Assembly (NCBI GenBank): GCA_902766095.1
Contig: CACXCN010000008.1
Coordinates: 1 to 59,986, forward strand
DNA length: 59,986 bases
Direction: 5' to 3'
From: an uncultured Selenomonas sp.
GTDB lineage: Bacteria > Bacillota > Negativicutes > Selenomonadales > Selenomonadaceae
Positions 1 to 59,986 of the stretch are shown here, piece by piece. Within the stretch, counting starts at the first letter, position 1, and each line of letters opens with the position of its first letter. The notes beneath the pieces are model-generated. The model searched no databases. It was not told the DNA's origin and saw nothing but the letters and a program-made list of their open reading frames with translations. A program made the translations under genes and the position numbers.

Positions 1-32
1 CTTATTCTACGGGGCCTTTAGCCTAAGTCCTC

Positions 33-380
33 GTGAACCTCGGAGAGGTTCACGAACTGAAACAGCAGGATGTGGCGAAGGCTTTAGGTGTCAGCCGCTC
101 TGCCTATGCTAATTACGAGTCTGGGTTCCGCACTCCTGATATTGGGACATTGACGAAGCTGGCCGATTTCTATGGAATCAGCATTGATGAACTGGTCGGG
201 CACCATTCCGCTGGAGCAGCGATCCCTGAGCTGTCTTCCTCCGAGGGAACCATGCTGAGGCTTTTCCGGCAGCTCTCGTCAGCTGGCCAGGAGCGTCTGA
301 TCCGGCAGGTTGCTTTCGAGATTGAATGGGAGGCATCCCATCCGTCTGTATCTGATCCGAATGAAGCGCATAAAAAATAG
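33..380 (+). CDS. XRE-family HTH transcriptional regulator, N-terminus possibly damaged
   Basis: Cro/C1-type DNA-binding domain protein of 115 residues, probably a transcriptional repressor. The helix-turn-helix is clear at residues 10-50 (QQDVAKALGVSRSAYANYES, then a second helix ending in IDELVG). The C-terminal half is unrecognised. The only in-frame start is a GTG at 33, preceded by a stop at 24-26, with no convincing ribosome binding site. Helix 1 of the HTH therefore appears to lack about 8-10 residues compared with relatives, which usually start well before the L(R)E.RxLKQ segment. Frame 2 is open upstream to the window edge (FYGAFSLS), so a frameshift near position 30 is possible. It is followed directly by a strong terminator, so it is monocistronic or the last gene of its unit. 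Confidence 0.75.
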   Translation: MNLGEVHELKQQDVAKALGVSRSAYANYESGFRTPDIGTLTKLADFYGISIDELVGHHSAGAAIPELSSSEGTMLRLFRQLSSAGQERLIRQVAFEIEWEASHPSVSDPNEAHKK

Positions 381-416
381 GCATTTCGATTTTGCATCGA
401 AATGCCTATTTTTCTT
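376..416 (+). terminator. Rho-independent terminator of the XRE gene
   Basis: A perfect 15-bp stem (AATAGGCATTTCGAT at 376-390 with its complement at 396-410) has a five-base loop and is followed by TTTCTT. The stem begins at the stop codon of the regulator. Confidence 0.9.
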
Positions 417-509
417 GCTATTTACATTGTCTAAACGTGTATGCTATGCACGAAGCGGGTTCCAGCCATCCGGCTGATCCTACCACTTCCAGCCATCTCC
501 CGATATTGG

Positions 510-1292
510 CTAGGCCGCCCGCTCGACTTCGAAGTTTATCTCGCTGGCGCCCTCTGGCACGACGACGAGGGCGTTGTAGGCGAGGCTGTCGGCTATGGCC
601 TGCTCGACCTCGGCAGCTGTTGAGGACGGGTTGCGGCGGATCTCATAGACCTCATGCGAGGCCTGCTTGATACGGTACGACTGCGGCGTGTGGAACTGCA
701 TCTCGAACCGCACACCCTCAGGGCTCCGGAACTGCACGTTGATGCCCTGGTAGAACTTACCGCCCCAGGCATTGCGGAACTTCTGCACTTTGTAGCCCTC
801 CTGCTGGAGCCGCTCGATCGTGGCCGGCACCGCCTGAGAGTAATCTTCGATACTGCAGGTGAATGTATAGCGCAGCACGTCGCCGATGCCATCGGCAGCC
901 GTCATCAGCTTGATGTTGTTTTCACGCGCCCGGCTGATGATCTTGCGCGTCAGGCTGTCCTCACCCTTGATGCGGTTCTCGAGGCCCGTCAGCTCCATCT
1001 CGTGGCTGGCAGCTGCCTGCAGGTCTCTCGTGATGCGCGGCTCGGCTGTCTGTGCCCGGCGCAGCATCAGCATGGCCAGCAGACGCGCCCGTTCCTCTTT
1101 CGTCAGGCGCGTGCCGCTCAGCGAGCGCTTGTCGGCTGCCTCGCTGTAGGCCAGCGTCATATCGAGCGTATCCTCTGGCGAGGCCGCCAGGCCACGGGTG
1201 AAGCCCGCTGGCGCGAATACGGTGGCGAATAGCATGAAGGCCGCTGTTACTTCGCGCAGCCCCTTCAAGTGATGTAGTTTGTTCAGCTTCAT
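510..1292 (-). CDS. Exported protein with RelA/SpoT-like nucleotidyltransferase fold
   Basis: 260 residues. Residues 1-37 read as a signal peptide: basic start (KLNKLHHLK), hydrophobic stretch VTAAFMLFATVFAPAG, and a cleavage-like GLAA. Residues about 103-222 match the RelA/SpoT synthetase fold: KGEDSLTRKI (109-118), GIGDVLRYTF with Asp138, and the FEMQFHT strand with Glu198 and His201. These correspond to the substrate-contacting Lys/Ser/Arg, the metal-binding Asp and the catalytic Glu of (p)ppGpp synthetases. The D..RYT form resembles small toxin-type members more than cytosolic RelA. No HD hydrolase, TGS or ACT domain is present. ATG at 1292 is preceded by GGGAGG. The gene stands alone between an intergenic gap and the pduO-type gene. 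The substrate is unknown, since GTP and ATP are not expected outside the cytoplasm; export could also mean the domain has been repurposed. Confidence 0.75.
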   Translation of the reverse strand: MKLNKLHHLKGLREVTAAFMLFATVFAPAGFTRGLAASPEDTLDMTLAYSEAADKRSLSGTRLTKEERARLLAMLMLRRAQTAEPRITRDLQAAASHEMELTGLENRIKGEDSLTRKIISRARENNIKLMTAADGIGDVLRYTFTCSIEDYSQAVPATIERLQQEGYKVQKFRNAWGGKFYQGINVQFRSPEGVRFEMQFHTPQSYRIKQASHEVYEIRRNPSSTAAEVEQAIADSLAYNALVVVPEGASEINFEVERAA

Positions 1293-1354
1293 GAGTCATC
1301 CTCCCATCCTGGTGGAGTTATACAGATTGATTGGTTATCTTGCTTACATCAACT

Positions 1355-1360
1355 ATTATA
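1355..1360 (-). promoter_or_regulatory. Extended -10 promoter of the RelA/SpoT-like gene
   Basis: On the minus strand this reads TTGCTATAAT, a perfect -10 hexamer with a TGn extension. No good -35 hexamer lies 16-18 bases upstream. It is 63 bases before the start codon. Confidence 0.45.
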
Positions 1361-1425
1361 GCAAGTCCATCTTGAAATAATCTGAATATTGTTGAGAGTA
1401 CTCTGAGAAGTATATTACTTTTCCA

Positions 1426-1923
1426 TCAGCGGTGTTCTTCCAATCGCATGAGAAGGAAGCAGTAGTCGGAGAGCCGGTTCAAGAATATCCGGTCGGAGTC
1501 GGCGATGGGCTCCTCCCGGCAGAGGCTGCAGCACTCGCGCTCCGCCCGGCGGGCAGTCGTGCGCGCCATGTCGAGGGCTGCACCGGCCAGCGTATCGCCT
1601 GGGATGAGGAATTCCCGGAGGGGCGGCAGCTTCGCCTCGGCAGCCGTGATTTTCTGCTCGATGTCCGTCACGAGTTCCGGCGTGATCAGCGGTGCCTTGT
1701 CCAGGCTGGCAAAATCGGCCATGAGGCTGGCCAGCTGTTTCTGCAGGGCGTATATCGCGTCGCGCACGGACTCGTCCTTGGCTGTGGCCCGGGCCAGCGC
1801 CAGCGCCGATCCGATTTCGTCAATCGTGCCGTACGTTATGACGCGCTGCGAATCCTTGGGCACGCGTTCTCCCGTATAGAGGCTGGTCTCGCCCCTATCG
1901 CCCGTCTTCGTTGTTACACTCAT
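1426..1923 (-). CDS. PduO-type cob(I)alamin adenosyltransferase
   Basis: 165 residues, the usual length for the trimeric PduO-type ATP:corrinoid adenosyltransferase, which makes adenosylcobalamin from ATP and cob(I)alamin in the cytoplasm. Diagnostic parts are the N-terminal ATP-binding motif TKTGDRGETSLYTGERVPK, the YGTIDEIGSALALARA segment, and the C-terminal RRAER...LNRLSDYCFLLMR helices. An open frame continues 30 codons upstream, but ATG 1923 has the family's normal MSVTTKTGD start and a GGGGGAT ribosome site. It is 86 bases downstream of ndk, separated by a terminator-like hairpin. B12 dependence fits the cobalamin riboswitch and B12-binding radical SAM gene elsewhere in the window. Confidence 0.92.
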   Translation of the reverse strand: MSVTTKTGDRGETSLYTGERVPKDSQRVITYGTIDEIGSALALARATAKDESVRDAIYALQKQLASLMADFASLDKAPLITPELVTDIEQKITAAEAKLPPLREFLIPGDTLAGAALDMARTTARRAERECCSLCREEPIADSDRIFLNRLSDYCFLLMRLEEHR

Positions 1924-1951
1924 TTTCCATCCCCCTATCTTACTTTTTCCA

Positions 1952-2001
1952 GAAAAAGCAAAAGGCTGCCGCCATCCAGTCACCTGAATCAGCCAGCAGC
2001 C
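1952..2001 (-). terminator. Terminator after ndk
   Basis: Minus-strand arms GGCTGCTGGC (2001-1992) and GGCGGCAGCC (1973-1964) can pair and are followed by TTTTGCTTTTT. It sits between ndk and the adenosyltransferase gene. Confidence 0.55.
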
Positions 2002-2009
2002 CAGCGATA

Positions 2010-2447
2010 TCAATCTAATGGCTTATAATCGCCATCATATATCTCTGTCTCGTTGAAGAATATATGAATCTCGCGCTCGGCACTGGCCGGGCTGTCCGAG
2101 GCATGGACCGCATTGCGGCTACCATTCTTGGCATAGAGCTTGCGGATCGTGCCCTCGGCTGCCTCCGCCGGATTCGTCTTGCCATGCAGGGCTCTGACGC
2201 GGGCGATGACATCGTCGCCCGCGAGGACCATAGCTACGATCGGAGCCGAGGTCATGAACCCCACGAGGTCGCCGTAGTACGGGCGGCCGATATGCTCCTG
2301 ATAATGTATGGAGGCCAGTCGCTCATCCATCTTCAGCATCTTCATCGCTACGATGCGGAAGCCTTCCTCCTCGTAGCGTTTCGTGATGTCACCGATATGT
2401 TTGGCATAGACTGCGTCTGGCTTGATAAGTACTAGTGTTTTCTCCAT
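2010..2447 (-). CDS. ndk: Nucleoside diphosphate kinase
   Basis: 145 residues, the full length for the enzyme that transfers the gamma phosphate of ATP to other NDPs through a phosphohistidine. MEKTLVLIKPDAV is the classical N-terminus, and the active-site His is His115 in NAVHASDSPASAEREI. GRPYYGDLV and the HGKTNP loop are present. There is an extra C-terminal IFFNETEIYDGDYKPLD tail, as is common in Firmicute Ndk. ATG 2447 is followed immediately by the conserved start. The gene lies 52 bases downstream of the gamma-carbonic-anhydrase-like gene and may share its promoter. Confidence 0.97.
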   Translation of the reverse strand: MEKTLVLIKPDAVYAKHIGDITKRYEEEGFRIVAMKMLKMDERLASIHYQEHIGRPYYGDLVGFMTSAPIVAMVLAGDDVIARVRALHGKTNPAEAAEGTIRKLYAKNGSRNAVHASDSPASAEREIHIFFNETEIYDGDYKPLD

Positions 2448-2499
2448 TGTAGCTTGATTTCCCCTTTTATGTATTTTTTCTGAAGGCGGGCCCGTGGCC

Positions 2500-3039
2500 T
2501 CATCTCCAGGTGACGCCGGACTCCTCGATCGCCTGACGATAGAGCGCGGCCACCTTCACATAGTTCATAGCCGACTGATGCAGAGCCTCGATCTCATCGT
2601 CGCGCAGGGCTCTGACGATCTGATACGGATTGCCGAATATCAGCGAGTTCGACGGGATCTTCTTGTGCTGGGTGATCAATGTGCCCGCACCGATGACGAC
2701 GCTTTCGCCGATATCGGTATGGCCCTGGATGTTCGAGCCCATGCCGATGAGCGTACCATTGCCGATTTTGTTGCAGTGAACCAGGGCATTATGACCGATG
2801 ATGACCTCATCACCGATGATGGTCGGCGAGTTCCCCATGACATGTATGACGGCATTATCCTGTATATTCGAATTTCTGCCTATGCGGATGGGCTGGAAAT
2901 CACCGCGTATGACCGTCCCGAACCATACACTCGAGCCCGGGCCTATCTCTACATCTCCTACGATTACTGCGGTAGGCGCTATGAATGCACTGGGGTCTAT
3001 TTTCGGTTTCTTCCCTTTATACGGTAGTATCAAAGCCAT
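2500..3039 (-). CDS. Gamma-carbonic-anhydrase-like hexapeptide-repeat protein
   Basis: 179 residues of left-handed beta-helix: repeated isoleucine-rich turns such as GPGSSVWFGTVIRGDFQPIRIG and SNIQDNAVIHVMGNSPTIIGDEVIIGHNALVH. The two metal-ligand histidine positions of the YrdA/PaaY/CaiE group are visible in VIHV and GHNALVH. Such proteins are trimers and some hydrate CO2 with zinc; many have no proven activity. ATG 3039 was chosen because AGGTGGAGG stands 7-8 bases upstream; a GTG at 3054 would lie inside that ribosome site. A strong promoter lies about 55 bases upstream. Confidence 0.88.
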   Translation of the reverse strand: MALILPYKGKKPKIDPSAFIAPTAVIVGDVEIGPGSSVWFGTVIRGDFQPIRIGRNSNIQDNAVIHVMGNSPTIIGDEVIIGHNALVHCNKIGNGTLIGMGSNIQGHTDIGESVVIGAGTLITQHKKIPSNSLIFGNPYQIVRALRDDEIEALHQSAMNYVKVAALYRQAIEESGVTWR

Positions 3040-3094
3040 GAGATTCGCCTCCACCTGTCGGTTTCATTTGTTCCGTTTGTCTGGTTCTGTTATT

Positions 3095-3123
3095 ATTATA
3101 ACGATTTGTTTGACTTTTTTCAA
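3095..3123 (-). promoter_or_regulatory. Promoter of the gamma-carbonic-anhydrase-like gene and ndk
   Basis: Minus strand: -35 TTGAAA (3123-3118), 17-base spacer, -10 TATAAT (3100-3095), preceded by CGT. The CGT-TATAAT core recurs at other promoters in this window. Confidence 0.7.
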
Positions 3124-3213
3124 TACCTGTATAGTCGCACGATGCTATGGACATACCGCTGGCACGATGTTAGAATACTGCTATGTAGATATTGTATTAT
3201 GGAGGCTTTAGAT

Positions 3214-3981
3214 TTGCACAAAAATGATTCTGTGACGAGCGCCCCCCGGAAACCGCGCTCCATGCTGGGCGTAAAGCTGGCTGCCGCTGCCGCCATAGTT
3301 CTGCTGTTCGTCATCATACACCTGGCCAATCCGGCCTTCCTGCCGCACCTCGTCGGCCTGATGAGCCGCGGAGATGTAAAGGAAACGGCCGAATACATCG
3401 CGTCGTTCGGTCCCTGGGCCATACTGTTCTCGGTATTGCTTACGGTATTCGTCAATACGCTGGGCTTCCCGCCGGCCATCATATTCTCGACCGCCAATAC
3501 GCTGATTTTCGGCATATTCTGGGGCATTTTCCTGTCCTGCGTGGCCGAGACCATCGGCGTGACTATCAGCTTTCTGCTGCTGCGCTTCTTTTTCCGCGAC
3601 GCAGCAGAAAGCGTGATCGCGAAGCACAAGACGCTGGCGAGCATCGACAAGTACAGCGGCAAGCGCGGCTTCGTCGTCATGCTCATCGCCCGCATGGTCC
3701 CCTATTTCCCGTCGATATTGCTGAATGCGCTCGGCGCCCTGTCGGCCATGAGCATGAAGGACTACGTCATATCGTCCTTCATCGGCAAATTCCCCTCAAC
3801 CGGCATCGAGGCCATCATCGGCCATGATACGATCACGCATCATGAGGATCCGACGCGCCTGATCGTCGTCATCGTGCTGGCTATCCTGCTCATCGTCGGT
3901 GCCTGGCTCTACGAGCGGCATGCCATGAAGCAGGAGGCTGCCGCCGAAGCCGATGCGGCTGCCACCGCAAAAGATGAATGA
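3214..3981 (+). CDS. TVP38/TMEM64 (VTT domain) family membrane protein
   Basis: About 255 residues from the chosen start. After a basic cytoplasmic N-terminus there are about five to six membrane spans (AAAAAIVLLFVIIHLA, ILFSVLLTVFVNTLGFPPAIIF, FGIFWGIFLSCVAETIGVTISFLLL, LIVVIVLAILLIVGAWLY) and the VTT-domain core with FPPAI and the GKRGFVVMLIARMVPYFPSILLNALGA segment. Related DedA/VTT proteins are linked to lipid flipping and membrane homeostasis; the substrate here is not known. TTG at 3214 is preferred because GGAGG at 3201-3205 is spaced 8 bases from it; an ATG at 3199 overlaps that site. The C-terminus ends in an Ala/Glu-rich tail. It is transcribed convergently with the pilus motor operon. 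Confidence 0.85.
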   Translation: MHKNDSVTSAPRKPRSMLGVKLAAAAAIVLLFVIIHLANPAFLPHLVGLMSRGDVKETAEYIASFGPWAILFSVLLTVFVNTLGFPPAIIFSTANTLIFGIFWGIFLSCVAETIGVTISFLLLRFFFRDAAESVIAKHKTLASIDKYSGKRGFVVMLIARMVPYFPSILLNALGALSAMSMKDYVISSFIGKFPSTGIEAIIGHDTITHHEDPTRLIVVIVLAILLIVGAWLYERHAMKQEAAAEADAAATAKDE

Positions 3982-3995
3982 CCCCCACGCAACGA

Positions 3996-4043
3996 ACAGC
4001 GCCCCGCCTGACAGTTTCATGCCAGACGGGGCGCTGTTTTTTA
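3996..4043. terminator. Terminator between the VTT gene and pilC-like gene
   Basis: Arms ACAGCGCCCCG (3996-4006) and CGGGGCGCTGT (4027-4037) form a perfect 11-bp stem followed by TTTTTT on the plus strand. It also lies at the 3' end of the minus-strand pilC-like gene, though its T-tract in that direction is weak. Confidence 0.85.
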
Positions 4044-4044
4044 C

Positions 4045-5328
4045 TCAGTAGGTCACGGAGTCCATGAGGCTCAGCAGCGGCAGCAGAACCGACATGACGA
4101 AAAAAGCTACCAGACTGCCCAGTACGATGATGCATACGGGCTCAGCCAGCGCTTGTATGCGCTCGGCATAGCGCTCCGTACGGGCCTCGCAGATATCTGC
4201 GGCCTGCTGCAGCATCTGCTCCATATTGCCTGACTCGAGACCGGAGGTGACGAGCTCCAGCAGCAGCGGTGGGAAAAGGCCGCAGCGAGCCAGCAGCCGC
4301 CCCAGTGGCTGACCAGCTGCCATTTTCTCGGCCACCTCCTGCAGGCAGTCCTGGAGACAGCGATTGGCCGGCAGATTCGGCACGAGTTTCATCGCCTGAT
4401 CGAGCGGCATGCCGTTGCCGATCAATAGCTCGACGGTACGCAGGACCAGTCCCCACTCACCGTAAAGTCGCATACTGCCGAGAACCGGCAGATGCAGCAG
4501 CAGGCCGTCCAGGCGCCGGCGTCCCTGCCTCGTCGCATAGACGCCGACACCCGCCGCTGCGGCCAGTGCCAGTCCGAGCAACACTTTGCCGCCATGTTGC
4601 TCCAATAGGTCCGAGAGGCCCAGCAGGATCTGGGTAGGCAGCGGCAACTCCGCCTGCAGGCTGCTCAGCATGCTGGCGACGGCCGGCAGGATGAATACCG
4701 TCATGAACGTCATCGCCAGCAATACGGCCATCCCCAATATTGCCGGATAGATGAGGCTCGTCTTCAATCGTTCGCGCGCGGCGACACCTTTCTCGAGGTA
4801 AGTGGCCAGCGACAGCAGTACTCGCTCGAGTGTGCCGCCCTCCTCGCCCGAGTGCACGAGCATCACTACATTATTCGGGAAGACATCCGGATGGGCCGCC
4901 AACGCCTGCGCCAGCGTACTGCCCTGCTGGACGCGCGCGGCCAGGTCCTCTAGCAGACGGTGGCGGACTCCGTGCTCACCTGTGCGGGCCAGGACCTGCA
5001 GGGCTTCATGGACGGGCCTTCCCGCCTGCAGCAATACCCCGAGCTGGCGGAACAGCAGCCCGCACCAGGCCGGCGATAGACCGCTGCTGCGCCAACTCAA
5101 GTGGAACGGAGTCCTGCGCGCCTCTTCCTGCCGAGCCCTGGTCTGCGGCTGCTGTCTCAGCCCCAGCGCGGCCCCGCCACCGGGATAACCATCTACCAGT
5201 GGCTCGAGCTTCACCGGTATCGTCCCCATATCATATACCTGGCGAGCAGCCGACCGCTCATCAGCCGCCTCGATCTCGCCACTGAACTGCTCCTGATGCC
5301 GGTTCAATGCTACATAGCGGAATCTCAT
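4045..5328 (-). CDS. Type II secretion/type IV pilus platform protein (GspF/PilC family)
   Basis: 427 residues, the normal size for the inner-membrane platform protein that couples the assembly ATPase to pilin polymerisation. N-terminal MRFRYVALNRHQEQFSGEIEA is typical. Two repeated T2SSF domains follow: first LFRQLGVLLQAGRPVHEAL to the YPAILGMAVLLAMTFMTVFILPAVASML span, second LRTVELLIGNGMPLDQAMKLVPN to a C-terminal span IIVLGSLVAFFVMSVLLPLLSLMDSV. It overlaps the pilT-like gene by an ATGA and is the last gene of the unit. No pilin, prepilin peptidase or secretin gene follows. Confidence 0.9.
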   Translation of the reverse strand: MRFRYVALNRHQEQFSGEIEAADERSAARQVYDMGTIPVKLEPLVDGYPGGGAALGLRQQPQTRARQEEARRTPFHLSWRSSGLSPAWCGLLFRQLGVLLQAGRPVHEALQVLARTGEHGVRHRLLEDLAARVQQGSTLAQALAAHPDVFPNNVVMLVHSGEEGGTLERVLLSLATYLEKGVAARERLKTSLIYPAILGMAVLLAMTFMTVFILPAVASMLSSLQAELPLPTQILLGLSDLLEQHGGKVLLGLALAAAAGVGVYATRQGRRRLDGLLLHLPVLGSMRLYGEWGLVLRTVELLIGNGMPLDQAMKLVPNLPANRCLQDCLQEVAEKMAAGQPLGRLLARCGLFPPLLLELVTSGLESGNMEQMLQQAADICEARTERYAERIQALAEPVCIIVLGSLVAFFVMSVLLPLLSLMDSVTY

Positions 5329-6383
5329 AGGCCGGCACCTCCTGTCCCAGCCTCTGCCGCGGCCCGGCAGCGCTGCCGCACCTCGCTCGTGATGCGATGC
5401 TGCGCATAGAGCTCATCGGCTGCCACGGTGAATGTCCGCATGCCTTCGCGCTGGTGGCTCAGCATGACCGAGGGCAGCTGGGTATATTTCCCCTGCCGCA
5501 GCAGGCCGCGCACGGCCGGCAGCGGCAGCAGCACCTCGGTGATCGCCGTCCGGCCGCCAGCGGCAGCCGGTATCAGGCGCTGGGCGTAGATGCCGGCGAG
5601 CACATCCGCCAGTCCTGACCGCACGATATCGCGCTCGGCCAGCGGGAAGAAGCCCTCTACGCGCAAGGGAGCCTCAGCCGCCGAGCTGGCATGCAGCGTA
5701 CCGAATACCAATATGCCGGCCTCAGCGGCCATCATGGCCGTCTCCATCGTATCGCGGTTGCGTATCTCCCCGACGAGCACGACATCGGGCGCCTCGCGCA
5801 GCGCACTGCGCAGTCCCTGTGCGAACGACAGGAAATCGCGCCCGAGCTCGCGCTGGCTGATGAAGCATCGGTCCGGCTCGTAGATATACTCGAGCGGATC
5901 CTCGAGCGTGATGATGTGCAGCGAGCGCGTATGATTCATCGCATCGAGCAGCGCGGCCAGCGACGTCGTCTTGCCGCTGCCGACCCTGCCGGTCACCAGT
6001 ACGAGCCCCTGCCGGGCCTGTACGAGCCGGCGCATGGCCGCCGGTGCGCCAATGTCCTCCAGCGTGGGGATGCGCCCCGGCAGCAGGCGCAGGGCCAGCG
6101 CCGTATGTCCCTGCTGGATATAGGCATTGCCGCGGAACCGCCGTCCCTGTCTTTCCCAGGAGAAATCGAGCTCCCGCCGGGCGCCCAGCTCCGTCTGCTG
6201 CTCCGCCGTCAGCAGGAGATCGAGCGCCCGCCGCATCCAGGCATCATCCGGCCGCATATCCAGCGGCTGCAGCTGCCCATCCACGCGCAGCCACACCGCT
6301 TGTCCGGCCGTCATATGTATGTCCGAGGCCTCCCGGGCGATTGCAGCCTGTACCGCCTCATCCAGTTCTCCGCCCTCAGCCAT
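5325..6383 (-). CDS. PilT/PilU-type pilus retraction ATPase
   Basis: 352 residues. A secretion ATPase with PilT-type N-terminal SDIHMTAGQAVWLRVDG, Walker A GRVGSGKTT (132-140), Asp box ITLEDPLEYIY, Walker B PDVVLVGEIRNRDTMETAM, and His box FGTLHASSAAEA. A PilT-like AVRGLLRQGKYTQ motif lies near the C-terminus. PilT enzymes depolymerise the pilus. The canonical GEIRD is GEIRN here and AIRNLIREGK is altered, so this may be a PilT-like variant. It overlaps the pilB-like gene by 8 bases and pilC-like by 4, indicating translational coupling. Confidence 0.88.
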   Translation of the reverse strand: MAEGGELDEAVQAAIAREASDIHMTAGQAVWLRVDGQLQPLDMRPDDAWMRRALDLLLTAEQQTELGARRELDFSWERQGRRFRGNAYIQQGHTALALRLLPGRIPTLEDIGAPAAMRRLVQARQGLVLVTGRVGSGKTTSLAALLDAMNHTRSLHIITLEDPLEYIYEPDRCFISQRELGRDFLSFAQGLRSALREAPDVVLVGEIRNRDTMETAMMAAEAGILVFGTLHASSAAEAPLRVEGFFPLAERDIVRSGLADVLAGIYAQRLIPAAAGGRTAITEVLLPLPAVRGLLRQGKYTQLPSVMLSHQREGMRTFTVAADELYAQHRITSEVRQRCRAAAEAGTGGAGL

Positions 6384-7629
6384 AGATCACCCTCCTGACC
6401 TCCGCCAGCGTCGTGATTCCGGCGACCGCCCGCGCGATGCCATCCTGCTCCAGCGTGACCATGCCCTGCCGCTGAGCCAGCTCCTTCAGCTCGTGGCGGC
6501 TGAGTCCGTCCATGATCCCCTGCCGCACCTCGGGCGTGACGAGCAGGATTTCCTGTATGGCCAGCCGTCCCCGATAGCCGGTGCCATGACACTGCTCACA
6601 GCCCCGTGCCCGCCAGAGATGCATACCGGGACGGAATGATTTCCCCAGCATGAGCGCCTCCTCCGAGCCGGCCTCCACCTCGTACTCCTCCGCGCAATGG
6701 CGGCAGACGCGGCGCAGCAGCCGCTGGGCCACGACACCATTCAGCGTGGCTGCCAGCATATAGGGCGGTATTCCCATGTCCTGCAGGCGGAACACCGCCT
6801 CGGCCGCATCATCGGTATGCAGCGTCGTCATGGCGGCATGACCGGTCAGCGCAATGCGTATGACCATCTCTGCCGTCTCGATATCACGGACCTCCGAGGC
6901 CAGCACGAGCGAGGCATCCTGACGCAGGGCCGCCCGCAGGCCGACGGCATACGTCAGACCGACCTTCGGATTAATCTGCACCTGGGTCACGCCATGGATA
7001 TGGCGCTCGACCGGGTCCTCGAGCGTCACGATATTCGTATCCGGCCGCGCGAGCTCCTCCAGGGCTGCGTAAAGCACTGTACTTTTGCCTGAATTCATGG
7101 GGCCCACTACGGCAACCATCCCGGCCGGCTTATGGATCAGCTGACGCAGCCGTGCCAGCCCCTCCGTGCTCAGGCCGAGCTCGTCGAGCGACAGCAGCCG
7201 GCTGCCATCAGCCATGATGCGCAGCACGAGCGTCTCCCCGAGGGTCGACGGCAGCACCGAGACGCGGATATCCATCTTCGTCTGCCCGATGTCAAAACGA
7301 ATATGGCCATCCTGCGGCAACAGCCGGCTGGCACTGTCGAGTCCGGCCATGACCTTGATGCGGGCCGCGAGCACCGGGGCGAGGTCGCGCGGCAGATGTC
7401 CCGCGACCTGCAGCAGCCCATCCTGACGATAACGCACGCGCAGACAGTCATCGAGCGGCTCGATATGGATATCGCTGGCCTGACGGCGCAGCGCCTCCTT
7501 TATGATGGCATCGACGATCTGCGCCATCGGGCCGACGGACGAGTTCCAGTTCCGCGGCGCGCTGTCGTGCCGCGATTCATAGACGGCCTGATCGAGTAAT
7601 ATCCTGAATCCCGCTTCATCCTCCAGCAT
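6376..7629 (-). CDS. GspE/PilB-type assembly ATPase lacking the N-terminal domain
   Basis: 417 residues, against about 550-570 for full GspE/PilB; the N-terminal MshEN (GspE-N) domain is missing. Present are the SDIHIEPLDDCLRVRYRQDG domain, Walker A GPMNSGKST (about 176-184), Asp box VTLEDPVE, Walker B region QDASLVLASEVRDIETAEM, His box TTLHTDDA, and a tetracysteine zinc site (CRHC, CEQC). The usual VGEIRD is ASEVRD, keeping the Glu but losing the preceding Gly, so activity may differ. ATG 7629 fits the GGGAG site better than ATG 7635. It begins 29 bases after an ADP-ribosylglycohydrolase gene, so the two are probably co-transcribed. Confidence 0.88.
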   Translation of the reverse strand: MLEDEAGFRILLDQAVYESRHDSAPRNWNSSVGPMAQIVDAIIKEALRRQASDIHIEPLDDCLRVRYRQDGLLQVAGHLPRDLAPVLAARIKVMAGLDSASRLLPQDGHIRFDIGQTKMDIRVSVLPSTLGETLVLRIMADGSRLLSLDELGLSTEGLARLRQLIHKPAGMVAVVGPMNSGKSTVLYAALEELARPDTNIVTLEDPVERHIHGVTQVQINPKVGLTYAVGLRAALRQDASLVLASEVRDIETAEMVIRIALTGHAAMTTLHTDDAAEAVFRLQDMGIPPYMLAATLNGVVAQRLLRRVCRHCAEEYEVEAGSEEALMLGKSFRPGMHLWRARGCEQCHGTGYRGRLAIQEILLVTPEVRQGIMDGLSRHELKELAQRQGMVTLEQDGIARAVAGITTLAEVRRVIYG

Positions 7630-7658
7630 CAGCATTCTCCCTCAGCGCTGAAACATTT

Positions 7659-8564
7659 TCACCGCGCGGCACACCAATCCGCCAGCGCATCGAGCCGGGC
7701 CTTTATGTCCTCCGGCAGGGCCGCCAGCCACTCCTCTGGTATGGCGGAATATCCGTAGCGCGCTCCGGCCATGCCACCCGTGACCGCACCGATCGTGTCG
7801 GCATCGCCACCGCGGTTCACTGCATCGATGACAGCCGCACGGAAGCTGTCCGTCTTGCGCCAGGACTTCATGGCGCAGAGCATCGTCTCCATGACCTTGC
7901 CTTTCGGGACTTCCTCGATATCGCGGCAGATGTCGAGGACGCTGTCGCTATGCTTCATGGCCTCGTCCTCATTGCCAGTCACCAGCTCATGCACCAGGTA
8001 GACGTATTCGACGCAGAGGCGCGTCGACATGGAGTCATGATGCGTCATCGTCGCGATCTGCTCCGTGTAGTCGACCATATCATCGATATCGTCGTAGGCC
8101 AGTGCCGTCGGAATCGTGCGCATGAGCGCGCCGTTGCCCATGCTCTGGTGACCATTCTCGTGCGCCACCTGCAGGCCGGCCTCATCCCAGGCCTCTTCCG
8201 GCTGGCCCTTGTATATGGTATGCATGAGATACCGGGCCGTAGCTATGGCGTGCGAGGACGTCATGCCGATATTCGGCGGACCACTCTCCACCCATTCGAT
8301 GAAGCGTTTCCCGACCTCGGGCACGGGGTTCTCGGGATCGGCCATGATTCCCTCGCCGACGCAGAGCATCATCGCCGTATCATCCGTCGGCTCGCCCGCA
8401 TCACGATCGAACCAGCCGCCCGGCAGCATCGTATCGAGCTTTCCGAATTTCTCCACCAGCTCATCCCTGTCCATCATTTCTGCCGGAGCCCCCAGCGCAT
8501 CGCCTACCGCTACGCCGTACAGCGCTCCCTTCACTTTATCCTTGTCTTTCACCATACATACCAA
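7659..8564 (-). CDS. ADP-ribosylglycohydrolase (DraG/ARH family)
   Basis: 301 residues. The all-helical ADP-ribosylglycohydrolase fold is shown by GALYGVAVGDALGAPAE near the start, the metal site EPTDDTAMML, NGALMRTIP in the middle, and the second metal site NRGGDADTIGAVTGGMAGARYG near the C-terminus. These supply the Asp/Thr ligands for two Mg ions. Family members remove ADP-ribose from arginine or other acceptors in the cytoplasm. No matching ADP-ribosyltransferase or nitrogenase gene is visible. The first ATG (8564) has AAGG six bases upstream. It sits just upstream of the pilB-like gene. Confidence 0.9.
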   Translation of the reverse strand: MVCMVKDKDKVKGALYGVAVGDALGAPAEMMDRDELVEKFGKLDTMLPGGWFDRDAGEPTDDTAMMLCVGEGIMADPENPVPEVGKRFIEWVESGPPNIGMTSSHAIATARYLMHTIYKGQPEEAWDEAGLQVAHENGHQSMGNGALMRTIPTALAYDDIDDMVDYTEQIATMTHHDSMSTRLCVEYVYLVHELVTGNEDEAMKHSDSVLDICRDIEEVPKGKVMETMLCAMKSWRKTDSFRAAVIDAVNRGGDADTIGAVTGGMAGARYGYSAIPEEWLAALPEDIKARLDALADWCAAR

Positions 8565-8675
8565 ACCTTCCCATACGACTTATACCATCATCTGCAAAAG
8601 CAATCTTCCCATCGTTCACATTCTCTTCATTGCGGAATGTTTGATCCGATGCTAGGGGGGCTAAGTCTCACCTTA

Positions 8676-8906
8676 TCAGGAATGCTTGCCCGCACCTTTC
8701 TTCTTTACCTCCAGACCCAGCTCCCGGCGTCGCTGCGCGAGGCGTGCCTGTCGCTCGCGCCAGTTGCAGTAGCCGAAGTAGCACATCGCCAGGGCACAGG
8801 CCAGCTGCAGCACCCCCAGAGCCGTAGCCGCATCATAAACGCTCTCCAGTCCAAGCGAGACGCCCAGCAAAGCGGTCAATAAATAGAGACTGGTCGTATT
8901 GCTCAT
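8676..8906 (-). CDS. Small membrane protein of unknown function
   Basis: 76 residues. Two hydrophobic stretches (YLLTALLGVSLGLESVYDAA and ALGVLQLACALAMCYFGYCNW) form a helical hairpin, followed by a strongly basic cytoplasmic tail (RERQARLAQRRRELGLEVKKKGAGK). No family is recognised. The start is supported by AAAGGAGA ten bases upstream and by a clear promoter 35 bases further out. It lies upstream of the ADP-ribosylglycohydrolase gene with about 110 bases between them. Confidence 0.7.
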   Translation of the reverse strand: MSNTTSLYLLTALLGVSLGLESVYDAATALGVLQLACALAMCYFGYCNWRERQARLAQRRRELGLEVKKKGAGKHS

Positions 8907-8940
8907 ATTGTTCTGTCTCCTTTACAATGCTTTTGATAAC

Positions 8941-8969
8941 ATTATAACGCCATTGCCCACATTTTGCCA
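8941..8969 (-). promoter_or_regulatory. Promoter of the small membrane protein gene
   Basis: Minus strand: -35 TGGCAA (8969-8964), 17-base spacer, perfect -10 TATAAT (8946-8941). The 19 bases 8938-8956 (AACATTATAACGCCATTGC on the plus strand) are identical to the recA promoter at 29218-29236. Confidence 0.6.
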
Positions 8970-9224
8970 CAGGCAAAATATTCCTATCAGCATTTTCCCC
9001 AGCGACGAACTTTGCGTCGCTGCGAGGCCGCAGATGGCTTGCAGGTGATCCGGGAGTAAAATCATTTTTTTCTATCATAATGCAGGAAAACTTTTTCTGA
9101 ACGAGAATAATTTCATAGAGATAGAGCTGGATGTTCAGCCGACATCTCCCGCTTTGCAAAAAGCCAGGGAAATCGTTTCACCGAATCTCGCCCATAGCTG
9201 TGGAAATGCAGGATAAAGGGTATT
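8970..9224. other. Intergenic region upstream of the FIST chemoreceptor
   Basis: No gene is seen. A small hairpin (AGCGACG and CGTCGCT at about 9000-9021) and AT-rich stretches around 9060-9110 could hold the chemoreceptor promoter, but no convincing hexamer pair or sigma-28 site was found. Confidence 0.4.
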
Positions 9225-9240
9225 AAAAGGAGTGTATGCT

Positions 9241-11361
9241 ATGTTCGGACTTTTCTCCAACAAAAATAAACAGGTCGAGACACCGCAGCCGCAAGCCGCG
9301 CCGGCAGCGCCAAAGGTGCGCTCGAAGGCTATGCCCACGACTTCCGCCACCGTCGCCGTCAAGGCTGCCGGGGCTCCCGACAGTCAGGCCGATATCAAAG
9401 TCGCCTATCTGAAGGCCAGCGAAATCGACGCAGCCCATATCAAGGATCTGACCAGCCTGCCGAATGGCACGGCTCTGCTCATGGGCTTCGTCTCTGCCGA
9501 CTGCGACTTCGAGCAGGTCTCGCATCAGGTAAAATCCCTGGTCTCGCCGAACACGAAGGTCATGCTGATGACGACCTCCGGCGAGCTGTGCCGGCAGCCG
9601 GGTTCGGACACGATATACCGCCCGGCCGATGACAATCGCCAGCGCGTACTGCTGCAGTCGTTCTCGCATCGCATGATCCAGGATATCTATACGATCAACC
9701 TGCCGCTGCCGAACGAGGATCTGAAGCAGAATGACGTGCGCCAGACGGTCGCTGAGCGTGTCGAGGCCATGAAGCTCGAGCTCCAGACGCATAAGATTCC
9801 TTTCCGCGTCAGCGTCAACCACTGCTTCGCCCTGATATACGTCGACGGTCTCTCCAACTGCGAGACATTCGTGCTGCAGGCCCTCTATGAGTCCCAGATG
9901 CTGCCGTGCCCGTACATCGGCGGCAGTGCCGGCGGTTCGCTTGATTTCAAGCACACCTACATGTTCGATGGCCGTGACGTACTCGAGAACGCAGCCGTCA
10001 TCAACGTCGTGCGTCTCAATAAGGATTACCGCTATGGCATCATCAAATCTCAGGCATTCGAGCGCGTTCCCGGCGTCGAGTTCACCATTGCTTCGGCCAA
10101 CACCGCCCTGCGCTATGTCAAGACCGTCGAGAAAGTCGAGAACGGTGAAAGCCAGGCCGTCAGCATCATCACAGCCCTGAAAGATTACTTCGGCGTGACG
10201 ACGAATGACGAACTGCTCGAAAAGTTCAAGGGCTACTCCTTTGCTACCGATATCGGCGGTCAGGACTATGTCCGCGATGTCAATGTCATCGATGGCGACA
10301 ACGACCGCATCACGTTCTTCTGCGATGTCGTCTCCGGTGAGAAACTCAATCTGATCAAGCGCGTAGATATAAAGTCCACGCTGAGCCACGACCTCGACGA
10401 ATTCGAGAAGAACAAGCCGACACCGATCGGCGGTATTCTGAACGACTGCATCATGCGACGTCTCGGCTATCCGGAAGATATCAAGCACATGGATTATTTC
10501 CAGAATATCCCGGTTGCCGGTTTCTCCAGCTTCGGCGAGATTGCCGGTCTGCATGTCAATGAGACATTCACCGGCATATTCTTCTACCATGCGCCGCACG
10601 AATTTGCCGATCGCTATATCGATAATTTCGCACAGAACTACGCGAACTGCTACGCGTTCTTCTTCCGCCGCATCATCTCCCGCCAGTATCACATCGACAA
10701 GCTCAAGGACAACCTGCTCTCGATATTCCAGGACTATCAGTCGAAGATGCCCAGCATCATCAAGACGATCACGACCATGTCGAGCGATGTCGAGCTCATC
10801 CAGGAGTCCATCCATCAGCTGGCCGAGGGCATCGACAAACAGAGCTCGCTGTTCGACCAGCTCATGCAGCGCTCGAACGAGATCATGCCGAAACTCGACA
10901 TGCTGTCTCAGAGCACGCAGAAAATCGACGATGTCATGAAGATGATCAACGAGATTGCGGCTCAGACGAACCTGCTGGCCCTCAACGCAGCAATCGAAGC
11001 CGCCCGCGCCGGCGAGGCTGGCCGTGGATTCTCCGTCGTCGCCGACGAAGTCCGCAAGCTCTCGGAAAACACCCAGTCCAGCCTGCATACCTCGGACGAG
11101 GCCATCCAGGTCCTGCTGCATGATGTCCAGCAGATTGATGAGATCCTGGCCACGAACAAGGATTTCGAGGACCAGATCAACGACTTCAATTCGCATTTCG
11201 CCAACCAGATGAAGGACCTGCACAAGAACCTCGACCGCGGCATCACCAATATCGAGCATTCAACAGCCTCGATCAAGATGCTGCAACAACTGAATGAGAC
11301 GACCGGCTCCGAAATGGAGAAACTGTCCACGCTGATCCATAATATCGAAATGGGTATCTGA
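9241..11361 (+). CDS. Soluble FIST-domain methyl-accepting chemotaxis protein
   Basis: 706 residues with no transmembrane segment, so a cytoplasmic receptor. After a Pro/Ala-rich linker, residues about 50-270 form the FIST_N sensory domain and about 270-460 FIST_C ([24 protein letters not shown]). FIST domains are thought to sense small ligands such as amino acids. The C-terminal MCP signalling hairpin is shown by the tip [41 protein letters not shown]. The coiled coil is short compared with membrane receptors. ATG 9241 is used because AAAAGGAG ends 8 bases before it; a GTG at 9232 overlaps that site. It is followed by a strong terminator, so the gene is alone. No cheA/cheW gene is in the window. 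Confidence 0.88.
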
Positions 11362-11372
11362 TCAGATTCCCC

Positions 11373-11440
11373 AAAGCCTAAAAGACAGGCCGCAGCGGAA
11401 ATGCTCTGCATTCCGTCTGCGGCCTGTTTTTTAGGCTTTT
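11373..11440. terminator. Terminator after the FIST chemoreceptor gene
   Basis: A long stem with arms AAAGCCTAAAAGACAGGCCGCAG (from 11373) and its near-complement ending at 11438, containing a T6 run at 11427-11432. It probably serves both the plus-strand receptor gene and the convergent gpx operon. Confidence 0.85.
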
Positions 11441-11453
11441 ATTCTGTTATATC

Positions 11454-11999
11454 TTAGAGCAGCTGCTCGATTTCCTTCGCCAGGGCTGACGGCTCAGTCG
11501 TCGGCTCGAAGCGGGCCACAACCTTGCCCTCACGATCTATGAGGAACTTGGTGAAGTTCCACTTTATAGAATCGCCTTCGAGATATTCCGGGAAATGCTC
11601 CTCGAGAGCCTTCTGCAGCAAAGCAGCATTAGGATGTGCTGTATCGAAGCCCTTAAAGCCCTGCTGCTGCGTGAGATACTGGAACAGCGGCTGTGCGTTA
11701 TCACCGCGTACATCGCCCTTGGCAAAGATCTGGAAGGTAACGCCGTAGTTCAGGCGGCAGAATTCCTGCACCTCGGCATTGCTGCCCGGTTCCTGCCCGG
11801 CGAACTGATTGCAGGGGAAACCGAGGATTTCGAGGCCCTTATCCTTATACTTCATATAAAGATCTTGGAGATCCTTGAACTGCGGCGTAAATCCGCACTT
11901 GCTCGCCGTGTTTACAACTATAAGGACTTTCCCCTTGTAATCCGCCAGCGATTTCTCCACACCCTTATTCGTCTTAACTACAAAATCATAAATGCTCAT
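11454..11999 (-). CDS. Glutathione peroxidase-family thiol peroxidase
   Basis: 181 residues, the usual length. The catalytic triad region is clear: [12 protein letters not shown] with a Cys (not selenocysteine) nucleophile, the Gln in [13 protein letters not shown], and Trp in IKWNFTKFL. Cys-type bacterial members usually use thioredoxin or glutaredoxin-like partners rather than glutathione, reducing lipid or organic hydroperoxides. It is the third gene after the thioredoxin-reductase-like and glutaredoxin genes, which could supply its electrons. ATG 11999 has a GGAGGC site upstream. Control by the neighbouring OhrR is inferred from the shared promoter region. Confidence 0.94.
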
Positions 12000-12041
12000 A
12001 ATACTGCCTCCTTTTTCAACGTCATTTCATTTCATCGGCAT

Positions 12042-12272
12042 TTACAGTCCCAGCAGGGCATCAAGCTTGGCTTTGTCAAAGCTCACGACATAGTTCTTGT
12101 CATCAATCGTGGTGATCGGGACGATGGTGTCGCCGGTGAGCTTGTAGCAGGCATCTCGGTCTGCCTCGTTCTCCTCGATGTTGTGCTCCTCAAAATCGAC
12201 ATGTTTGCTCTTGAGGTACTTCTTGACCTTCTCGCACCAGGGGCATTCATTGATCGAATAAACCTTTACCAT
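12042..12272 (-). CDS. Glutaredoxin-like small redox protein
   Basis: 76 residues of thioredoxin fold with the redox motif CPWC in YSINECPWCEKVKKYLKSK, followed by a cis-Pro segment TIVPITTIDD. This is a NrdH/glutaredoxin-like electron carrier. It overlaps the upstream reductase gene by 7 bases, so the two are translationally coupled and probably partners, with the peroxidase downstream as acceptor. Confidence 0.9.
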   Translation of the reverse strand: MVKVYSINECPWCEKVKKYLKSKHVDFEEHNIEENEADRDACYKLTGDTIVPITTIDDKNYVVSFDKAKLDALLGL

Positions 12273-13210
12273 TTTTCATTTCCTCCTCTTTTATCTTCAA
12301 TATATTTCCCGGCCAGCAGCGCAGCAGTCGTACCATCGGCGGCAGCCGTAGTCAGCTGACGGATTTCCTTCACTCGGACATCACCAGCAGCAAATACGCC
12401 GGGTATCCCGGTACGGCAATCCTCACCGGCGGGTATGCGCCCGTCCTCCATAGCAAGCTCATCCGCGAACAATGCGGTATTCGGTACGACACCGATGTTG
12501 ACAAAGATGCCGTCCACAGCCAGCGACTGCTCCGCCTGCGTATTCTTATCAAAAACATCGATAGAGGTCAGATGCTCCTCACCGTGCAGCGCCCGGATCT
12601 CCGTATCAAGCAGGATTTCCACCTTCGGGTTTTGCCGCAGACGCTCTACCGACACCTCGTCCGCACGGAAAGCGGAGCGATGAATCAGATAAAGCTTGCT
12701 CGCGTACTTCGTCAGGAAGTTGGCAGCATCAACGGCCGCATTGCCGCCGCCCATGACGGCGATAATCTTGCCCTGATAGCTCTGTCCGTCGCAAAGCTCG
12801 CAATAATGCACGCCGCGGTTTGCATAACGCTTTTCTTCCGGCAGCGGAAGCTTGCGGCGATTCATGCCGGAGGCGATGATAACGGCATCAGCCTCATAGA
12901 TATGATCTGTAGTTTCGATGATCTTAGGCGAGCCCTTTAGGACCACCCGCTCGATAGAATCAAATTCATCGATGACCGCGCCGAACGACTCAGCCTGCTC
13001 CTGCAGGGTCGCGATCAGATCACGGCCCGCGACTTTTTTAAAGCCCGGATAGTTCTCGATGCCGGTGGCGTTGGCAATCTGCCCGCCCACAATGCCGTTC
13101 TCGAGCACGAGTGTCGCAAGATTCATCCGTCCCGCATAGAGCGCAGCGGTGAGTCCCGCCATCCCCGCGCCGATGATGACGACATCCTGATGTATTCTCT
13201 CCTTTGCCAT
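12266..13210 (-). CDS. Thioredoxin-reductase-like FAD/NAD(P)H disulfide oxidoreductase
   Basis: About 314 residues, standard for low-molecular-weight thioredoxin reductase. FAD-binding GAGMAGLTAALYAGR and GGQIANATGIENYPGF, redox motif CELC (normally CATC) in HYCELCDGQSYQGK, NAD(P)H-binding GGGNAAVDAANFL, and the C-terminal FAD contact GVFAAGDVRVKEIRQLTTAAADG. It should reduce the adjacent glutaredoxin. ATG 13210 (MAKER) is preferred, being 8 bases from GGGG; an ATG at 13216 is too close. It is the first gene of a three-gene operon divergent from ohrR. Confidence 0.92.
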   Translation of the reverse strand: MAKERIHQDVVIIGAGMAGLTAALYAGRMNLATLVLENGIVGGQIANATGIENYPGFKKVAGRDLIATLQEQAESFGAVIDEFDSIERVVLKGSPKIIETTDHIYEADAVIIASGMNRRKLPLPEEKRYANRGVHYCELCDGQSYQGKIIAVMGGGNAAVDAANFLTKYASKLYLIHRSAFRADEVSVERLRQNPKVEILLDTEIRALHGEEHLTSIDVFDKNTQAEQSLAVDGIFVNIGVVPNTALFADELAMEDGRIPAGEDCRTGIPGVFAAGDVRVKEIRQLTTAAADGTTAALLAGKYIEDKRGGNEKW

Positions 13211-13254
13211 CCGCATGACCCCTTTCTCTGGCTGCGTTTCTCTTTACAGTCTTT

Positions 13255-13282
13255 ATTATACACAATAATTCAATTTTGTCAA
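13255..13282 (-). promoter_or_regulatory. Promoter of the reductase-glutaredoxin-peroxidase operon
   Basis: Minus strand: -35 TTGACA (13282-13277), 16-base spacer, -10 TATAAT (13260-13255); both hexamers are consensus. The -35 overlaps the OhrR palindrome by three bases. Confidence 0.85.
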
Positions 13283-13307
13283 ATATAATTTTGCAAAATT
13301 ATATTTG
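13280..13307. promoter_or_regulatory. Perfect 28-bp palindromic operator between the redox operon and ohrR
   Basis: The half-site CAAATATAATTTTG at 13280-13293 is followed exactly by its reverse complement to 13307. It overlaps the -35 boxes of both divergent promoters. MarR/OhrR repressors bind AT-rich palindromes of this type, so it is the likely OhrR operator; binding is inferred. Confidence 0.8.
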
Positions 13308-13333
13308 TCGCAATAAAAAAAGTATGTTAGAAT
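13305..13333 (+). promoter_or_regulatory. Promoter of ohrR
   Basis: -35 TTGTCG (13305-13310), 17-base spacer, -10 TAGAAT (13328-13333). The -35 overlaps the palindrome edge, suggesting autoregulation. Confidence 0.65.
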
Positions 13334-13372
13334 ATATGCAGGAAAACTCACTACTAATAGAAGGAAACTCAT

Positions 13373-13837
13373 ATGACTACAAAAAAAGAAACTGCTTTTG
13401 ATCCACTACTACTGAAGAACCAGCTTTGCTTTCCGCTTTATGCTTGTGCGCGGAAGATTGTCGCGGCCTATCACCCTTTTCTGAAGAAGATTGGCCTCAC
13501 CTATCCCCAGTACGTCACTATGATGGTGCTATGGGAAGAAAAAAATATTTCCATGCACGATCTCGGGCAACGGCTCTATCTCGATTCGGGCACACTGACC
13601 CCCGTGCTAAAAAAGTTGGAAAAACTGGGCTATATCAAACGCCATCGGTCAGAGGAGGACGAGCGTGTCGTAATCGTTGAAATCACTCCACCGGGGCTGG
13701 CTCTGCGCGACGAGGCCGCCAAAGTTCCCTACGCTATGGGCTGCCTGATCAACAAGGACGGCAATCTCTTCACGCCGCAGGAGGTAAGCACCTTAAAGGA
13801 CGAGCTCTACCGCATAATAAAAACGCTGGAAGCCTGA
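13373..13837 (+). CDS. ohrR: OhrR/MarR-family redox-sensing repressor
   Basis: 154 residues. The NQLCFPLYACARKI segment with Cys19 matches the N-terminal sensing cysteine of OhrR, and YHPFLKKIGLTYPQYVTMMVLWE is the family's signature helix with its partner tyrosines. The winged helix follows (DLGQRLYLDSGTLTPVLKKLEKLGYIKRHRSEEDERVV). OhrR repressors release DNA when organic hydroperoxides oxidise that cysteine. The gene is divergent from a thiol peroxidase operon and the two share a 28-bp palindrome. A second cysteine (Cys25) is nearby. Ribosome site AGAAGGAA precedes the ATG. Confidence 0.9.
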   Translation: MTTKKETAFDPLLLKNQLCFPLYACARKIVAAYHPFLKKIGLTYPQYVTMMVLWEEKNISMHDLGQRLYLDSGTLTPVLKKLEKLGYIKRHRSEEDERVVIVEITPPGLALRDEAAKVPYAMGCLINKDGNLFTPQEVSTLKDELYRIIKTLEA

Positions 13838-13838
13838 T

Positions 13839-13898
13839 ACCAAAAAGCCGGTCGGCATTCACTCCCCACCAGGAGATATGAATGCCGACCGGCTCTTA
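13839..13898. terminator. Bidirectional terminator between ohrR and the DUF445 genes
   Basis: A perfect 16-bp stem (AGCCGGTCGGCATTCA at 13846-13861, complement 13879-13894). On the minus strand it is followed by TTTTTGG; on the plus strand by CTTATT. Confidence 0.85.
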
Positions 13899-15200
13899 TT
13901 ATAGCGCTCGTGCCAAATTGGTCAGTCCGAACAGAACCGTTCCGATGATGGCGCCGACGATGCTGCCGTTCATGCGGATCCAGAGCAGATCCGGCTCGAC
14001 CTTGTCGTAGACCAGATGATTCAGCTGCTCATCGGTGAGGCGCGACAGTACCTCGCGCACGATGATGCCGATCAGGCTCTGCGCATGCAGCGCAGACCGG
14101 GCGATGATATCATAGAGGAAATAGGAGACATGCGTATGCAGCTCGATATCCTCCTCGATATACCGGACCGTGCGGCGATACTCATCGGTCAGCAGTACAG
14201 CCAGATGCGATTGTTGCCAGGCCGCCTCCCCACCAGTTGCCACTGCTTTCTTGTTGGCCAGCAGATCCATCTGCAGCGACGTGATCATCGACTGCAGCAG
14301 CTGCTCGACTGGCAGCCGGTCCAGCAAATCGTCCCAAGCCTGCTGGATGAGTTCGAGGCAATCAGGATCACTGGCCAGCACGGCAGCCTTCTCATAGATG
14401 ACCGGCAGCAGCTCCTGCTGCAGCCCGGAGTCCGGCTCAGCCAGTTCATCGACGAGCTCGAGTAGCTTATTCTGGATGAGGCTGGAGGCTTCCTCCAGAT
14501 TGACGATATTCATAGCCTCAGCCAGTCCGGCAAACATCTGGGCCAGACCGCCATCCGTATGCTCTTCCTTGTACTTTTCCAGCTCTGCCTCTATGCGCTG
14601 ACGCGCCTCCTCTCCTGCCATACGGGGGCGGATGGCGGCGGCCAGCCTGCCCAGCAGGGCTTTATCATGTGCATCGCTCTGCAGCCAGCGCACGAGCCCT
14701 CCGATCATGCTCTCCGGCCGCAGGTCTGCCAGCACGGCACGCAGCTGGCTGGCTATCGCGGCACTGTCCGACCGGGCATCCATCTGGCGCACGGCCCCGG
14801 TCAGATAATGTAGCAACTGACGCACGACCAGCTCCTCATGCTCTGGCTGCCGCAGCCAGTCGTTCACCCATTTCATGATCTCGAGCTTGTCGAGATGACC
14901 GAATATCTTGCGGCGCGAGAAGAACTCTTTCTGCACCATGGTGATGGACGCCTTTATGAAAGCCTCGCGACGACGCGGCAATATGGCGGTATGGTACGGG
15001 AAGCCCAAAGGCTTGCGGAATAGTGCCGTGACCGCGAACCAGTCAGCGATGCCGCCGACGAGAGCCGCCTCGCTCGCGAACAGCAATCCGTCACTGAGCA
15101 ATTTGCCGGGATAGTACAGGTGCAGACACAAGGCGAAACAGAATATGACCAGGGCGGCCAGCAATGTTTTGTCGGCCTTATTCCAATTCGACCATATCAT
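13899..15200 (-). CDS. DUF445 family membrane-anchored protein (copy 1)
   Basis: About 433 residues. An N-terminal membrane span (LLAALVIFCFALCLHLYY) precedes the DUF445 signature GGIADWFAVTALFRKPLGFPYHTAILPRRR. A long alpha-helical middle follows, and the C-terminal end is EPDLLWIRMNGSIVGAIIGTVLFGLTNLARAL with a second span. The molecular role of DUF445 (YjiN-like) proteins is not established. ATG 15200 forms an ATGA overlap with the stop of copy 2; a GTG at 15209 is an alternative. It is the last gene of galU-DUF445-DUF445. Confidence 0.85.
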   Translation of the reverse strand: MIWSNWNKADKTLLAALVIFCFALCLHLYYPGKLLSDGLLFASEAALVGGIADWFAVTALFRKPLGFPYHTAILPRRREAFIKASITMVQKEFFSRRKIFGHLDKLEIMKWVNDWLRQPEHEELVVRQLLHYLTGAVRQMDARSDSAAIASQLRAVLADLRPESMIGGLVRWLQSDAHDKALLGRLAAAIRPRMAGEEARQRIEAELEKYKEEHTDGGLAQMFAGLAEAMNIVNLEEASSLIQNKLLELVDELAEPDSGLQQELLPVIYEKAAVLASDPDCLELIQQAWDDLLDRLPVEQLLQSMITSLQMDLLANKKAVATGGEAAWQQSHLAVLLTDEYRRTVRYIEEDIELHTHVSYFLYDIIARSALHAQSLIGIIVREVLSRLTDEQLNHLVYDKVEPDLLWIRMNGSIVGAIIGTVLFGLTNLARAL

Positions 15201-16432
15201 AGCCCCCACATCCTTTCCGCCACTGTCGTCAGGCCGAACAGAGCCATACCGACCAGCGCTCCTACGATGGAGCCATTGATACGTATCATCTGCAGATCGT
15301 CCTGCACCTTGGCCTCAGCAAAGGCCACGAGCTCGTCATCACTGAGCTCGGACAAGCGCTCACGGATGAGATCCGGTATGACTTGGTGGAAATGCTCCAG
15401 ACCGGCGCGCAGGCGTTCTTTAAGGAATATATCGAACCGTCGCTTATACGTCGCCGAATCACTGAAGGATTGGAGTCGCTCATCGATGAAGCTATCAAGA
15501 TATTTCAGCCAAGGTGAATCCGGCTTGCTGGTATTCGCGTCTATCCAGTTTTTGATGCTGCCAGCGATATCGAGCTCGGACAGCTTTTTCTGCTGCCAGT
15601 CAGCGACGAGAGCCCGGAAGCGCTCATCCTGCACCATAGCCCGCAGGAATGATTCGAAATATGCTTTCACCCCAGCATACTGCTCCGAGGAACCTTCCAA
15701 TAGTCCTTTCAGCTGGCCCTCGAGCCGCTTATTGATCAGCTCTACGGCTCCGGGTCCATCAAGCCCCAGCATCGACAGCATGAACGCACGTCCTGTTGAT
15801 TCGCCCTCATATTCCTTCAGCAGAGCATCGGTCTTGTCGAGCAAAGCCTGCTGGAACTCCGGCGAGCGCTGGACCGACTGCAGCCAGAGCAGCACACCAT
15901 GCAGGATATGACGTGATCCATCGCCGGAGGTCAGATCGTCGGCCAGCTTGTCGAGCAATGTCCCGAGGTCTGCCTGCTCGAGGCCGGAGCGCACGAGCGG
16001 TGCCAGCTCCTCGGCCCATATCTCCGAGTCATGACGTGCAGCCGTCATGATGATCTCCTGCACGATGGCTTTGACGCGCGCACTGCCGCCGCGCCGCTCG
16101 AGGTAATCGACTAGCAGCTGCCCTGTATCCTGGCAGTCGACGACCTTCATGATATTGTCTACAGACAGCAGGTCGTTGCTGGCATAGTTCACCAGCGCCT
16201 CCATGATGCGGCCGCGATTGCGGCGCAAGATATCGGTGCGGTACGATATACCGAGCGGCCGGTGGAATATCGCTGTCACCGCGAACCAATCGGCCAGGCC
16301 GCCGATCGTGGCTGCCAGGAAACCATGATGCAGCAGCTCGAGCACGGGGCCGGAGCCGCCGATACCTATAGTGCCAGCCAGACCGGCAGCCGATATGCCC
16401 AGCGCCAGGTTGGCCTTGTTTTTCTTCTGCAA
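15197..16432 (-). CDS. DUF445 family membrane-anchored protein (copy 2)
   Basis: 411 residues, same plan as the following gene: N-terminal span LALGISAAGLAGTIGIGG, signature GGLADWFAVTAIFHRPLGISYRTDILRRNR, helical middle, and C-terminal DDLQMIRINGSIVGALVGMALFGLTTVAE. The two genes are clear tandem paralogs with diverged middles. The start is a TTG at 16432 with GGAAGGTG six bases upstream, 17 bases after the galU stop. Function unknown. Confidence 0.85.
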   Translation of the reverse strand: MQKKNKANLALGISAAGLAGTIGIGGSGPVLELLHHGFLAATIGGLADWFAVTAIFHRPLGISYRTDILRRNRGRIMEALVNYASNDLLSVDNIMKVVDCQDTGQLLVDYLERRGGSARVKAIVQEIIMTAARHDSEIWAEELAPLVRSGLEQADLGTLLDKLADDLTSGDGSRHILHGVLLWLQSVQRSPEFQQALLDKTDALLKEYEGESTGRAFMLSMLGLDGPGAVELINKRLEGQLKGLLEGSSEQYAGVKAYFESFLRAMVQDERFRALVADWQQKKLSELDIAGSIKNWIDANTSKPDSPWLKYLDSFIDERLQSFSDSATYKRRFDIFLKERLRAGLEHFHQVIPDLIRERLSELSDDELVAFAEAKVQDDLQMIRINGSIVGALVGMALFGLTTVAERMWGL

Positions 16433-16449
16433 TCTTTACACCTTCCGGC

Positions 16450-17325
16450 TCAGATCTTCGTAACCATATCTTTCAAATAAGCACGGAACGGCGCCCCGAG
16501 GTCCGGACGGCGCAGGGCGAACTCTACCGTAGCCTTCAGAAAGCCGAGCTTGTTGCCCACGTCATAGCGCTGGCCGCGGAAATTATAGGCGTACACCTCG
16601 TCCTGCTGCGCCAGTACCTTCAGTGCATCCGTGAGCTGGATCTCGCCTCCCTTGCCAGGCTTCGTGCTGGCCAGTATGTCGAATATGCCCGGCTTTATGA
16701 TATAGCGTCCGAGGACAGCCATGCGGCTCGGAGCTTCCTCCTGCGTCGGCTTTTCGATCATATCGCGCACTCGCATGAGGCGAGGGTCATCGGTCTTATC
16801 GCCGGCTACGATACCATAGGCCGACACATCCTCAAGCGGCACCTCCTGGCAACCGAGCACCGAGCCGCCCGTCTCCTCATAGACATCCATGAGCTGGCGC
16901 AGCGCCGGCCACTCCGGATGATACACGACATCATCGCCCAGCAGTACGGCGAATGGCTCATCGCCCATAAAAGCCCGGGCGCACAGGATCGCATCGCCGA
17001 GGCCGCGCATGTAGCGCTGACGGATATAATGGATGTTGATATCGGCTGTCTCCTGCACCTTTTTCAGCAAGTCCAGCTTACCCTTGCGACGCAGTTCCTC
17101 CTCGAGCGCCGGTGCCGAGTCGAAATGGTCCTCGATGGCGCGCTTGCCGTGGCCGCTGATGATCAGGATATCCTCGATACCGCTATCTATCGCCTCCTCG
17201 ACGATGTACTGGATTGTCGGGGTATCTACGATCGGCAGCATCTCCTTCGGCGTCGCCTTAGTAGCCGGCAGGAAGCGTGTGCCATAGCCAGCAGCCGGTA
17301 TGACTGCCTTACGAATTTTTTTCAT
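16450..17325 (-). CDS. galU: UTP-glucose-1-phosphate uridylyltransferase
   Basis: 291 residues, full length. It makes UDP-glucose from UTP and glucose-1-phosphate for envelope polysaccharides. The nucleotide-binding loop AAGYGTRFLPATKATPKEMLPI is canonical; IQYIVEEAIDSGIEDILII, AVLLGDDVVY and the C-terminal FRGQRYDVGNKLGFLKATVEFAL are also as in GalU. ATG 17325 (MKKIRKAVIPAAG) has AAAGGAG seven bases upstream; an open frame extends to 17346 without a better site. It heads the operon with the two DUF445 genes. A TATAAT at 17397-17402 (minus) is a weak promoter candidate. Confidence 0.96.
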   Translation of the reverse strand: MKKIRKAVIPAAGYGTRFLPATKATPKEMLPIVDTPTIQYIVEEAIDSGIEDILIISGHGKRAIEDHFDSAPALEEELRRKGKLDLLKKVQETADINIHYIRQRYMRGLGDAILCARAFMGDEPFAVLLGDDVVYHPEWPALRQLMDVYEETGGSVLGCQEVPLEDVSAYGIVAGDKTDDPRLMRVRDMIEKPTQEEAPSRMAVLGRYIIKPGIFDILASTKPGKGGEIQLTDALKVLAQQDEVYAYNFRGQRYDVGNKLGFLKATVEFALRRPDLGAPFRAYLKDMVTKI

Positions 17326-17463
17326 TTCATTACTCCTTTTTCCCACTATTCCGAAATTCCACCCAGTCGTTCGTATGATATCTCTAACTTATATATATTA
17401 TACAATGTCGGGTTTGATTCCTGCTTCCTCCAGCCTGCGGACAAAAAAAATGCAGTGAGTAAA

Positions 17464-17522
17464 AAAAGCCTTCCCCTGAGGGGAAGGCTCCGTATATTCA
17501 GCCTTCGCCTCAGGAGAAAGCT
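17464..17522. repeat. About 60-bp double-hairpin intergenic repeat, also the htpG terminator
   Basis: GCCTTCCCC-TGA-GGGGAAGGC at 17468-17488 is a perfect hairpin, followed after 12 bases by an imperfect second one (AGCCTTCGCCTCAGGAGAAAGCT). On the minus strand the first hairpin runs into TTTTTTT, so it should terminate htpG transcription. A related element lies at 31122-31184. Confidence 0.7.
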
Positions 17523-17525
17523 TCA

Positions 17526-19484
17526 TTATTTTGCCATCAGTTTTGCTACTTTGTTCGCAAACTCCACCGGGTTGTCCGGCAGGATGCCCTCGATGATGAG
17601 TGCCTGCTCATAGAGGAGGTCGCAGTAATCTTTGAACGTATCGCTGTCCTTACCCTCGGTCTTGTAGATGCTCTGCAGACGGCCGAACAGGTCATGATGC
17701 GGATTGACCTCGAGGATGCGCTTTGCCTTGAACAGCGGATTCTTCATATCCGAGAACGCCTGCTCCATCGACAGCGACGGGCCGGCCTCATCGGCGACGA
17801 GGCAGACCGCGCTCGACTTCAGACGCGACGTCAGCTTGACATCAGCGACTTTCTCGCCCAGAGCTGCCTTGATATCCTTGATGAGGTCATCATTCGTCTT
17901 CTCGAGCTCCTCGGTCTCTTTCTTCGCTTCCTCGCTGTCGGCATCACCGAGATCGATATCGCCGCGGGAGATGGACTGGAACTCCTTCTCATCATAGGCA
18001 TGCAGTGCCTCGAGGCAGAATTCATCGACCGGGTCGAGCAGATAGAGGACCTCGATGCCCTTGTCACGCAATGTCTCCATCTGCGGCAGCTGCTCGATGG
18101 TCTCTTTGTCCTTTGCCGTAGCATAGAATATCTTCTTCTGGCTCTCCGGCATGCGCTCCGTATACTCCTTGAGCGTTACGAGCTTGCCATCCTTCGAGCT
18201 CATGAACATGAGCAGATCCTTGAGCTTGTCCTTGACATCGCCACCCGCGAATATCGTATTGTAGACGCCGATCTTGAGCGACTTGCCGTACTCATTCCAG
18301 AACTTCTCATACTCCTCGCGCTTGCTCTTGAGCTTGCGTCCGAGGGCTTTGAGGATGTTCTTCTCGAGTGCCTGACCGATGACCTTGAGCTCGCGGCTCT
18401 GCTGCAGCAGCTCACGCGATATGTTCAGCGAGAGGTCCGGCGAGTCGACGAGGCCCTTGATGAAGCGCAGGTAATCCGGCAGCAGGTCCTTGCATTTGTC
18501 CATGATGAAGACATGGCGCGAATAGAGCTGCAGCCCCGGCTCGAAGTCACTCTGGTAAAGGTTGAACGGAGCATGGGCCGGTATCTCGAGCAGGGCCGTG
18601 TACTCCACGGTGCCCTCTGCCTTCGTATGGAAGACCTCCATCGGTGCTTCCCACTCATGGAACTGATTCTTGAAGAACTCGTTGTATTCCTCGTCCTTGA
18701 TCTCCGACTTGTTGCGCGTCCAGAGCGGCTGCATGGAGTTCAGCGTGCGCGTCTCGACCTTCTTGACCTTCTCCGCGCCCTCGATCTCCTTGCCATTCTC
18801 GTCTTTCGGCGTCTCCTCGAACTCGAAGTCCATCTTGATCGGGTAGCGCACATAGTCCGAATACTTCTTGACGAGGCGCTCGATCTCGTAGTTGTCCGTG
18901 AAATCATTATCGGCATCGCTGCCGTAGAAGCCTTTCTTCAGCTGGATCGTGATGGTCGTGCCGCGGCCCTCGCGCTCGCACTCCTCGACCGTATAGCTGC
19001 CATCACCGGCCGACTCCCAGCGCGTAGCCTGCTCCTCGCCGGCCTTGCGCGTCTCGATGGTCACCTTTTCGCCGACCATGAATGCCGAGTAGAAACCGAC
19101 ACCGAACTGACCGATGAGCTCCTTGTCATCGACCGAGGCATCATTCTCCTTCGCCTTCTTCAGCTGCTCGAGGAATGCCTGCGTGCCGGACTTCGCAATC
19201 GTGCCGATGTTGTCTATGACTTCCTGACGGCTCATGCCGATGCCGTTATCCTTGATTGTCAGCGTATGAGCATCCTTGTCCGGTATCAGGTAGATCTCGA
19301 ATGTCTTATCATTGCCCAGGATATCGGGATTGGTCAGGCTCTCGAAATGGACCTTGTCGATCGCATCCGATGCGTTCGAGATGAGCTCCCGCAGGAAGAT
19401 CTCGTGATTCGTATAGATGGAGTTGATCATCAGGTCCAGCAGCTTCTGGGTTTCGGCTTGGAATTCATGTTTCTCTTTGGCCAT
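17526..19484 (-). CDS. htpG: Chaperone HtpG (Hsp90)
   Basis: 652 residues, the full length of bacterial Hsp90. The GHKL ATPase domain shows FLRELISNASDAIDK, DNGIGMSRQEVIDNIGTIAKSG and GQFGVGFYSAFMV, followed by the catalytic-loop arginine region in the middle domain (SLNISRELLQQSRELKVIG). The C-terminal dimerisation part is intact. The acidic linker between N and middle domains (DENGKEIEGAEKVKKVE) is present. GAGGAGAGG precedes the ATG. The gene has its own promoter and a perfect CIRCE operator in its leader, so HrcA control is expected. Confidence 0.97.
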   Translation of the reverse strand: MAKEKHEFQAETQKLLDLMINSIYTNHEIFLRELISNASDAIDKVHFESLTNPDILGNDKTFEIYLIPDKDAHTLTIKDNGIGMSRQEVIDNIGTIAKSGTQAFLEQLKKAKENDASVDDKELIGQFGVGFYSAFMVGEKVTIETRKAGEEQATRWESAGDGSYTVEECEREGRGTTITIQLKKGFYGSDADNDFTDNYEIERLVKKYSDYVRYPIKMDFEFEETPKDENGKEIEGAEKVKKVETRTLNSMQPLWTRNKSEIKDEEYNEFFKNQFHEWEAPMEVFHTKAEGTVEYTALLEIPAHAPFNLYQSDFEPGLQLYSRHVFIMDKCKDLLPDYLRFIKGLVDSPDLSLNISRELLQQSRELKVIGQALEKNILKALGRKLKSKREEYEKFWNEYGKSLKIGVYNTIFAGGDVKDKLKDLLMFMSSKDGKLVTLKEYTERMPESQKKIFYATAKDKETIEQLPQMETLRDKGIEVLYLLDPVDEFCLEALHAYDEKEFQSISRGDIDLGDADSEEAKKETEELEKTNDDLIKDIKAALGEKVADVKLTSRLKSSAVCLVADEAGPSLSMEQAFSDMKNPLFKAKRILEVNPHHDLFGRLQSIYKTEGKDSDTFKDYCDLLYEQALIIEGILPDNPVEFANKVAKLMAK

Positions 19485-19526
19485 AATCTATGTTACCTCT
19501 CCTCTTGGTATATATTCGCACTGTCG

Positions 19527-19553
19527 TTAGCACTCATCAGCTGTGAGTGCTAA
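19527..19553. promoter_or_regulatory. CIRCE operator (HrcA site) of htpG
   Basis: TTAGCACTC, a nine-base spacer and GAGTGCTAA match the CIRCE consensus exactly. It lies between the promoter and the htpG start, the usual position for HrcA repression of heat-shock genes. Confidence 0.95.
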
Positions 19554-19567
19554 CACATCCAGTACAT

Positions 19568-19596
19568 AATATACACTACAAATGACAAAAAGTCAA
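19568..19596 (-). promoter_or_regulatory. htpG promoter
   Basis: Minus strand: -35 TTGACT (19596-19591), 17-base spacer, -10 TATATT (19573-19568). The start site would fall just upstream of CIRCE. The -35 overlaps the stop codon of the upstream radical SAM gene. Confidence 0.8.
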
Positions 19597-21380
19597 ATAT
19601 TTTTTCCTGCACGGCCCTCCAGCTCGGCGGTGACATCGCAGATGCGCAGCGGCGCGGACGTATAGTCGAACAGCAGCGCCTGGCGTACCGGCTCTATATC
19701 CGGTGCCGGCCCATCACTCTGCCCGTTCTCCCCTGCCGGCTGCACCCGATAGGGGAATACCTCGATCTGGTACATATGCTGCAGCCGGCGCCAGCCTGGG
19801 AAACGATAGCCCGGGATATAGCGGCGCGGACGGTCGCTGCGCCAGAAAGGCGCCGTCAGCGACTGGTACTCCTTGCCGTTCCAGTCGAGAGCGCCGGAGC
19901 GCACGCTGCCGCCATCGGCCCGCAGCGCATCATAGCGCAGCAGCGCTGCTATGAGCGTACCAGCGCCCCCGGGCAGCCCGTACTGCTCGCTGACGAAAGA
20001 CTGCATATAGCCATACAGTGCCGCCGTCGAATGCCCCCGCCGGTGATAGCATCGGCCGCGCCACCAGTCGGTAAGCTTCTGCCAGAAGGCAAAAGCATCG
20101 CCCTGCTCGAAACGCTCGATCAGATACTGCGCCGTATAGCGGCAGCGCCCCGCATTGTGATACCGCTCGAAAACATCCTCGAACAGGTGCAGCCAGTGGA
20201 TCTCGCCGTAGCTCAGCGCATCGGAATGGATGACCTCATACGGCGCCACCGGCATGTAGGCGTAGCCGTAGCGCTCTACGAGCTCCATCATGCGTGCCCC
20301 TTTGAGGAATTTCAGGAACCCGAGCTGCAGCATGTTGCTGTGCAGATCGTAGACATCATTGAACGACTGCCGGAACGACGCCATCCCCTCGCCCGGCAGA
20401 CCGATGATGAGATCCGTATGGATATGAATATTGTGAAAACTGCGCAGGCGCCCGATATGCCCGGCGATATCCGACCAGTGGTTCACCCGCGCCACAGCTG
20501 CCAACGTATCTTTGTTCGTCGACTGGATGCCGATCTCGAGCTGCACGCGCCCGGCCGGCATGCGGGCGAGCAGCTCCAGCGCCTCGTCATCCATATAATC
20601 CACCGCGATCTCGAAATGGAAATTCGTGCGGCAGCTGCGCGGCAGAGCATCGATATAGCGCAATATCGGCAGGAAATGCTTTTTATTGGCATTGAACGTG
20701 CGATCGACGAACTTCACCTGCCGCACATCGGCCGCCACGAAGGCCTCCAGCTCGCGCTGTACGCGTGCGAGCGGCAGATAGCGCACCCCGGCCGTGGCAC
20801 AGGACAGACAATAGGCACAGGCGAACGGACAGCCGCGCGACGTCTCATAATACAGGATGCGCTCGCGGAAGTCCTCATCCGCCAGCTCCGCCGGCGTATA
20901 GGGGAATGGCAGCCGGGTGATATCCGGTACCGTGACCGCCTGACCGGCATGGATCCGGCCCCCCGCATCACGCCAGGCCACACCGCCTATCTCATGGTCG
21001 GGCTCATAGTCGCACGCCGCCAATGCCGCCAGCGCCTGCTCGCCCTCGCCACGCACGACGAAATCCACCATCGGGAACTCCCGCAGGAACTCCTCGACCT
21101 CGTAAGAGACCTCCGGCCCGCCGCAGATGATGGTGAGCTCCGGCATCGCCTCTGCCAGCAGCCGCAGTAGATCCTTCACCAGCTCGATATTCCAGATATA
21201 GCAGGCGATCCCCAGGACCTCGGGCTGACGGTCGTACACCTCGCCCAGGATGTCCGACAGATGATCATTGATCGTCAGTTCCAATATTTCCGACCCCGGC
21301 ACCGCCTGCCGCAGATACCTGACTGCCAGCGACGTATGCGAGTATTTAGCGTTGAGTGCCAGCCATACCGCTTTCTTCAC
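19593..21380 (-). CDS. B12-binding-domain radical SAM protein (DUF4080 type)
   Basis: 595 residues. Residues about 1-130 resemble a cobalamin-binding Rossmann domain (AKYSHTSLAVRYLRQAVPG, LGIACYIWNIELV, IICGGPEVS). The radical SAM core has the cluster motif CPFACAYC in YYETSRGCPFACAYCLS, followed by LEIGIQSTN and HTDLIIGLPGE. The C-terminal part (residues about 400-590) is the DUF4080-type extension. Such enzymes use SAM and an Fe-S cluster to start radical chemistry; the substrate is not known. The start is GTG 21380 with GGGGG seven bases upstream. The gene stands alone. Confidence 0.88.
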   Translation of the reverse strand: MKKAVWLALNAKYSHTSLAVRYLRQAVPGSEILELTINDHLSDILGEVYDRQPEVLGIACYIWNIELVKDLLRLLAEAMPELTIICGGPEVSYEVEEFLREFPMVDFVVRGEGEQALAALAACDYEPDHEIGGVAWRDAGGRIHAGQAVTVPDITRLPFPYTPAELADEDFRERILYYETSRGCPFACAYCLSCATAGVRYLPLARVQRELEAFVAADVRQVKFVDRTFNANKKHFLPILRYIDALPRSCRTNFHFEIAVDYMDDEALELLARMPAGRVQLEIGIQSTNKDTLAAVARVNHWSDIAGHIGRLRSFHNIHIHTDLIIGLPGEGMASFRQSFNDVYDLHSNMLQLGFLKFLKGARMMELVERYGYAYMPVAPYEVIHSDALSYGEIHWLHLFEDVFERYHNAGRCRYTAQYLIERFEQGDAFAFWQKLTDWWRGRCYHRRGHSTAALYGYMQSFVSEQYGLPGGAGTLIAALLRYDALRADGGSVRSGALDWNGKEYQSLTAPFWRSDRPRRYIPGYRFPGWRRLQHMYQIEVFPYRVQPAGENGQSDGPAPDIEPVRQALLFDYTSAPLRICDVTAELEGRAGKNI

Positions 21381-21403
21381 TCTTTATCCCCCTTGATTCC
21401 ACA

Positions 21404-21436
21404 GAAAAAGGGCAGCAGCTCGTAGGCTGCCGCCCT
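21404..21436 (-). terminator. Terminator of the chemoreceptor gene at 21491-23212
   Basis: Minus strand: AGGGCGGCAGC and GCTGCTGCCCT form an 11-bp stem followed by TTTTTC. It lies downstream of the chemoreceptor and just before the radical SAM gene. Confidence 0.85.
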
Positions 21437-21490
21437 GCTCATATAAAGCTTAACCGGAAAAAACACTTTCGTCAATCAGACAACAGCACC

Positions 21491-23212
21491 TCAATACCGG
21501 AACTTCTGCAGCGACTCCGAAAGATCCTGCGCCATGCGCGACAGGCTGTCGCTGGCGGTCGCGATCTCGCCGGCCGAGGCGCTCTGCTCCTCGCTAGCCG
21601 CCGACACGCTTTCCATCTCGCTGGCGACCTTGCCGCTGTTATCCGCGATGTTCTGCGTCTTCTCGCGAACCACACCAGTCTGAGAGCCTACCTGACGCAG
21701 CTCGTTGACCATGATCGCCGTGCGGTCAGCCACATTGGCTGCCGCCTGCTGGATATTGTCGAACGTATCCTTCAGCTCGGCCACCGCCGCCGTGCCCTCC
21801 TGGACAGCTGTGCTGCCGGACTGCATGGAGCTGACGGCTGCCTCGGTATCCGCCTGGACGCCGCCGATGAGCGTCGTGATCTTCTGTGCCGCTTCCTGCG
21901 AAGCCTCGGCCAGCTTGCGCACCTCATCAGCGACGACGGCGAAGCCGCGGCCGTGCTCGCCGGCCCGCGCTGCCTCTATGGCTGCGTTGAGTGCCAAGAG
22001 ATTCGTCTGCTCCGCTATGCTGGAGATCGTCTCGACGATGGAGCCGATTTCCTGCGAGCTCCGGCCCAGCTTGTCGACTGTATCCTGAGCACTCTTGACG
22101 ACTTTTTCTACGCTTTCGATATTCGTTACAGCATCCGAGACGCGCTTGCTGCCATCGACAGCGCTGCTGTGCGCCTTGTCGGCATCGCTGGCCACGGCAT
22201 CGGCCGTCTTGTTCAGCTTGCCGAGTGATTCCATCGTCTCCGCGACGCTGTCCTGCGACCCCGCCACATGCTGCTGCTGCTCGGCCGTGACCTGTGCAGC
22301 GTTCGTGACCGAGTTTGCCACCTGCTCCGACGCCTGGGCGCTCTGATGAGCGCTGGCCGTGAGCTCCTGCGAGGCAGCGGCGAGACGCTGAGCCGTCTCA
22401 TTCGTCTGACGCATGAGCTCGCTGATCATCTTGCGCATATCGACAAAGCTGCGCAGCATATCGCCGAACTCATCCGTACGTGTAATCTCGACCCCCGTTT
22501 CGCGGAAGTCACCGCTCTTCATATTCTGGCAGGCTTTGTTCGCCATCATCAACGGCTCGGTGATCTTGCGCGCCGTGATGATGCAGACTGCCACCATGAT
22601 GACCAGGACGACGATGACCATCAGAACGATATTGCGGGTAACAGCCTTGATGTCCTCATCGGTCCCCTTCTTGAGGTCGATTGCCCCCTGATGCTCGCTC
22701 TTCTGGAGCTCGAGGAGGGCCTCGCCCATCACCGCGGACTGCTTGGCACCGTCGCGGGAGTAGAGAGCCAGACCTTCATCGTACTGGCCCGCCAGGGAGA
22801 GCTCTGCCACCTTGTCCAGCGTCGCGTGCAGGTTCTTCCACTCGTTCTGGGCCGTCTCCATCAGGGCATCCGTCTCCTCATCATCGATGGGGATATCCTC
22901 ATAGCCGGCGATGCTGTCCTCGACCATCTTCACGCCGGTCTCATACTTGCCTTTGAGTTCCTGCAGGCGCTGCGGATCGTTACGGCAGGTCGTCATGATG
23001 ATCGCCATGCCCTGCGAGTAGCGCATGCCGCTCAGTGCCGTGCCGACATAATCCAGACTCTGTACACTGGACTCGTACATCGTGTTGATATCATCCTGGG
23101 CGTCGCGCAGCCCCAGGTACCCGGCCACGCTGACTGCCAGCATACCGGCGATCGTGATGATGCCCAGCAGCAGCAGCTTGCCGCTTACCTTCATGTTGTC
23201 AAGCCATTTCAT
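21491..23212 (-). CDS. Transmembrane methyl-accepting chemotaxis protein
   Basis: 573 residues. Span 1 ([23 protein letters not shown]), a periplasmic four-helix-bundle sensor (about 35-190), span 2 ([20 protein letters not shown]), a HAMP domain, and a cytoplasmic signalling hairpin with the tip [38 protein letters not shown]. The ligand is unknown. ATG 23212 is taken because GGAG stands eight bases upstream; the open frame extends six codons further to a GTG inside that site. It resembles the receptor at 35007-36722 in plan. Confidence 0.93.
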
Positions 23213-23359
23213 TTGCAAGACTCCTTCCACAAAATTCCCTTACATAAATATTGATTGACTAAAATAAACTATTATGGCTCTATCTTCTCTTTATTCACCG
23301 CCATAGTTAATTTTCCCTTTTTTTTACACAAAAAAGTTTACTTAGAAAACCATGTTCAA

Positions 23360-23398
23360 ATAATAGCTGGATGACATTTTCTGTCATCCAGCTATTAT
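23360..23398. terminator. Terminator after zapA
   Basis: A perfect 17-bp stem (ATAATAGCTGGATGACA at 23360-23376 with its complement 23382-23398) with loop TTTTC. Only a weak T-tract follows on the minus strand, but its position fits the end of pheS-pheT-zapA. Confidence 0.65.
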
Positions 23399-23420
23399 GC
23401 CGTCGGTATTACCCGGTATT

Positions 23421-23708
23421 TTACTTTTCGTCCAGCAGCGACATGAGATCATCATAATCCTGCTGAAGCTCAGACTTTTCCTCCGCCAGCGACAGCGCCG
23501 CCAGCACAGCGATGCGACGCTCGTCGAAGCTGTGGATGCTGCGCGCGATCTGCTTCATGCGCTGATCGACTTCCTGAGCCAGTTTCTTCATTTTCTCCGG
23601 CTCGTCGGTGCGCAACGGATAGCTTATACCGTATATCTCCACCACGACCCGGTCCAGTTTCCTGGCTGGCGTCTGTGCCGCGGCTGCCTTCCGATCCGTA
23701 TCAGACAT
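23421..23708 (-). CDS. zapA: Cell division protein ZapA
   Basis: 95 residues. The N-terminal VVVEIYGISYPLRTDEPEKMKKLAQEVDQRMKQI and the following coiled coil (AALSLAEEKSELQQDYDDLMSLL) match ZapA, a cytoplasmic tetramer that bundles FtsZ filaments at midcell. Its place directly after pheT is the common Firmicute order. ATG 23708 is eight bases from GAGG; a GTG three codons upstream is an alternative. Confidence 0.92.
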   Translation of the reverse strand: MSDTDRKAAAAQTPARKLDRVVVEIYGISYPLRTDEPEKMKKLAQEVDQRMKQIARSIHSFDERRIAVLAALSLAEEKSELQQDYDDLMSLLDEK

Positions 23709-23722
23709 TTCCAGCACCTCTA

Positions 23723-26170
23723 TCAGGCCCGCAGCTCGGCAGCAAACTGTTTCTGCACCGCAGCCAGGACTTTCTGCACAGCGGCGTCCGTCTCCTCATC
23801 GGTCAGCGTACGGTCGTTCGACTGGAACACGAGGTTGAACGCGAGGCTCTTCTTGCCCTCATCCACCTGCTTGCCGCTGTAGACATCGAACAGCGTGACG
23901 CCCTGGAACATCTTGCCGGCGTTCTTCGCTATGACGCGCTCGATATCGGCTACCGCCACATCCTGATCAACGATGAGCGCGAGGTCGCGCGCCATGGCCG
24001 GGTACTTCGGCAGGGATTTCAGATGCATCTTCTTGCCTGCGTACTTCATGAGCGTCGCGACATCCATCTCGAATATATAGACCTTCTGCTTCAGGCCGAA
24101 GTTCGCCGCAACCTCCGGATGGAGTTCGCCGACTGCGGCGATCACCTCGCGGCCTTTCTTGAAGAGCGCGGTCTTGCCCGGATGCATTGCGAAATGCTCC
24201 CCGGCCTCGACCGTGTATTTCGCGATATGCATACGCTCGAGATACTGCTCGACGATACCTTTCATATCGTAGAAATCGACCTGCTCTGCCGACTGGTTCC
24301 AGCCCACCGGATCGCGTCGGCCCGTTATGAGGCCGACGAGCTTCACCGGCTCATCAGGCAGCTCGGTCAGCGGCAGCGCATGAGGATGGAATACCGGCGC
24401 GATATCGAACAGCTTGATATCCGTATTCTTGCGGGACAGGTTGCGCAGAGCGTTCTCCATGATGCTCGTCAGCAGCGAGGTGCGCACGAGCGGAGCCTCA
24501 TCGCTGAACGGATTCATGATCGGTATGGCCTCGCGCAGCGGGCTGTCCTGCGGTACGCGCAGCTTGTCAAGCATATCGACGCTTGTGAAGCTGAACGACA
24601 GCTCCTCCGTCATGCCGAGATCGACGAGGATATGTTTCGTGCGGTCGATGAAATCCTGCCGCTCGCTCTGACGCCCCTGCATGACCCGGCCGAACGGGGT
24701 CGTCGAGGCGATGTTGTCAAAGCCATGGATGCGGGCGACCTCCTCGGAGAGGTCCTCCCAGTAGGTGCAGTCATTGCGCCAGCTCGGCACGGTCACGTGA
24801 TAGCTCTCAGCCGCAGCATCTACAGTCTCTACTGCGAAGCCGAGCTTCTCGAGTATTTCGACCATCTCGCTGCCGGCGAGCTGTGTCCCGAGGCGGCTGT
24901 TGATCTGCGCTGCCGAGAAATCTATCGTTACCGGCTGTTTCGGCTCCGGATAGGCGTCGAGGACTCCCTGCGTCACGGTGCAGGCGCCCATGTCCTGCAG
25001 CAGCTGGCAGGCGCGGTCAAGTGCGCGCACGGTTTTCGTGACATCGACGCCGCGCTCGAACCGTCCCGAGGCCTCTGTGTGCAGGCCGCAGGCGCGCGAC
25101 GTGCGGCGGATGCTCGGGCCATTGAACGAGGCCGCCTCGAACACGACCGTCGTCGTGGCATCGGTGATCTCGGTCTCGAGACCGCCCATGACGCCGGCGA
25201 GGCCGGCCGCTTTCTCCGCATCAGCGATGACGAGCTCGCCGCCCTGCGCCAGACGCGAGGAGTCATCGAGCGTGTGCAGGTTCTCACCAGCGACGGCTTT
25301 GCGCGCCGTCAGGCTGTGGCCGGTGATCCGATCGTAGTCATAGGCATGCATCGGCTGCCCGAGCTCGATCATGACGAAATTCGTCACATCGACGACGTTG
25401 TTGATCGCGCGGATGCCGGCGCCCTCGAGACGCTGCTGCATCCACTCCGGCGACGGACCGATCTTGACATTCTTCACGATGCGGGCCGAGAAGCGGTCGC
25501 AGAGATCCTGCGCCTCGATGCCGACTTTCAGCATGTCGGCCGCCTTCGCCTCGTCATCCTCTTTGCAGGCGATCTCAGGATAGTGCGGCTCCGCCCCCGT
25601 CAGCACGGCCGCCTCGCGCACGAGGCCGATGACGCTGAAGCAGTCACCGCGGTTCGCCGTGAGCTCGAACTCGAGCACGACATCATCGAGGCCGAGCACG
25701 CTGGCTGCCGGTACCCCGACCGGAGTATCCGCCGGCAGGATATAGATGCCATCCTTCTCCTCCTCGGTCAGCTTCGTGAGATCCATGTGGAGCTCGCCCG
25801 CCGAGCAGAGCATGCCGATGGACGGCACGCCGCGCAGCTTGCCCTTGGCAATTTTCTGCCCGTTCGGCAGATGAGCGCCAACCATCGCTACCGGTACGAT
25901 CTGGCCCTCAGCCACATTCTGGGCGCCCGTCACGATCTGGAGATTGCCCTCGTGATACGGACCCACGTCGAGCTGGCAGATCTGCAGGTGATCGGAGTCC
26001 GGATGCGGCTTGATCTCCGTGATGCGGCCTGTCACGACTTTATCGAGCCCCTCATCCGCGCGGATGACATTCTCGACCGGTACGCCGGCCATCGTGTATT
26101 TATCGGCGAGTTCCTCGCCAGAGAGAGTGAGGTCTATGTAGTCACTCAGCCATTTCATCGAAACTTGCAT
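23723..26170 (-). CDS. pheT: Phenylalanyl-tRNA synthetase beta subunit
   Basis: 815 residues, full length. Domains in order: N-terminal EMAP-like tRNA-binding fold (VVTGRITEIKPHPDSDHLQICQLDVG), B3/B4 editing domain, B5, core with LTSIMENALRNLSRKN, and C-terminal FDX-ACB anticodon-binding domain (KSLPKYPAMARDLALIVD). It forms the alpha2-beta2 enzyme with PheS that charges tRNA-Phe. ATG 26170 has GGGAGG ten bases upstream and follows pheS after 20 bases. It is expressed under the T-box upstream of pheS. Confidence 0.98.
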   Translation of the reverse strand: MQVSMKWLSDYIDLTLSGEELADKYTMAGVPVENVIRADEGLDKVVTGRITEIKPHPDSDHLQICQLDVGPYHEGNLQIVTGAQNVAEGQIVPVAMVGAHLPNGQKIAKGKLRGVPSIGMLCSAGELHMDLTKLTEEEKDGIYILPADTPVGVPAASVLGLDDVVLEFELTANRGDCFSVIGLVREAAVLTGAEPHYPEIACKEDDEAKAADMLKVGIEAQDLCDRFSARIVKNVKIGPSPEWMQQRLEGAGIRAINNVVDVTNFVMIELGQPMHAYDYDRITGHSLTARKAVAGENLHTLDDSSRLAQGGELVIADAEKAAGLAGVMGGLETEITDATTTVVFEAASFNGPSIRRTSRACGLHTEASGRFERGVDVTKTVRALDRACQLLQDMGACTVTQGVLDAYPEPKQPVTIDFSAAQINSRLGTQLAGSEMVEILEKLGFAVETVDAAAESYHVTVPSWRNDCTYWEDLSEEVARIHGFDNIASTTPFGRVMQGRQSERQDFIDRTKHILVDLGMTEELSFSFTSVDMLDKLRVPQDSPLREAIPIMNPFSDEAPLVRTSLLTSIMENALRNLSRKNTDIKLFDIAPVFHPHALPLTELPDEPVKLVGLITGRRDPVGWNQSAEQVDFYDMKGIVEQYLERMHIAKYTVEAGEHFAMHPGKTALFKKGREVIAAVGELHPEVAANFGLKQKVYIFEMDVATLMKYAGKKMHLKSLPKYPAMARDLALIVDQDVAVADIERVIAKNAGKMFQGVTLFDVYSGKQVDEGKKSLAFNLVFQSNDRTLTDEETDAAVQKVLAAVQKQFAAELRA

Positions 26171-26190
26171 TGATTATAAACCTCCCAAAA

Positions 26191-27219
26191 TCAGAACTGG
26201 CTCAAGAAACGCAGATCATTATCATAGAACAGGCGCAGATCATCGACGCCATAGGACAGCATCGCGATGCGCTCGACGCCCATGCCGAAAGCGAAACCGC
26301 TCACGACGGAGGGATCATAGCCGCTCATCTCGAGCACATGCGGATGCACCATGCCGGCACCGAGGATCTCGAGCCAGCCCGTGCCCTTGCAGACCTTGCA
26401 GCCCTTGCCATGGCACATGACGCAGGAGATATCGACCTCGGCCGACGGCTCCGTGAACGGGAAGAAGCTCGGACGGAACCGGACGCCGATGTTCTCGTTG
26501 AATATCTGATGCAGGAACAGCTCGAGCGTGCCCTTGAGGTCGGCGAGGCTGATGCCCTTGTCGATGACGAGGCCCTCGACCTGCGTGAACATCGGCGAAT
26601 GCGTAGCATCGTACTCATCGCGGCGATAGACGCGCCCCGGCGCGATCATGCGGATCGGCGTGTTCGGGTCGTTTTTCTGCATCGTGCGGGCCTGGACCGG
26701 CGACGTCTGCGAGCGCATGAGAATCTCGTCCGTGATGTAGAACGAATCCTGCATATCGCGGGCCGGATGATCCTTCGGCAGGTTGAGTGCCTCGAAATTG
26801 AAGTAATCGCGCTCGATCTCCGGTCCCTCCTCGACGGAGAAGCCCATGTGCACGAATATATCCTTGATGCGCTCGAGCGTGAGCGTCAGCGGATGCAGAT
26901 GGCCGAGCGGCTGCTGACGGCCCGGCAGCGTGACATCGATATGTTCGCTGGCGATCTTCTCCTCGAGGGCCCGTGCTTTGAGTTCCTCATTCTTCTGCGC
27001 TATGAGCTCCTCGATCTGTGCCTTGGCCTCGTTGATGACCTTGCCGACCTTCGGACGGTCCTCCTTGGCCAGCGCGCCCATGCCGCGCAGGATCGAGGTG
27101 AATTCACCCTTCTTGCCCAGGAATCTCACGCGGATGTCATTGAGATCACTGAGATTGTTCGCTGTCTTCGCGATAGCCTCGGCTGCCTGCGCCTTCAGCT
27201 CTGCGATTTTTTCTTCCAT
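26191..27219 (-). CDS. pheS: Phenylalanyl-tRNA synthetase alpha subunit
   Basis: 342 residues. An N-terminal coiled coil for tRNA contact, then class II synthetase motifs: motif 2 ([23 protein letters not shown]) and motif 3 ([14 protein letters not shown]). The [14 protein letters not shown] segment and the phenylalanine pocket residues are in place. ATG 27219 is seven bases from AGGAGG; a TTG two codons upstream is less likely. First gene of pheS-pheT-zapA. Confidence 0.98.
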
Positions 27220-27238
27220 CGCCAAACCTCCTAATAAT

Positions 27239-27500
27239 AAAAAACCTCGCCCCGGAGCCTGTCGGCTCCAAGGGGCGAGGTCTGATTCGCTGTACCACCC
27301 TTATTCTGCAGAAAGCATCCGCTCCCTGCACTCATACGGCCATAACGCAGCCTTGCGTCCGGCTCTCACCGGCCACTCCGGGACGAACTTTCACTCGGTG
27401 CGCCATCCCGCTCCCAGCCACGGCGGGACTCTCTGACGACGCATAGCCCAGCTACTCTTTCCCATCATCGCATTTTCTATATCCAGCATCAGTGGATGCT
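27239..27500 (-). promoter_or_regulatory. T-box riboswitch leader controlling pheST
   Basis: Minus strand: the T-box core GGGTGGTACAGCG lies at 27300-27288, followed by a terminator whose arms are ACCTCGCCCC and GGGGCGAGGT ending in TTTTTT (27281-27239). Stem I motifs such as GAAAGAGTA and CAGAGAG are seen upstream. Uncharged tRNA-Phe should stabilise the antiterminator. A TTC triplet at 27387-27385 is a candidate specifier codon, not confirmed by folding. Confidence 0.9.
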
Positions 27501-27507
27501 GTATCCT

Positions 27508-27536
27508 AGTGTATCATATATAAGTATGCTTTGCAA
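27508..27536 (-). promoter_or_regulatory. Promoter of the pheST T-box transcript
   Basis: Minus strand: -35 TTGCAA (27536-27531), 17-base spacer, -10 TACACT (27513-27508). Confidence 0.6.
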
Positions 27537-27553
27537 ACAGCTGACGAGATTTT

Positions 27554-28111
27554 TCAATAAAAATCATCATTTCCAGCTGACTCGCGATACTCATCAACTG
27601 CATCGCGCAGGGCCCCGGAATCATAGCCCTTGCGATAGAGGTATCCGAGCATCTTCTGCCGGTCGGCATCCGGCCGGTAGTGACCGCGCAGCACGCGCAG
27701 GGCCTTGGCCTTCTCCTGCTCGTATACATCGACATCGAGCTCCTCGGCACACTCAGCGATGAGGTCGCGTGGGAATCCGCGTCGCTCCAGCTTCAGCTTG
27801 ATCTGCCGCAGCGAGTTCGAGCTGTTCTCATAGAGATAGGCGAGCTGCCGCGCACAGGCCGAGCGGTCATCGATATAGTGGCGCTCTTTGAGCTTGACGA
27901 GCGCGGCCTCGATTTCCTCTTCATCGTAGCCCTTGTGCGCCAGCTTGTCGCGCAGCTTGCTCTCGCTGTACTCCTGACGCGCCAGATAGTCTACGGCCGT
28001 GACGAGCGCTGTCTTGTCCGGCTTCGCGGGTCGGTCTGTGCTCATCCGGCCATAGCGGCGGTACGAGCGCCGGCGCGGGCGCTCGTCCTCCTCCCAGTCC
28101 GTGTCACTCAT
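27554..28111 (-). CDS. recX: Regulatory protein RecX
   Basis: 185 residues. Three repeated three-helix units characteristic of RecX are seen: [42 protein letters not shown] and [20 protein letters not shown], after a basic, acidic-tipped N-terminus. RecX binds RecA filaments and inhibits them in the cytoplasm. It overlaps recA by 8 bases, so it is co-translated with it. No separate promoter seen. Confidence 0.93.
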
Positions 28112-29186
28112 CGAGCGGCTCCATCACGTCATCGGACTCGTCCGCTGCTGCCGACTCGTTCGTCAGCATATCCGGCACCTCGCCGGAGCTCAGCTTGGCC
28201 CTGATCTTGGCCTCGATCTCCGCTGCCATCTCCGGATTCTCGGCCAGCGCTGCCTTCGTCTTCTCCTTGCCCTGTCCGAGACGGTTGCCCTCATAGGAGA
28301 ACCAAGCACCGCTCTTCTCGATGATATCGAGCTCGACGCCCATCTCGATGAGGCAGGACAGCTTCGATACGCCCTCGCCGTACATGATATCGAAGAAAGC
28401 CGTCTTGAACGGAGGCGCGACCTTGTTCTTCACGATGCGTACCTGCGTGTGGTTGCCTATGACATCCTTGCCGTTCTTGATTGCCTCTTTGCGGCGGACA
28501 TCGATGCGTACGGACGAGTAGAACTTCAGCGCGCGGCCGCCGGTCGTGACCTCGGGATTGCCGTAGACGACACCGACTTTCTCACGGATCTGGTTGATGA
28601 ATACGGCCACGGTCCGCGATTTGCTGATTGCGCCGGTCAGCTTGCGCATCGCCTGGCTCATGAGGCGGGCATGCAGACCAACATGCGAATCGCCCATCTC
28701 GCCCTCGATCTCGGCTTTCGGCACGAGGGCCGCGACCGAGTCGACGACGACGATGTCGATCGCGCCGCTGCGCACGAGCGCATCGACGATATCGAGCGCC
28801 TGCTCGCCCGTATCCGGCTGCGAGATGAGCAGGTTATCGATATCGACGCCGAGCTTCGCTGCATATACCGGATCCAGAGCATGCTCGGCATCGATGAACG
28901 CTGCGATGCCGCCATTCTTCTGTGCCTCAGCGATCATGTGCAGCGTGACCGTCGTCTTACCGGATGACTCCGGGCCATAGACCTCAATGATGCGGCCGCG
29001 CGGCAGGCCGCCGACGCCCAGAGCTACATCGAGCGGCAGTATGCCGGTCGATATGACCTCCACGTTCATATTGGCCTTGGCATCGCCCAGCCGCATGATG
29101 GCTCCCTTGCCGAAATCTTTCTCGATCTGCTTCATCGCATTGTTCAGCGCGTCGAGCTTGCTATGTTCCAATTCTTTATCTGCCAT
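28104..29186 (-). CDS. recA: Recombinase RecA
   Basis: 360 residues. Walker [10 protein letters not shown], the MAW region, Walker [13 protein letters not shown], and DNA-binding loops ([46 protein letters not shown]) are all canonical. ATG 29186 ([18 protein letters not shown]) has AAAGGAG eight bases upstream; the frame is open further but without a start signal. No clear SOS box of the GAAC-N4-GTTC type was found upstream, so LexA control is uncertain. Confidence 0.98.
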
Positions 29187-29220
29187 ATTGATGCTCCTTT
29201 CAGCGTCATTTGCTTTAAAC

Positions 29221-29249
29221 ATTATAACGCCATTGCGGGTATTTGACCA
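29221..29249 (-). promoter_or_regulatory. recA promoter
   Basis: Minus strand: -35 TGGTCA (29249-29244), 17-base spacer, -10 TATAAT (29226-29221). The -10 region shares 19 identical bases with the promoter at 8938-8956. Confidence 0.65.
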
Positions 29250-29455
29250 TAGAAAAATATGTCCGACAGCCTCGGTTCCGAGAAGAAGTATCAAATAATG
29301 AGACAATTCAAATATTGCTTGCCAAACCATCTCATCCATGCTAGCATAGAAATAATACGGGCAACTATAGTGCTATCACCCTCCTGGCACGACAGCCGCT
29401 ATAGCTGCTGTACAGATATCGCCTGAATCTGATAGGAAAAGAGAGGAGAATTTTT

Positions 29456-29935
29456 ATGCGCGAACTGCTGGAGCTCCTGGAACACGACGCCCGCCGTCCG
29501 GTCAGCGAGCTGGCCTCCATGCTCGGTCAGAGCGAGTACGAGGTTGAAAAGGATATCAACAAGCTGGAAAAGGACAAGGTCATCCTTTCCTATAATACAC
29601 TCATCAACTGGGAGAAATTCGGCGATGACACTGTCACTGCCATCATCGAGATCAACCTCACGCCGCAGCGCGAGGTCGGTTTTGACGCCATTGCTGAGCG
29701 CATCTACCGCTTTGACGAGGTCCGCACGGTATACCTCATGAGCGGCAGCTTCGACCTGCTCGTCATCATCGAGGGCAAATCGCTGAAGGACGTCGCGAAT
29801 TTCGTCGCCACCCGCCTGTCGACCATCGACGGCGTCACGGCTACCCGCAGCCATTTCATGCTCAAAGCCTATAAGAAAGACGGCGTCATCATCGACGACG
29901 AAGAGCGTGACCGCAGACTGGTGGTGACACCATGA
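29456..29935 (+). CDS. Lrp/AsnC-family regulator (AlaR-like)
   Basis: 159 residues. An N-terminal winged helix (LLELLEHDARRPVSELASMLGQSEYEVEKDINKLEKDKVI) and a C-terminal RAM ligand-binding domain (VRTVYLMSGSFDLLVIIEGKSLKDVANFVATRLSTIDGV). AGAGGAG precedes the ATG. It overlaps the aminotransferase gene by an ATGA. The same pairing in Bacillus subtilis is alaR-alaT, where the regulator activates an alanine transaminase; an equivalent role here is inferred. Confidence 0.9.
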   Translation: MRELLELLEHDARRPVSELASMLGQSEYEVEKDINKLEKDKVILSYNTLINWEKFGDDTVTAIIEINLTPQREVGFDAIAERIYRFDEVRTVYLMSGSFDLLVIIEGKSLKDVANFVATRLSTIDGVTATRSHFMLKAYKKDGVIIDDEERDRRLVVTP

Positions 29936-31122
29936 GCATGAAAGAGACAACGGACTGGAGTCAGCGCCTCTCGCCCGGCGTCAATGCCATAGCGCCCTCC
30001 GGCATCCGCAAATTCTTCGATATCGCCGCCCAGATGGAGGACGTCATCTCCCTCGGTGTCGGCGAGCCGGATTTCGTCACGCCGTGGTCCATCCGCGAGA
30101 GCTGCATCTACGGACTCGAGCAGGGCTACACGAGCTATACGGCCAACCGCGGCCTGCCGGAGCTGCGCGAGGAGATCGTGAACTCCTATAAGAAAAGCGA
30201 TAATCTCACCTACGATGCGAACACCGAGGTACTGGTCACCGTCGGCTGCTCCGAGGCCCTGGACCTCGCCCTGCGGGCCATCATATCGCCGGGCGACGAG
30301 GTACTCATCCCTGAGCCCTGCTACGTATCGTATCAGGCATGTACGACGCTGGCTGGCGGCGTCCCGGTGCCGGTAGCCGCGAAGCTCGAGAACGAATTCC
30401 GCATCACGCCGGACGAGCTCGAGGAGCATGTAACGCCGCGCACGAAGGTACTGCTCATCGGCTATCCGAACAATCCTACCGGCGCCATCATGACGCGCAA
30501 GGATCTCAAGGCCATCGCGGACTTCGCGACGCGCCACGACCTCATCGTCATATCGGATGAGATCTATGGTGCCCTGACCTATGGCGGCGAGAAGCACATC
30601 GCCTTCTCCTCCCTGCCCGGCATGCAGGAGCGCACCTTGCTGCTGAACGGCTTCTCGAAAGCCTATGCCATGACCGGCTGGCGCATCGGCTATGCCCTTG
30701 GCAACAAGACCATCATCTCCGCCATGACGAAGATTCATCAGTACACGATGCTCTGCGCCCCGATCACGGCCCAGCTCGCAGCCGTCGAGGCCCTGCGCCA
30801 CGGTGAGAAATACATGAAGAAGATGGTAGCCGAGTACGACCGCCGCCGCAAGCTCATCTATGACGGTCTCACGAAAATGGGTCTGCCCTGCTTCGAGCCG
30901 AAGGGCGCCTTCTACATATTCCCTGACATCACGAGCACCGGCTACGATTCCAACGGCTTCGCCGAGGCCCTGCTGCAGGCCGAGCACGTAGCGCTCGTCC
31001 CAGGCTCCGCCTTCGGAGCCAGCGGCGAAGGCCACGTCCGCTGCTCCTACGCGACCAGCATAGACAAAATCGCCGAAGCCCTGAACCGCATCGAGAACTT
31101 CCTCAAGCACCACAAGAAATAA
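29932..31122 (+). CDS. PLP-dependent class I/II aminotransferase (AlaT-like)
   Basis: 396 residues, full length, fold type I. The PLP lysine is in LLNGFSKAYAMTGWRIGYALGN. ISLGVGEPDF, the NPTGAIMTRKDL loop with YPNN, ISDEIYGALTYG and the C-terminal VRCSYATSIDKIAEALNRI arginine are all in place. The likely substrates are alanine or aromatic amino acids with 2-oxoglutarate; this cannot be fixed from sequence alone. Translationally coupled to the Lrp gene. Confidence 0.92.
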   Translation: MSMKETTDWSQRLSPGVNAIAPSGIRKFFDIAAQMEDVISLGVGEPDFVTPWSIRESCIYGLEQGYTSYTANRGLPELREEIVNSYKKSDNLTYDANTEVLVTVGCSEALDLALRAIISPGDEVLIPEPCYVSYQACTTLAGGVPVPVAAKLENEFRITPDELEEHVTPRTKVLLIGYPNNPTGAIMTRKDLKAIADFATRHDLIVISDEIYGALTYGGEKHIAFSSLPGMQERTLLLNGFSKAYAMTGWRIGYALGNKTIISAMTKIHQYTMLCAPITAQLAAVEALRHGEKYMKKMVAEYDRRRKLIYDGLTKMGLPCFEPKGAFYIFPDITSTGYDSNGFAEALLQAEHVALVPGSAFGASGEGHVRCSYATSIDKIAEALNRIENFLKHHKK

Positions 31123-31185
31123 AGCCTTCCCCGAAGGGGCAGCTTGTAAAGAGCATCCCCCTTCTCCTGAGGAGAAGGCTTTTGA
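31122..31185. repeat. About 60-bp double-hairpin intergenic repeat (second copy)
   Basis: Starts AAAGCCTTCCCC and ends GGAGAAGGCTTTT, with inner hairpins CCCC-GAA-GGGG and CCTTCTCC-TGA-GGAGAAGG. The outer arms can also pair. It closely resembles 17464-17522 and lies right after the aminotransferase stop. Confidence 0.65.
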
Positions 31186-31191
31186 TACGAG

Positions 31192-31235
31192 AAAAGCTGT
31201 GAAAAATGCTTTCGCATTTTTTCACAGCTTTTTAA
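31192..31235 (+). terminator. Terminator of the Lrp-aminotransferase operon
   Basis: AAAAGCTGTGAAAAATGC pairs with GCATTTTTTCACAGCTTTT over a TTTC loop and is followed by T residues. Confidence 0.85.
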
Positions 31236-31238
31236 ATA

Positions 31239-31267
31239 CAAAAAGAGGCTGTTCGCCACAGCCCCTC
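31239..31267 (-). terminator. Terminator of the tRNA-Arg gene
   Basis: Minus strand: GGGGCTGT, loop GGCGA, ACAGCCTC, then TTTTTG. It lies about 12 bases beyond the encoded CCA end. Confidence 0.8.
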
Positions 31268-31278
31268 AGATAACTAGA

Positions 31279-31353
31279 TGGTGCGCTTGGTGAGAATCGA
31301 ACTCACGCTTCTGGCTCCGGAGGCCGGCGTCCTATCCACTGGACTACAAGCGC
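31279..31353 (-). tRNA. tRNA-Arg (anticodon CCG)
   Basis: Minus strand cloverleaf: acceptor GCGCTTG pairs with CAAGCGC, D arm GTCC...GGAC, anticodon loop CTCCGGA with anticodon CCG (plus 31318-31320), and T arm GTGAGTTCGATTCTCAC. Discriminator A and an encoded CCA follow. The anticodon stem has one mismatch. It reads the CGG arginine codon. Confidence 0.96.
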
Positions 31354-31446
31354 ATTACATATAGTCTAGCATATTCCCGTCAGGTAGTCAAGGGGGACTG
31401 CCCCATGAACAGAAAATATCCGCTCAGATCTTTCTGCCGCGTTCGC

Positions 31447-32289
31447 TCACCGGCGCCGCCGGGAACTTATGGCCAGTGTCAGGAAGAACAGGACCGACGC
31501 CACTACGACGATGGTCGCGCCGGCGGCCATGCCCAGCTCATAGGCCAGGATGAGGCCGGTGATGCCGGACAGCAGCGAGATGCCGACCGAGGCAACGTGG
31601 TATTCCTTCACACTGTTCGCTATATTGCGAGCTGCGGCCGCCGGCAGCACGAGCAGGGCGTTGATGATGAGGATGCCCACCCACTGGATGCTGATCGATA
31701 CGACGACAGCCAGCAGCGAGGCGAACAGTCCCTCGGTCAGCATGACCGATATACCGCGGCTACGCGCGAACGAAGCATTGATCGATAGGATCAGCAGCCG
31801 ATTGAACAGCAGCCCCCAGGCCAGCACGACGAGTCCGCCTACGACGAGCAGCCCGAGCAGCTCATCCGGCGTCACCGACAGGATGTCACCGACGAGATAG
31901 GCCGAGTACTTGTTGAAGCTGCCGCCGTGCGTCATGAGCATGAGGCCCAGGGCGATGGCCATCGACGAGAAAACGCCGATTATTGTATCCGTCGAAGCCT
32001 TGGCCCGGTTGCTGATCCAGGTGATGAGCAGGGCGAATACGACCGAGAATATAATCAGGGATACGAGCGGCGAGACGAGACCGACGAGGGCACCGATCGC
32101 GATCCCGGTGAAGGCACCATGTCCCAGCGAATCCGAGAAGAATGCCATGCGATTTGATACGACCATCGTCGAGAGCAAGCCGAACAGCGGTGTCACGAGC
32201 AGCACGGCCAGCAGGGCGTTCTTCATGAACATATGGCCGGCCCACTCGAAGGGCAGCAGCGTATCCAGCACGGAATAGACGATATCCAC
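31447..32289 (-). CDS. Zinc/manganese-type ABC transporter permease (ZnuB family)
   Basis: 280 residues, about eight to nine membrane spans of the ABC-3 family (ALLAVLLVTPLFGLLSTMVV, MAFFSDSLGHGAFTGIAIGALVGL, GILIINALLVLPAAAARNIA). The SDSLGHGAF segment is the family's conserved ATPase-coupling region. The start is a GTG at 32289 with GGGGAG seven bases upstream; the frame runs far upstream through the ATPase gene but that part is a shadow. It lies four bases after the ATPase gene. No substrate-binding lipoprotein gene is adjacent. Confidence 0.9.
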   Translation of the reverse strand: MDIVYSVLDTLLPFEWAGHMFMKNALLAVLLVTPLFGLLSTMVVSNRMAFFSDSLGHGAFTGIAIGALVGLVSPLVSLIIFSVVFALLITWISNRAKASTDTIIGVFSSMAIALGLMLMTHGGSFNKYSAYLVGDILSVTPDELLGLLVVGGLVVLAWGLLFNRLLILSINASFARSRGISVMLTEGLFASLLAVVVSISIQWVGILIINALLVLPAAAARNIANSVKEYHVASVGISLLSGITGLILAYELGMAAGATIVVVASVLFFLTLAISSRRRR

Positions 32290-32293
32290 AATC

Positions 32294-33127
32294 TCACTCC
32301 CCTTTCGCCACGTCCGTGGCCACGTAGTCCTGCCCGCTGCGCGCCTCGGCCTCGGCGCTGACACCAGCCAGCATGCCGAAGATCTCGCGGGTGCGCTCAT
32401 CGGCAAACACCTCGTCCGGTGTACCGCTCGTGACGACATGATGATCGAGCAGGACGACCTGATCGGCATGACGCGCCACCATATTCAGATCATGCGATAT
32501 GAGGATGATCGCCATATCCTCCTCCTCGCGCAGCTCGGCCACGATCTCATAGAAAAGCTCGAGACCATTCTGATCGACGCCCGATACCGGCTCATCGAGC
32601 AGCAACAGATCGGGCATCGGATCGAGCGCCAGGGCCAGCAGCACGCGCTGCAGCTCGCCGCCCGAGAGCGCACCGAGACGCCGGTCGATGAGATGGGCCG
32701 CATGCACCCGGTCCAGCGATTTCTCGATGCGCGGACGCAGGGACTTCGACGGCCAGAGCCAGACCGGCTTGTTCGTGAGGCAGGCCATGAAAATATCGCA
32801 CACGCTCGTCGGCGCACTGAGATCGAACCGCAGATATTGCGGCACATAGCCGATGACCGGATGTCCCGTGTGCTTGCCCTTGGCATCCGCATAGTGCAAG
32901 CTACCGCTATGCGGTATCTCGCCCAGTATCGAGCGCAGCAATGTCGATTTCCCGGCGCCGTTCGGACCGATGATGGCCGTGAGCTGGCCACAGTGGATAT
33001 GGATATTCACATCGTCGAGTATCGTCAGCCGCCCGGCCTTCACCCCGAAATGCTCGATCTTCGTGCAGCAGAGCTTCGCACAATCATCCGCCGAAGCCGC
33101 CCGATGATGCATGATGTTCTTAAACAA
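32294..33127 (-). CDS. Zinc/manganese-type ABC transporter ATPase (ZnuC family)
   Basis: 277 residues. Walker A GPNGAGKST, Q-loop VPQYLRFD, signature LSGGELQR, Walker B LLLLDEP and switch His in LISHDLNMVARHADQVVLL. The N-terminus carries an unusual His/Cys cluster (HHRAASADDCAKLCC) before the ABC fold. The start is a TTG at 33127, ten bases from GGGAGG. It pairs with the downstream ABC-3 permease; the metal is not determined by sequence. Confidence 0.9.
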   Translation of the reverse strand: MFKNIMHHRAASADDCAKLCCTKIEHFGVKAGRLTILDDVNIHIHCGQLTAIIGPNGAGKSTLLRSILGEIPHSGSLHYADAKGKHTGHPVIGYVPQYLRFDLSAPTSVCDIFMACLTNKPVWLWPSKSLRPRIEKSLDRVHAAHLIDRRLGALSGGELQRVLLALALDPMPDLLLLDEPVSGVDQNGLELFYEIVAELREEEDMAIILISHDLNMVARHADQVVLLDHHVVTSGTPDEVFADERTREIFGMLAGVSAEAEARSGQDYVATDVAKGE

Positions 33128-33168
33128 ACTTTTATTTCCTCCCGAAAACTTGTCGTCCTACCGGATGC

Positions 33169-33915
33169 TCAGTATATCAGCCGCCGGTAAGCGCGCTGGC
33201 CGAGCCAGAAACACAGCACGGCATAGACCACGAGCACGGCCAGCGAGCTCAGCGCCACCGGCGTCCCTGCCGCCAGCCCGCGCAAGAGATAGCTCGTATG
33301 CGTGAGCGGCAGCAGCTCGATGAATATACGCAGTGCCTCCGGCAGCGCCGTCGTCTTGAAGAATGTGCCGCAGAGGAACGACATCGGCAGCAATATATAC
33401 GTGTTGACCTGGCTCATTTCCTCATAGGTATCGATGCGCATAGCCGCATTGAACCCGATCTCGGCGAATATGACGCAGTTCAGCACGAGCACGAGCAGGA
33501 ACAGCGGCGTCAGGTGGATATGCGTCCCTGCCAAGCCCACGAGCAGCAATATGATGGCCGACGATATGAGGCCGCGCAGTACGGCGGCCAACACTTTGCC
33601 GATGATGAACGCCCCCGGCCAGATCGGGGCCGTGATGTACTCATCGAGGCTGTGATGATAGACGCGCTCGGCATGCACGGGCATGACGCTCGCAAACGAT
33701 ATGTTCATGGAGTTCAGCGCCAGCACGCCCGGGATCAGAAACTCGAGATACGTCCCCGAGTCGACCTGGATGCTGCGCCCGAGTCCCCAGCCGAAAGCCA
33801 CGAGATACATCAGCGGGGCCACCATGCGCGACAATATATACTTGATGAGACGGCGCCGCAGCACGATGAGATCGCGCCAGAAAACCGTCCATATATCATA
33901 CATTATACCACTCAT
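33169..33915 (-). CDS. ABC-2 type transporter permease
   Basis: 248 residues with about six membrane spans (MVAPLMYLVAFGWGLG, LRGLISSAIILLLVGLAG, PLFLLVLVLNCVIFAEIGF, LLPMSFLCGTFF, LAVLVVYAVLCFWLG). The FLIPGVLALNSMNISFA and LPLTHTSYLLRGLA segments are typical of NodJ/DrrB-type ABC-2 exporters. The substrate is unknown. GAGG lies five bases before ATG 33915. It follows its ATPase gene by seven bases. Confidence 0.88.
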   Translation of the reverse strand: MSGIMYDIWTVFWRDLIVLRRRLIKYILSRMVAPLMYLVAFGWGLGRSIQVDSGTYLEFLIPGVLALNSMNISFASVMPVHAERVYHHSLDEYITAPIWPGAFIIGKVLAAVLRGLISSAIILLLVGLAGTHIHLTPLFLLVLVLNCVIFAEIGFNAAMRIDTYEEMSQVNTYILLPMSFLCGTFFKTTALPEALRIFIELLPLTHTSYLLRGLAAGTPVALSSLAVLVVYAVLCFWLGQRAYRRLIY

Positions 33916-33922
33916 AGGTACC

Positions 33923-34822
33923 TCATAATCCTTTCCGGCTGCCTGTCAGCTCGATGAAGGCATCCTCGAGATTCGTGCGTCTGACATGCACATCATCGCT
34001 CGCGACCTCAGCCTCGTCTGCCTCCCCCATATGCGCCACGAAATCCCGCGCCTCGTGCCGCGACGGGAAGAAGCGATAGGACCGTTCCTCGCCCTGCTGC
34101 CACTCCACGGTAAAGGCCCCGAGCCGCTCGCAGTAGGCCTGAGGCGTATCCAGATCGACCAGCTTGCCCTGCGACAGCATGGCCACCCGGTCACAAAGCA
34201 GCTCCGCCTCCTCGATATAGTGCGTCGTCAGGAATACCGTCACTCCCTCGCGCGCCAGATGTCGGATGAGCTGCCAGATGCGACGGCGCACCTGCGGATC
34301 GAGCGCGACGGTCGGCTCATCGAGGAACAATACCTGCGGCCGATGGATGAGAGCCCGCGCAATGAGCAGGCGCCGCTTCATGCCCCCCGAGAGGCGCCGC
34401 ACGCCGTCATTCACGACCTCGCGCAGCTCGACGAAATCCAGCAGTTCCTCAATACGGGCCCGACGCTCACTGCGCCCCAGATGATGAAGCCGGGCATGCA
34501 GCTCCATATTCTCCCCGACCGTGAGGTCCTGGTCGAAATTCACATGCTGGGGCACGATGCCGATGAGTTTCTTGATTGCCACCGTATCATGGTCCGTCGA
34601 CAGCCGGCCATAGCTGATGCTGCCGCTTGTAGGATGCAGCTGCATGGTCAGCATCCGTATCGTCGTCGTCTTCCCCGCCCCATTGGGGCCCAGCAGACCG
34701 AATATCTCGCCCGGCGCCACGCGGAACGTCAGGTCATTCACCGCCGTCTTCCGGCCCATTTTCCCCTCAGCCGTCCGGTGCGTGAATTCTCGCGTGATGT
34801 GCTCAATATCGATAGCCGACAC
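33923..34822 (-). CDS. ABC-2 exporter ATPase (NodI/DrrA-like)
   Basis: About 299 residues. Walker A GPNGAGKTT, Q-loop VPQHVNFDQDLTVGENM, signature RLSGGMKRRLLIARALIH, Walker B VLFLDEPTVALDPQ, switch His FLTTHYIEEAELLCDRVAML, and a C-terminal extension ending in NLEDAFIELTGS, the usual sign of DrrA-type exporters. GTG 34822 is preferred, eight bases from GGGGG; the open frame continues to 34909. With the following permease it forms an efflux pair. Confidence 0.9.
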   Translation of the reverse strand: MSAIDIEHITREFTHRTAEGKMGRKTAVNDLTFRVAPGEIFGLLGPNGAGKTTTIRMLTMQLHPTSGSISYGRLSTDHDTVAIKKLIGIVPQHVNFDQDLTVGENMELHARLHHLGRSERRARIEELLDFVELREVVNDGVRRLSGGMKRRLLIARALIHRPQVLFLDEPTVALDPQVRRRIWQLIRHLAREGVTVFLTTHYIEEAELLCDRVAMLSQGKLVDLDTPQAYCERLGAFTVEWQQGEERSYRFFPSRHEARDFVAHMGEADEAEVASDDVHVRRTNLEDAFIELTGSRKGL

Positions 34823-34913
34823 GTCTGGCGCCCCCTTCTCTGATAATGATTTTGACTGTATATAGTTTCGCACATTTAGGCCTCTTAGTAAAGTGCTTTG
34901 TAATGTCAAAAAA

Positions 34914-34943
34914 TTGTATCGCTAACGGCAGGATTATGATAAT
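34914..34943 (+). promoter_or_regulatory. Possible promoter of the chemoreceptor gene at 35007
   Basis: -35 TTGTAT (34914-34919), 18-base spacer, -10 GATAAT (34938-34943). A moderate match only; no sigma-28 consensus was seen. Confidence 0.35.
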
Positions 34944-35006
34944 AAAAGCAGAAAATAGTACAGTGAGGTTGGGATGATTTTATCATGATCCAAAGGGGGA
35001 GAAGCT

Positions 35007-36722
35007 ATGGGATTCTTAAACAACATCAAAGTTGCCTACAAAATCTTGATATTGGTAGTGATTGCTGCTATCGGCATGGCCTCCATCGGCTACCGCGGCT
35101 ACTCGACCATCGAGGACAACCGCGCCAGGATGTCTAACATATACAGTAACGACATGCAGCAGCTCTACTATCTCGGTGAAGCAAAATACATGATGCGCGA
35201 TATGCAGTCGCGCGCCGCACTCGATTTCAGTGCCACCAGTGAGGAGCGCTACGCCGACCTCGACAAAGATGCGTTGAACATCAAAAAGGAATTTGAAGAG
35301 AACTGGGCCAACTACGAGGCTGTCCTCGATAATGATATCGATAAAGCCGATGTTGACAAGGCCAAACAGAATTGGGATGCGTTCTTTGCAGCCATGCACC
35401 AGTCCATGAACATGATACGCTCCGGCGACCGGGCCGGTGGCATGGAGTATTACTCGAAAGTCGGCGCTGATACCACTACAGCCTTCCGCCAGTCGATCAC
35501 AGACCTGCAGAAGAAGACACGTCAAAGCTCCGATGAAGCCTTTCAGGCAGCTGAGACCGCCTCTGACCGGGCAGCCACATTCATGCTGGTATACTCCATC
35601 ATCGCCCTCGTGGTCCTGCTCGGAGTATCCCTGCTCATAACCCGCGAGATAATCACGCCGCTGAACACGATGATGGAGGCCTGCCGTCGCCTGCGCGATG
35701 GTGATTTCCGCATTACGCCGCGTCAGATCAGCCGTGGCGACGAATTCGGCGAGATGGCCGATGTGGTCGTAGAGATGCGCGAGAAATTGAACCAGCTCAT
35801 GCATCAGACCAATGAGTCGGCCGAGCAGATTGCCGCAGCCTCCGAGGAGCTCACAGCTAGCTCGCAACAGTCGGCCCAGGCGTCCAACCAGGTAGCCCAA
35901 TCGGTCACCGATGCTGCTGGTGCCGTCATCGAACAGCAGAAAGCCGTCGACAGCAGCTCGAATTCCGTCAATCAGATAGGCACCTCAGTCACGAATATCC
36001 ACACCAAAGCCCAGAGCGTGGCGAACCACGCGGAAGCCGCAGCGAAGTACGCGAATGAAGGCGTTGGCTCCATCGATAACACGGTCCAAAGCATACAGAA
36101 CGGCGCCAACGAAGTCCAGAAGTCGGCCACCATCGTCGATGAGCTCGGCGAAAAATCGAAAGAGATCGGCTCGATCGTCGAGACCATCTCGGCCATTGCC
36201 GACCAAACGAATCTGCTGGCACTCAACGCTGCGATAGAGGCCGCTCGCGCGGGCGAACAGGGCCGCGGCTTCGCCGTCGTCGCTGACGAGGTACGGAAGC
36301 TGGCTGAGGAGTCACAGACGGCCGCTCAAAAGATATCCGCACTCATCGGCGAAGTCCAAACGACTACTAATGAAGCCGTTGCCGCCATGCAGGCTGGCCG
36401 TACGACCGTCAACGCGGGCGCCGAGGCCGTCGATCAGCTCCGCGATGTATTCCAGCAAATCGACAGCCTCGTACAGGATGTGAGCCGCGAGGTCGACCAA
36501 ATGAGCAGTGCGGTCGACCTGGCCCATGCCGATGCACAGAATATCACGAAAGAGGTATCGAGCATCGACGCTCAGGGCACGAAGGTCGCAAGCGAGATGG
36601 AGACCGTCTCGGCGGCGACCGAGGAGCAGTCGGCCTCGGCCTCTGAGATAGCAAACGCCTCTGAGGCGCTGTCGAACCTGGCTGCCGACCTGCAATCCTC
36701 GTTGAATAAATTCCAGTTCTGA
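35007..36722 (+). CDS. Transmembrane methyl-accepting chemotaxis protein
   Basis: 571 residues. Span 1 ([20 protein letters not shown]), a periplasmic four-helix-bundle sensor (about 33-190), span 2 ([20 protein letters not shown]), HAMP, and signalling hairpin with tip [53 protein letters not shown] precedes the ATG. Paralogous to the receptor at 21491-23212, more diverged in the sensor. The ligand is unknown. Confidence 0.94.
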
Positions 36723-36764
36723 ACGAAGCGGGCTATGAAATAACCACATCGCTAGTCAGCTTAT

Positions 36765-36810
36765 AAAAGCAGGGTCTGCCGCTGTTTAAGCGGCAGGCCC
36801 TGCTTTTGTT
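36765..36810 (+). terminator. Terminator of the chemoreceptor gene
   Basis: AAAAGCAGGGTCTGCCGCT pairs with AGCGGCAGGCCCTGCTTTT over a short loop, then GTTTAT. It also faces the convergent cbiK end. Confidence 0.8.
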
Positions 36811-36836
36811 TATCCGATTACGGTCGGACTGTTATC

Positions 36837-37829
36837 TTACTTCTCCAGTGCATCCCAGGCGTCATTCGCGCGTTTCACATAGAGGTCGCGGATGGCCTTG
36901 TTCTCGCCGATACCATGGATATAGGCATCGACCTTGAAGCCGTTGGCCTCGAGGATGGACTTATGCGAGTCTTTATCCGCACCGGCCATATCATTATTCG
37001 CATGGTCGCCGGCGACCATCATCATCGGCATGAGCGTGATGTGCTTGATACCGGCAGCCTTGAGCTTCGGCATCACCGTCTCGAGCGACGGCCAGCCCTC
37101 GACCGTGTACACGAACACGTTCTTCATGCCCAGCTCGTTGATCTTGGCCTGGATGACCGAGTAGTAGGCATTCGATACCTGCGGTGTGCCATGAGCCATG
37201 ATGAGAATGGCATCATTCTTGCCCTGCTTCGGGAACTGCGTGCTGAGCGCCTTGATCGTCTCCGTCACATCATCGGCCTGGCCCTCCTGGCCCTGCCAGT
37301 ACATGAGCGACGTGCCGAGCGTCATCTTCTTGAAATTGTTCTTGTAGAGCTCGTAGACACCGGCATCATAGGCATACTCCATGCCCGGGATGACATCGAG
37401 CGTCGTGAGCGCTACACGCGTATAGCCCTCTTTCTTGAGCTGGTCGAGAGCCTCCTCAGGAGTCGGATATACCTTGCCCTCTTTGGCCTTGATGCGGTCG
37501 ATGATGATGTGGGACGTGAAAGCCGTCACGACCTTGACATTCGGATGCTGGGCCTGGATATCGGCAACCGTGGCGTCGATCGTCTTCTCACGCGTATCCT
37601 TGAACGTCGTACCAAAGCTCATGACCACGATGGCATCCTTGTTCGGCTCGTTCTTGAGCGCCGGATTCTCATTCGTGAGCACACCGATCTTCGAGGCCGA
37701 TATCAGCGCCGGAGTGGCATCCTTCACCTCCGGATTGAGCGAATACGCAGCCTGCGTCGTCGGAGCCGCGACAATCAGCATGGCGCCCAGAGCCAAAGAC
37801 ATGCTCAGCATTTTCTTCCATTTTTTCAT
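36837..37829 (-). CDS. cbiK: Exported sirohydrochlorin cobaltochelatase (CbiK family)
   Basis: 330 residues. Residues 1-27 are a signal peptide (KKWKKML, hydrophobic SLALGAMLIVAAP, cleavage after TQA). The CbiK chelatase fold follows: IVVMSFGTTFKDTRE, His213 in LIMAHGTPQ, Glu244 in YTVEGWPS, and His276 in MVAGDHANNDMAG; these are the metal and tetrapyrrole site residues. Cytosolic CbiK inserts cobalt in anaerobic B12 synthesis; exported forms are known in Desulfovibrio and may serve metal or tetrapyrrole handling in the periplasm. ATG 37829 lies nine bases after AAGGAGG. Regulation is by the upstream cobalamin riboswitch. Confidence 0.9.
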   Translation of the reverse strand: MKKWKKMLSMSLALGAMLIVAAPTTQAAYSLNPEVKDATPALISASKIGVLTNENPALKNEPNKDAIVVMSFGTTFKDTREKTIDATVADIQAQHPNVKVVTAFTSHIIIDRIKAKEGKVYPTPEEALDQLKKEGYTRVALTTLDVIPGMEYAYDAGVYELYKNNFKKMTLGTSLMYWQGQEGQADDVTETIKALSTQFPKQGKNDAILIMAHGTPQVSNAYYSVIQAKINELGMKNVFVYTVEGWPSLETVMPKLKAAGIKHITLMPMMMVAGDHANNDMAGADKDSHKSILEANGFKVDAYIHGIGENKAIRDLYVKRANDAWDALEK

Positions 37830-37851
37830 ATCATGCATCCTCCTTAAAATA

Positions 37852-37886
37852 AAAAACCTCCCTGTCCATGACAAGGAGGTCTCAAT
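37852..37886 (-). terminator. Riboswitch-controlled terminator before cbiK
   Basis: Minus strand: GACCTCC (37883-37877 region), a loop, GGGAGGT, then TTTTTTATTTT. It lies between the cobalamin aptamer and the cbiK ribosome site, so it is the likely expression platform. Confidence 0.7.
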
Positions 37887-37939
37887 TAACTATGCAATAG
37901 CATCATGCTGACGCAGACATCCGCATGATCCTATGGTCT

Positions 37940-38170
37940 CACTTTCCCTCATCGCTCGTGGGGTGCAGCTCCATTGCTGCAGTGTTACGGACAGGCAGTT
38001 CTCCTGGCTTGGTTCATCGCTTCTCCGCGCCTTCCCAAGATCCCTTGGCGGACCTCAGTGACGTAAATGCGGATACGCTCCCCTCACAGTGGCGGGACCG
38101 CGCTGGCTTATCCAGCTTCTCTATCAAGTGCCTAGTGCCGACCATGGCCGGCTGCACACCTGTCTCCGTT
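37940..38170 (-). promoter_or_regulatory. Cobalamin riboswitch upstream of cbiK
   Basis: Minus strand: the B12 box GCGGTCCCGCCACTGTGA lies near 38102-38085, and the second conserved element AAGCCAGGAGAACTGCC near 38011-37995. The 5' part ACAGGTGTGCAG is near 38163. Order and spacing fit the cobalamin aptamer; adenosylcobalamin binding should favour termination ahead of cbiK. The exact limits are approximate. Confidence 0.88.
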
Positions 38171-38185
38171 CGATATTTGATTTTG

Positions 38186-38322
38186 TTGACACCCCCCATG
38201 CCTAAAGGCAGGGGATTCTTGGTTCGGCAACCACTGCGCCGCCTCCGAAGAATTGGCGTCTTACACGATTTCCCCAAGCGTGAATTCCCGTGTGCCCCAC
38301 GGTACAAGTTGTCCGGCTTCAC
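38186..38322 (-). mobile_element. Relic of an IS200/IS605-family right end (tnpB 3' fragment and omega-RNA end)
   Basis: Minus strand: about 20 codons of a TnpB-like C-terminus (EAGQLVPWGTREFTLGEIV, stop at 38261-38263), about 40 bases further the GAATCCCC motif and hairpin CCCCTGCCT-TT-AGGCATGGGG (38214-38191), then GTGTCAA ending at 38186. A hairpin followed by TCAA is the usual IS605 right end and omega-RNA 3' end. No transposase gene or left end remains. It begins exactly where sigH stops. Confidence 0.65.
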
Positions 38323-39059
38323 TTCGTGCCGCGGCTGTCGCGCGTCTGCCGGCTGATCGTCGACAGGCCACGATATACCGTGCTGAGGTCGATATCCTCA
38401 CCGCGCTTTTCTATGTACTTCTCGAGCTTGCGCTTCACACGCTGCAGAGCATTATCTATGGACTTAACATGGCGATTGAGTTCCACCGCAATCTCCTGAT
38501 AAGATTTGCCATCGAGATAGCTCATGAGAACCTTCCACTCGAGATCGGACAGGATTTCCTCCATCTTCTTCTCGATGTCGATGAACTCCTCCCGGCTGAT
38601 GACCAGCTCCTCCGGATCAGATACCCGGGCACCAGCCAGCACATCGAGCAGCGTACGGTCGGAATCCTCATCGTAGATTGGCTTGTTCAGCGATACATAT
38701 GAGTTGAGCGGTATATGTTTCTGCCTCGTTGCCGTCTTTATCGCAGTGATGATCTGCCGGACGACGCACAGCTCGGCAAAAGCCCGGAACGATGAGAGCT
38801 TATCATTGCGGAAATCACGAATCGCCTTGTAGAAGCCGATCATGCCCTCCTGGATGATATCATCCCGATCCGCACCTATCAGAAAATAGGAACGAGCCTT
38901 GCCGCGCACAAAATTCCGGTATTTCGCTATCAGGTACTCAAGAGCATCCTGGTCATCATTATCCTTGATGGCCAGAAGCAGTTCCTCATCCGTGAGCCCT
39001 GCATAGGCGCTGTTTACTACTTCTTCTTTTGCTTCGTTTAGTGTTGCATCTGCTTCCAT
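38319..39059 (-). CDS. sigH: RNA polymerase sigma-H factor (sigma-70 family)
   Basis: 246 residues. Region 2 (DQDALEYLIAKYRNFVRGKARSYFLIGADRDDIIQEGMIGFYKAIRDF), the sigma-H-typical SFRAFAELCVVRQIITAIKTATRQKHIPLNSYVSL, and region 4 (LEWKVLMSYLDGKSYQEIAVELNRHVKSIDNALQRVKRKLEKYI). ATG 39059 is eight bases from GGGG. About 30 residues follow region 4 (EKRGEDIDLSTVYRG...RGTK), longer than usual, and the stop codon coincides with the edge of the IS605 relic, so the natural C-terminus may have been altered. In non-spore-formers sigma-H may control competence or stationary-phase genes. Confidence 0.93.
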   Translation of the reverse strand: MEADATLNEAKEEVVNSAYAGLTDEELLLAIKDNDDQDALEYLIAKYRNFVRGKARSYFLIGADRDDIIQEGMIGFYKAIRDFRNDKLSSFRAFAELCVVRQIITAIKTATRQKHIPLNSYVSLNKPIYDEDSDRTLLDVLAGARVSDPEELVISREEFIDIEKKMEEILSDLEWKVLMSYLDGKSYQEIAVELNRHVKSIDNALQRVKRKLEKYIEKRGEDIDLSTVYRGLSTISRQTRDSRGTK

Positions 39060-39120
39060 TGCACTTTCCCCTTTACCGAAAAGCACCTTAAAACTCTTTA
39101 TTAATTTTTACCCTGTAAAA

Positions 39121-39149
39121 ATTATAACGCCTGCAGTTTGCATAGTCAA
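39121..39149 (-). promoter_or_regulatory. sigH promoter
   Basis: Minus strand: -35 TTGACT (39149-39144), 17-base spacer, -10 TATAAT (39126-39121), preceded by GGCGT as at the recA and 8941 promoters. Confidence 0.85.
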
Positions 39150-39231
39150 GTTGTCCCTAAAACCTAAAAACTATTTTTATACCATGTTACAATATGGTAA
39201 ACGTTATCCTCGCATATTTAATCAGTGTATC

Positions 39232-40173
39232 TCATTTTTCCTTATTTTTCTGCCGCCTTTGCCGCAAAGACTCATACATCAATAGCGAACCGGCCACCGA
39301 AGCATTGAGCGAGTTGATGCGGCCGACCATGGGCAGGCTCACGAGGAAATCGCAATTCTCGCGCGTCAGGCGGCTCAGTCCCTTGCCCTCGCCCCCGACG
39401 ACGAGCACGAGCGGTCCCGTCAGGTCTGCCTCCGTGTAGTCCTTCTCGCCCGCCATATCAGCACCGGCCACCCAGAAGCCCTTTTCCTTCAGCTCCTTCA
39501 GCGTCTGCACGATATTGCCGATGCGCGCGACCGGCACGTATTCGATGGCACCGGCGGAGGTCTTCGCCACCGTAGCATTCAGCGGCACGGAGCGACGGCG
39601 CGGTATGAGCACGCCCGCGATGCCAGCGGCATCAGCCGTGCGCAGCAGGGCCCCCAGATTGTGCGGGTCCTCGAGGTCATCGAGCAGCAGCAGGATCGGC
39701 GGCTCCGGCCGCGCCGCAGCCTGCGCCAGGATATCCGACAGCTCGGCATAGGCCACGGGCGCGACGTAGGCCAGCACGCCCTGATGACGATGGCCGGCCG
39801 CGGCCTGCTCGATGCGCTGGCGCGCCACGTACTCGATCGGTATCTGCCGCTCATGGGCCAGACGCTCGATCTCGCCGATGGAGCCCAGGTGGTCGCCCTG
39901 AGCCACGAGCAGCTTGTTGATGCCGCGGCCGGACCGCAGTGCCTCCGTGACCGCATTGCGGCCTACGAGGACATCGGGCGGCAACTCCTGCGGCTCTGTC
40001 GGCCGCGGACGTGACTCCGGTGCCGATGCGGCTGGCCGGCTGGCCGGTCTCTCCGGACCATCAGACCGCCGCTTGCGTCCTTTCGCCTCCGCCCAGCGGT
40101 CATCGTGCGGACGCCGCGCAGACGGACGCCGCGACTGGCGTTTTTTCTCCCTGTCCATCCCCATATCAATCAT
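39232..40173 (-). CDS. rlmB: 23S rRNA 2'-O-ribose methyltransferase, TrmH/SpoU family (RlmB-like)
   Basis: Up to 313 residues. A Arg/Pro-rich disordered extension (about 1-65), then the substrate-binding domain ([24 protein letters not shown]) and the SpoU knot: [23 protein letters not shown] (motif 1), [21 protein letters not shown] (motif 2), and [23 protein letters not shown] (motif 3). It should methylate a guanosine of 23S rRNA using SAM. Possible ATG starts are 40173, 40164 and 40158; the ribosome site GGGAG fits 40164 best. It overlaps thyX. The mrnC-rlmB neighbourhood is conserved in Firmicutes. Confidence 0.92.
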
Positions 40174-40858
40174 TCTCCCGCAGTTTCATCATTTCCGCAA
40201 AATGGCCACAGGTCATATCACCCTCGGGGCAGCGTCCGGTATTGACGCAGCTCGCGCCCGCATTGTGGAACAGCGTCGGCGCCACTTTCTTGACCTCGGC
40301 CAGCATGAGGTTGGCCATCTCGCGGATCTCCCACTGCGCGCGATAGCAGCAGCGCAGATTGAAGAAATGCAGCAGGCTGCGCGCATTCATCGTGACGAGG
40401 ATCTTCGTCTCCGTAGCATTCGCCAGGACATAGCGGGCATCTTCCTTCGGTATGCCCATGTCCGTCAGTTCATCGTAGGTCTGGCGGATCTGGGCGATTA
40501 GCGCATCGTATTTCGCCTTCGCCTCCGGATTCGCAGCGATCGTCGGCGGCGTGATGTACTGGAAGCCATGAGCCGCCACGTAGCGCTGCGACTGCTGATC
40601 ATAGGAGGCGATGCGATGGCGCACGAGCTGATGCGTCAGCACGCGCGATACGCCCTCGATGCCGAACGTGAACGATACATGCTCGATGGTCGAAGCATGG
40701 CCCAGCTTCACCATCTTCTTCACCATCTGCCTGACTTTTTCATCCGAAAGCCGCTCCGCCAGCTCCTCAGCGCCACTGGCTGAGTAGCAGAGCCGCGCTG
40801 CCATGGCCACGACGCGCTCCGGCTCGGGGGTGTAGTCCAGCAGTTTGACCTTTATCAT
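40166..40858 (-). CDS. thyX: FAD-dependent thymidylate synthase
   Basis: 230 residues. The ThyX motif [14 protein letters not shown] (RHRxxSxxxxSxR) is intact, with upstream [27 protein letters not shown]. It makes dTMP from dUMP with methylene-tetrahydrofolate and NADPH. A C-terminal tail [15 protein letters not shown] is cysteine-containing. ATG 40858 is preceded by AGAGGG at six bases. It is inserted between mrnC and rlmB, which are adjacent in Bacillus subtilis. Confidence 0.97.
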
Positions 40859-40878
40859 CTTATCCCTCTGTTTCCCTG

Positions 40879-41370
40879 TCAATTCTTACCTTTCTGCCGC
40901 TCGGCCAGCATGGCCCGGGCGATGTACTCGAACGAAGCCTCCGCGATATCGTACAGACGCTGATTCTGCTCCGAGAGGTACAGACTGCCTAGCAATGCCT
41001 CGAAACCCGTGCTCGAATGATAGATGGCGACCGTCGTTGCCCGTGGCGCATGGCTTTTGGCATTGCGTCCGCGCCGGTATATGCCCTTCTCCTCATCCGT
41101 CAGCATCGACTCGATGCCCTTGTAGGCCCGGGCCTGCCAGACAGCCGATACGATCTGCGCACTGAACTCATGCAGTGCCCGCACCTTCGCCTGCTCATAG
41201 GACAGCAGCCGCGTGCGCACGAAAAGATGGAAATACGCATCGCCGACATAAGCCAGCACGAGCGGCGACAGCTGCTTCACGTCGATGCTGTCATAGCGCT
41301 GGGCCACGCCGCCGCTGCCATCGGGCTGGAACATCATATCGACCAGCATCTGGAAATGCTCGAACTTCAT
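40879..41370 (-). CDS. mrnC: Mini-ribonuclease III
   Basis: 163 residues of a stand-alone RNase III catalytic domain without a dsRNA-binding domain. [23 protein letters not shown] carries the catalytic acidic residues, and [39 protein letters not shown] is the family's second half with the catalytic Glu. Mini-III matures 23S rRNA. ATG 41370 shares an ATGA with the cysS stop. Confidence 0.95.
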
Positions 41371-42812
41371 GCTTTCTTCCACCGTACTCCCTGCGGCGTA
41401 TCCTCGAGGATCACACCAGCCTCTTTCAGCTCGTCGCGGATCTTGTCCGCCAGCGCCCAGTTCTTCGTCTGACGCGCCTCCTGACGCAGACCGATGATGA
41501 TATCCATGAGTTTGTCGGCAAAGCCATCATCGACGCCAGCTGCCTGCTGCTCGAATATGCCGATGACCTCCGCCATATCGTGCCATACACCAGCTGCCTT
41601 GGCAAAGCCCTCTTTGTCGAACGGCGTGCCCTCGCTCGTCACGGCCTTATAGTATATGTTCAGTTCCTTGGACAGGGCGAACATCTGGCTGATGGCCAGC
41701 GCCGTATTGAAATCATCGTCCATAGCGGCGCAGAACTCGTCCTTCAACTTGTCTGCCGCCTCGGCCAGCCCCTGAGCCGTATGGGCATCCGTTCCCTGCT
41801 TATCGGCCTGGCGGGCCTCCAGCTCCGCGACATACTCCTGCGTATTCTGCAGCCGGCCGAGGCTCGTCTGGGCCTCCTTCAGGCGCTCATCAGAGAAATC
41901 GAGCGGGCTGCGGTAATGCGTCTGCAGGATGAAGAAGCGAATGACCTCGCCCGGATACTGCTGCAGGATATCTTTGACCGTGAAGAAGTTGTTCTTCGAC
42001 TTTGACATCTTCTCATTCTTGATCGTGATGAAGCCGTTGTGCAGCCAATAATGGGCGAAGCAATGCGTATCGCCCAGCGCGGCCTGCGACTGTGCGATCT
42101 CATTCTCATGATGCGGGAATATGAGGTCGCTACCGCCGCCATGGAAATCGAACGAGCGGCCGAGGTACTTCAGCGACATGGCCGAGCACTCGATATGCCA
42201 GCCCGGACGTCCCTTGCCCCAGGGGCTGTCCCACGACGGCTCGCCCGGCTTGGCTGCCTTCCAGAGCGCGAAATCCATCGGATGATGCTTGCGCGGATCC
42301 ACCTCGATGCGCGCACCAGCCTGCATATCGCTGAGCTTGCGGCCGCTGAGGCGCCCATAGGGAGCGAACTTCTCAACGCTGTAGAATACATCGCCATTGT
42401 CGAGCGCATAGGCATAGCCTTTGTCGACGAGCGTCTGCACGAGATCGATGATGGACTGCATGTTCTCGCTGACGCGCGGATACTTATCGGCCCGGCGCAC
42501 ATTCAGGGCATCCATCGCCTCGAAATACGCCTTGATATAGCGGCCCGATATATCGGCCCAGGTCACGCCCTCTTTGTTGGCCGTATTGATGATCTTGTCA
42601 TCGACATCGGTAAAGTTCTGCACATAATGGACCTTGTAGCCCTTCTTAGCGAAATAGCGCCGGATCGTATCCCAGGTCACGAACGGACGGGCATTGCCGA
42701 TATGCGGATGATTGTACGGCGTCACGCCGCAGCAGTAGATGCTGACCTCGCCCGGTTTGAGCGGCTTGAACTCCTCTTTCTGACGTGTCATCGTGTTATA
42801 TACTTTGAGCAT
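41367..42812 (-). CDS. cysS: Cysteinyl-tRNA synthetase
   Basis: 481 residues. Class I motifs HIGH-like [13 protein letters not shown] and KMSKSKNNF, zinc ligands in the CCGVTPYN and [10 protein letters not shown] segments, and [12 protein letters not shown]. The start ATG 42812 ([15 protein letters not shown]) has GGAGG six bases before it and lies inside the end of cysE (17-base overlap). The frame continues upstream through cysE but without meaning. No Cys-specific T-box precedes the operon. Confidence 0.97.
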
Positions 42813-43548
42813 TTTTATCCTCCAATATCTTTTCCAGCTTCGCGATGCGTTCCTGGAGCGCATCGATCTCCTGCTGCATCTTGCGACGCTCGTCCTCCTC
42901 CGGATCCGGAAGCATATCATGGTCGAGATCGACATCATACTCATCCTCGATCGTGGCCAGATCCTCATCGGTCATCGTAGCAATCTGCTGAGCCCGCCTG
43001 ATATCCTCCTCATTGTGGACCCGATGCCCATGCATGACAACGATGCGCCCCGGGATGCCTACGACAGTGGCATAGGCGGGCACTGCATGCAGCACGACCG
43101 AGCCGGCACCGATCTTCGCATGATCGCCCACCGTGAACGAGCCGAGCACCTTCGCCCCCGATGCCACGACAACATTGTTGCCGATTGTCGGATGTCGCTT
43201 GCCCTTCTCCTTGCCCGTACCGCCCAGCGTCACGCCCTGATAAAGGGTCACATTCCGTCCGAGCTCCGCCGTCTCGCCGATGACGATGCCGGTGCCGTGG
43301 TCGATGAACAGCCCCTCGCCGATCGTGGCACCGGGATGGATCTCGATGCCGGTCAGGAACCGCCCGAACTCCGATATGAGCCGCGGCAGTATCACCCAGC
43401 CGCGCTTATACAGCGCATGCGACATGCGATGCAGCCATATGGCATGAAGTCCCGGGTAACACAGCAGTACCTCGAGGACATTGCGCGCGGCCGGATCGCG
43501 CTCGAAAACGACTCGTATGTCGCGGCGCAGACGGGAAAACATCTTCAT
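42796..43548 (-). CDS. cysE: Serine O-acetyltransferase
   Basis: 250 residues. N-terminal helical domain, then hexapeptide left-handed helix with [40 protein letters not shown]; the His/Asp catalytic pair is in this part. It makes O-acetylserine for cysteine synthesis from serine and acetyl-CoA. The C-terminus carries an acidic coiled coil ([28 protein letters not shown]) rather than ending at the helix. Pairing with cysS links cysteine supply and use. Confidence 0.96.
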
Positions 43549-43601
43549 AGTTTCAACTCTCCTAAGCAGGCCCGAGCCAAATGAAATACGATTATCCTTT
43601 T

Positions 43602-43630
43602 ATTGTAGCAAACAACCCGCACGATGTCTA
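43602..43630 (-). promoter_or_regulatory. Promoter of the cysE operon
   Basis: Minus strand: -35 TAGACA (43630-43625), 17-base spacer, -10 TACAAT (43607-43602) with a TGC extension. Confidence 0.65.
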
Positions 43631-43682
43631 CCGTACCAGCCCCTTATCTCCGGCCCACGGAACAAACCGCACCTCACGGAGC

Positions 43683-44159
43683 TCAAACCGTCTCGAGGCC
43701 AGCCACTGCGTAGGACGATATGCCCTCCTCGGTGCCGGTGAAGCCGAGTTTTTCCTCTGTCGTCGCTTTCACATTCACCTGATCGAGCTCGATCCCCAGT
43801 ACTCCGGCGATATTCTCGCGCATCTGCGCGATATGACCGGCCATCTTCGGACGCTGGGCGACGATCGTCGCATCGATATTGCCGACGCGATAGCCCTTTT
43901 CCCGGATCAGCCGCCCGACCTCCGCCAGGAGCTTCATGCTGTCCGCGCCCTCATAGGCCGGATCTGTATCCGGGAAATGCTGCCCGATATCCCCCAGAGC
44001 CGCCGCGCCGAGCAATGCGTCCGCGATCGCATGCAGCAGCACATCAGCATCCGAGTGCCCGAGCAGCCCCTTCTCATGCGGAATCTCTACGCCGCCGATG
44101 ATGAGCCGGCGCCCTACGACTAATCGATGCACATCATATCCCATACCGAATCTGGTCAT
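43683..44159 (-). CDS. ispF: 2-C-methyl-D-erythritol 2,4-cyclodiphosphate synthase
   Basis: 158 residues, full length. [10 protein letters not shown] supplies the zinc-binding Asp/His, then [37 protein letters not shown] and the C-terminal [29 protein letters not shown]. It forms the cyclic intermediate of the MEP isoprenoid pathway. GGAGG precedes it and its ATG overlaps the ispD stop (ATGA). Confidence 0.97.
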
Positions 44160-44941
44160 TTCTGTCCCTCCTGTCGCGTACTATCCTTCAGCTTCTGCCA
44201 GGCCTCAACCAGTCCGGCCCGCGTTCTCTCTGCCGCCTGCTGTACCATATCGGACAGCGGCTGCTGCTGGCGCAGGAAAGCCTCTGCCACGATGATATCC
44301 TCTGGCGTCGTGACCTTTATATTGCTGTAGTCGCTCTGCACCACCCGGACCTCGCCGCCGGCGTGCTCGACGAGACTCGCGTCATCGGTCCCGAGGAATC
44401 CATCATCGAGTGCACGCTCATTGGCACGCTCCAGCACCTCGCGGCGGAATCCCTGCGGCGTCTGTATCTCCCAGAGGCGGCTGCGGTCCGGCGTCGACTC
44501 GACGAGCCCGTCCTCGCCGACGACCTTGATCGTGCTCTTCGCCGGCACCGCAGCCACGGCTCCGCCGCAGCTCCGCGCCGCGGCGATGACATCTTTGATC
44601 GTCTTCACCGATACGAACGGCCGCGCCGCATCATGGACGAGCACGATATCGGCTGCCGCAGCCACGCACTGCAGCCCGTTGTAGACGGAATACTGCCGCT
44701 CGCTGCCACCCTCGACGACCTTGCAGGGCCGGAGTCCGGACGTACGGGCCAGCAGCCGCCGCGTGTCTATGATTTCATCAGCTCCGACCACGATGATGAG
44801 TTCGCCGATCTCCTCTATTTCTGAGAACCGCTTCAGCGTCCGCACGAGCATCGGCTGGCCGGCCAGCTCGAGGAACGCCTTGTTCAGCCCGAGATGCATG
44901 CGCTTCCCCTGCCCGGCCGCCGGGAAAATTGCTGATACCAT
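44156..44941 (-). CDS. ispD: 2-C-methyl-D-erythritol 4-phosphate cytidylyltransferase
   Basis: 261 residues. Nucleotide-binding [29 protein letters not shown], then [14 protein letters not shown] and [12 protein letters not shown], all canonical for IspD. It couples CTP to MEP. GGAGGAGA stands just before the ATG. The C-terminus extends about 20 residues past the usual end ([22 protein letters not shown]...). Confidence 0.96.
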
Positions 44942-44965
44942 ATGTCTCCTCCGCTTCTATGCAAG

Positions 44966-44994
44966 AAGAGCCGTCCGCATCCATGGACAGCTCC
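44966..44994 (-). terminator. Hairpin between yacL and ispD
   Basis: Minus strand: GAGCTGTCC and GGACGGCTC flank an eight-base loop and are followed by TTCTTGC. A partial terminator at most; read-through into ispD is likely. Confidence 0.4.
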
Positions 44995-45016
44995 CCCCTT
45001 ATTCAATGACGAATCT

Positions 45017-46177
45017 TTACTTTTTCATTTTGGCGAATATCATGCGTCCCGCCGAGGTCTGCAGGGCCGACGTGACCTCCACATCAAGCGTTTCCCCGAT
45101 ATGGCCATGGCCATCCTCTATGACGATCATCGTGCCGTCATCGAGATAGGCGACGCCCTGTCCCGGCTCCTTCCCCGACTTCACGACGCTGACGCGCATC
45201 GACTCGCCCGGTATGACGACCGGCTTCACGGCGTTTGAGAGATCGTTGATGTTCAGGACCTCCACGCCGCGCAGCTTTGCGACCTTGTTCAGGTTGAAAT
45301 CATTCGTCAGGATCTTGCCGCCCGTCTCCTGCGCCAGGCGCACGAGCTTCGAATCGACCTCGCTGATATCGTCGTAGTCACGGCTCGTGACCTCTACCTT
45401 GACGCGACGCGATTCCGTCCGTATGCGCTGCAGGATATCGAGACCGCGCCGCCCGCGCGTGCGCTTCAGCGAGTCCGAGGAGTCAGCGATATGCTGCAGC
45501 TCCTCGAGCACGAAAACCGGTATCAGGAGCGTCCCCTCGATGAAACCAGTGTCACATATATCGGCAATGCGCCCATCGATGATGACGCTCGTATCGAGGA
45601 TCTTGTAGCCCGGGGCCGCCGGTTTGGCAGCCGCGCCGGGCAGAGGCTCCTTGTCGGCATTGTTGCGGGCGTCCTTGTTCTTGACGAGCTCATGCGTGAG
45701 CCGTGGCAGAAAATCGAATACCCCCGTGATCTCCTTGCGCTTGCGGATCGTGATGATGATGCCCAGGTAGCCCAGCACGAGGCTGAATATCACAGGGATG
45801 TAGTCCCCCACGATAGGTATCTTGGAAAAAGAGCTGCCCAATAAATTAGCGATTATAAGTCCGATTGCGAGGCCGATGACCCCGGCGATCACATCATGGA
45901 TCGGCGTCTTATTCAGCTGTTCCTCGACCCAATGCGTGAAAAGATGCAGCTTCCCTATCAGGAATGACGAAATAAGCCAGCCCACGACACCACCCAGCAG
46001 AGCACCGAACAGTATGCAGAGCAAACCCGCCAGCGTTATCTTGAATAGCCCCATATCCTGATTCAGGACCTCCGAGCCGATCTGCGTCAGCACCGGGCTG
46101 GCCAGACTCAGCAATGCCCCGCCAGCGATGGCCATGAACAGGATGATGAAGAAACGAAGAACCTTATCTAGTATCAT
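45017..46177 (-). CDS. yacL: PIN-TRAM domain membrane protein (YacL family)
   Basis: 386 residues. Four membrane spans in the first about 150 residues (FFIILFMAIAGGALLSLA, ITLAGLLCILFGALLGGVVGWLISSFLIG, VIAGVIGLAIGLIIANLLG, YIPVIFSLVLGYLGIIITI), then a PIN nuclease-like domain (ILDTSVIIDGRIADI, VFVLEELQHIADSSDSLKRTRGRRGLDIL, KILTNDFNLNKVA) with its acidic residues, and a C-terminal TRAM domain. YacL's exact function is unknown. GGGGGGAG precedes ATG 46177. It heads the conserved yacL-ispD-ispF block. Confidence 0.92.
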   Translation of the reverse strand: MILDKVLRFFIILFMAIAGGALLSLASPVLTQIGSEVLNQDMGLFKITLAGLLCILFGALLGGVVGWLISSFLIGKLHLFTHWVEEQLNKTPIHDVIAGVIGLAIGLIIANLLGSSFSKIPIVGDYIPVIFSLVLGYLGIIITIRKRKEITGVFDFLPRLTHELVKNKDARNNADKEPLPGAAAKPAAPGYKILDTSVIIDGRIADICDTGFIEGTLLIPVFVLEELQHIADSSDSLKRTRGRRGLDILQRIRTESRRVKVEVTSRDYDDISEVDSKLVRLAQETGGKILTNDFNLNKVAKLRGVEVLNINDLSNAVKPVVIPGESMRVSVVKSGKEPGQGVAYLDDGTMIVIEDGHGHIGETLDVEVTSALQTSAGRMIFAKMKK

Positions 46178-46212
46178 TTTCTCCCCCCTCTCGTCTGGAT
46201 AAATCGGAATAA

Positions 46213-46258
46213 AATAAAAAACCAGACAGGATATATTTTATAATATTCTGTCTGGTGT
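46213..46258 (-). terminator. Terminator of carD
   Basis: Minus strand: ACCAGACAG (46257-46249 region) pairs with CTGTCTGGT, followed by TTTTTTATTTTA. The AT-rich loop contains the yacL -10 box. Confidence 0.8.
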
Positions 46259-46264
46259 TGTCAA
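46237..46264 (-). promoter_or_regulatory. Promoter of yacL inside the carD terminator
   Basis: Minus strand: -35 TTGACA (46264-46259), 16-base spacer, -10 TATAAA (46242-46237). The -10 lies in the loop of the upstream terminator hairpin. Confidence 0.6.
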
Positions 46265-46279
46265 TAAAACACACATCGT

Positions 46280-46774
46280 TCAATGTTTCTTGCCATTATG
46301 CATCAATATGTCATTCATCCACATCTCGACTTCATCGGCCGGCTTACCCACGGCATATACGAGTTCACTTACAACGATCTGTTTGGCCAGATCCGCCAGA
46401 CGCCGCTCTCCCGAGGAAATCTTGCGTTTGCGGTCCTGAATGGTCAGGTTGCGCAGCACAGCCGCCACATCGCAGATATCACCGGACTTCATGCGGTCCA
46501 GATTGGCATGGAACCTCTTGTTCCAGCTGCCAGCAGCCCGTTCCGGCTTATCCTCGAGCACATCGCGGACTTCCTGTACTTTCGCCTCCGGAATCACATC
46601 CCGCAGGCCGATATTCTCTGCATTGTCCGTCGGTATCATGACCTTCATGTTGCCCATGGGCATACGCAGGACATAGTACGACTTTTCCTCACCCTGCACA
46701 TCACATTTCTCAATGGCTGCTATCTCGCCTGCACCATGCATCGGATAGACGACCCTGTCACCTATATGCAACAA
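46280..46774 (-). CDS. CarD-family transcriptional regulator
   Basis: About 164 residues. The N-terminal RNA-polymerase-interacting Tudor-like domain LHIGDRVVYPMHGAGEIAAIE...YYVLRMPMGNMKVMIPTDNAENIGLR is clear. The C-terminal helical part (DLAKQIVVSELVYAVGKPADEVEMWMNDIL) is of the DNA-binding type. Such proteins stabilise RNA polymerase at promoters. TTG 46774 is preferred, seven bases after GGGGG; a GTG at 46780 overlaps that site. The gene is alone between its own promoter and terminator. Confidence 0.92.
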   Translation of the reverse strand: MLHIGDRVVYPMHGAGEIAAIEKCDVQGEEKSYYVLRMPMGNMKVMIPTDNAENIGLRDVIPEAKVQEVRDVLEDKPERAAGSWNKRFHANLDRMKSGDICDVAAVLRNLTIQDRKRKISSGERRLADLAKQIVVSELVYAVGKPADEVEMWMNDILMHNGKKH

Positions 46775-46814
46775 GTACACACCCCCTTGATCAAGAAATC
46801 AACTTCATATATCC

Positions 46815-46842
46815 ATTATATCATAAAATAGAAAAATGTAAA
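46815..46842 (-). promoter_or_regulatory. carD promoter
   Basis: Minus strand: -35 TTTACA (46842-46837), 16-base spacer, -10 TATAAT (46820-46815). Confidence 0.75.
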
Positions 46843-46941
46843 TAAAAATATGTATTATAGCACATACGACTATATACGTCAACCTCAAATATCACTTTTT
46901 TTCGTAAACGATATCCAATCCCCTGACCCGGACAAAAAGGC

Positions 46942-46983
46942 AAAAAAATCCCGCTGCGAGGCTATCCACGATCTCGCAGCGGG
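46942..46983 (-). terminator. Terminator of the pectin-oligomer operon
   Basis: Minus strand: CCCGCTGCGAG (46983-46973) and CTCGCAGCGGG (46960-46950) form an 11-bp stem, followed by ATTTTTTT. The rest of the gap between carD and the GH105 gene (46843-47109) holds no gene that can be recognised. Confidence 0.85.
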
Positions 46984-47109
46984 TATCGGCAGCATCAGCT
47001 GCCAAGGGGAATGGAAATTGAAAAGAGAAAAGAAAATTTAGGGGGTAGGGAAAATATATTGGAAACTGAGGATGAAGTTTTCACCACTCAAGTATTCCCG
47101 TAATAAGCA

Positions 47110-48216
47110 TCACACCAGCTTCTCGTATTCAGCAGCAGCCAGTATGAATGGTCCGAGCCCTTTCGGCTCGTTCGTCACAATCGGCTCGCTCATATAGTAA
47201 GCGAACGAGCCATCGCGCTCGCCATAGGCCTTGGTCGGCTTGCCGCCGAGTCCGGCCACATAGCAGATCTTATTCAAGCATATCGTATTCATCGGCGTCT
47301 CGGTGATGAATTCATCGAGCAGGCCCTGATAGCTGAGTTTCGCGAAATCACGCATGCTCTCCGGCAGGAATCCCAAACGCACGCCCTTAAACAGCGTATA
47401 GGCGATCATGCAGGAGCCAGACGCCTCGACATAGTTGCCCTTACGGTCGCCGCAATCGAGCACCTGATACCAGACATGCGAATCCTTGCTGGCGACTTTG
47501 ATGAGTGCCTCCATCGTCTCATTCAGTATCTTGATGATCTGATCGCGATACTGGTTGTCCTCCGGCAGCACCTCGAGCGTATCGACGAGGGCCATGCAGT
47601 ACCAGCCCATCGAGCGGCTCCAGAAATGCTTCGAAAGTCCGGTGACCGGATTGGCCCAAGGCTGCTTGCGGGCATCATCATAGGCATGATACAGGAGGCC
47701 GGTCTTCGGATCGAGCGTATGACGGCGCGCGATGATGAACTGACGTGCGATATCATCATACTCGACCGGATCCTGAGTGAACTCGTGTACATATTTCGCG
47801 TAGAATGTCGCGCCCATGTAGAGCCCGTCGAGCCATATCTGCTCCGGATAGATTTCCTTGTGCCAGAATACGCCTTCCTTCGTACGCGGATGATTCTCGA
47901 TCTGGCTACGCAGCAGCTGCAAAGCCAGCTTGTATTTCTCTTCATGTGTGGCCTGATATACGGTAAGGAGTATCTTGCCGTTATTCAGATGATCGATATT
48001 ATACTCGTCGACGCGGTAGCCCCGGATAGAGCCATCATCATGTACGAACGTATCGGTGCAGGACTTGATGAAGTCAAAATATTTCTCTTCACCAGTCTCA
48101 CGCCAAACCTCGGCAATACCATCGAGTGTCAGGCCGAATTCATAAGCCCAGTAGCTTGTCAGATCCGTATGACGGGCTATGACCGAATCAGCCATCCATT
48201 GCGAGTATCTCTTCAT
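47110..48216 (-). CDS. Glycoside hydrolase family 105/88 (unsaturated rhamnogalacturonyl hydrolase-like)
   Basis: 368 residues forming an alpha/alpha-barrel. Motifs such as YRVDEYNIDHLNNGKILL, WLDGLYMGATFYAKYVHEF, HAYDDARKQPWANPVTGLSKHFWSRSMGWYCMALVDTLE and GNYVEASGSCMIAYTLFKG match YteR/RhiN-type GH105 enzymes, including the conserved Asp region. There is no signal peptide, so it acts in the cytoplasm on unsaturated oligosaccharides made by pectate or rhamnogalacturonan lyases. AGGGG lies nine bases before the ATG. It is the last gene of the GH28-symporter-GH105 unit. Confidence 0.9.
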   Translation of the reverse strand: MKRYSQWMADSVIARHTDLTSYWAYEFGLTLDGIAEVWRETGEEKYFDFIKSCTDTFVHDDGSIRGYRVDEYNIDHLNNGKILLTVYQATHEEKYKLALQLLRSQIENHPRTKEGVFWHKEIYPEQIWLDGLYMGATFYAKYVHEFTQDPVEYDDIARQFIIARRHTLDPKTGLLYHAYDDARKQPWANPVTGLSKHFWSRSMGWYCMALVDTLEVLPEDNQYRDQIIKILNETMEALIKVASKDSHVWYQVLDCGDRKGNYVEASGSCMIAYTLFKGVRLGFLPESMRDFAKLSYQGLLDEFITETPMNTICLNKICYVAGLGGKPTKAYGERDGSFAYYMSEPIVTNEPKGLGPFILAAAEYEKLV

Positions 48217-48275
48217 TAAGATTATCCCCTATCTCTGCCTGCGGCAGATAAAATATCCTGACCCCCGGGCGGGCC

Positions 48276-48296
48276 GGAGAACTTCCGGCCCTTTCC
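48276..48296. other. Inverted repeat between the symporter and GH105 genes
   Basis: GGGCCGGA and TCCGGCCC (loop GAACT region) form an 8-bp GC-rich hairpin without a T-tract. It may stabilise the upstream message or set expression ratios within the operon. Confidence 0.4.
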
Positions 48297-48326
48297 CAGA
48301 GCCATTGCAAAACCATTGCAGATGAA

Positions 48327-49859
48327 TCAGTTGTTAGCCGGAGCTGCCTCAGCACTGTCATGCTTGATGACGTTGTTATGACCGAAGCACTGCTCATATT
48401 TCCAGCCCGTCAGAGCCTCGACAGCCTTGCGGGTCTCCGGAGTGACGTCAGCCATGCTGCCGCCGTTGCGGATGCGATGGACCTCATCGACGAGGAGCTT
48501 ATGGTTCTCTTTCGTGAGCTTGAGGTTACGGGAGATGAGCCAGATGACTACGCAGAGGACGATAGGTACGACGATCGTCATGATCAGGACACCATCGATA
48601 GCGCTGGCCGTCTGCTCGCCGGCACCTTTCTGGAAACCGAAGGCAGCGAGGCCGACGCCGAGGAGGAAGCCCTCCATAGCGGATGCGACTTTGGAAAGAA
48701 GACCATTGACACCAGTGAAGATACCCTCGCGACGCTCCATCGTGACAGCCTCATCGATATCAGCCATGAACGGGAGCTGGAATACTGGTATGTAATCCGC
48801 GCCTGCCTTACCGATATTGTTGATGATGGCCAGGATGGTCAGCCAGACGATGACCATATGCTCCTCCATGCCGACATGGCCGACATACAGGGCATAGTAG
48901 CCGACGAGGGAAGCTGCTACGATGACAGCGACGACGCGGAAAGCGAACGGGCCGCCATAGCGATAGCACAGCGTGATGAAGATCGCCAGAGCGATGAACG
49001 AAACCAGGGTAGAAACCGAAGTGATGACCGAAGTAGCACTCTTCGTCAGACCCAGGGCATAGACGACGTAGTAGGTGAACACGCCGGCTGCCAGGTTCTT
49101 ATAGATACCGATGAAGAGCATCATGCCTGCATGCAGGCGGAAAGCACGGATACGCATGGAAGCGAAGACGTCGTTGACGAGCTTCAGCAGGACGTGATGA
49201 ACAGAGCCCATCTTATCCGTATAGTGGATATCCTCCGGTGCACGCTCGAATGTCAGGAAGTAGACAACGAGCAGGGAAAGCGAAGTAACTATAGCGTAGG
49301 AAAGACCGGTGTAGAAGTAGGCATCGATATTGCCCTCGCCCATCTGCTTGAAGAAGAACGCCGGGAACAGCAGGGCGATCGTCGAAGCGAACGTGCCGCA
49401 ATACTGTTTTGCTGAAACGAGCTTCGTCTTCTCGGAAGCGATCTGGGTCATCTCGGCCGGCAACGTCGGGCCCGGAACCATGACCATCGTGAACGTCATC
49501 TCATACAGCATGTTCGCGATGAGGTAGAACGTGAAGCTGTGGCCCGGAGTCCAGAGTATCGGATAGAAGATCAGGACCAGAGGTACGCCCAGCAGTATGA
49601 AGAAATGGCGACGACCGAATCTCTTACCGATAGAGGTACGTCCAAAGTTATCTGAAATAAAGCCCATGACCGGGTTGCCGACTGCATCGACAAGACGGGC
49701 AATCGTAAAAATAAGTCCAGCCTGTACCGGCGGAATATCGCAGGCCGATGTGTAGAACAGCATCAGGAATGCTGAGGACAAAGCCTGAGTACCGCCACCG
49801 AGGAAGTTCAGGCAGGCATAGCCCAGAACGTTCCACCAGGTAACCTTTCTTGCTTTCAT
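48327..49859 (-). CDS. GPH-family (glycoside-pentoside-hexuronide) sugar:cation symporter
   Basis: 510 residues with about twelve spans of the MFS/GPH type. The N-terminal WWNVLGYACLNFLGGGTQALSSAFLMLFYTSA and FISDNFGRTSIGKRFGRRHFFILLGVPLVLIFYPILW segments are typical, including the loop 2-3 RxGRR-like motif. The likely substrate is an oligogalacturonide, inferred from the flanking GH28 and GH105 genes. ATG 49859 is nine bases from AGGAGG. The C-terminus extends as a soluble tail of about 60 residues. Confidence 0.88.
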   Translation of the reverse strand: MKARKVTWWNVLGYACLNFLGGGTQALSSAFLMLFYTSACDIPPVQAGLIFTIARLVDAVGNPVMGFISDNFGRTSIGKRFGRRHFFILLGVPLVLIFYPILWTPGHSFTFYLIANMLYEMTFTMVMVPGPTLPAEMTQIASEKTKLVSAKQYCGTFASTIALLFPAFFFKQMGEGNIDAYFYTGLSYAIVTSLSLLVVYFLTFERAPEDIHYTDKMGSVHHVLLKLVNDVFASMRIRAFRLHAGMMLFIGIYKNLAAGVFTYYVVYALGLTKSATSVITSVSTLVSFIALAIFITLCYRYGGPFAFRVVAVIVAASLVGYYALYVGHVGMEEHMVIVWLTILAIINNIGKAGADYIPVFQLPFMADIDEAVTMERREGIFTGVNGLLSKVASAMEGFLLGVGLAAFGFQKGAGEQTASAIDGVLIMTIVVPIVLCVVIWLISRNLKLTKENHKLLVDEVHRIRNGGSMADVTPETRKAVEALTGWKYEQCFGHNNVIKHDSAEAAPANN

Positions 49860-49932
49860 TATCCTTTTCCTCCTAAACAATAAAACGAAATCTTAGTGAT
49901 ATAAACCGATTTACATCAGACAACACAGCCTG

Positions 49933-51423
49933 TCACTGAGCATCGAGCTGCTCGCTGTACGTCTGTACGCCATCGGTCTGGCGAACTCCGTTTATAACGA
50001 CGTTCTGATAGGTCAGGTTCTTTACATTCTCCAGGACCGCGCCGCCCTGCACCCCTCTGATATCCATGTCCTTGAAGGTCACGTTGGTAATCGGCGAGTC
50101 GGCAAAACCGCGGAGATAGAACGGATACTGGGCATCGATCGTGCCACCGGGCTTCGTCCGGAAGCCGTCGATCGTCACATTGCGCAGCGTCGGCAGATGC
50201 TGGCCGTTGCGCCCCTCCTCATAGAAGAAGTTGCAATGCACGACCGCCAGCCGTGATTTGTTGACGACGGAATTGCGCACATAGACATTCTCCATGAGGC
50301 CGCCCCGCTTGGCGTTCGTCTTGAATCTTATCGGATAGTCGAGGTTCGGACTATCGAAGTTGTTGTCCTCCGCGAAAATATTCCGCGCTCCACCCGATAT
50401 CTCGCTGCCGATCGTGACGCCGCCATGTCCGTTGCTGAACTCATTCCTACGGATCACTACATTCTCGGTGGGGACGTTGATGCGCCGCCCATCCTGATTG
50501 CGGCCGGATTTGATGGCTATGCAGTCATCTCCAGTCTGGAAGTAACAATCCTCGATCAGTACGTTCTTGCACGACTCCGGGTCAACACCGTCGTTATTGT
50601 AGAGGTTGGTTTCGACGTGGATCCCCTTCACCAGCACATTCTCGCACAGAACAGGATTGACTTCCCAGAACGGAGAATTCGCGATATGCACATCTTTCAC
50701 CAGCACATTGCGCGAGTGATAGAACTGAATGAACGGCGGACGCAGCGTCGAGAGCCGGTCATCGAAGATTCTCTTCTCCGGTTCGGTCTCGGCCACATTA
50801 TGAGCGAACAGACGCTCACGCTGCACCTGCTGGTCAGCTTCACCGAAATAACCGAATTTCCACGGCATCCAGTTGAACTCATCAGCACAGCCATTCAGCG
50901 TACCAGTTCCTGTCACGGCTATATCTTCCGCACCATTCGCATAGATGAACGGTGAGAAATTCATTAGTTCTACGCCCTCCCAGCGGCTGAACCGCACGGG
51001 ATAGTATTTATTCGACTTGTTGCGCATGAAGCGCAGCTCGGCTTTATCATTCAGATGAAGCTCGACGCCCGACTTCAGCTCCAGGGCTCCGGTATAGTAG
51101 ACGCCCTCCGGCACGACGACCACGCCGCCGCCCGCTGCCGCAGCATCATCGATGGCAGCCTGGATGGCCCGGCCCGAGAACGGAACGGTATGCGTGTTGC
51201 GGATGAGCTTCTTAGCCAGATAAGCTTTATCTGCCTTCATCTCCGTCTTCGTGCCCTTGTACGGACCATCCGGATGCGTGAAGTACTCTTCTTCCTCTAT
51301 GGAAACCAGGCCGGCGTACTTATCGCTCGTTATATCGAAGCTGCTTGTACCATGCTGCGTATCGACAGCCTCGCATTTCTCTACGATCTCATCGTACAGC
51401 TTCTGATTCCAAGTAAACTCCAT
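49933..51423 (-). CDS. Glycoside hydrolase family 28 (polygalacturonase-like, intracellular)
   Basis: About 496 residues of beta-helix. All four GH28 motifs are visible: NNDGVDPESC, TGDDCIAIKSGRN (catalytic Asp pair), NGHGGVTIGSE and YPIRFKTN (RxK). There is no signal peptide, so it likely acts on imported oligogalacturonides as an exo-enzyme. ATG 51423 is eight bases from GGAGG; a GTG at 51438 overlaps the site. First gene of the operon. No LacI/GntR-type regulator gene is adjacent. Confidence 0.92.
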   Translation of the reverse strand: MEFTWNQKLYDEIVEKCEAVDTQHGTSSFDITSDKYAGLVSIEEEEYFTHPDGPYKGTKTEMKADKAYLAKKLIRNTHTVPFSGRAIQAAIDDAAAAGGGVVVVPEGVYYTGALELKSGVELHLNDKAELRFMRNKSNKYYPVRFSRWEGVELMNFSPFIYANGAEDIAVTGTGTLNGCADEFNWMPWKFGYFGEADQQVQRERLFAHNVAETEPEKRIFDDRLSTLRPPFIQFYHSRNVLVKDVHIANSPFWEVNPVLCENVLVKGIHVETNLYNNDGVDPESCKNVLIEDCYFQTGDDCIAIKSGRNQDGRRINVPTENVVIRRNEFSNGHGGVTIGSEISGGARNIFAEDNNFDSPNLDYPIRFKTNAKRGGLMENVYVRNSVVNKSRLAVVHCNFFYEEGRNGQHLPTLRNVTIDGFRTKPGGTIDAQYPFYLRGFADSPITNVTFKDMDIRGVQGGAVLENVKNLTYQNVVINGVRQTDGVQTYSEQLDAQ

Positions 51424-51483
51424 TTTATCGGCCTCCACTTTTGTCTCTCTTGTTTTGCTATATATAGTGTATCATTTTCACTC

Positions 51484-51512
51484 ATTCTATCGTAGAGAAT
51501 ATTTTTAGCCAA
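51484..51512 (-). promoter_or_regulatory. Promoter of the pectin-oligomer operon
   Basis: Minus strand: -35 TTGGCT (51512-51507), 17-base spacer, -10 TAGAAT (51489-51484). A palindrome CTATATATAG at 51458-51467 lies downstream of it and could be an operator. Confidence 0.55.
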
Positions 51513-51530
51513 ATCTTTAACTTTTATAGC

Positions 51531-51570
51531 AAAAAAAAAGTACCAGACTATGAATTGTCATAATCTGGTA
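51531..51570 (-). terminator. Terminator of the ftsZ-like/tcdA/gpsA-like operon
   Basis: Minus strand: TACCAGATTATGA (51570-51558) and TCATAGTCTGGTA (51553-51541) pair with one G:T, followed by CTTTTTTTTT. Confidence 0.85.
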
Positions 51571-51626
51571 ACGCAGAACCCTATAGTTATTAATTTATTA
51601 TATTAAAAAATAAAGGTCATCTATCG

Positions 51627-52622
51627 TCATGCCAGCTCCGCCTTGCGGGGACGCAGGAAAAGCTGAGTCAGCTGCTGGCGCGGGTCGGCCTTGTCATAGA
51701 TGATACGGTAGACCGTCCGGCAGATCGGCAAATCCACCGAGTACTTCTCACCGAGGCGGACGAGCGCCTCTACGGTGCCGACGCCCTCCGCCAGTTTCGT
51801 AAACGGGCGCTTGCGGATGAGATCCTCACCGAAGCGGCGGTTATTGCTGTACTCCGAGAACAGCGTCGCCTGATAGTCACCGAGATGCGACAGCCCGTAT
51901 ACCGTCATCTTGTCGCCGCCCATGGCCTCGACGAGGCGCGACAGCTCGCGCGTGCCGCGGGCCATCAGCGCCCCCTTGAGGCTCGTATAGCCGAAGCCGT
52001 CCAGCATGCCGGCTGCGAGACCGATGACATTCTTCGCGGCGGCACCGATCTCCGTGCCGAGCAGATCCTCCCCATAGTAGAACCGGATCAGCGGGCTCGC
52101 GAAGAGCGCCGCCGTGCGTTTCGTCAGCTCCATATCCGGCGAAGCGATGACCATGCAGTTCGGGATGCCCTGCACGAAATCCTGTACATGACCCGGCCCG
52201 ACCCATACAGCCACCGGCTGGTCCGCACCGAGCTCCTCCCGGACGACCGTCGTCAGACGCTTGCCCGTGGACTGCTCGAGCCCCTTCATGCAGAGCACCA
52301 GCGTCTTACCCGTGAGGGCTGCTCCGGCGATATCCCGCAGCTGACGGCAGAAGCCGCGCAGCTGCTGGGACGAAATAGAGATGACGACCGTGTCAGACCA
52401 GCGCAGAGCCGCGTCGAGGTCGTCCGTCAGACGGACCGAGGACGGCAGCTCGAGATAGGCGTTGCGGTGCTCCTGCTGCAGCTCCTGCAGATGACGGGAG
52501 CCCGGCCGCCCCCAGAGCAGGGTCTCATGGCCGATATGGTCCGCGTACCAGGCATGGAAAGTGCCCCAGCGGCCGCAGCCGAGTACCATCACATGCTGGC
52601 GCGGTGCGGTAGTCTCGCTCAT
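51627..52622 (-). CDS. Glycerol-3-phosphate dehydrogenase-like protein (GpsA family, divergent)
   Basis: 331 residues. Rossmann start VMVLGCGRWGTFHAWYADHIGHETLLWGR (GxGxWG kept, rest unusual), and the catalytic lysine in GTEIGAAAKNVIGLAAGMLDGFG. The following substrate-contact motifs differ from GpsA: GDN is absent (YTSLKGALMARG) and the usual SRNxxxG is SNNRRFG. It could be a true but diverged sn-glycerol-3-phosphate dehydrogenase or act on another hydroxy acid. It overlaps tcdA by ATGA and ends the operon with a terminator. Confidence 0.75.
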   Translation of the reverse strand: MSETTAPRQHVMVLGCGRWGTFHAWYADHIGHETLLWGRPGSRHLQELQQEHRNAYLELPSSVRLTDDLDAALRWSDTVVISISSQQLRGFCRQLRDIAGAALTGKTLVLCMKGLEQSTGKRLTTVVREELGADQPVAVWVGPGHVQDFVQGIPNCMVIASPDMELTKRTAALFASPLIRFYYGEDLLGTEIGAAAKNVIGLAAGMLDGFGYTSLKGALMARGTRELSRLVEAMGGDKMTVYGLSHLGDYQATLFSEYSNNRRFGEDLIRKRPFTKLAEGVGTVEALVRLGEKYSVDLPICRTVYRIIYDKADPRQQLTQLFLRPRKAELA

Positions 52623-53389
52623 GCTGATACCTCCGTTTTCACTCCGGTCAGGTCACGCACGATCTCGCCCGCCATGATGAGGCCGGCCACCGACGGCACG
52701 AACGATATGCTGCCCGGCACAGCCCGCCGGCGGTCGCAGTTGCGCGCCGAGCCCGGCGGACAGATGCAGTTCTTGCCACAGCCGCTCTGACGCACCTCGC
52801 GCGGACGCTCCCGCGAGTAGACGACCTTGAGCTTCTTGACATGATGCTCCTTGAGCTTCTTGCGCATGACCCGCGCGATCGGATCGACGCAGGTCTTATA
52901 GATATCCGTGACCTCGAACAGCGACGGGTCGAGCTTGTTGCCGGCGCCCATGCTCGATATGATCGGTATGTGGCGCTTCTGGCACTCGAGGACGAGGTCG
53001 ATCTTGGCCGTCACCGTATCGACGGCATCGGCCACATAATCATAGCTCCCACGGAAGAATTCATCTGCTTTATCGGGCAGATAAAAATCATTGATGCATT
53101 CGACCTCGGCCTTTGGATTGATTGCCAGCACACGCTGCTTCATCGTCTCCGTCTTCGGCTGCCCCACCGTCTCTGTCGTCGCATGGATCTGGCGATTGAT
53201 ATTCGTCAGGCATATGAGATCGTTATCGATGAGCACGAGATGGCCGACGCCGGCCCGCGCGAGCCCCTCCACTACGAACGAACCCACACCGCCGATACCG
53301 AACACAGCCACCGTAGCTGTCGCCAGACGAGAAAGCCCCTGCTCACCAAGCAGGAGCTCCGTCCGAGAGAATCTGCCTAACCCGCTCAC
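52619..53389 (-). CDS. tcdA: tRNA threonylcarbamoyladenosine dehydratase (TcdA/CsdL)
   Basis: 256 residues, E1/ThiF-like fold. N-terminal RFSRTELLLGEQGLSRLATATVAVFGIGGVGSFVVEGLARAGVGHLVLIDND, ATP-binding NINRQIHA, and DAVDTVTAKIDLVLEC are canonical, with CPPGSARNC cysteines before the membrane-associated C-terminus. It cyclises t6A37 of tRNA to ct6A. GTG 53389 forms a GTGA overlap with the ftsZ-like stop; the downstream gene overlaps too. Link to its partners is not obvious. Confidence 0.93.
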   Translation of the reverse strand: MSGLGRFSRTELLLGEQGLSRLATATVAVFGIGGVGSFVVEGLARAGVGHLVLIDNDLICLTNINRQIHATTETVGQPKTETMKQRVLAINPKAEVECINDFYLPDKADEFFRGSYDYVADAVDTVTAKIDLVLECQKRHIPIISSMGAGNKLDPSLFEVTDIYKTCVDPIARVMRKKLKEHHVKKLKVVYSRERPREVRQSGCGKNCICPPGSARNCDRRRAVPGSISFVPSVAGLIMAGEIVRDLTGVKTEVSA

Positions 53390-54699
53390 TGATCCTTATC
53401 CTTTCTTTCAGACATATCCGGAATGATGCGGAATGCCGGCCGGGCCGCCGGCGTCGAGTGCCGGTCGGCGGCTGCATCATGGCCAGTCCCCGCTTCATGA
53501 CTATGGTTCATGAACGAAGGCATCTCGACGGTGAATGTCCTGGCCCCGCCCGAGGCCGGGGCTGCTGCCGCTGGAGCCGGCGCTGGCTGAGCTGCTGGAG
53601 CCGACTGAGCCGGCTGCGCTGCGCTCCGGACCTGAGGCTTCGCCGGCTGCGGCTGGACCGGAGCCGCGGGCCGCTGCACCCGGGCGGTTGCCGGCCGGAC
53701 CACCGGACGCGGCGCAGCCGCACCTACTCCGGCATCCGACTCGAAATCCGTAGCGATGATCGTCGCATCCGCACTGCCCTTCATATCATCATCAATGACG
53801 ACGCCGAATATGATGTTGACCTCTTCGCTCGTCACCTGCGTGATATACTCACTGACCTCGCCGACATCCTCCATCGTCAGCGAATCGTCCGTCGTGATGT
53901 TCAGGATCACGCCGCGCGCGCCATTGATCTGCCGGTCGGTCAACTGGCTTCTCGCGGCTTCCTTCACGGCCTCGAGCGCCGAGCGGTCGCTGTGGCCGAT
54001 GCCAAGCAGGGCATCCGACTCCTCGCTCTGGCGGAATATCGTAGTGATATCGGCGAAGTCGACATTGATGACGCCCGTCGTCAGTATGAGCCCTGTCAGG
54101 CCGCGGATTGCCTGCATGAGCACGCCATCAGCCACCTTCAGCGTCTCGACCATGCTCAGCCGCTGATTGCCCGGCAGCTTGAGCAGATTGTCATTCTCGA
54201 CCGCTATGAAAGCATCCATCTGCTGCTTCATATAGGAAATGCCGGTCAGTGCGACCTTGCGCTTGCGCGTCCCCTCGAATTTGAACGGGATCGTCGTCAC
54301 GCCGACGGAAAGGACACCGGCTTGATGTGCGAGCTCGGCCACGATCGGGGCTGCGCCCGTACCCGTGCCACCGCCCATAGCTGCCGTTATGAATACGAGA
54401 TCGACACCGTTCAGTGCATCCGCGATGGCACTCTTCGCCGCATTGGCCGCCTGCTCGCCGATCGCCGGCTTGTTGCCCGTACCGAGGCCATGCGTGAGCT
54501 GCTCGCCGATCTGTATCGTCTCGATGCCGACATCGCGCAGTTCCTTCAGAGCCGCGGCATCCGTATTGATACCCACGAGACCGATATCGGGATCGGCATG
54601 CTCATGCATGCGCAGCAGCACCTTGTTGCCGCCGCCGCCGACACCGAAAACCTTTATCTTTATCTTGGGCTTCTTTATCATCTCGTCCTGTGTTGCCAT
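53386..54699 (-). CDS. Divergent FtsZ-family GTPase
   Basis: 437 residues. The FtsZ core is clear: IKVFGVGGGGNKVLL (17-29), NTDAAAL (45-51), HGLGTGNKPAIG (70-81), tubulin signature GGGTGTG (109-115), T7 catalytic loop NVDFAD (212-217), and a C-terminal TIIATDFES strand (313-321). A Pro/Ala/Gln-rich linker runs 328-385, then TFTVEMPSFMNHSH (388-401) resembles the FtsZ C-terminal peptide, and a further acidic/basic tail of about 35 residues follows. Differences from canonical FtsZ: GGGGNNAV is GGGGNKVL, PNDRLL is ENDNLL, and the MGIG..GE.RA helix is LGIGHSDRSALEAV. It is not in a division gene cluster; it is followed by tcdA. ATG 54699 is nine bases from GGGAGG. It is probably a second FtsZ rather than the only one, but that cannot be checked here. 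Confidence 0.85.
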   Translation of the reverse strand: MATQDEMIKKPKIKIKVFGVGGGGNKVLLRMHEHADPDIGLVGINTDAAALKELRDVGIETIQIGEQLTHGLGTGNKPAIGEQAANAAKSAIADALNGVDLVFITAAMGGGTGTGAAPIVAELAHQAGVLSVGVTTIPFKFEGTRKRKVALTGISYMKQQMDAFIAVENDNLLKLPGNQRLSMVETLKVADGVLMQAIRGLTGLILTTGVINVDFADITTIFRQSEESDALLGIGHSDRSALEAVKEAARSQLTDRQINGARGVILNITTDDSLTMEDVGEVSEYITQVTSEEVNIIFGVVIDDDMKGSADATIIATDFESDAGVGAAAPRPVVRPATARVQRPAAPVQPQPAKPQVRSAAQPAQSAPAAQPAPAPAAAAPASGGARTFTVEMPSFMNHSHEAGTGHDAAADRHSTPAARPAFRIIPDMSERKDKDQ

Positions 54700-54800
54700 G
54701 GGGCACGTCCTCCCGCTATATTTACTCATTCGTTGCCGTCAGTTCATGATCCTGGCGCGCTGAAACAGCTGCTGACCCTGTCTCTCTCCGTGCTTTCAGA

Positions 54801-54832
54801 AAAGAAAAAGCGGGGCATTTGCTCGCCCCGCT
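54801..54832 (-). terminator. Terminator between the short leader frame and the ftsZ-like gene
   Basis: Minus strand: AGCGGGGC (54832-54825) pairs with GCCCCGCT (54816-54809) and is followed by TTTTCTTT. It stands about 105 bases before the ftsZ-like ATG, so transcripts from 55019 must read through it to express the operon unless there is another promoter. Confidence 0.75.
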
Positions 54833-54863
54833 CTCTCCCCCTCTCAGTTGCTTTTCCACAAGA

Positions 54864-54923
54864 TCAGCTGAAAAGAAACACCGCTAAACAGGCCAAAAGG
54901 ATCTTCAGGCTATCCAGCTTCAC
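54864..54923 (-). CDS. Candidate 19-residue hydrophobic peptide (small membrane protein or leader peptide)
   Basis: GTG 54923 with GAGGG ten bases upstream opens a 19-codon frame, MKLDSLKILLACLAVFLFS, ending TGA at 54864. It has two lysines and one aspartate in the first seven residues, then a hydrophobic run of about 13, like a single-span small membrane peptide or a signal-like leader. A consensus promoter lies 70 bases upstream and a terminator 30 bases downstream, giving a transcript of about 185 bases. No homology is claimed. Confidence 0.4.
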   Translation of the reverse strand: MKLDSLKILLACLAVFLFS

Positions 54924-54990
54924 GCTAACACTTCCCTCTGACAACAAAAAAGCTGGTGCTAGACGTATACAACGCCATTCACTAGCTATG

Positions 54991-55019
54991 ATTATACACT
55001 CATAGCCAATTTTTTTCAA
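54991..55019 (-). promoter_or_regulatory. Strong promoter upstream of the short leader frame
   Basis: Minus strand: -35 TTGAAA (55019-55014), 17-base spacer, -10 TATAAT (54996-54991). It directs transcription toward the leader and the ftsZ-like operon. Confidence 0.8.
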
Positions 55020-55046
55020 CCGATTTATTTAGGCAAAACGATCGGA

Positions 55047-56468
55047 TCAGACAATGCCCGTCAGCATGTAGAACGCTATGCAGGCGAAAGGTACCAGGAA
55101 CTTCAGTCCCATGACGACCGCGATATCGAAATAGCTCTCGCGATGCGTCAGGCCGCAGATCGCCAGCAGCGTGACCAGAGCGCCGCAATGCGGCACCGGG
55201 TCGATACCGACCGAGGCGATAGCAACGATGCGGTGCAGGACCTCGAGCGGGATGCCGGCCGCCTGAGACATCGCCATCCACTGGTCACCGAGCATCGACA
55301 GCGCGATGGTCAGACCGCCCGAAGCCGAGCCGGTGATGCCTGCCATGATATTCGTCGTGATGACCGCCGACATGAGCGGTCCGAACGAATCCGCGATCCC
55401 GATCAGGGCATCCGTGACCGGCTGGAACCCCGGCATGCTCGTCACGACGCAGCCGAAGGCATAGCCCGAGGCCACGTTGAGCACCGCCGTGCCCGAGGTC
55501 AGGGCCGCGTAATTGATCGGTGCCAGGAATCCATCCATGACGATGAAACGCTTGCGTGCGATGAAGGCCGCAACGAACGAACTGATGATGAGGGCCACGC
55601 TGATCGACCAGACGGCCGACACCTTGCCGACCTGCGTCGCGAGCAGCGACAGATGCAGCGGCTGCAGAGCCTCCAGGCTGGAATCACTCCAATGGAAGCC
55701 CCAGCTCCAATGAAACGGATTCGACAGGATCATATTCAGCACGACGACCATGAGCAGCGGCAGCAGTGCCCAGTACCAAGGGATATGAATCTTCGGCTCG
55801 CGATGACGCTTGCCGGTCTCCAGGATATGCGTACCATAGCCCTCGCCCTTGGCCTTGAGGACCTTGGCGCGATGGCCGACCCAGCCCCAGCCGATGAGCA
55901 CGAACAGTAGCGAGGCAAAGAGACCGATGCCCGGTGCTGCCCAGGAGCTGGTCTGGAAATACGACGAAGGGATGATGTTCTGGATCTGCGGCGTGCCTGG
56001 CAGCGAAACCATGGCGAACGAGAATATGCCCACCCACAGCGTAGCCGGGAGCAACCGCTTCGGTATATCGGCCTTCTTGAACACGACGCGGCCGAACGGA
56101 TACATGACGAAAGCCACCACGAATACGGACAGACCGCCATAGGTCAGGGCGCCACATCCCAGCAGCACAGCCAGTATTGCCCGCTTTTCCCCAAGCACTT
56201 CGACAATCTTGCCGGCCACCGACGAGGCCAGACCGCCTTTCTCCATGAGCCGGGCGAATACCGCACCGAACAGGAAAACCGGATAGTAGTTCTTCACATA
56301 CTCTGCCGCCCGTGTCATATAGAGCTCAGAGTATACCGGCAGCACATCGAACATGCTGCCCAATGCTGCCAACCCCGCAAAGAACGGTGCTACCAGGATG
56401 ATGGACCAGCCTCGATAGGCAAAATACATCAGACCAATCAGGGCTAAGCCTATACAAACCGCTTCCAT
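55047..56468 (-). CDS. GntP-family permease
   Basis: 473 residues with about twelve to fourteen membrane spans. The start MEAVCIGLALIGLMYFAYRGWSIILVAPFFAGLAA, YFQTSSWAAPGIGLFASLL, GSASGGLTIALSML and GIDPVPHCGALVTLLAICGL match the gluconate:proton (GntP) group, whose members import gluconate or other organic acids with protons. The substrate is not determined. GGGAG is 12 bases from the ATG, rather far. It has its own promoter with a nearby inverted repeat. Confidence 0.9.
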   Translation of the reverse strand: MEAVCIGLALIGLMYFAYRGWSIILVAPFFAGLAALGSMFDVLPVYSELYMTRAAEYVKNYYPVFLFGAVFARLMEKGGLASSVAGKIVEVLGEKRAILAVLLGCGALTYGGLSVFVVAFVMYPFGRVVFKKADIPKRLLPATLWVGIFSFAMVSLPGTPQIQNIIPSSYFQTSSWAAPGIGLFASLLFVLIGWGWVGHRAKVLKAKGEGYGTHILETGKRHREPKIHIPWYWALLPLLMVVVLNMILSNPFHWSWGFHWSDSSLEALQPLHLSLLATQVGKVSAVWSISVALIISSFVAAFIARKRFIVMDGFLAPINYAALTSGTAVLNVASGYAFGCVVTSMPGFQPVTDALIGIADSFGPLMSAVITTNIMAGITGSASGGLTIALSMLGDQWMAMSQAAGIPLEVLHRIVAIASVGIDPVPHCGALVTLLAICGLTHRESYFDIAVVMGLKFLVPFACIAFYMLTGIV

Positions 56469-56492
56469 TAAAACAAAAGACTCCCTTCGCCT

Positions 56493-56517
56493 GCAGTATG
56501 AATTATCACTATACTGC
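56493..56517. promoter_or_regulatory. Inverted repeat (possible operator) upstream of the GntP-family gene
   Basis: GCAGTAT (56493-56499) and ATACTGC (56511-56517) flank an 11-base spacer between the promoter and the gene start. Confidence 0.5.
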
Positions 56518-56561
56518 GCACCACATACTATATGATATTTTTATACAAACATACGAGATTT

Positions 56562-56590
56562 ATATTAACATTTCACCCCAGCATTGTCAA
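56562..56590 (-). promoter_or_regulatory. Promoter of the GntP-family gene
   Basis: Minus strand: -35 TTGACA (56590-56585), 17-base spacer, -10 TAATAT (56567-56562). Confidence 0.8.
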
Positions 56591-56603
56591 ATGACTCACA
56601 CGC

Positions 56604-56646
56604 AAAAAAGCACCTGATTCACCTGCTGTACAGGCGAATCAGGTGC
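56604..56646 (-). terminator. Terminator of the DMT transporter gene
   Basis: Minus strand: GCACCTGATTCGCCT (56646-56632) and AGGTGAATCAGGTGC (56624-56610) pair with one mismatch, followed by TTTTTT. Confidence 0.9.
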
Positions 56647-56659
56647 ACATACGGCAAGA

Positions 56660-57580
56660 TCACGCTTGCGCGTCGCCATCCCCCGCAGCCCGCTCTGGGC
56701 GCGGCTTCAGGAACAATCCCAGCTGGGTCACAATACAGCCGACGAACATCAGTACACATCCTGTAATCTGGCTCAGACTCATCATCTCGCCCAAGAGCAG
56801 CCAGCTCGCGAGAGCGCCGAATATCGACTCGCAGCTCATGAGCACGGCAGCCGGAGCCGGATCGGCATAGCGCTGCCCGACGATCTGCAGCGTGAATGCG
56901 ATGCCACCGGAGAAGATACCGCTGAACAATATCGGGAAGCAGGCCTCGCCGATGCCGGCCAGCGTCGGCTCCTCGAAGGCCACCATGAACGCGCCCCCTA
57001 CGATCATGCAGACGAATACCTGAGCCACTGACAGCTCGATATTATCGACATCCTGAGCGAATCGGTCCACGATCAATATCTGGCCGGCCCAGAAGAACGT
57101 ACTGATGAACAGCAGCACATCACCGAAATTCAGCGTCACCGCACCATGGATGGACAGCATATACATGCCAACCACGGCGATGAAAGCCCCCACCCAGTTC
57201 CAGATATGCAGGCGCCGTCCCAGCAGCACCGCTCCGATCGGGACGATGACCATATAGAGCGCCGTGATAAAGGCCGCCTTGCCTGCCGTCGTATAAAGCA
57301 TCGAATACTGCTGCAGCAGACTGGCGATGATCATCGAGCTGCCCGCCAGAATCCCGGCCCGCCAGCCCGGCTTGTACTGGCCGATGCTCTTCGCGATACG
57401 GCGTTGCGGCTGGCCGATCTGCCAGATCGCCAGCAGGAACAGCAGCGACAGCAGGAATCTGGCCCAGGTGAACGTGAACGGCCCCACATGATCCATGCCC
57501 TGCATCTGGGCCACGAAGGTAACGCCCCATATAAAGGCCGCCCCCAGCAACATGAGATTTCCCTTCAGTCCTTTGCTCAT
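56660..57580 (-). CDS. DMT-superfamily (EamA) transporter
   Basis: 306 residues, ten spans arranged as two EamA repeats. First repeat GNLMLLGAAFIWGVTFVAQMQGMDHVGPFTFTWARFLLSLLFLLAIW; second GDVLLFISTFFWAGQILIVDRFAQDVDNIELSVAQVFVCMI, ending with ESIFGALASWLLLGEMMSLSQITGCVLMFVGCIVTQL. EamA proteins export metabolites such as amino acids; the substrate is unknown. GAGGGG lies 11 bases before the ATG. Confidence 0.92.
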   Translation of the reverse strand: MSKGLKGNLMLLGAAFIWGVTFVAQMQGMDHVGPFTFTWARFLLSLLFLLAIWQIGQPQRRIAKSIGQYKPGWRAGILAGSSMIIASLLQQYSMLYTTAGKAAFITALYMVIVPIGAVLLGRRLHIWNWVGAFIAVVGMYMLSIHGAVTLNFGDVLLFISTFFWAGQILIVDRFAQDVDNIELSVAQVFVCMIVGGAFMVAFEEPTLAGIGEACFPILFSGIFSGGIAFTLQIVGQRYADPAPAAVLMSCESIFGALASWLLLGEMMSLSQITGCVLMFVGCIVTQLGLFLKPRPERAAGDGDAQA

Positions 57581-57617
57581 AAACCACTTCGCCCCTCATA
57601 TTTATTTCCATAATTAT

Positions 57618-57662
57618 ACCCCCAGACGGAGCGGCCTGTCTTTCGCCGTCCGGTCCGGGGGC
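57618..57662. other. Inverted repeat between the DMT and the unknown membrane protein genes
   Basis: ACCCCCAGAC and GTCCGGGGGC form a long imperfect stem with an inner hairpin. There is no T-tract after it on the minus strand, so it is at best a weak terminator for the gene at 57713-58330. Confidence 0.4.
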
Positions 57663-57712
57663 ATCACGTCAGCAGGAATGCTGACCATCCATCGATCCGT
57701 ATATCACTCGGC

Positions 57713-58330
57713 TCAACGATACTCGAGGTCACGCGTACCGCGGCGAACCTCCTCAGACACCGGCAGCGACGCCTCATAGCGCCGCACGATGACGGTCGTC
57801 GTCATGACACCGGCCAGCAGTATGATGGCTGCCAGCAGCAGGACACGCGCTGCTGACTCATCATCGCTGTCGCCATCGCCGCCGAACAGACCGCCCAGCC
57901 CCTCCGTGACCGTGTCAAGCGCTGGACCAAAGCTCTGCACCGCATTGTACGTATTATAGGCCTGCGCAAACGTATTCCAGCCGGCCACGCCCAGATTCAT
58001 GAGCGACTTATCACGCGCAAAGCTGATCCAAGACTGGATCGTGATGATGATGCCCGTCCCGATCGCCGGCACGATGATCATCAGATAAATCAGACTCGAC
58101 AGCACACCGATCATAGAAACCGGCAGATAGCCAACCGAGAGCGCGATATAGCCAATGACTATCGCATAGACAAAAGTAAACCCGATCGCCGACTGTATCG
58201 CCCCGCACCAAGCCAGCAGCCGGATCCACCCGCCAACCGCCTTGGACTCCGCCCAGACCTTGCCGACACTGCGCGCGTTCATGAAACTGATAACCAGATT
58301 CAGAATCATTATACCGATAAGCATTACCAT
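57713..58330 (-). CDS. Unknown multi-span membrane protein
   Basis: 205 residues. Four to five spans: VMLIGIMILNLVISFM, FTFVYAIVIGYIALSVGYL, SMIGVLSSLIYLMIIVPAIGTGIIITI, and after a soluble stretch with GLGGLFGGDGDSDDESAAR (Gly/Asp-rich) a C-terminal span VLLLAAIILLAGVMTTTVIV with a basic tail. No family is recognised. ATG 58330 is preferred, six bases from GGAG; ATG 58342 is four codons upstream. It is the last chromosomal gene before the IS110-type element. Confidence 0.65.
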   Translation of the reverse strand: MVMLIGIMILNLVISFMNARSVGKVWAESKAVGGWIRLLAWCGAIQSAIGFTFVYAIVIGYIALSVGYLPVSMIGVLSSLIYLMIIVPAIGTGIIITIQSWISFARDKSLMNLGVAGWNTFAQAYNTYNAVQSFGPALDTVTEGLGGLFGGDGDSDDESAARVLLLAAIILLAGVMTTTVIVRRYEASLPVSEEVRRGTRDLEYR

Positions 58331-58439
58331 AAAAAACTCCATTCCGCCGCTGTCGCTGGCGGCACAAATAGGAATGAAAACAAAGGTGCGACACTCCTTT
58401 ATATGTTACAATTACCATAGAGAGGGAGATATCCTACAA

Positions 58440-58635
58440 AGCACGGGGGGAGGAGTTGCGGATTGTCAACTCTGTTAGACTCAAGTCAGTATAAAAAACA
58501 GTGCATGCCCAGCCTCTCAAGCACAAATAAGTGGATCTATGAGACCGTACGCTAACCATTGGCATTGACTTATCGTTTTTTGCTTGGCATGGGCAGGCAA
58601 TGTCTCCCTTCCACAATGAAAGGAGGATTGTTGAC
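58440..58635 (+). ncRNA. Candidate IS110 bridge RNA region (left non-coding end of the element)
   Basis: The non-coding stretch before the transposase can fold: an outer stem pairs TGCCCAGCC...CAAGCA (58506-58523) with TGCTTGGCATGGGCA (58581-58595), and an inner stem pairs ATAAGT (58527-58532) with ACTTAT (58568-58573) around a 35-base loop. IS110-group elements encode their two-loop bridge RNA upstream of the transposase. The exact ends and the target- and donor-binding loops are not resolved. Confidence 0.5.
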
Positions 58636-59901
58636 ATGAAAATCGTTTACCCCGTTTGTTGTGGCATCGATGTACACAAAAGCTTTCTCGTTGCCACCAT
58701 CGTGTCCGTGACTAAGCTAAGAACTCTCTCGTATAAGAAAGAACGTTTCTCCACCTTTAACAAAGACCTGCTGCGACTTAAGCTTTGGCTCATTGAAAAT
58801 AACTGCTATGATGTATGTATGGAATCTACAGGTAAATACTGGATTCCTGTCCTTAACGTGCTGGAACCTGATTTGCACGTCGTCATCGTCAACCCCAAAT
58901 GGGTCAAAGCCGTCAAAGGCAACAAGGACGATGTAAAAGATTCCAAATGGATCGGCGAGCTTTTCTGTTTCGGCCTCGTCAAGAGCAGTTTCATCCCTAA
59001 CAGGGAGATACGCATCCTTCGTGAATTTACGCGTTACCGCTATAAACTCGTCACGATGCGCTCCAGCGAGAAGAATCGCTTCCAGAATGGCTTTACCGTT
59101 TGCAATATCGCCTTGGATTCCGTAGTCTCTGACATGTTCGGTAAATCTGCCAGCAGAATCACTGATTATCTTCTCACGGACGAGAAACCGGATGCCCAGC
59201 ACTGCACGACTTTGCTCCATCGCTCTCTGAAAAAGAAAGCTGTCGCTGTCGTTGAATCCATTAAGGGATTTCAGCTCACAGAGGAGCAGAAGTTTCGCAT
59301 GCTGCAAGTACGCAACCATATGGAGTACCTGCAAACAGCCATTGATTCCCTTGATGACAAGCTGGATTCCCTGGTGAAGCCTTACGCTGCTGCTATCAGG
59401 CTCTTGTGCACGATCCCCGGGATGAAACGCGACTCAGCCATTACGGTCATCTCCGAAATTGGCACGGATATGTCGCAGTTCGACTCCTCGAAGAGACTTT
59501 GCAGCTGGGCTGGACTGACGCCTGGCAACAACCAATCGGCTGGCAAGAAAAAATCCGTCAGGATTTCCCGCGCCGGAGTCTACATCAAACCAATGCTCGT
59601 CCAGGTTGCTCATGCAGCCGTAAAATGCACCAGCCAGCCCTACTACAAAATCAAGTATGAAAACATCTCGCGCCGTCGGGGGAAGAAACGAGCCATCATC
59701 GCCATCGCTCGGATGATATTGACTGCTATCTACCACATGTTCCAAACGGGAGAAATGTTCAACCCCAGTGACCTTCGGCAAATTGATATGCCGGAAGAGA
59801 TCAAAGAGAAACGGACACAGCGGACCATCAGCAAAGCGATTGAACTTCTGAAGCAACAAGGGATCTTATCTAGTACCTTTGTTGCACCATCACACACATA
59901 G
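58636..59901 (+). CDS. IS110-family transposase (DEDD recombinase)
   Basis: 421 residues. N-terminal RuvC-like DEDD domain: CGIDVHKSFLVATIV, CMESTGKYWIPVLNVLE, NPKWVKAVKGNKDDVKDSKWIGELFCFG. C-terminal Transposase_20 domain: IPGMKRDSAITVISEIGTDMSQFDSSKRLCSWAGLTPGNNQSAGKKKSVRISRAG, with candidate catalytic serines in NNQSAGKK. These recombinases use a bridge RNA to choose donor and target DNA. ATG 58636 (MKIVYPVCCG) is nine bases after AAAGGAGG. The reading frame is intact, so the element may be active. Confidence 0.95.
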   Translation: MKIVYPVCCGIDVHKSFLVATIVSVTKLRTLSYKKERFSTFNKDLLRLKLWLIENNCYDVCMESTGKYWIPVLNVLEPDLHVVIVNPKWVKAVKGNKDDVKDSKWIGELFCFGLVKSSFIPNREIRILREFTRYRYKLVTMRSSEKNRFQNGFTVCNIALDSVVSDMFGKSASRITDYLLTDEKPDAQHCTTLLHRSLKKKAVAVVESIKGFQLTEEQKFRMLQVRNHMEYLQTAIDSLDDKLDSLVKPYAAAIRLLCTIPGMKRDSAITVISEIGTDMSQFDSSKRLCSWAGLTPGNNQSAGKKKSVRISRAGVYIKPMLVQVAHAAVKCTSQPYYKIKYENISRRRGKKRAIIAIARMILTAIYHMFQTGEMFNPSDLRQIDMPEEIKEKRTQRTISKAIELLKQQGILSSTFVAPSHT

Positions 59902-59986
59902 GTCAAAAAGTCAATTTTTTACCGGCTGAGGTCTATTAAGTTCGGCCATTTTTAGACGCTATCCAAAATCACAAATTTTCACGCTA

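What the first reader, a model, noticed from the sequence alone, without database searches (positions are those of the whole stretch)
58440..58635. Structured non-coding segment before an intact IS110 transposase: candidate bridge RNA
The 196 bases upstream of the transposase can form nested stems (58506-58523 with 58581-58595; 58527-58532 with 58568-58573) enclosing a 35-base loop, as expected for a guide-bearing bridge RNA. The transposase frame is complete. Its loops would define the target and donor specificity of this element.
Basis: partly seen in the sequence, partly recalled or inferred. Interest (0 to 1): 0.55.

Follow-up and report, generated by a model that had tools for sequence, protein, structure and literature searches.

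The report
Start-codon-seeking IS110 bridge RNA
A jumping gene in a bacterium encodes a small guide RNA that appears to steer it to the spot where ribosomes start reading host genes, with its guide segments in the opposite order to the textbook example.

Summary
The element runs from about 58334 to 59986; the RNA, by inference, from about 58420 to 58610. Its structure covaries across 22 relatives.

The 3' side of the first loop (58490-58499, TATAAAAAAC) copies the left junction, CATAAAAAAC, whose CAT is the start codon of a gene reading leftward. In 41 elements this guide was compared with the element's own junction: mean match 8.9 of 10 over 33 distinct guides, against 6.2 for other elements' junctions (0 of 100,000 permutations). 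The 5' side is Shine-Dalgarno-like. The second loop's 3' side matches the element's right end. Empty sites confirm the target for relatives.

So this clade mostly inserts at translation start sites, antisense to the gene. IS900 is a known precedent for the target. What I did not find described is the RNA basis and the guide order: top-strand guide first (reported for IS1111) in a left-end RNA (typical of IS110). Expression and activity are inferred.

The parts
57713..58330 (-). host gene at the left junction; its start codon (CAT on the + strand, 58328-58330) abuts the element
   Evidence: 205 open codons reading leftward from the start codon; the ORF listing extends the frame to 58342, an ATG that lies inside the element; no Pfam or NCBIfam match
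58328..58335 (+). left target half CATAAA plus inferred 2-base core AA (58334-58335)
   Evidence: shared with the other left junction, contig C62; core position inferred by RNA alignment and from empty sites of relatives
58336..58635 (+). left end (LE) of the element; begins ACTCCATTCCGCC, so CTCC lies 6 bases from the host start codon
   Evidence: left boundary from contig C62 and from relatives
58404..58412 (+). extended -10-like TGTTACAAT (TGGTATAAT in several relatives), a possible promoter of the RNA
   Evidence: alignments; the promoter scan found nothing in 58250-58700, so this is weak
58424..58431 (+). closing helix P1, 5' strand (pairs with 58601-58608)
   Evidence: helix 1: 90.0% paired, 4 of 7 pairs with changes on both sides
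58441..58444 (+). helix P2, 5' strand GCAC, closes the target-binding loop (pairs with 58501-58504)
   Evidence: helix 2: 100% paired, but 3 of 4 pairs never vary
58446..58459 (+). 5' side of the target-binding loop, Shine-Dalgarno-like GGGGGAGGAGTTGC, inferred top-strand (right target) guide
   Evidence: 24 of 33 right flanks carry the complement close to the junction; permutation p 0.004; pairing of L078 read
58490..58499 (+). 3' side of the target-binding loop, TATAAAAAAC, left target guide
   Evidence: 9 of 10 match to its own left junction; 41-element test
58501..58504 (+). helix P2, 3' strand
   Evidence: helix 4
58518..58534 (+). 5' side of the donor-binding loop (CAAGCACAAATAAGTGG), near-invariant; inferred right donor guide
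   Evidence: conservation; pairing to LE not tested
58533..58546 (+). hairpin P5 between the two donor guides
   Evidence: helix 6: 88.5% paired, 2 of 4 pairs with changes on both sides
58549..58555 (+). 3' side of the donor-binding loop, ACGCTAA, left donor guide
   Evidence: matches the element's right end ACGCTA
58586..58594 (+). helix P4, 3' strand
58601..58608 (+). helix P1, 3' strand
58622..58626 (+). GGAGG ribosome-binding site of the transposase
   Evidence: sequence
58636..59901 (+). IS110 transposase, 421 aa
   Evidence: best solved relative IS621, E 3e-9
59902..59986 (+). right end (RE), ends TTTTCACGCTA; its last A is the inferred first core base
   Evidence: three contigs diverge at 59987

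Best explanation
The segment encodes the bridge RNA of an intact IS110-group element. The RNA (about 58420-58610) has two internal loops. The first binds the target: its 3' side (TATAAAAAAC) pairs with the gene-sense strand over the start codon and spacer, and its 5' side, a Shine-Dalgarno-like stretch, pairs with the other strand over the gene's Shine-Dalgarno sequence. The second binds the donor: its 3' side (ACGCTAA) pairs with the element's right end, and its 5' side presumably with the left end. The transposase then recombines the circular element into the spacer between Shine-Dalgarno and start codon, antisense to the gene, at a two-base core that is usually AA in this clade and TA in an E. 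faecalis-type subclade. In the main clade the left end begins NCTCC and so puts a new GGAG about 6 bases before the start codon, which may spare the hit gene. Shown by computation: element ends, conserved RNA structure, target and donor matches, empty sites of relatives. Inferred: transcription, RNA ends, binding, the exact core, recombination, and preserved translation.
For: Covarying structure in 22 relatives: 91.8% of cells paired, covariation 0.393 against 0.186 shuffled, 0 of 500. Target guide against own left junction in 41 of 61 loci given to the script: mean 8.9 of 10 over 33 distinct guides, 6.2 with others' junctions, 0 of 100,000 permutations; lowest 7 of 10, in L056 and L082. A start triplet lies at the guide position in 41 of 41 (40 without shift, L064 shifted by one), and the frame stays open for 60 codons or more in 30 of 39 testable, against 300 of 1015 background CAT triplets. 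Donor guide against right end: 34 of 39 exact at the two variable positions, 0 of 100,000 permutations. Empty sites: traC of an E. faecalis plasmid, the site in front of another E. faecalis plasmid gene, and an SDR gene of E. raffinosus. Right flanks carry a Shine-Dalgarno complement within 15 bases in 24 of 33, against 11.4% of background windows. In the window's own genome CATAAAAA occurs 74 times and both recovered left junctions sit on one.
Against: No expression data. No promoter-like or terminator-like site was found in 58250-58700. Single-sequence folding is not better than shuffles. The right target guide is only weakly specific to its own flank (6.36 against 5.94 matches, p 0.004), and its register to the core varies. 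The frame at the left junction is open for fewer than 60 codons in 9 of 39 testable cases, and L078 targets a palindromic repeat instead of a gene start. Left and right flanks of the window's own copies could not be paired, so its own empty site is not known. In L102 the left flank is one T shorter than the empty site. The core assignment rests on few empty sites.
Confidence: 0.9

Rival explanations
1. [quoted passage not shown] the matches on the 3' side are secondary.
For: The RNA is at the left end, as in the IS110 group (PMC11208160, section 12), and the transposase's only solved-structure match is IS621.
Against: The copy of the left junction is on the 3' side in the 41 elements tested and the copy of the right end is on the 3' side of the second loop. 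In L078 the 5' side pairs with the right flank's top strand over 14 positions (12 Watson-Crick, 2 G-U; read by eye).
Confidence: 0.05
2. The structured segment is a 5' leader that controls transposase translation, and insertion sites are chosen by the protein reading the Shine-Dalgarno/start-codon motif.
For: It lies directly upstream of the transposase and would be co-transcribed.
Against: The bases between start codon and core vary between elements and follow the RNA loop (5 variable positions: 4.91 of 5 own against 3.58 others, 0 of 100,000 permutations). A protein reading a fixed motif would not give this.
Confidence: 0.03
3. Besides, or instead of, guiding recombination the RNA acts on host messages: its target guide is antisense to the start-codon region of the hit gene and of other genes with the same spacer.
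For: The guide copies the strand opposite to the message, so it could pair with the mRNA; CATAAAAA occurs 74 times in the genome.
Against: The second loop's match to the element's right end and the fixed insertion position have no role in such a model; the pairing is short; nothing was measured.
Confidence: 0.05

Closest known systems
IS621 bridge RNA and recombinase (PMC11208160: outline, abstract, section 12 and passages seen; PMC11208158: passages seen)
   Same: Left-end RNA with a target loop and a donor loop, a short core, and a DEDD plus serine transposase. The RNA seems to extend two bases past the core and match the incoming donor end, like the 'handshake' guides described for IS621 (30 of 41 exact).
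   Different: [quoted passage not shown] here the 3' side does, and the core is AA or TA. IS621 hits REP elements; this clade mostly hits start codons. Transposase similarity is low (E 3e-9).
IS1111-type seekRNAs, e.g. ISEc11 (PMC11187229: abstract and passages seen)
   Same: Guide order: top-strand complement 5' of the bottom-strand match.
   Different: In IS1111 elements the RNA usually lies downstream of the transposase and the ends carry subterminal inverted repeats; here it lies upstream and no such repeats were found (8.81 of 12 own against 8.80 shuffled). That paper reports a few IS1111 members with an upstream region; I did not see which.
IS900 of Mycobacterium avium subsp. paratuberculosis (PMC8141618: passages seen; Doran et al. 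1997: title in its reference list only)
   Same: IS110 family, reported target CATGNNNNNNTCTCCTT, that is start codon, spacer and Shine-Dalgarno complement; 'targets translation initiation signals'.
   Different: No guide RNA appeared in the passages seen. I could not fetch IS900 to compare sequence or RNA.

Membership tests
IS110 family (DEDD transposase) | PF01548 and PF02371 domains in an intact frame | tested here: met
IS110 family (DEDD transposase) | DEDD motif and catalytic serine | tested here: inconclusive
   the alignment to IS621 covers the later acidic positions and the serine region, but starts at residue 34, so the first Asp is outside it; GIDVHKS near the N-terminus looks like it (recalled motif)
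IS110 group (as opposed to IS1111) | longer non-coding end upstream of the transposase | tested here: met
   left end about 300 bases, right end 85
IS110 group (as opposed to IS1111) | no long subterminal inverted repeats | tested here: met
   36 elements, no better than shuffled right ends
IS110 group (as opposed to IS1111) | bottom-strand match precedes top-strand complement in the RNA | tested here: not met
   order as reported for IS1111
bridge RNA | conserved two-loop RNA | tested here: met
   no Rfam match within 50000-59986 at E up to 1 that overlaps it
bridge RNA | one loop matches the target, the other the element's own end, with covariation | tested here: met
   the right donor guide was not tested
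bridge RNA | RNA is made, binds the transposase and directs recombination | not testable with these tools
   needs bench work
IS900-like start-site targeting | insertion between start codon and Shine-Dalgarno, antisense to the gene | tested here: met
IS900-like start-site targeting | sequence kinship to IS900 | not tested
   IS900 was not in the collections that I searched; its letters were not typed

The most novel reading that the evidence does not exclude
A third layout of bridge recombinase: a left-end RNA whose two loops are mirrored relative to IS621, whose target loop encodes 'start codon plus Shine-Dalgarno' as a near-universal address in bacterial genomes, and whose left end re-supplies a Shine-Dalgarno sequence so that insertion is tolerated. 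Only the few spacer bases are re-programmed between elements, and one member (L078) has been re-programmed in both guides to a dispersed palindromic repeat. The same principle may explain IS900.
Probability: 0.6. Interest if true: 0.75.

Novelty: new variant of a known kind. Interest (0 to 1): 0.6.

Why it matters
It would give an RNA explanation for the old observation that an IS110-family element (IS900) hits translation start signals. It would show that guide order is not fixed by the IS110/IS1111 division, which bears on how the strand-exchange complex can be arranged. It suggests how a mobile element can use a target that is present at thousands of genes and still cause little harm. It also gives an independent, naturally diverse family of bridge recombinases in which many guide-target pairs can be read straight from genomes.

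Tried and rejected
Core CT, as in IS621, was my first guess from the left ends (NCTCC) and right ends (CTA). The empty site of L104 rules it out there, since the left product has no CT at the junction.

Subterminal inverted repeats seemed visible by eye (GGCACAAAT and ATTTGNGCC) but were not better than shuffled right ends.

Folding energy was not informative. Promoter and terminator scans were empty. Rfam gave only a sub-threshold sR17 match elsewhere.

The L036 left flank gave no empty site in 22 Selenomonas-like genomes, only the same locus. The L107 flank gave only itself. Phage records gave one distant hit. Eight copies of a 40%-identical relative (L013 and others) could not be delimited by my rule, because the copies agree beyond the element or my script stopped inside the gene's surroundings, so I cannot say whether more distant relatives share the target.

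Rows dropped: of 61 loci given to the script, 41 entered the tests. L077 is a duplicate of L043. In L050, L054, L057, L074, L075, L080, L081 and L087 the RNA motifs or the left end were truncated, interrupted or not found. In L089, L090 and L091 the loop was found but not the left junction. L093, L097-L101, L013 and L014 are more distant relatives without the motif. Other fetched fragments (for example L048, L059, L065, L092, L094-L096) were not given to it. In the donor test the three truncated copies L055, L063 and L064 were kept and count as misses; L037 and L085 are the other two misses. The right-flank test used 33; 8 were left out because the right end or flank is missing.

Related copies (L102-L104, L040/L062) were reduced to distinct guides only in the test, not in the counts.

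Literature: searches. The library lacks most subscription papers, figures were not seen, and supplements could not be read. 'Not described' means not found in these searches.

Full report
What was checked. The window is contig C8 of a 94-contig, 2.34 Mb genome, in the same family as Selenomonas-type genomes. It ends at 59986. Its transposase is an intact IS110 frame, 421 aa from 58636. The contig ends show the borders of the element: at the right, contigs C85, C83 and C24 repeat the last 86-87 bases and then differ; at the left, contig C62 repeats 58328-58412 and differs before it.

The RNA. A protein search of genome contigs gave 30 loci, and a search of Bacillota genomes found relatives in 57 of 398 at E 1e-60 or better (these include distant ones without this RNA). 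The left end is recognisable by DNA similarity in many of them. In an alignment of 22 (A2), made without a structure, a seven-helix structure is formed in 91.8% of cells; 19 of 34 pairs have changes on both sides; the covariation score is 0.393, against 0.186 in shuffles (0 of 500) and at most 0.120 in slid versions. This structure was chosen by me from the RNAalifold result and by eye, so the slid control leans its way; the shuffles are the fairer test, though they ignore relatedness. Energy alone is not significant.

The target guide. The first loop is closed by an invariant helix (58441-58444/58501-58504). Its 3' side reads TATAAAAAAC in the window. Both left junctions in this genome read CATAAAAAAC. 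That 10-mer occurs four times in the genome and two of the four are the junctions; but its last two bases belong to the element, so the fair figure is the 8-mer CATAAAAA, with 74 sites. In 41 elements the same position of the RNA was compared with the own left junction: 4 match at 10 of 10, 30 at 9, 5 at 8 and 2 at 7. Over 33 distinct guides the mean is 8.91, against 6.20 for other elements' junctions, and no permutation of 100,000 came close (best 7.12).

What the target is. A start triplet sits at the guide position in 41 of 41 (37 ATG, 3 GTG, 1 TTG; L064 shifted by one base), and the frame reading away from the element is open for at least 60 codons in 30 of the 39 that could be tested, against 300 of 1015 CAT triplets nearby. 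Named genes at such junctions are traC on E. faecalis plasmids (annotated in the homologue), an SDR gene in E. raffinosus, and, by Pfam, an amidohydrolase at the second junction in this genome, a dTDP-sugar epimerase, a short-chain dehydrogenase and a radical SAM protein. The right flank carries CTCC, TCCT or CCTC within 15 bases in 24 of 33, against 11.4% of windows further out. The element therefore sits between start codon and Shine-Dalgarno sequence, antisense to the gene.

Empty sites. E. faecalis plasmid record LR962547.1 has the traC site without the element: CACTTTTACTTTCCTCC. With the element, the left side reads CACTTTTA then TAATTC, and the right side CAAGCTTA then CTTTCC. Two further plasmid copies compare with pTEF3 and a second plasmid; there the left side is one T shorter than the empty site. 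E. raffinosus gives CATTTATCTTCCC empty, CATTTAT then ATAATC at the left and CAAACTT then CTTCCC at the right. In Selenomonas, L058 could be compared only with diverged homologues. With these and the RNA alignment I place the core at guide positions 7-8: at the left, AA in 31, TA in 9 and AT in 1, with the same tallies in the guides. In two cases with a longer spacer (L042, L078) it may lie one base further. This is an inference.

The donor guide. The 3' side of the second loop reads ACGCTAA and the right end TTTTCACGCTA. At the two variable positions before CT, 34 of 39 elements agree exactly (CG, CA, AG, AA, GA and TA types), with 0 of 100,000 permutations as good; reduced to 11 distinct combinations, 27 of 100,000 were as good. 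Three of the five misses are truncated copies without a real right end.

The other sides of the loops. The 5' side of the first loop is GG-rich in almost all elements, for example GTGAGGTGAGT; it resembles a Shine-Dalgarno sequence and is complementary to the right target. Its own-against-other contrast is weak (6.36 against 5.94, p 0.004), partly because it hardly varies. The best single case is L078, whose target is not a gene start. There the left guide matches CACGTGAAAC at 9 of 10, and the 5' side GCAAATGAAATTGT pairs with the right flank ACAATTTTGTTTGC at 12 Watson-Crick and 2 G-U positions (read). Its target lies in a repeat whose 16-base palindrome TGTTTCACGTGAAACA occurs 76 times in that genome allowing two mismatches (the listed places are exact; control 1), and three of those copies that I read show the uninterrupted site.

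Order of the guides. For IS621 the published account puts the bottom-strand match on the 5' side of both loops (passages of PMC11208160, and PMC11208158). For IS1111 elements the top-strand complement comes first (passages of PMC11187229). Here the top-strand complement comes first in an RNA that lies upstream of the transposase. The combination of IS110 position, no subterminal inverted repeats and IS1111 order is what I call the variant. I did not see the figures of those papers, so a published element with this layout may exist.

Two further features. First, guide positions 9-10 match the first two bases of the element's left end after the core in 30 of 41 (0 of 100,000 permutations, related copies counted), while the empty sites differ there; this resembles the handshake guides described for IS621. 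Second, in 25 of 41 elements the left end places CTCC, that is GGAG for the gene, 6-7 bases from the host start codon, and in 33 of 41 an element-borne ATG lies in frame 12 bases upstream of the host start codon (9 bases between the two codons). In the window ORF listing starts the host frame at that ATG (58342). Whether either keeps the gene translated is untested.

Known precedent. IS900 has the reported target CATGNNNNNNTCTCCTT (PMC8141618, passage), and a 1997 title says that it targets translation initiation signals. So start-site targeting by an IS110-family element is known. I found no account that ties it to a guide RNA in the searches listed.

Verdict. It is a new variant of a known kind.

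Noticed in passing
The 16-mer also appears in papers on parS (search listing only; parS likeness recalled). So many sites would be unusual for parS.
   Followed up: partly
58340-58342 and 58328-58330: The element's left end carries an ATG (- strand) in frame with the host start codon 12 bases downstream; 33 of 41 elements have this spacing.
   Followed up: partly
58346-58363: A GC-rich inverted repeat (GCCGCTGTCGCTGGCGGC) near the left end, kept as an imperfect hairpin in many relatives though its letters change.
   Followed up: no
contig C62 of the window's genome, L006:83-1249: A second copy's left junction sits at the start codon of an amidohydrolase gene (Pfam; nagA-like by my reading).
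   Followed up: partly
L054, L055, L058, L063, L064: Decayed copies: internal deletion of the left end (L054), truncated or broken transposases (others), with the left junction still readable.
   Followed up: no
window 55557-55605: Weak sub-threshold Rfam match to sR17 (24.1 bits, gathering 36), probably chance.
   Followed up: no
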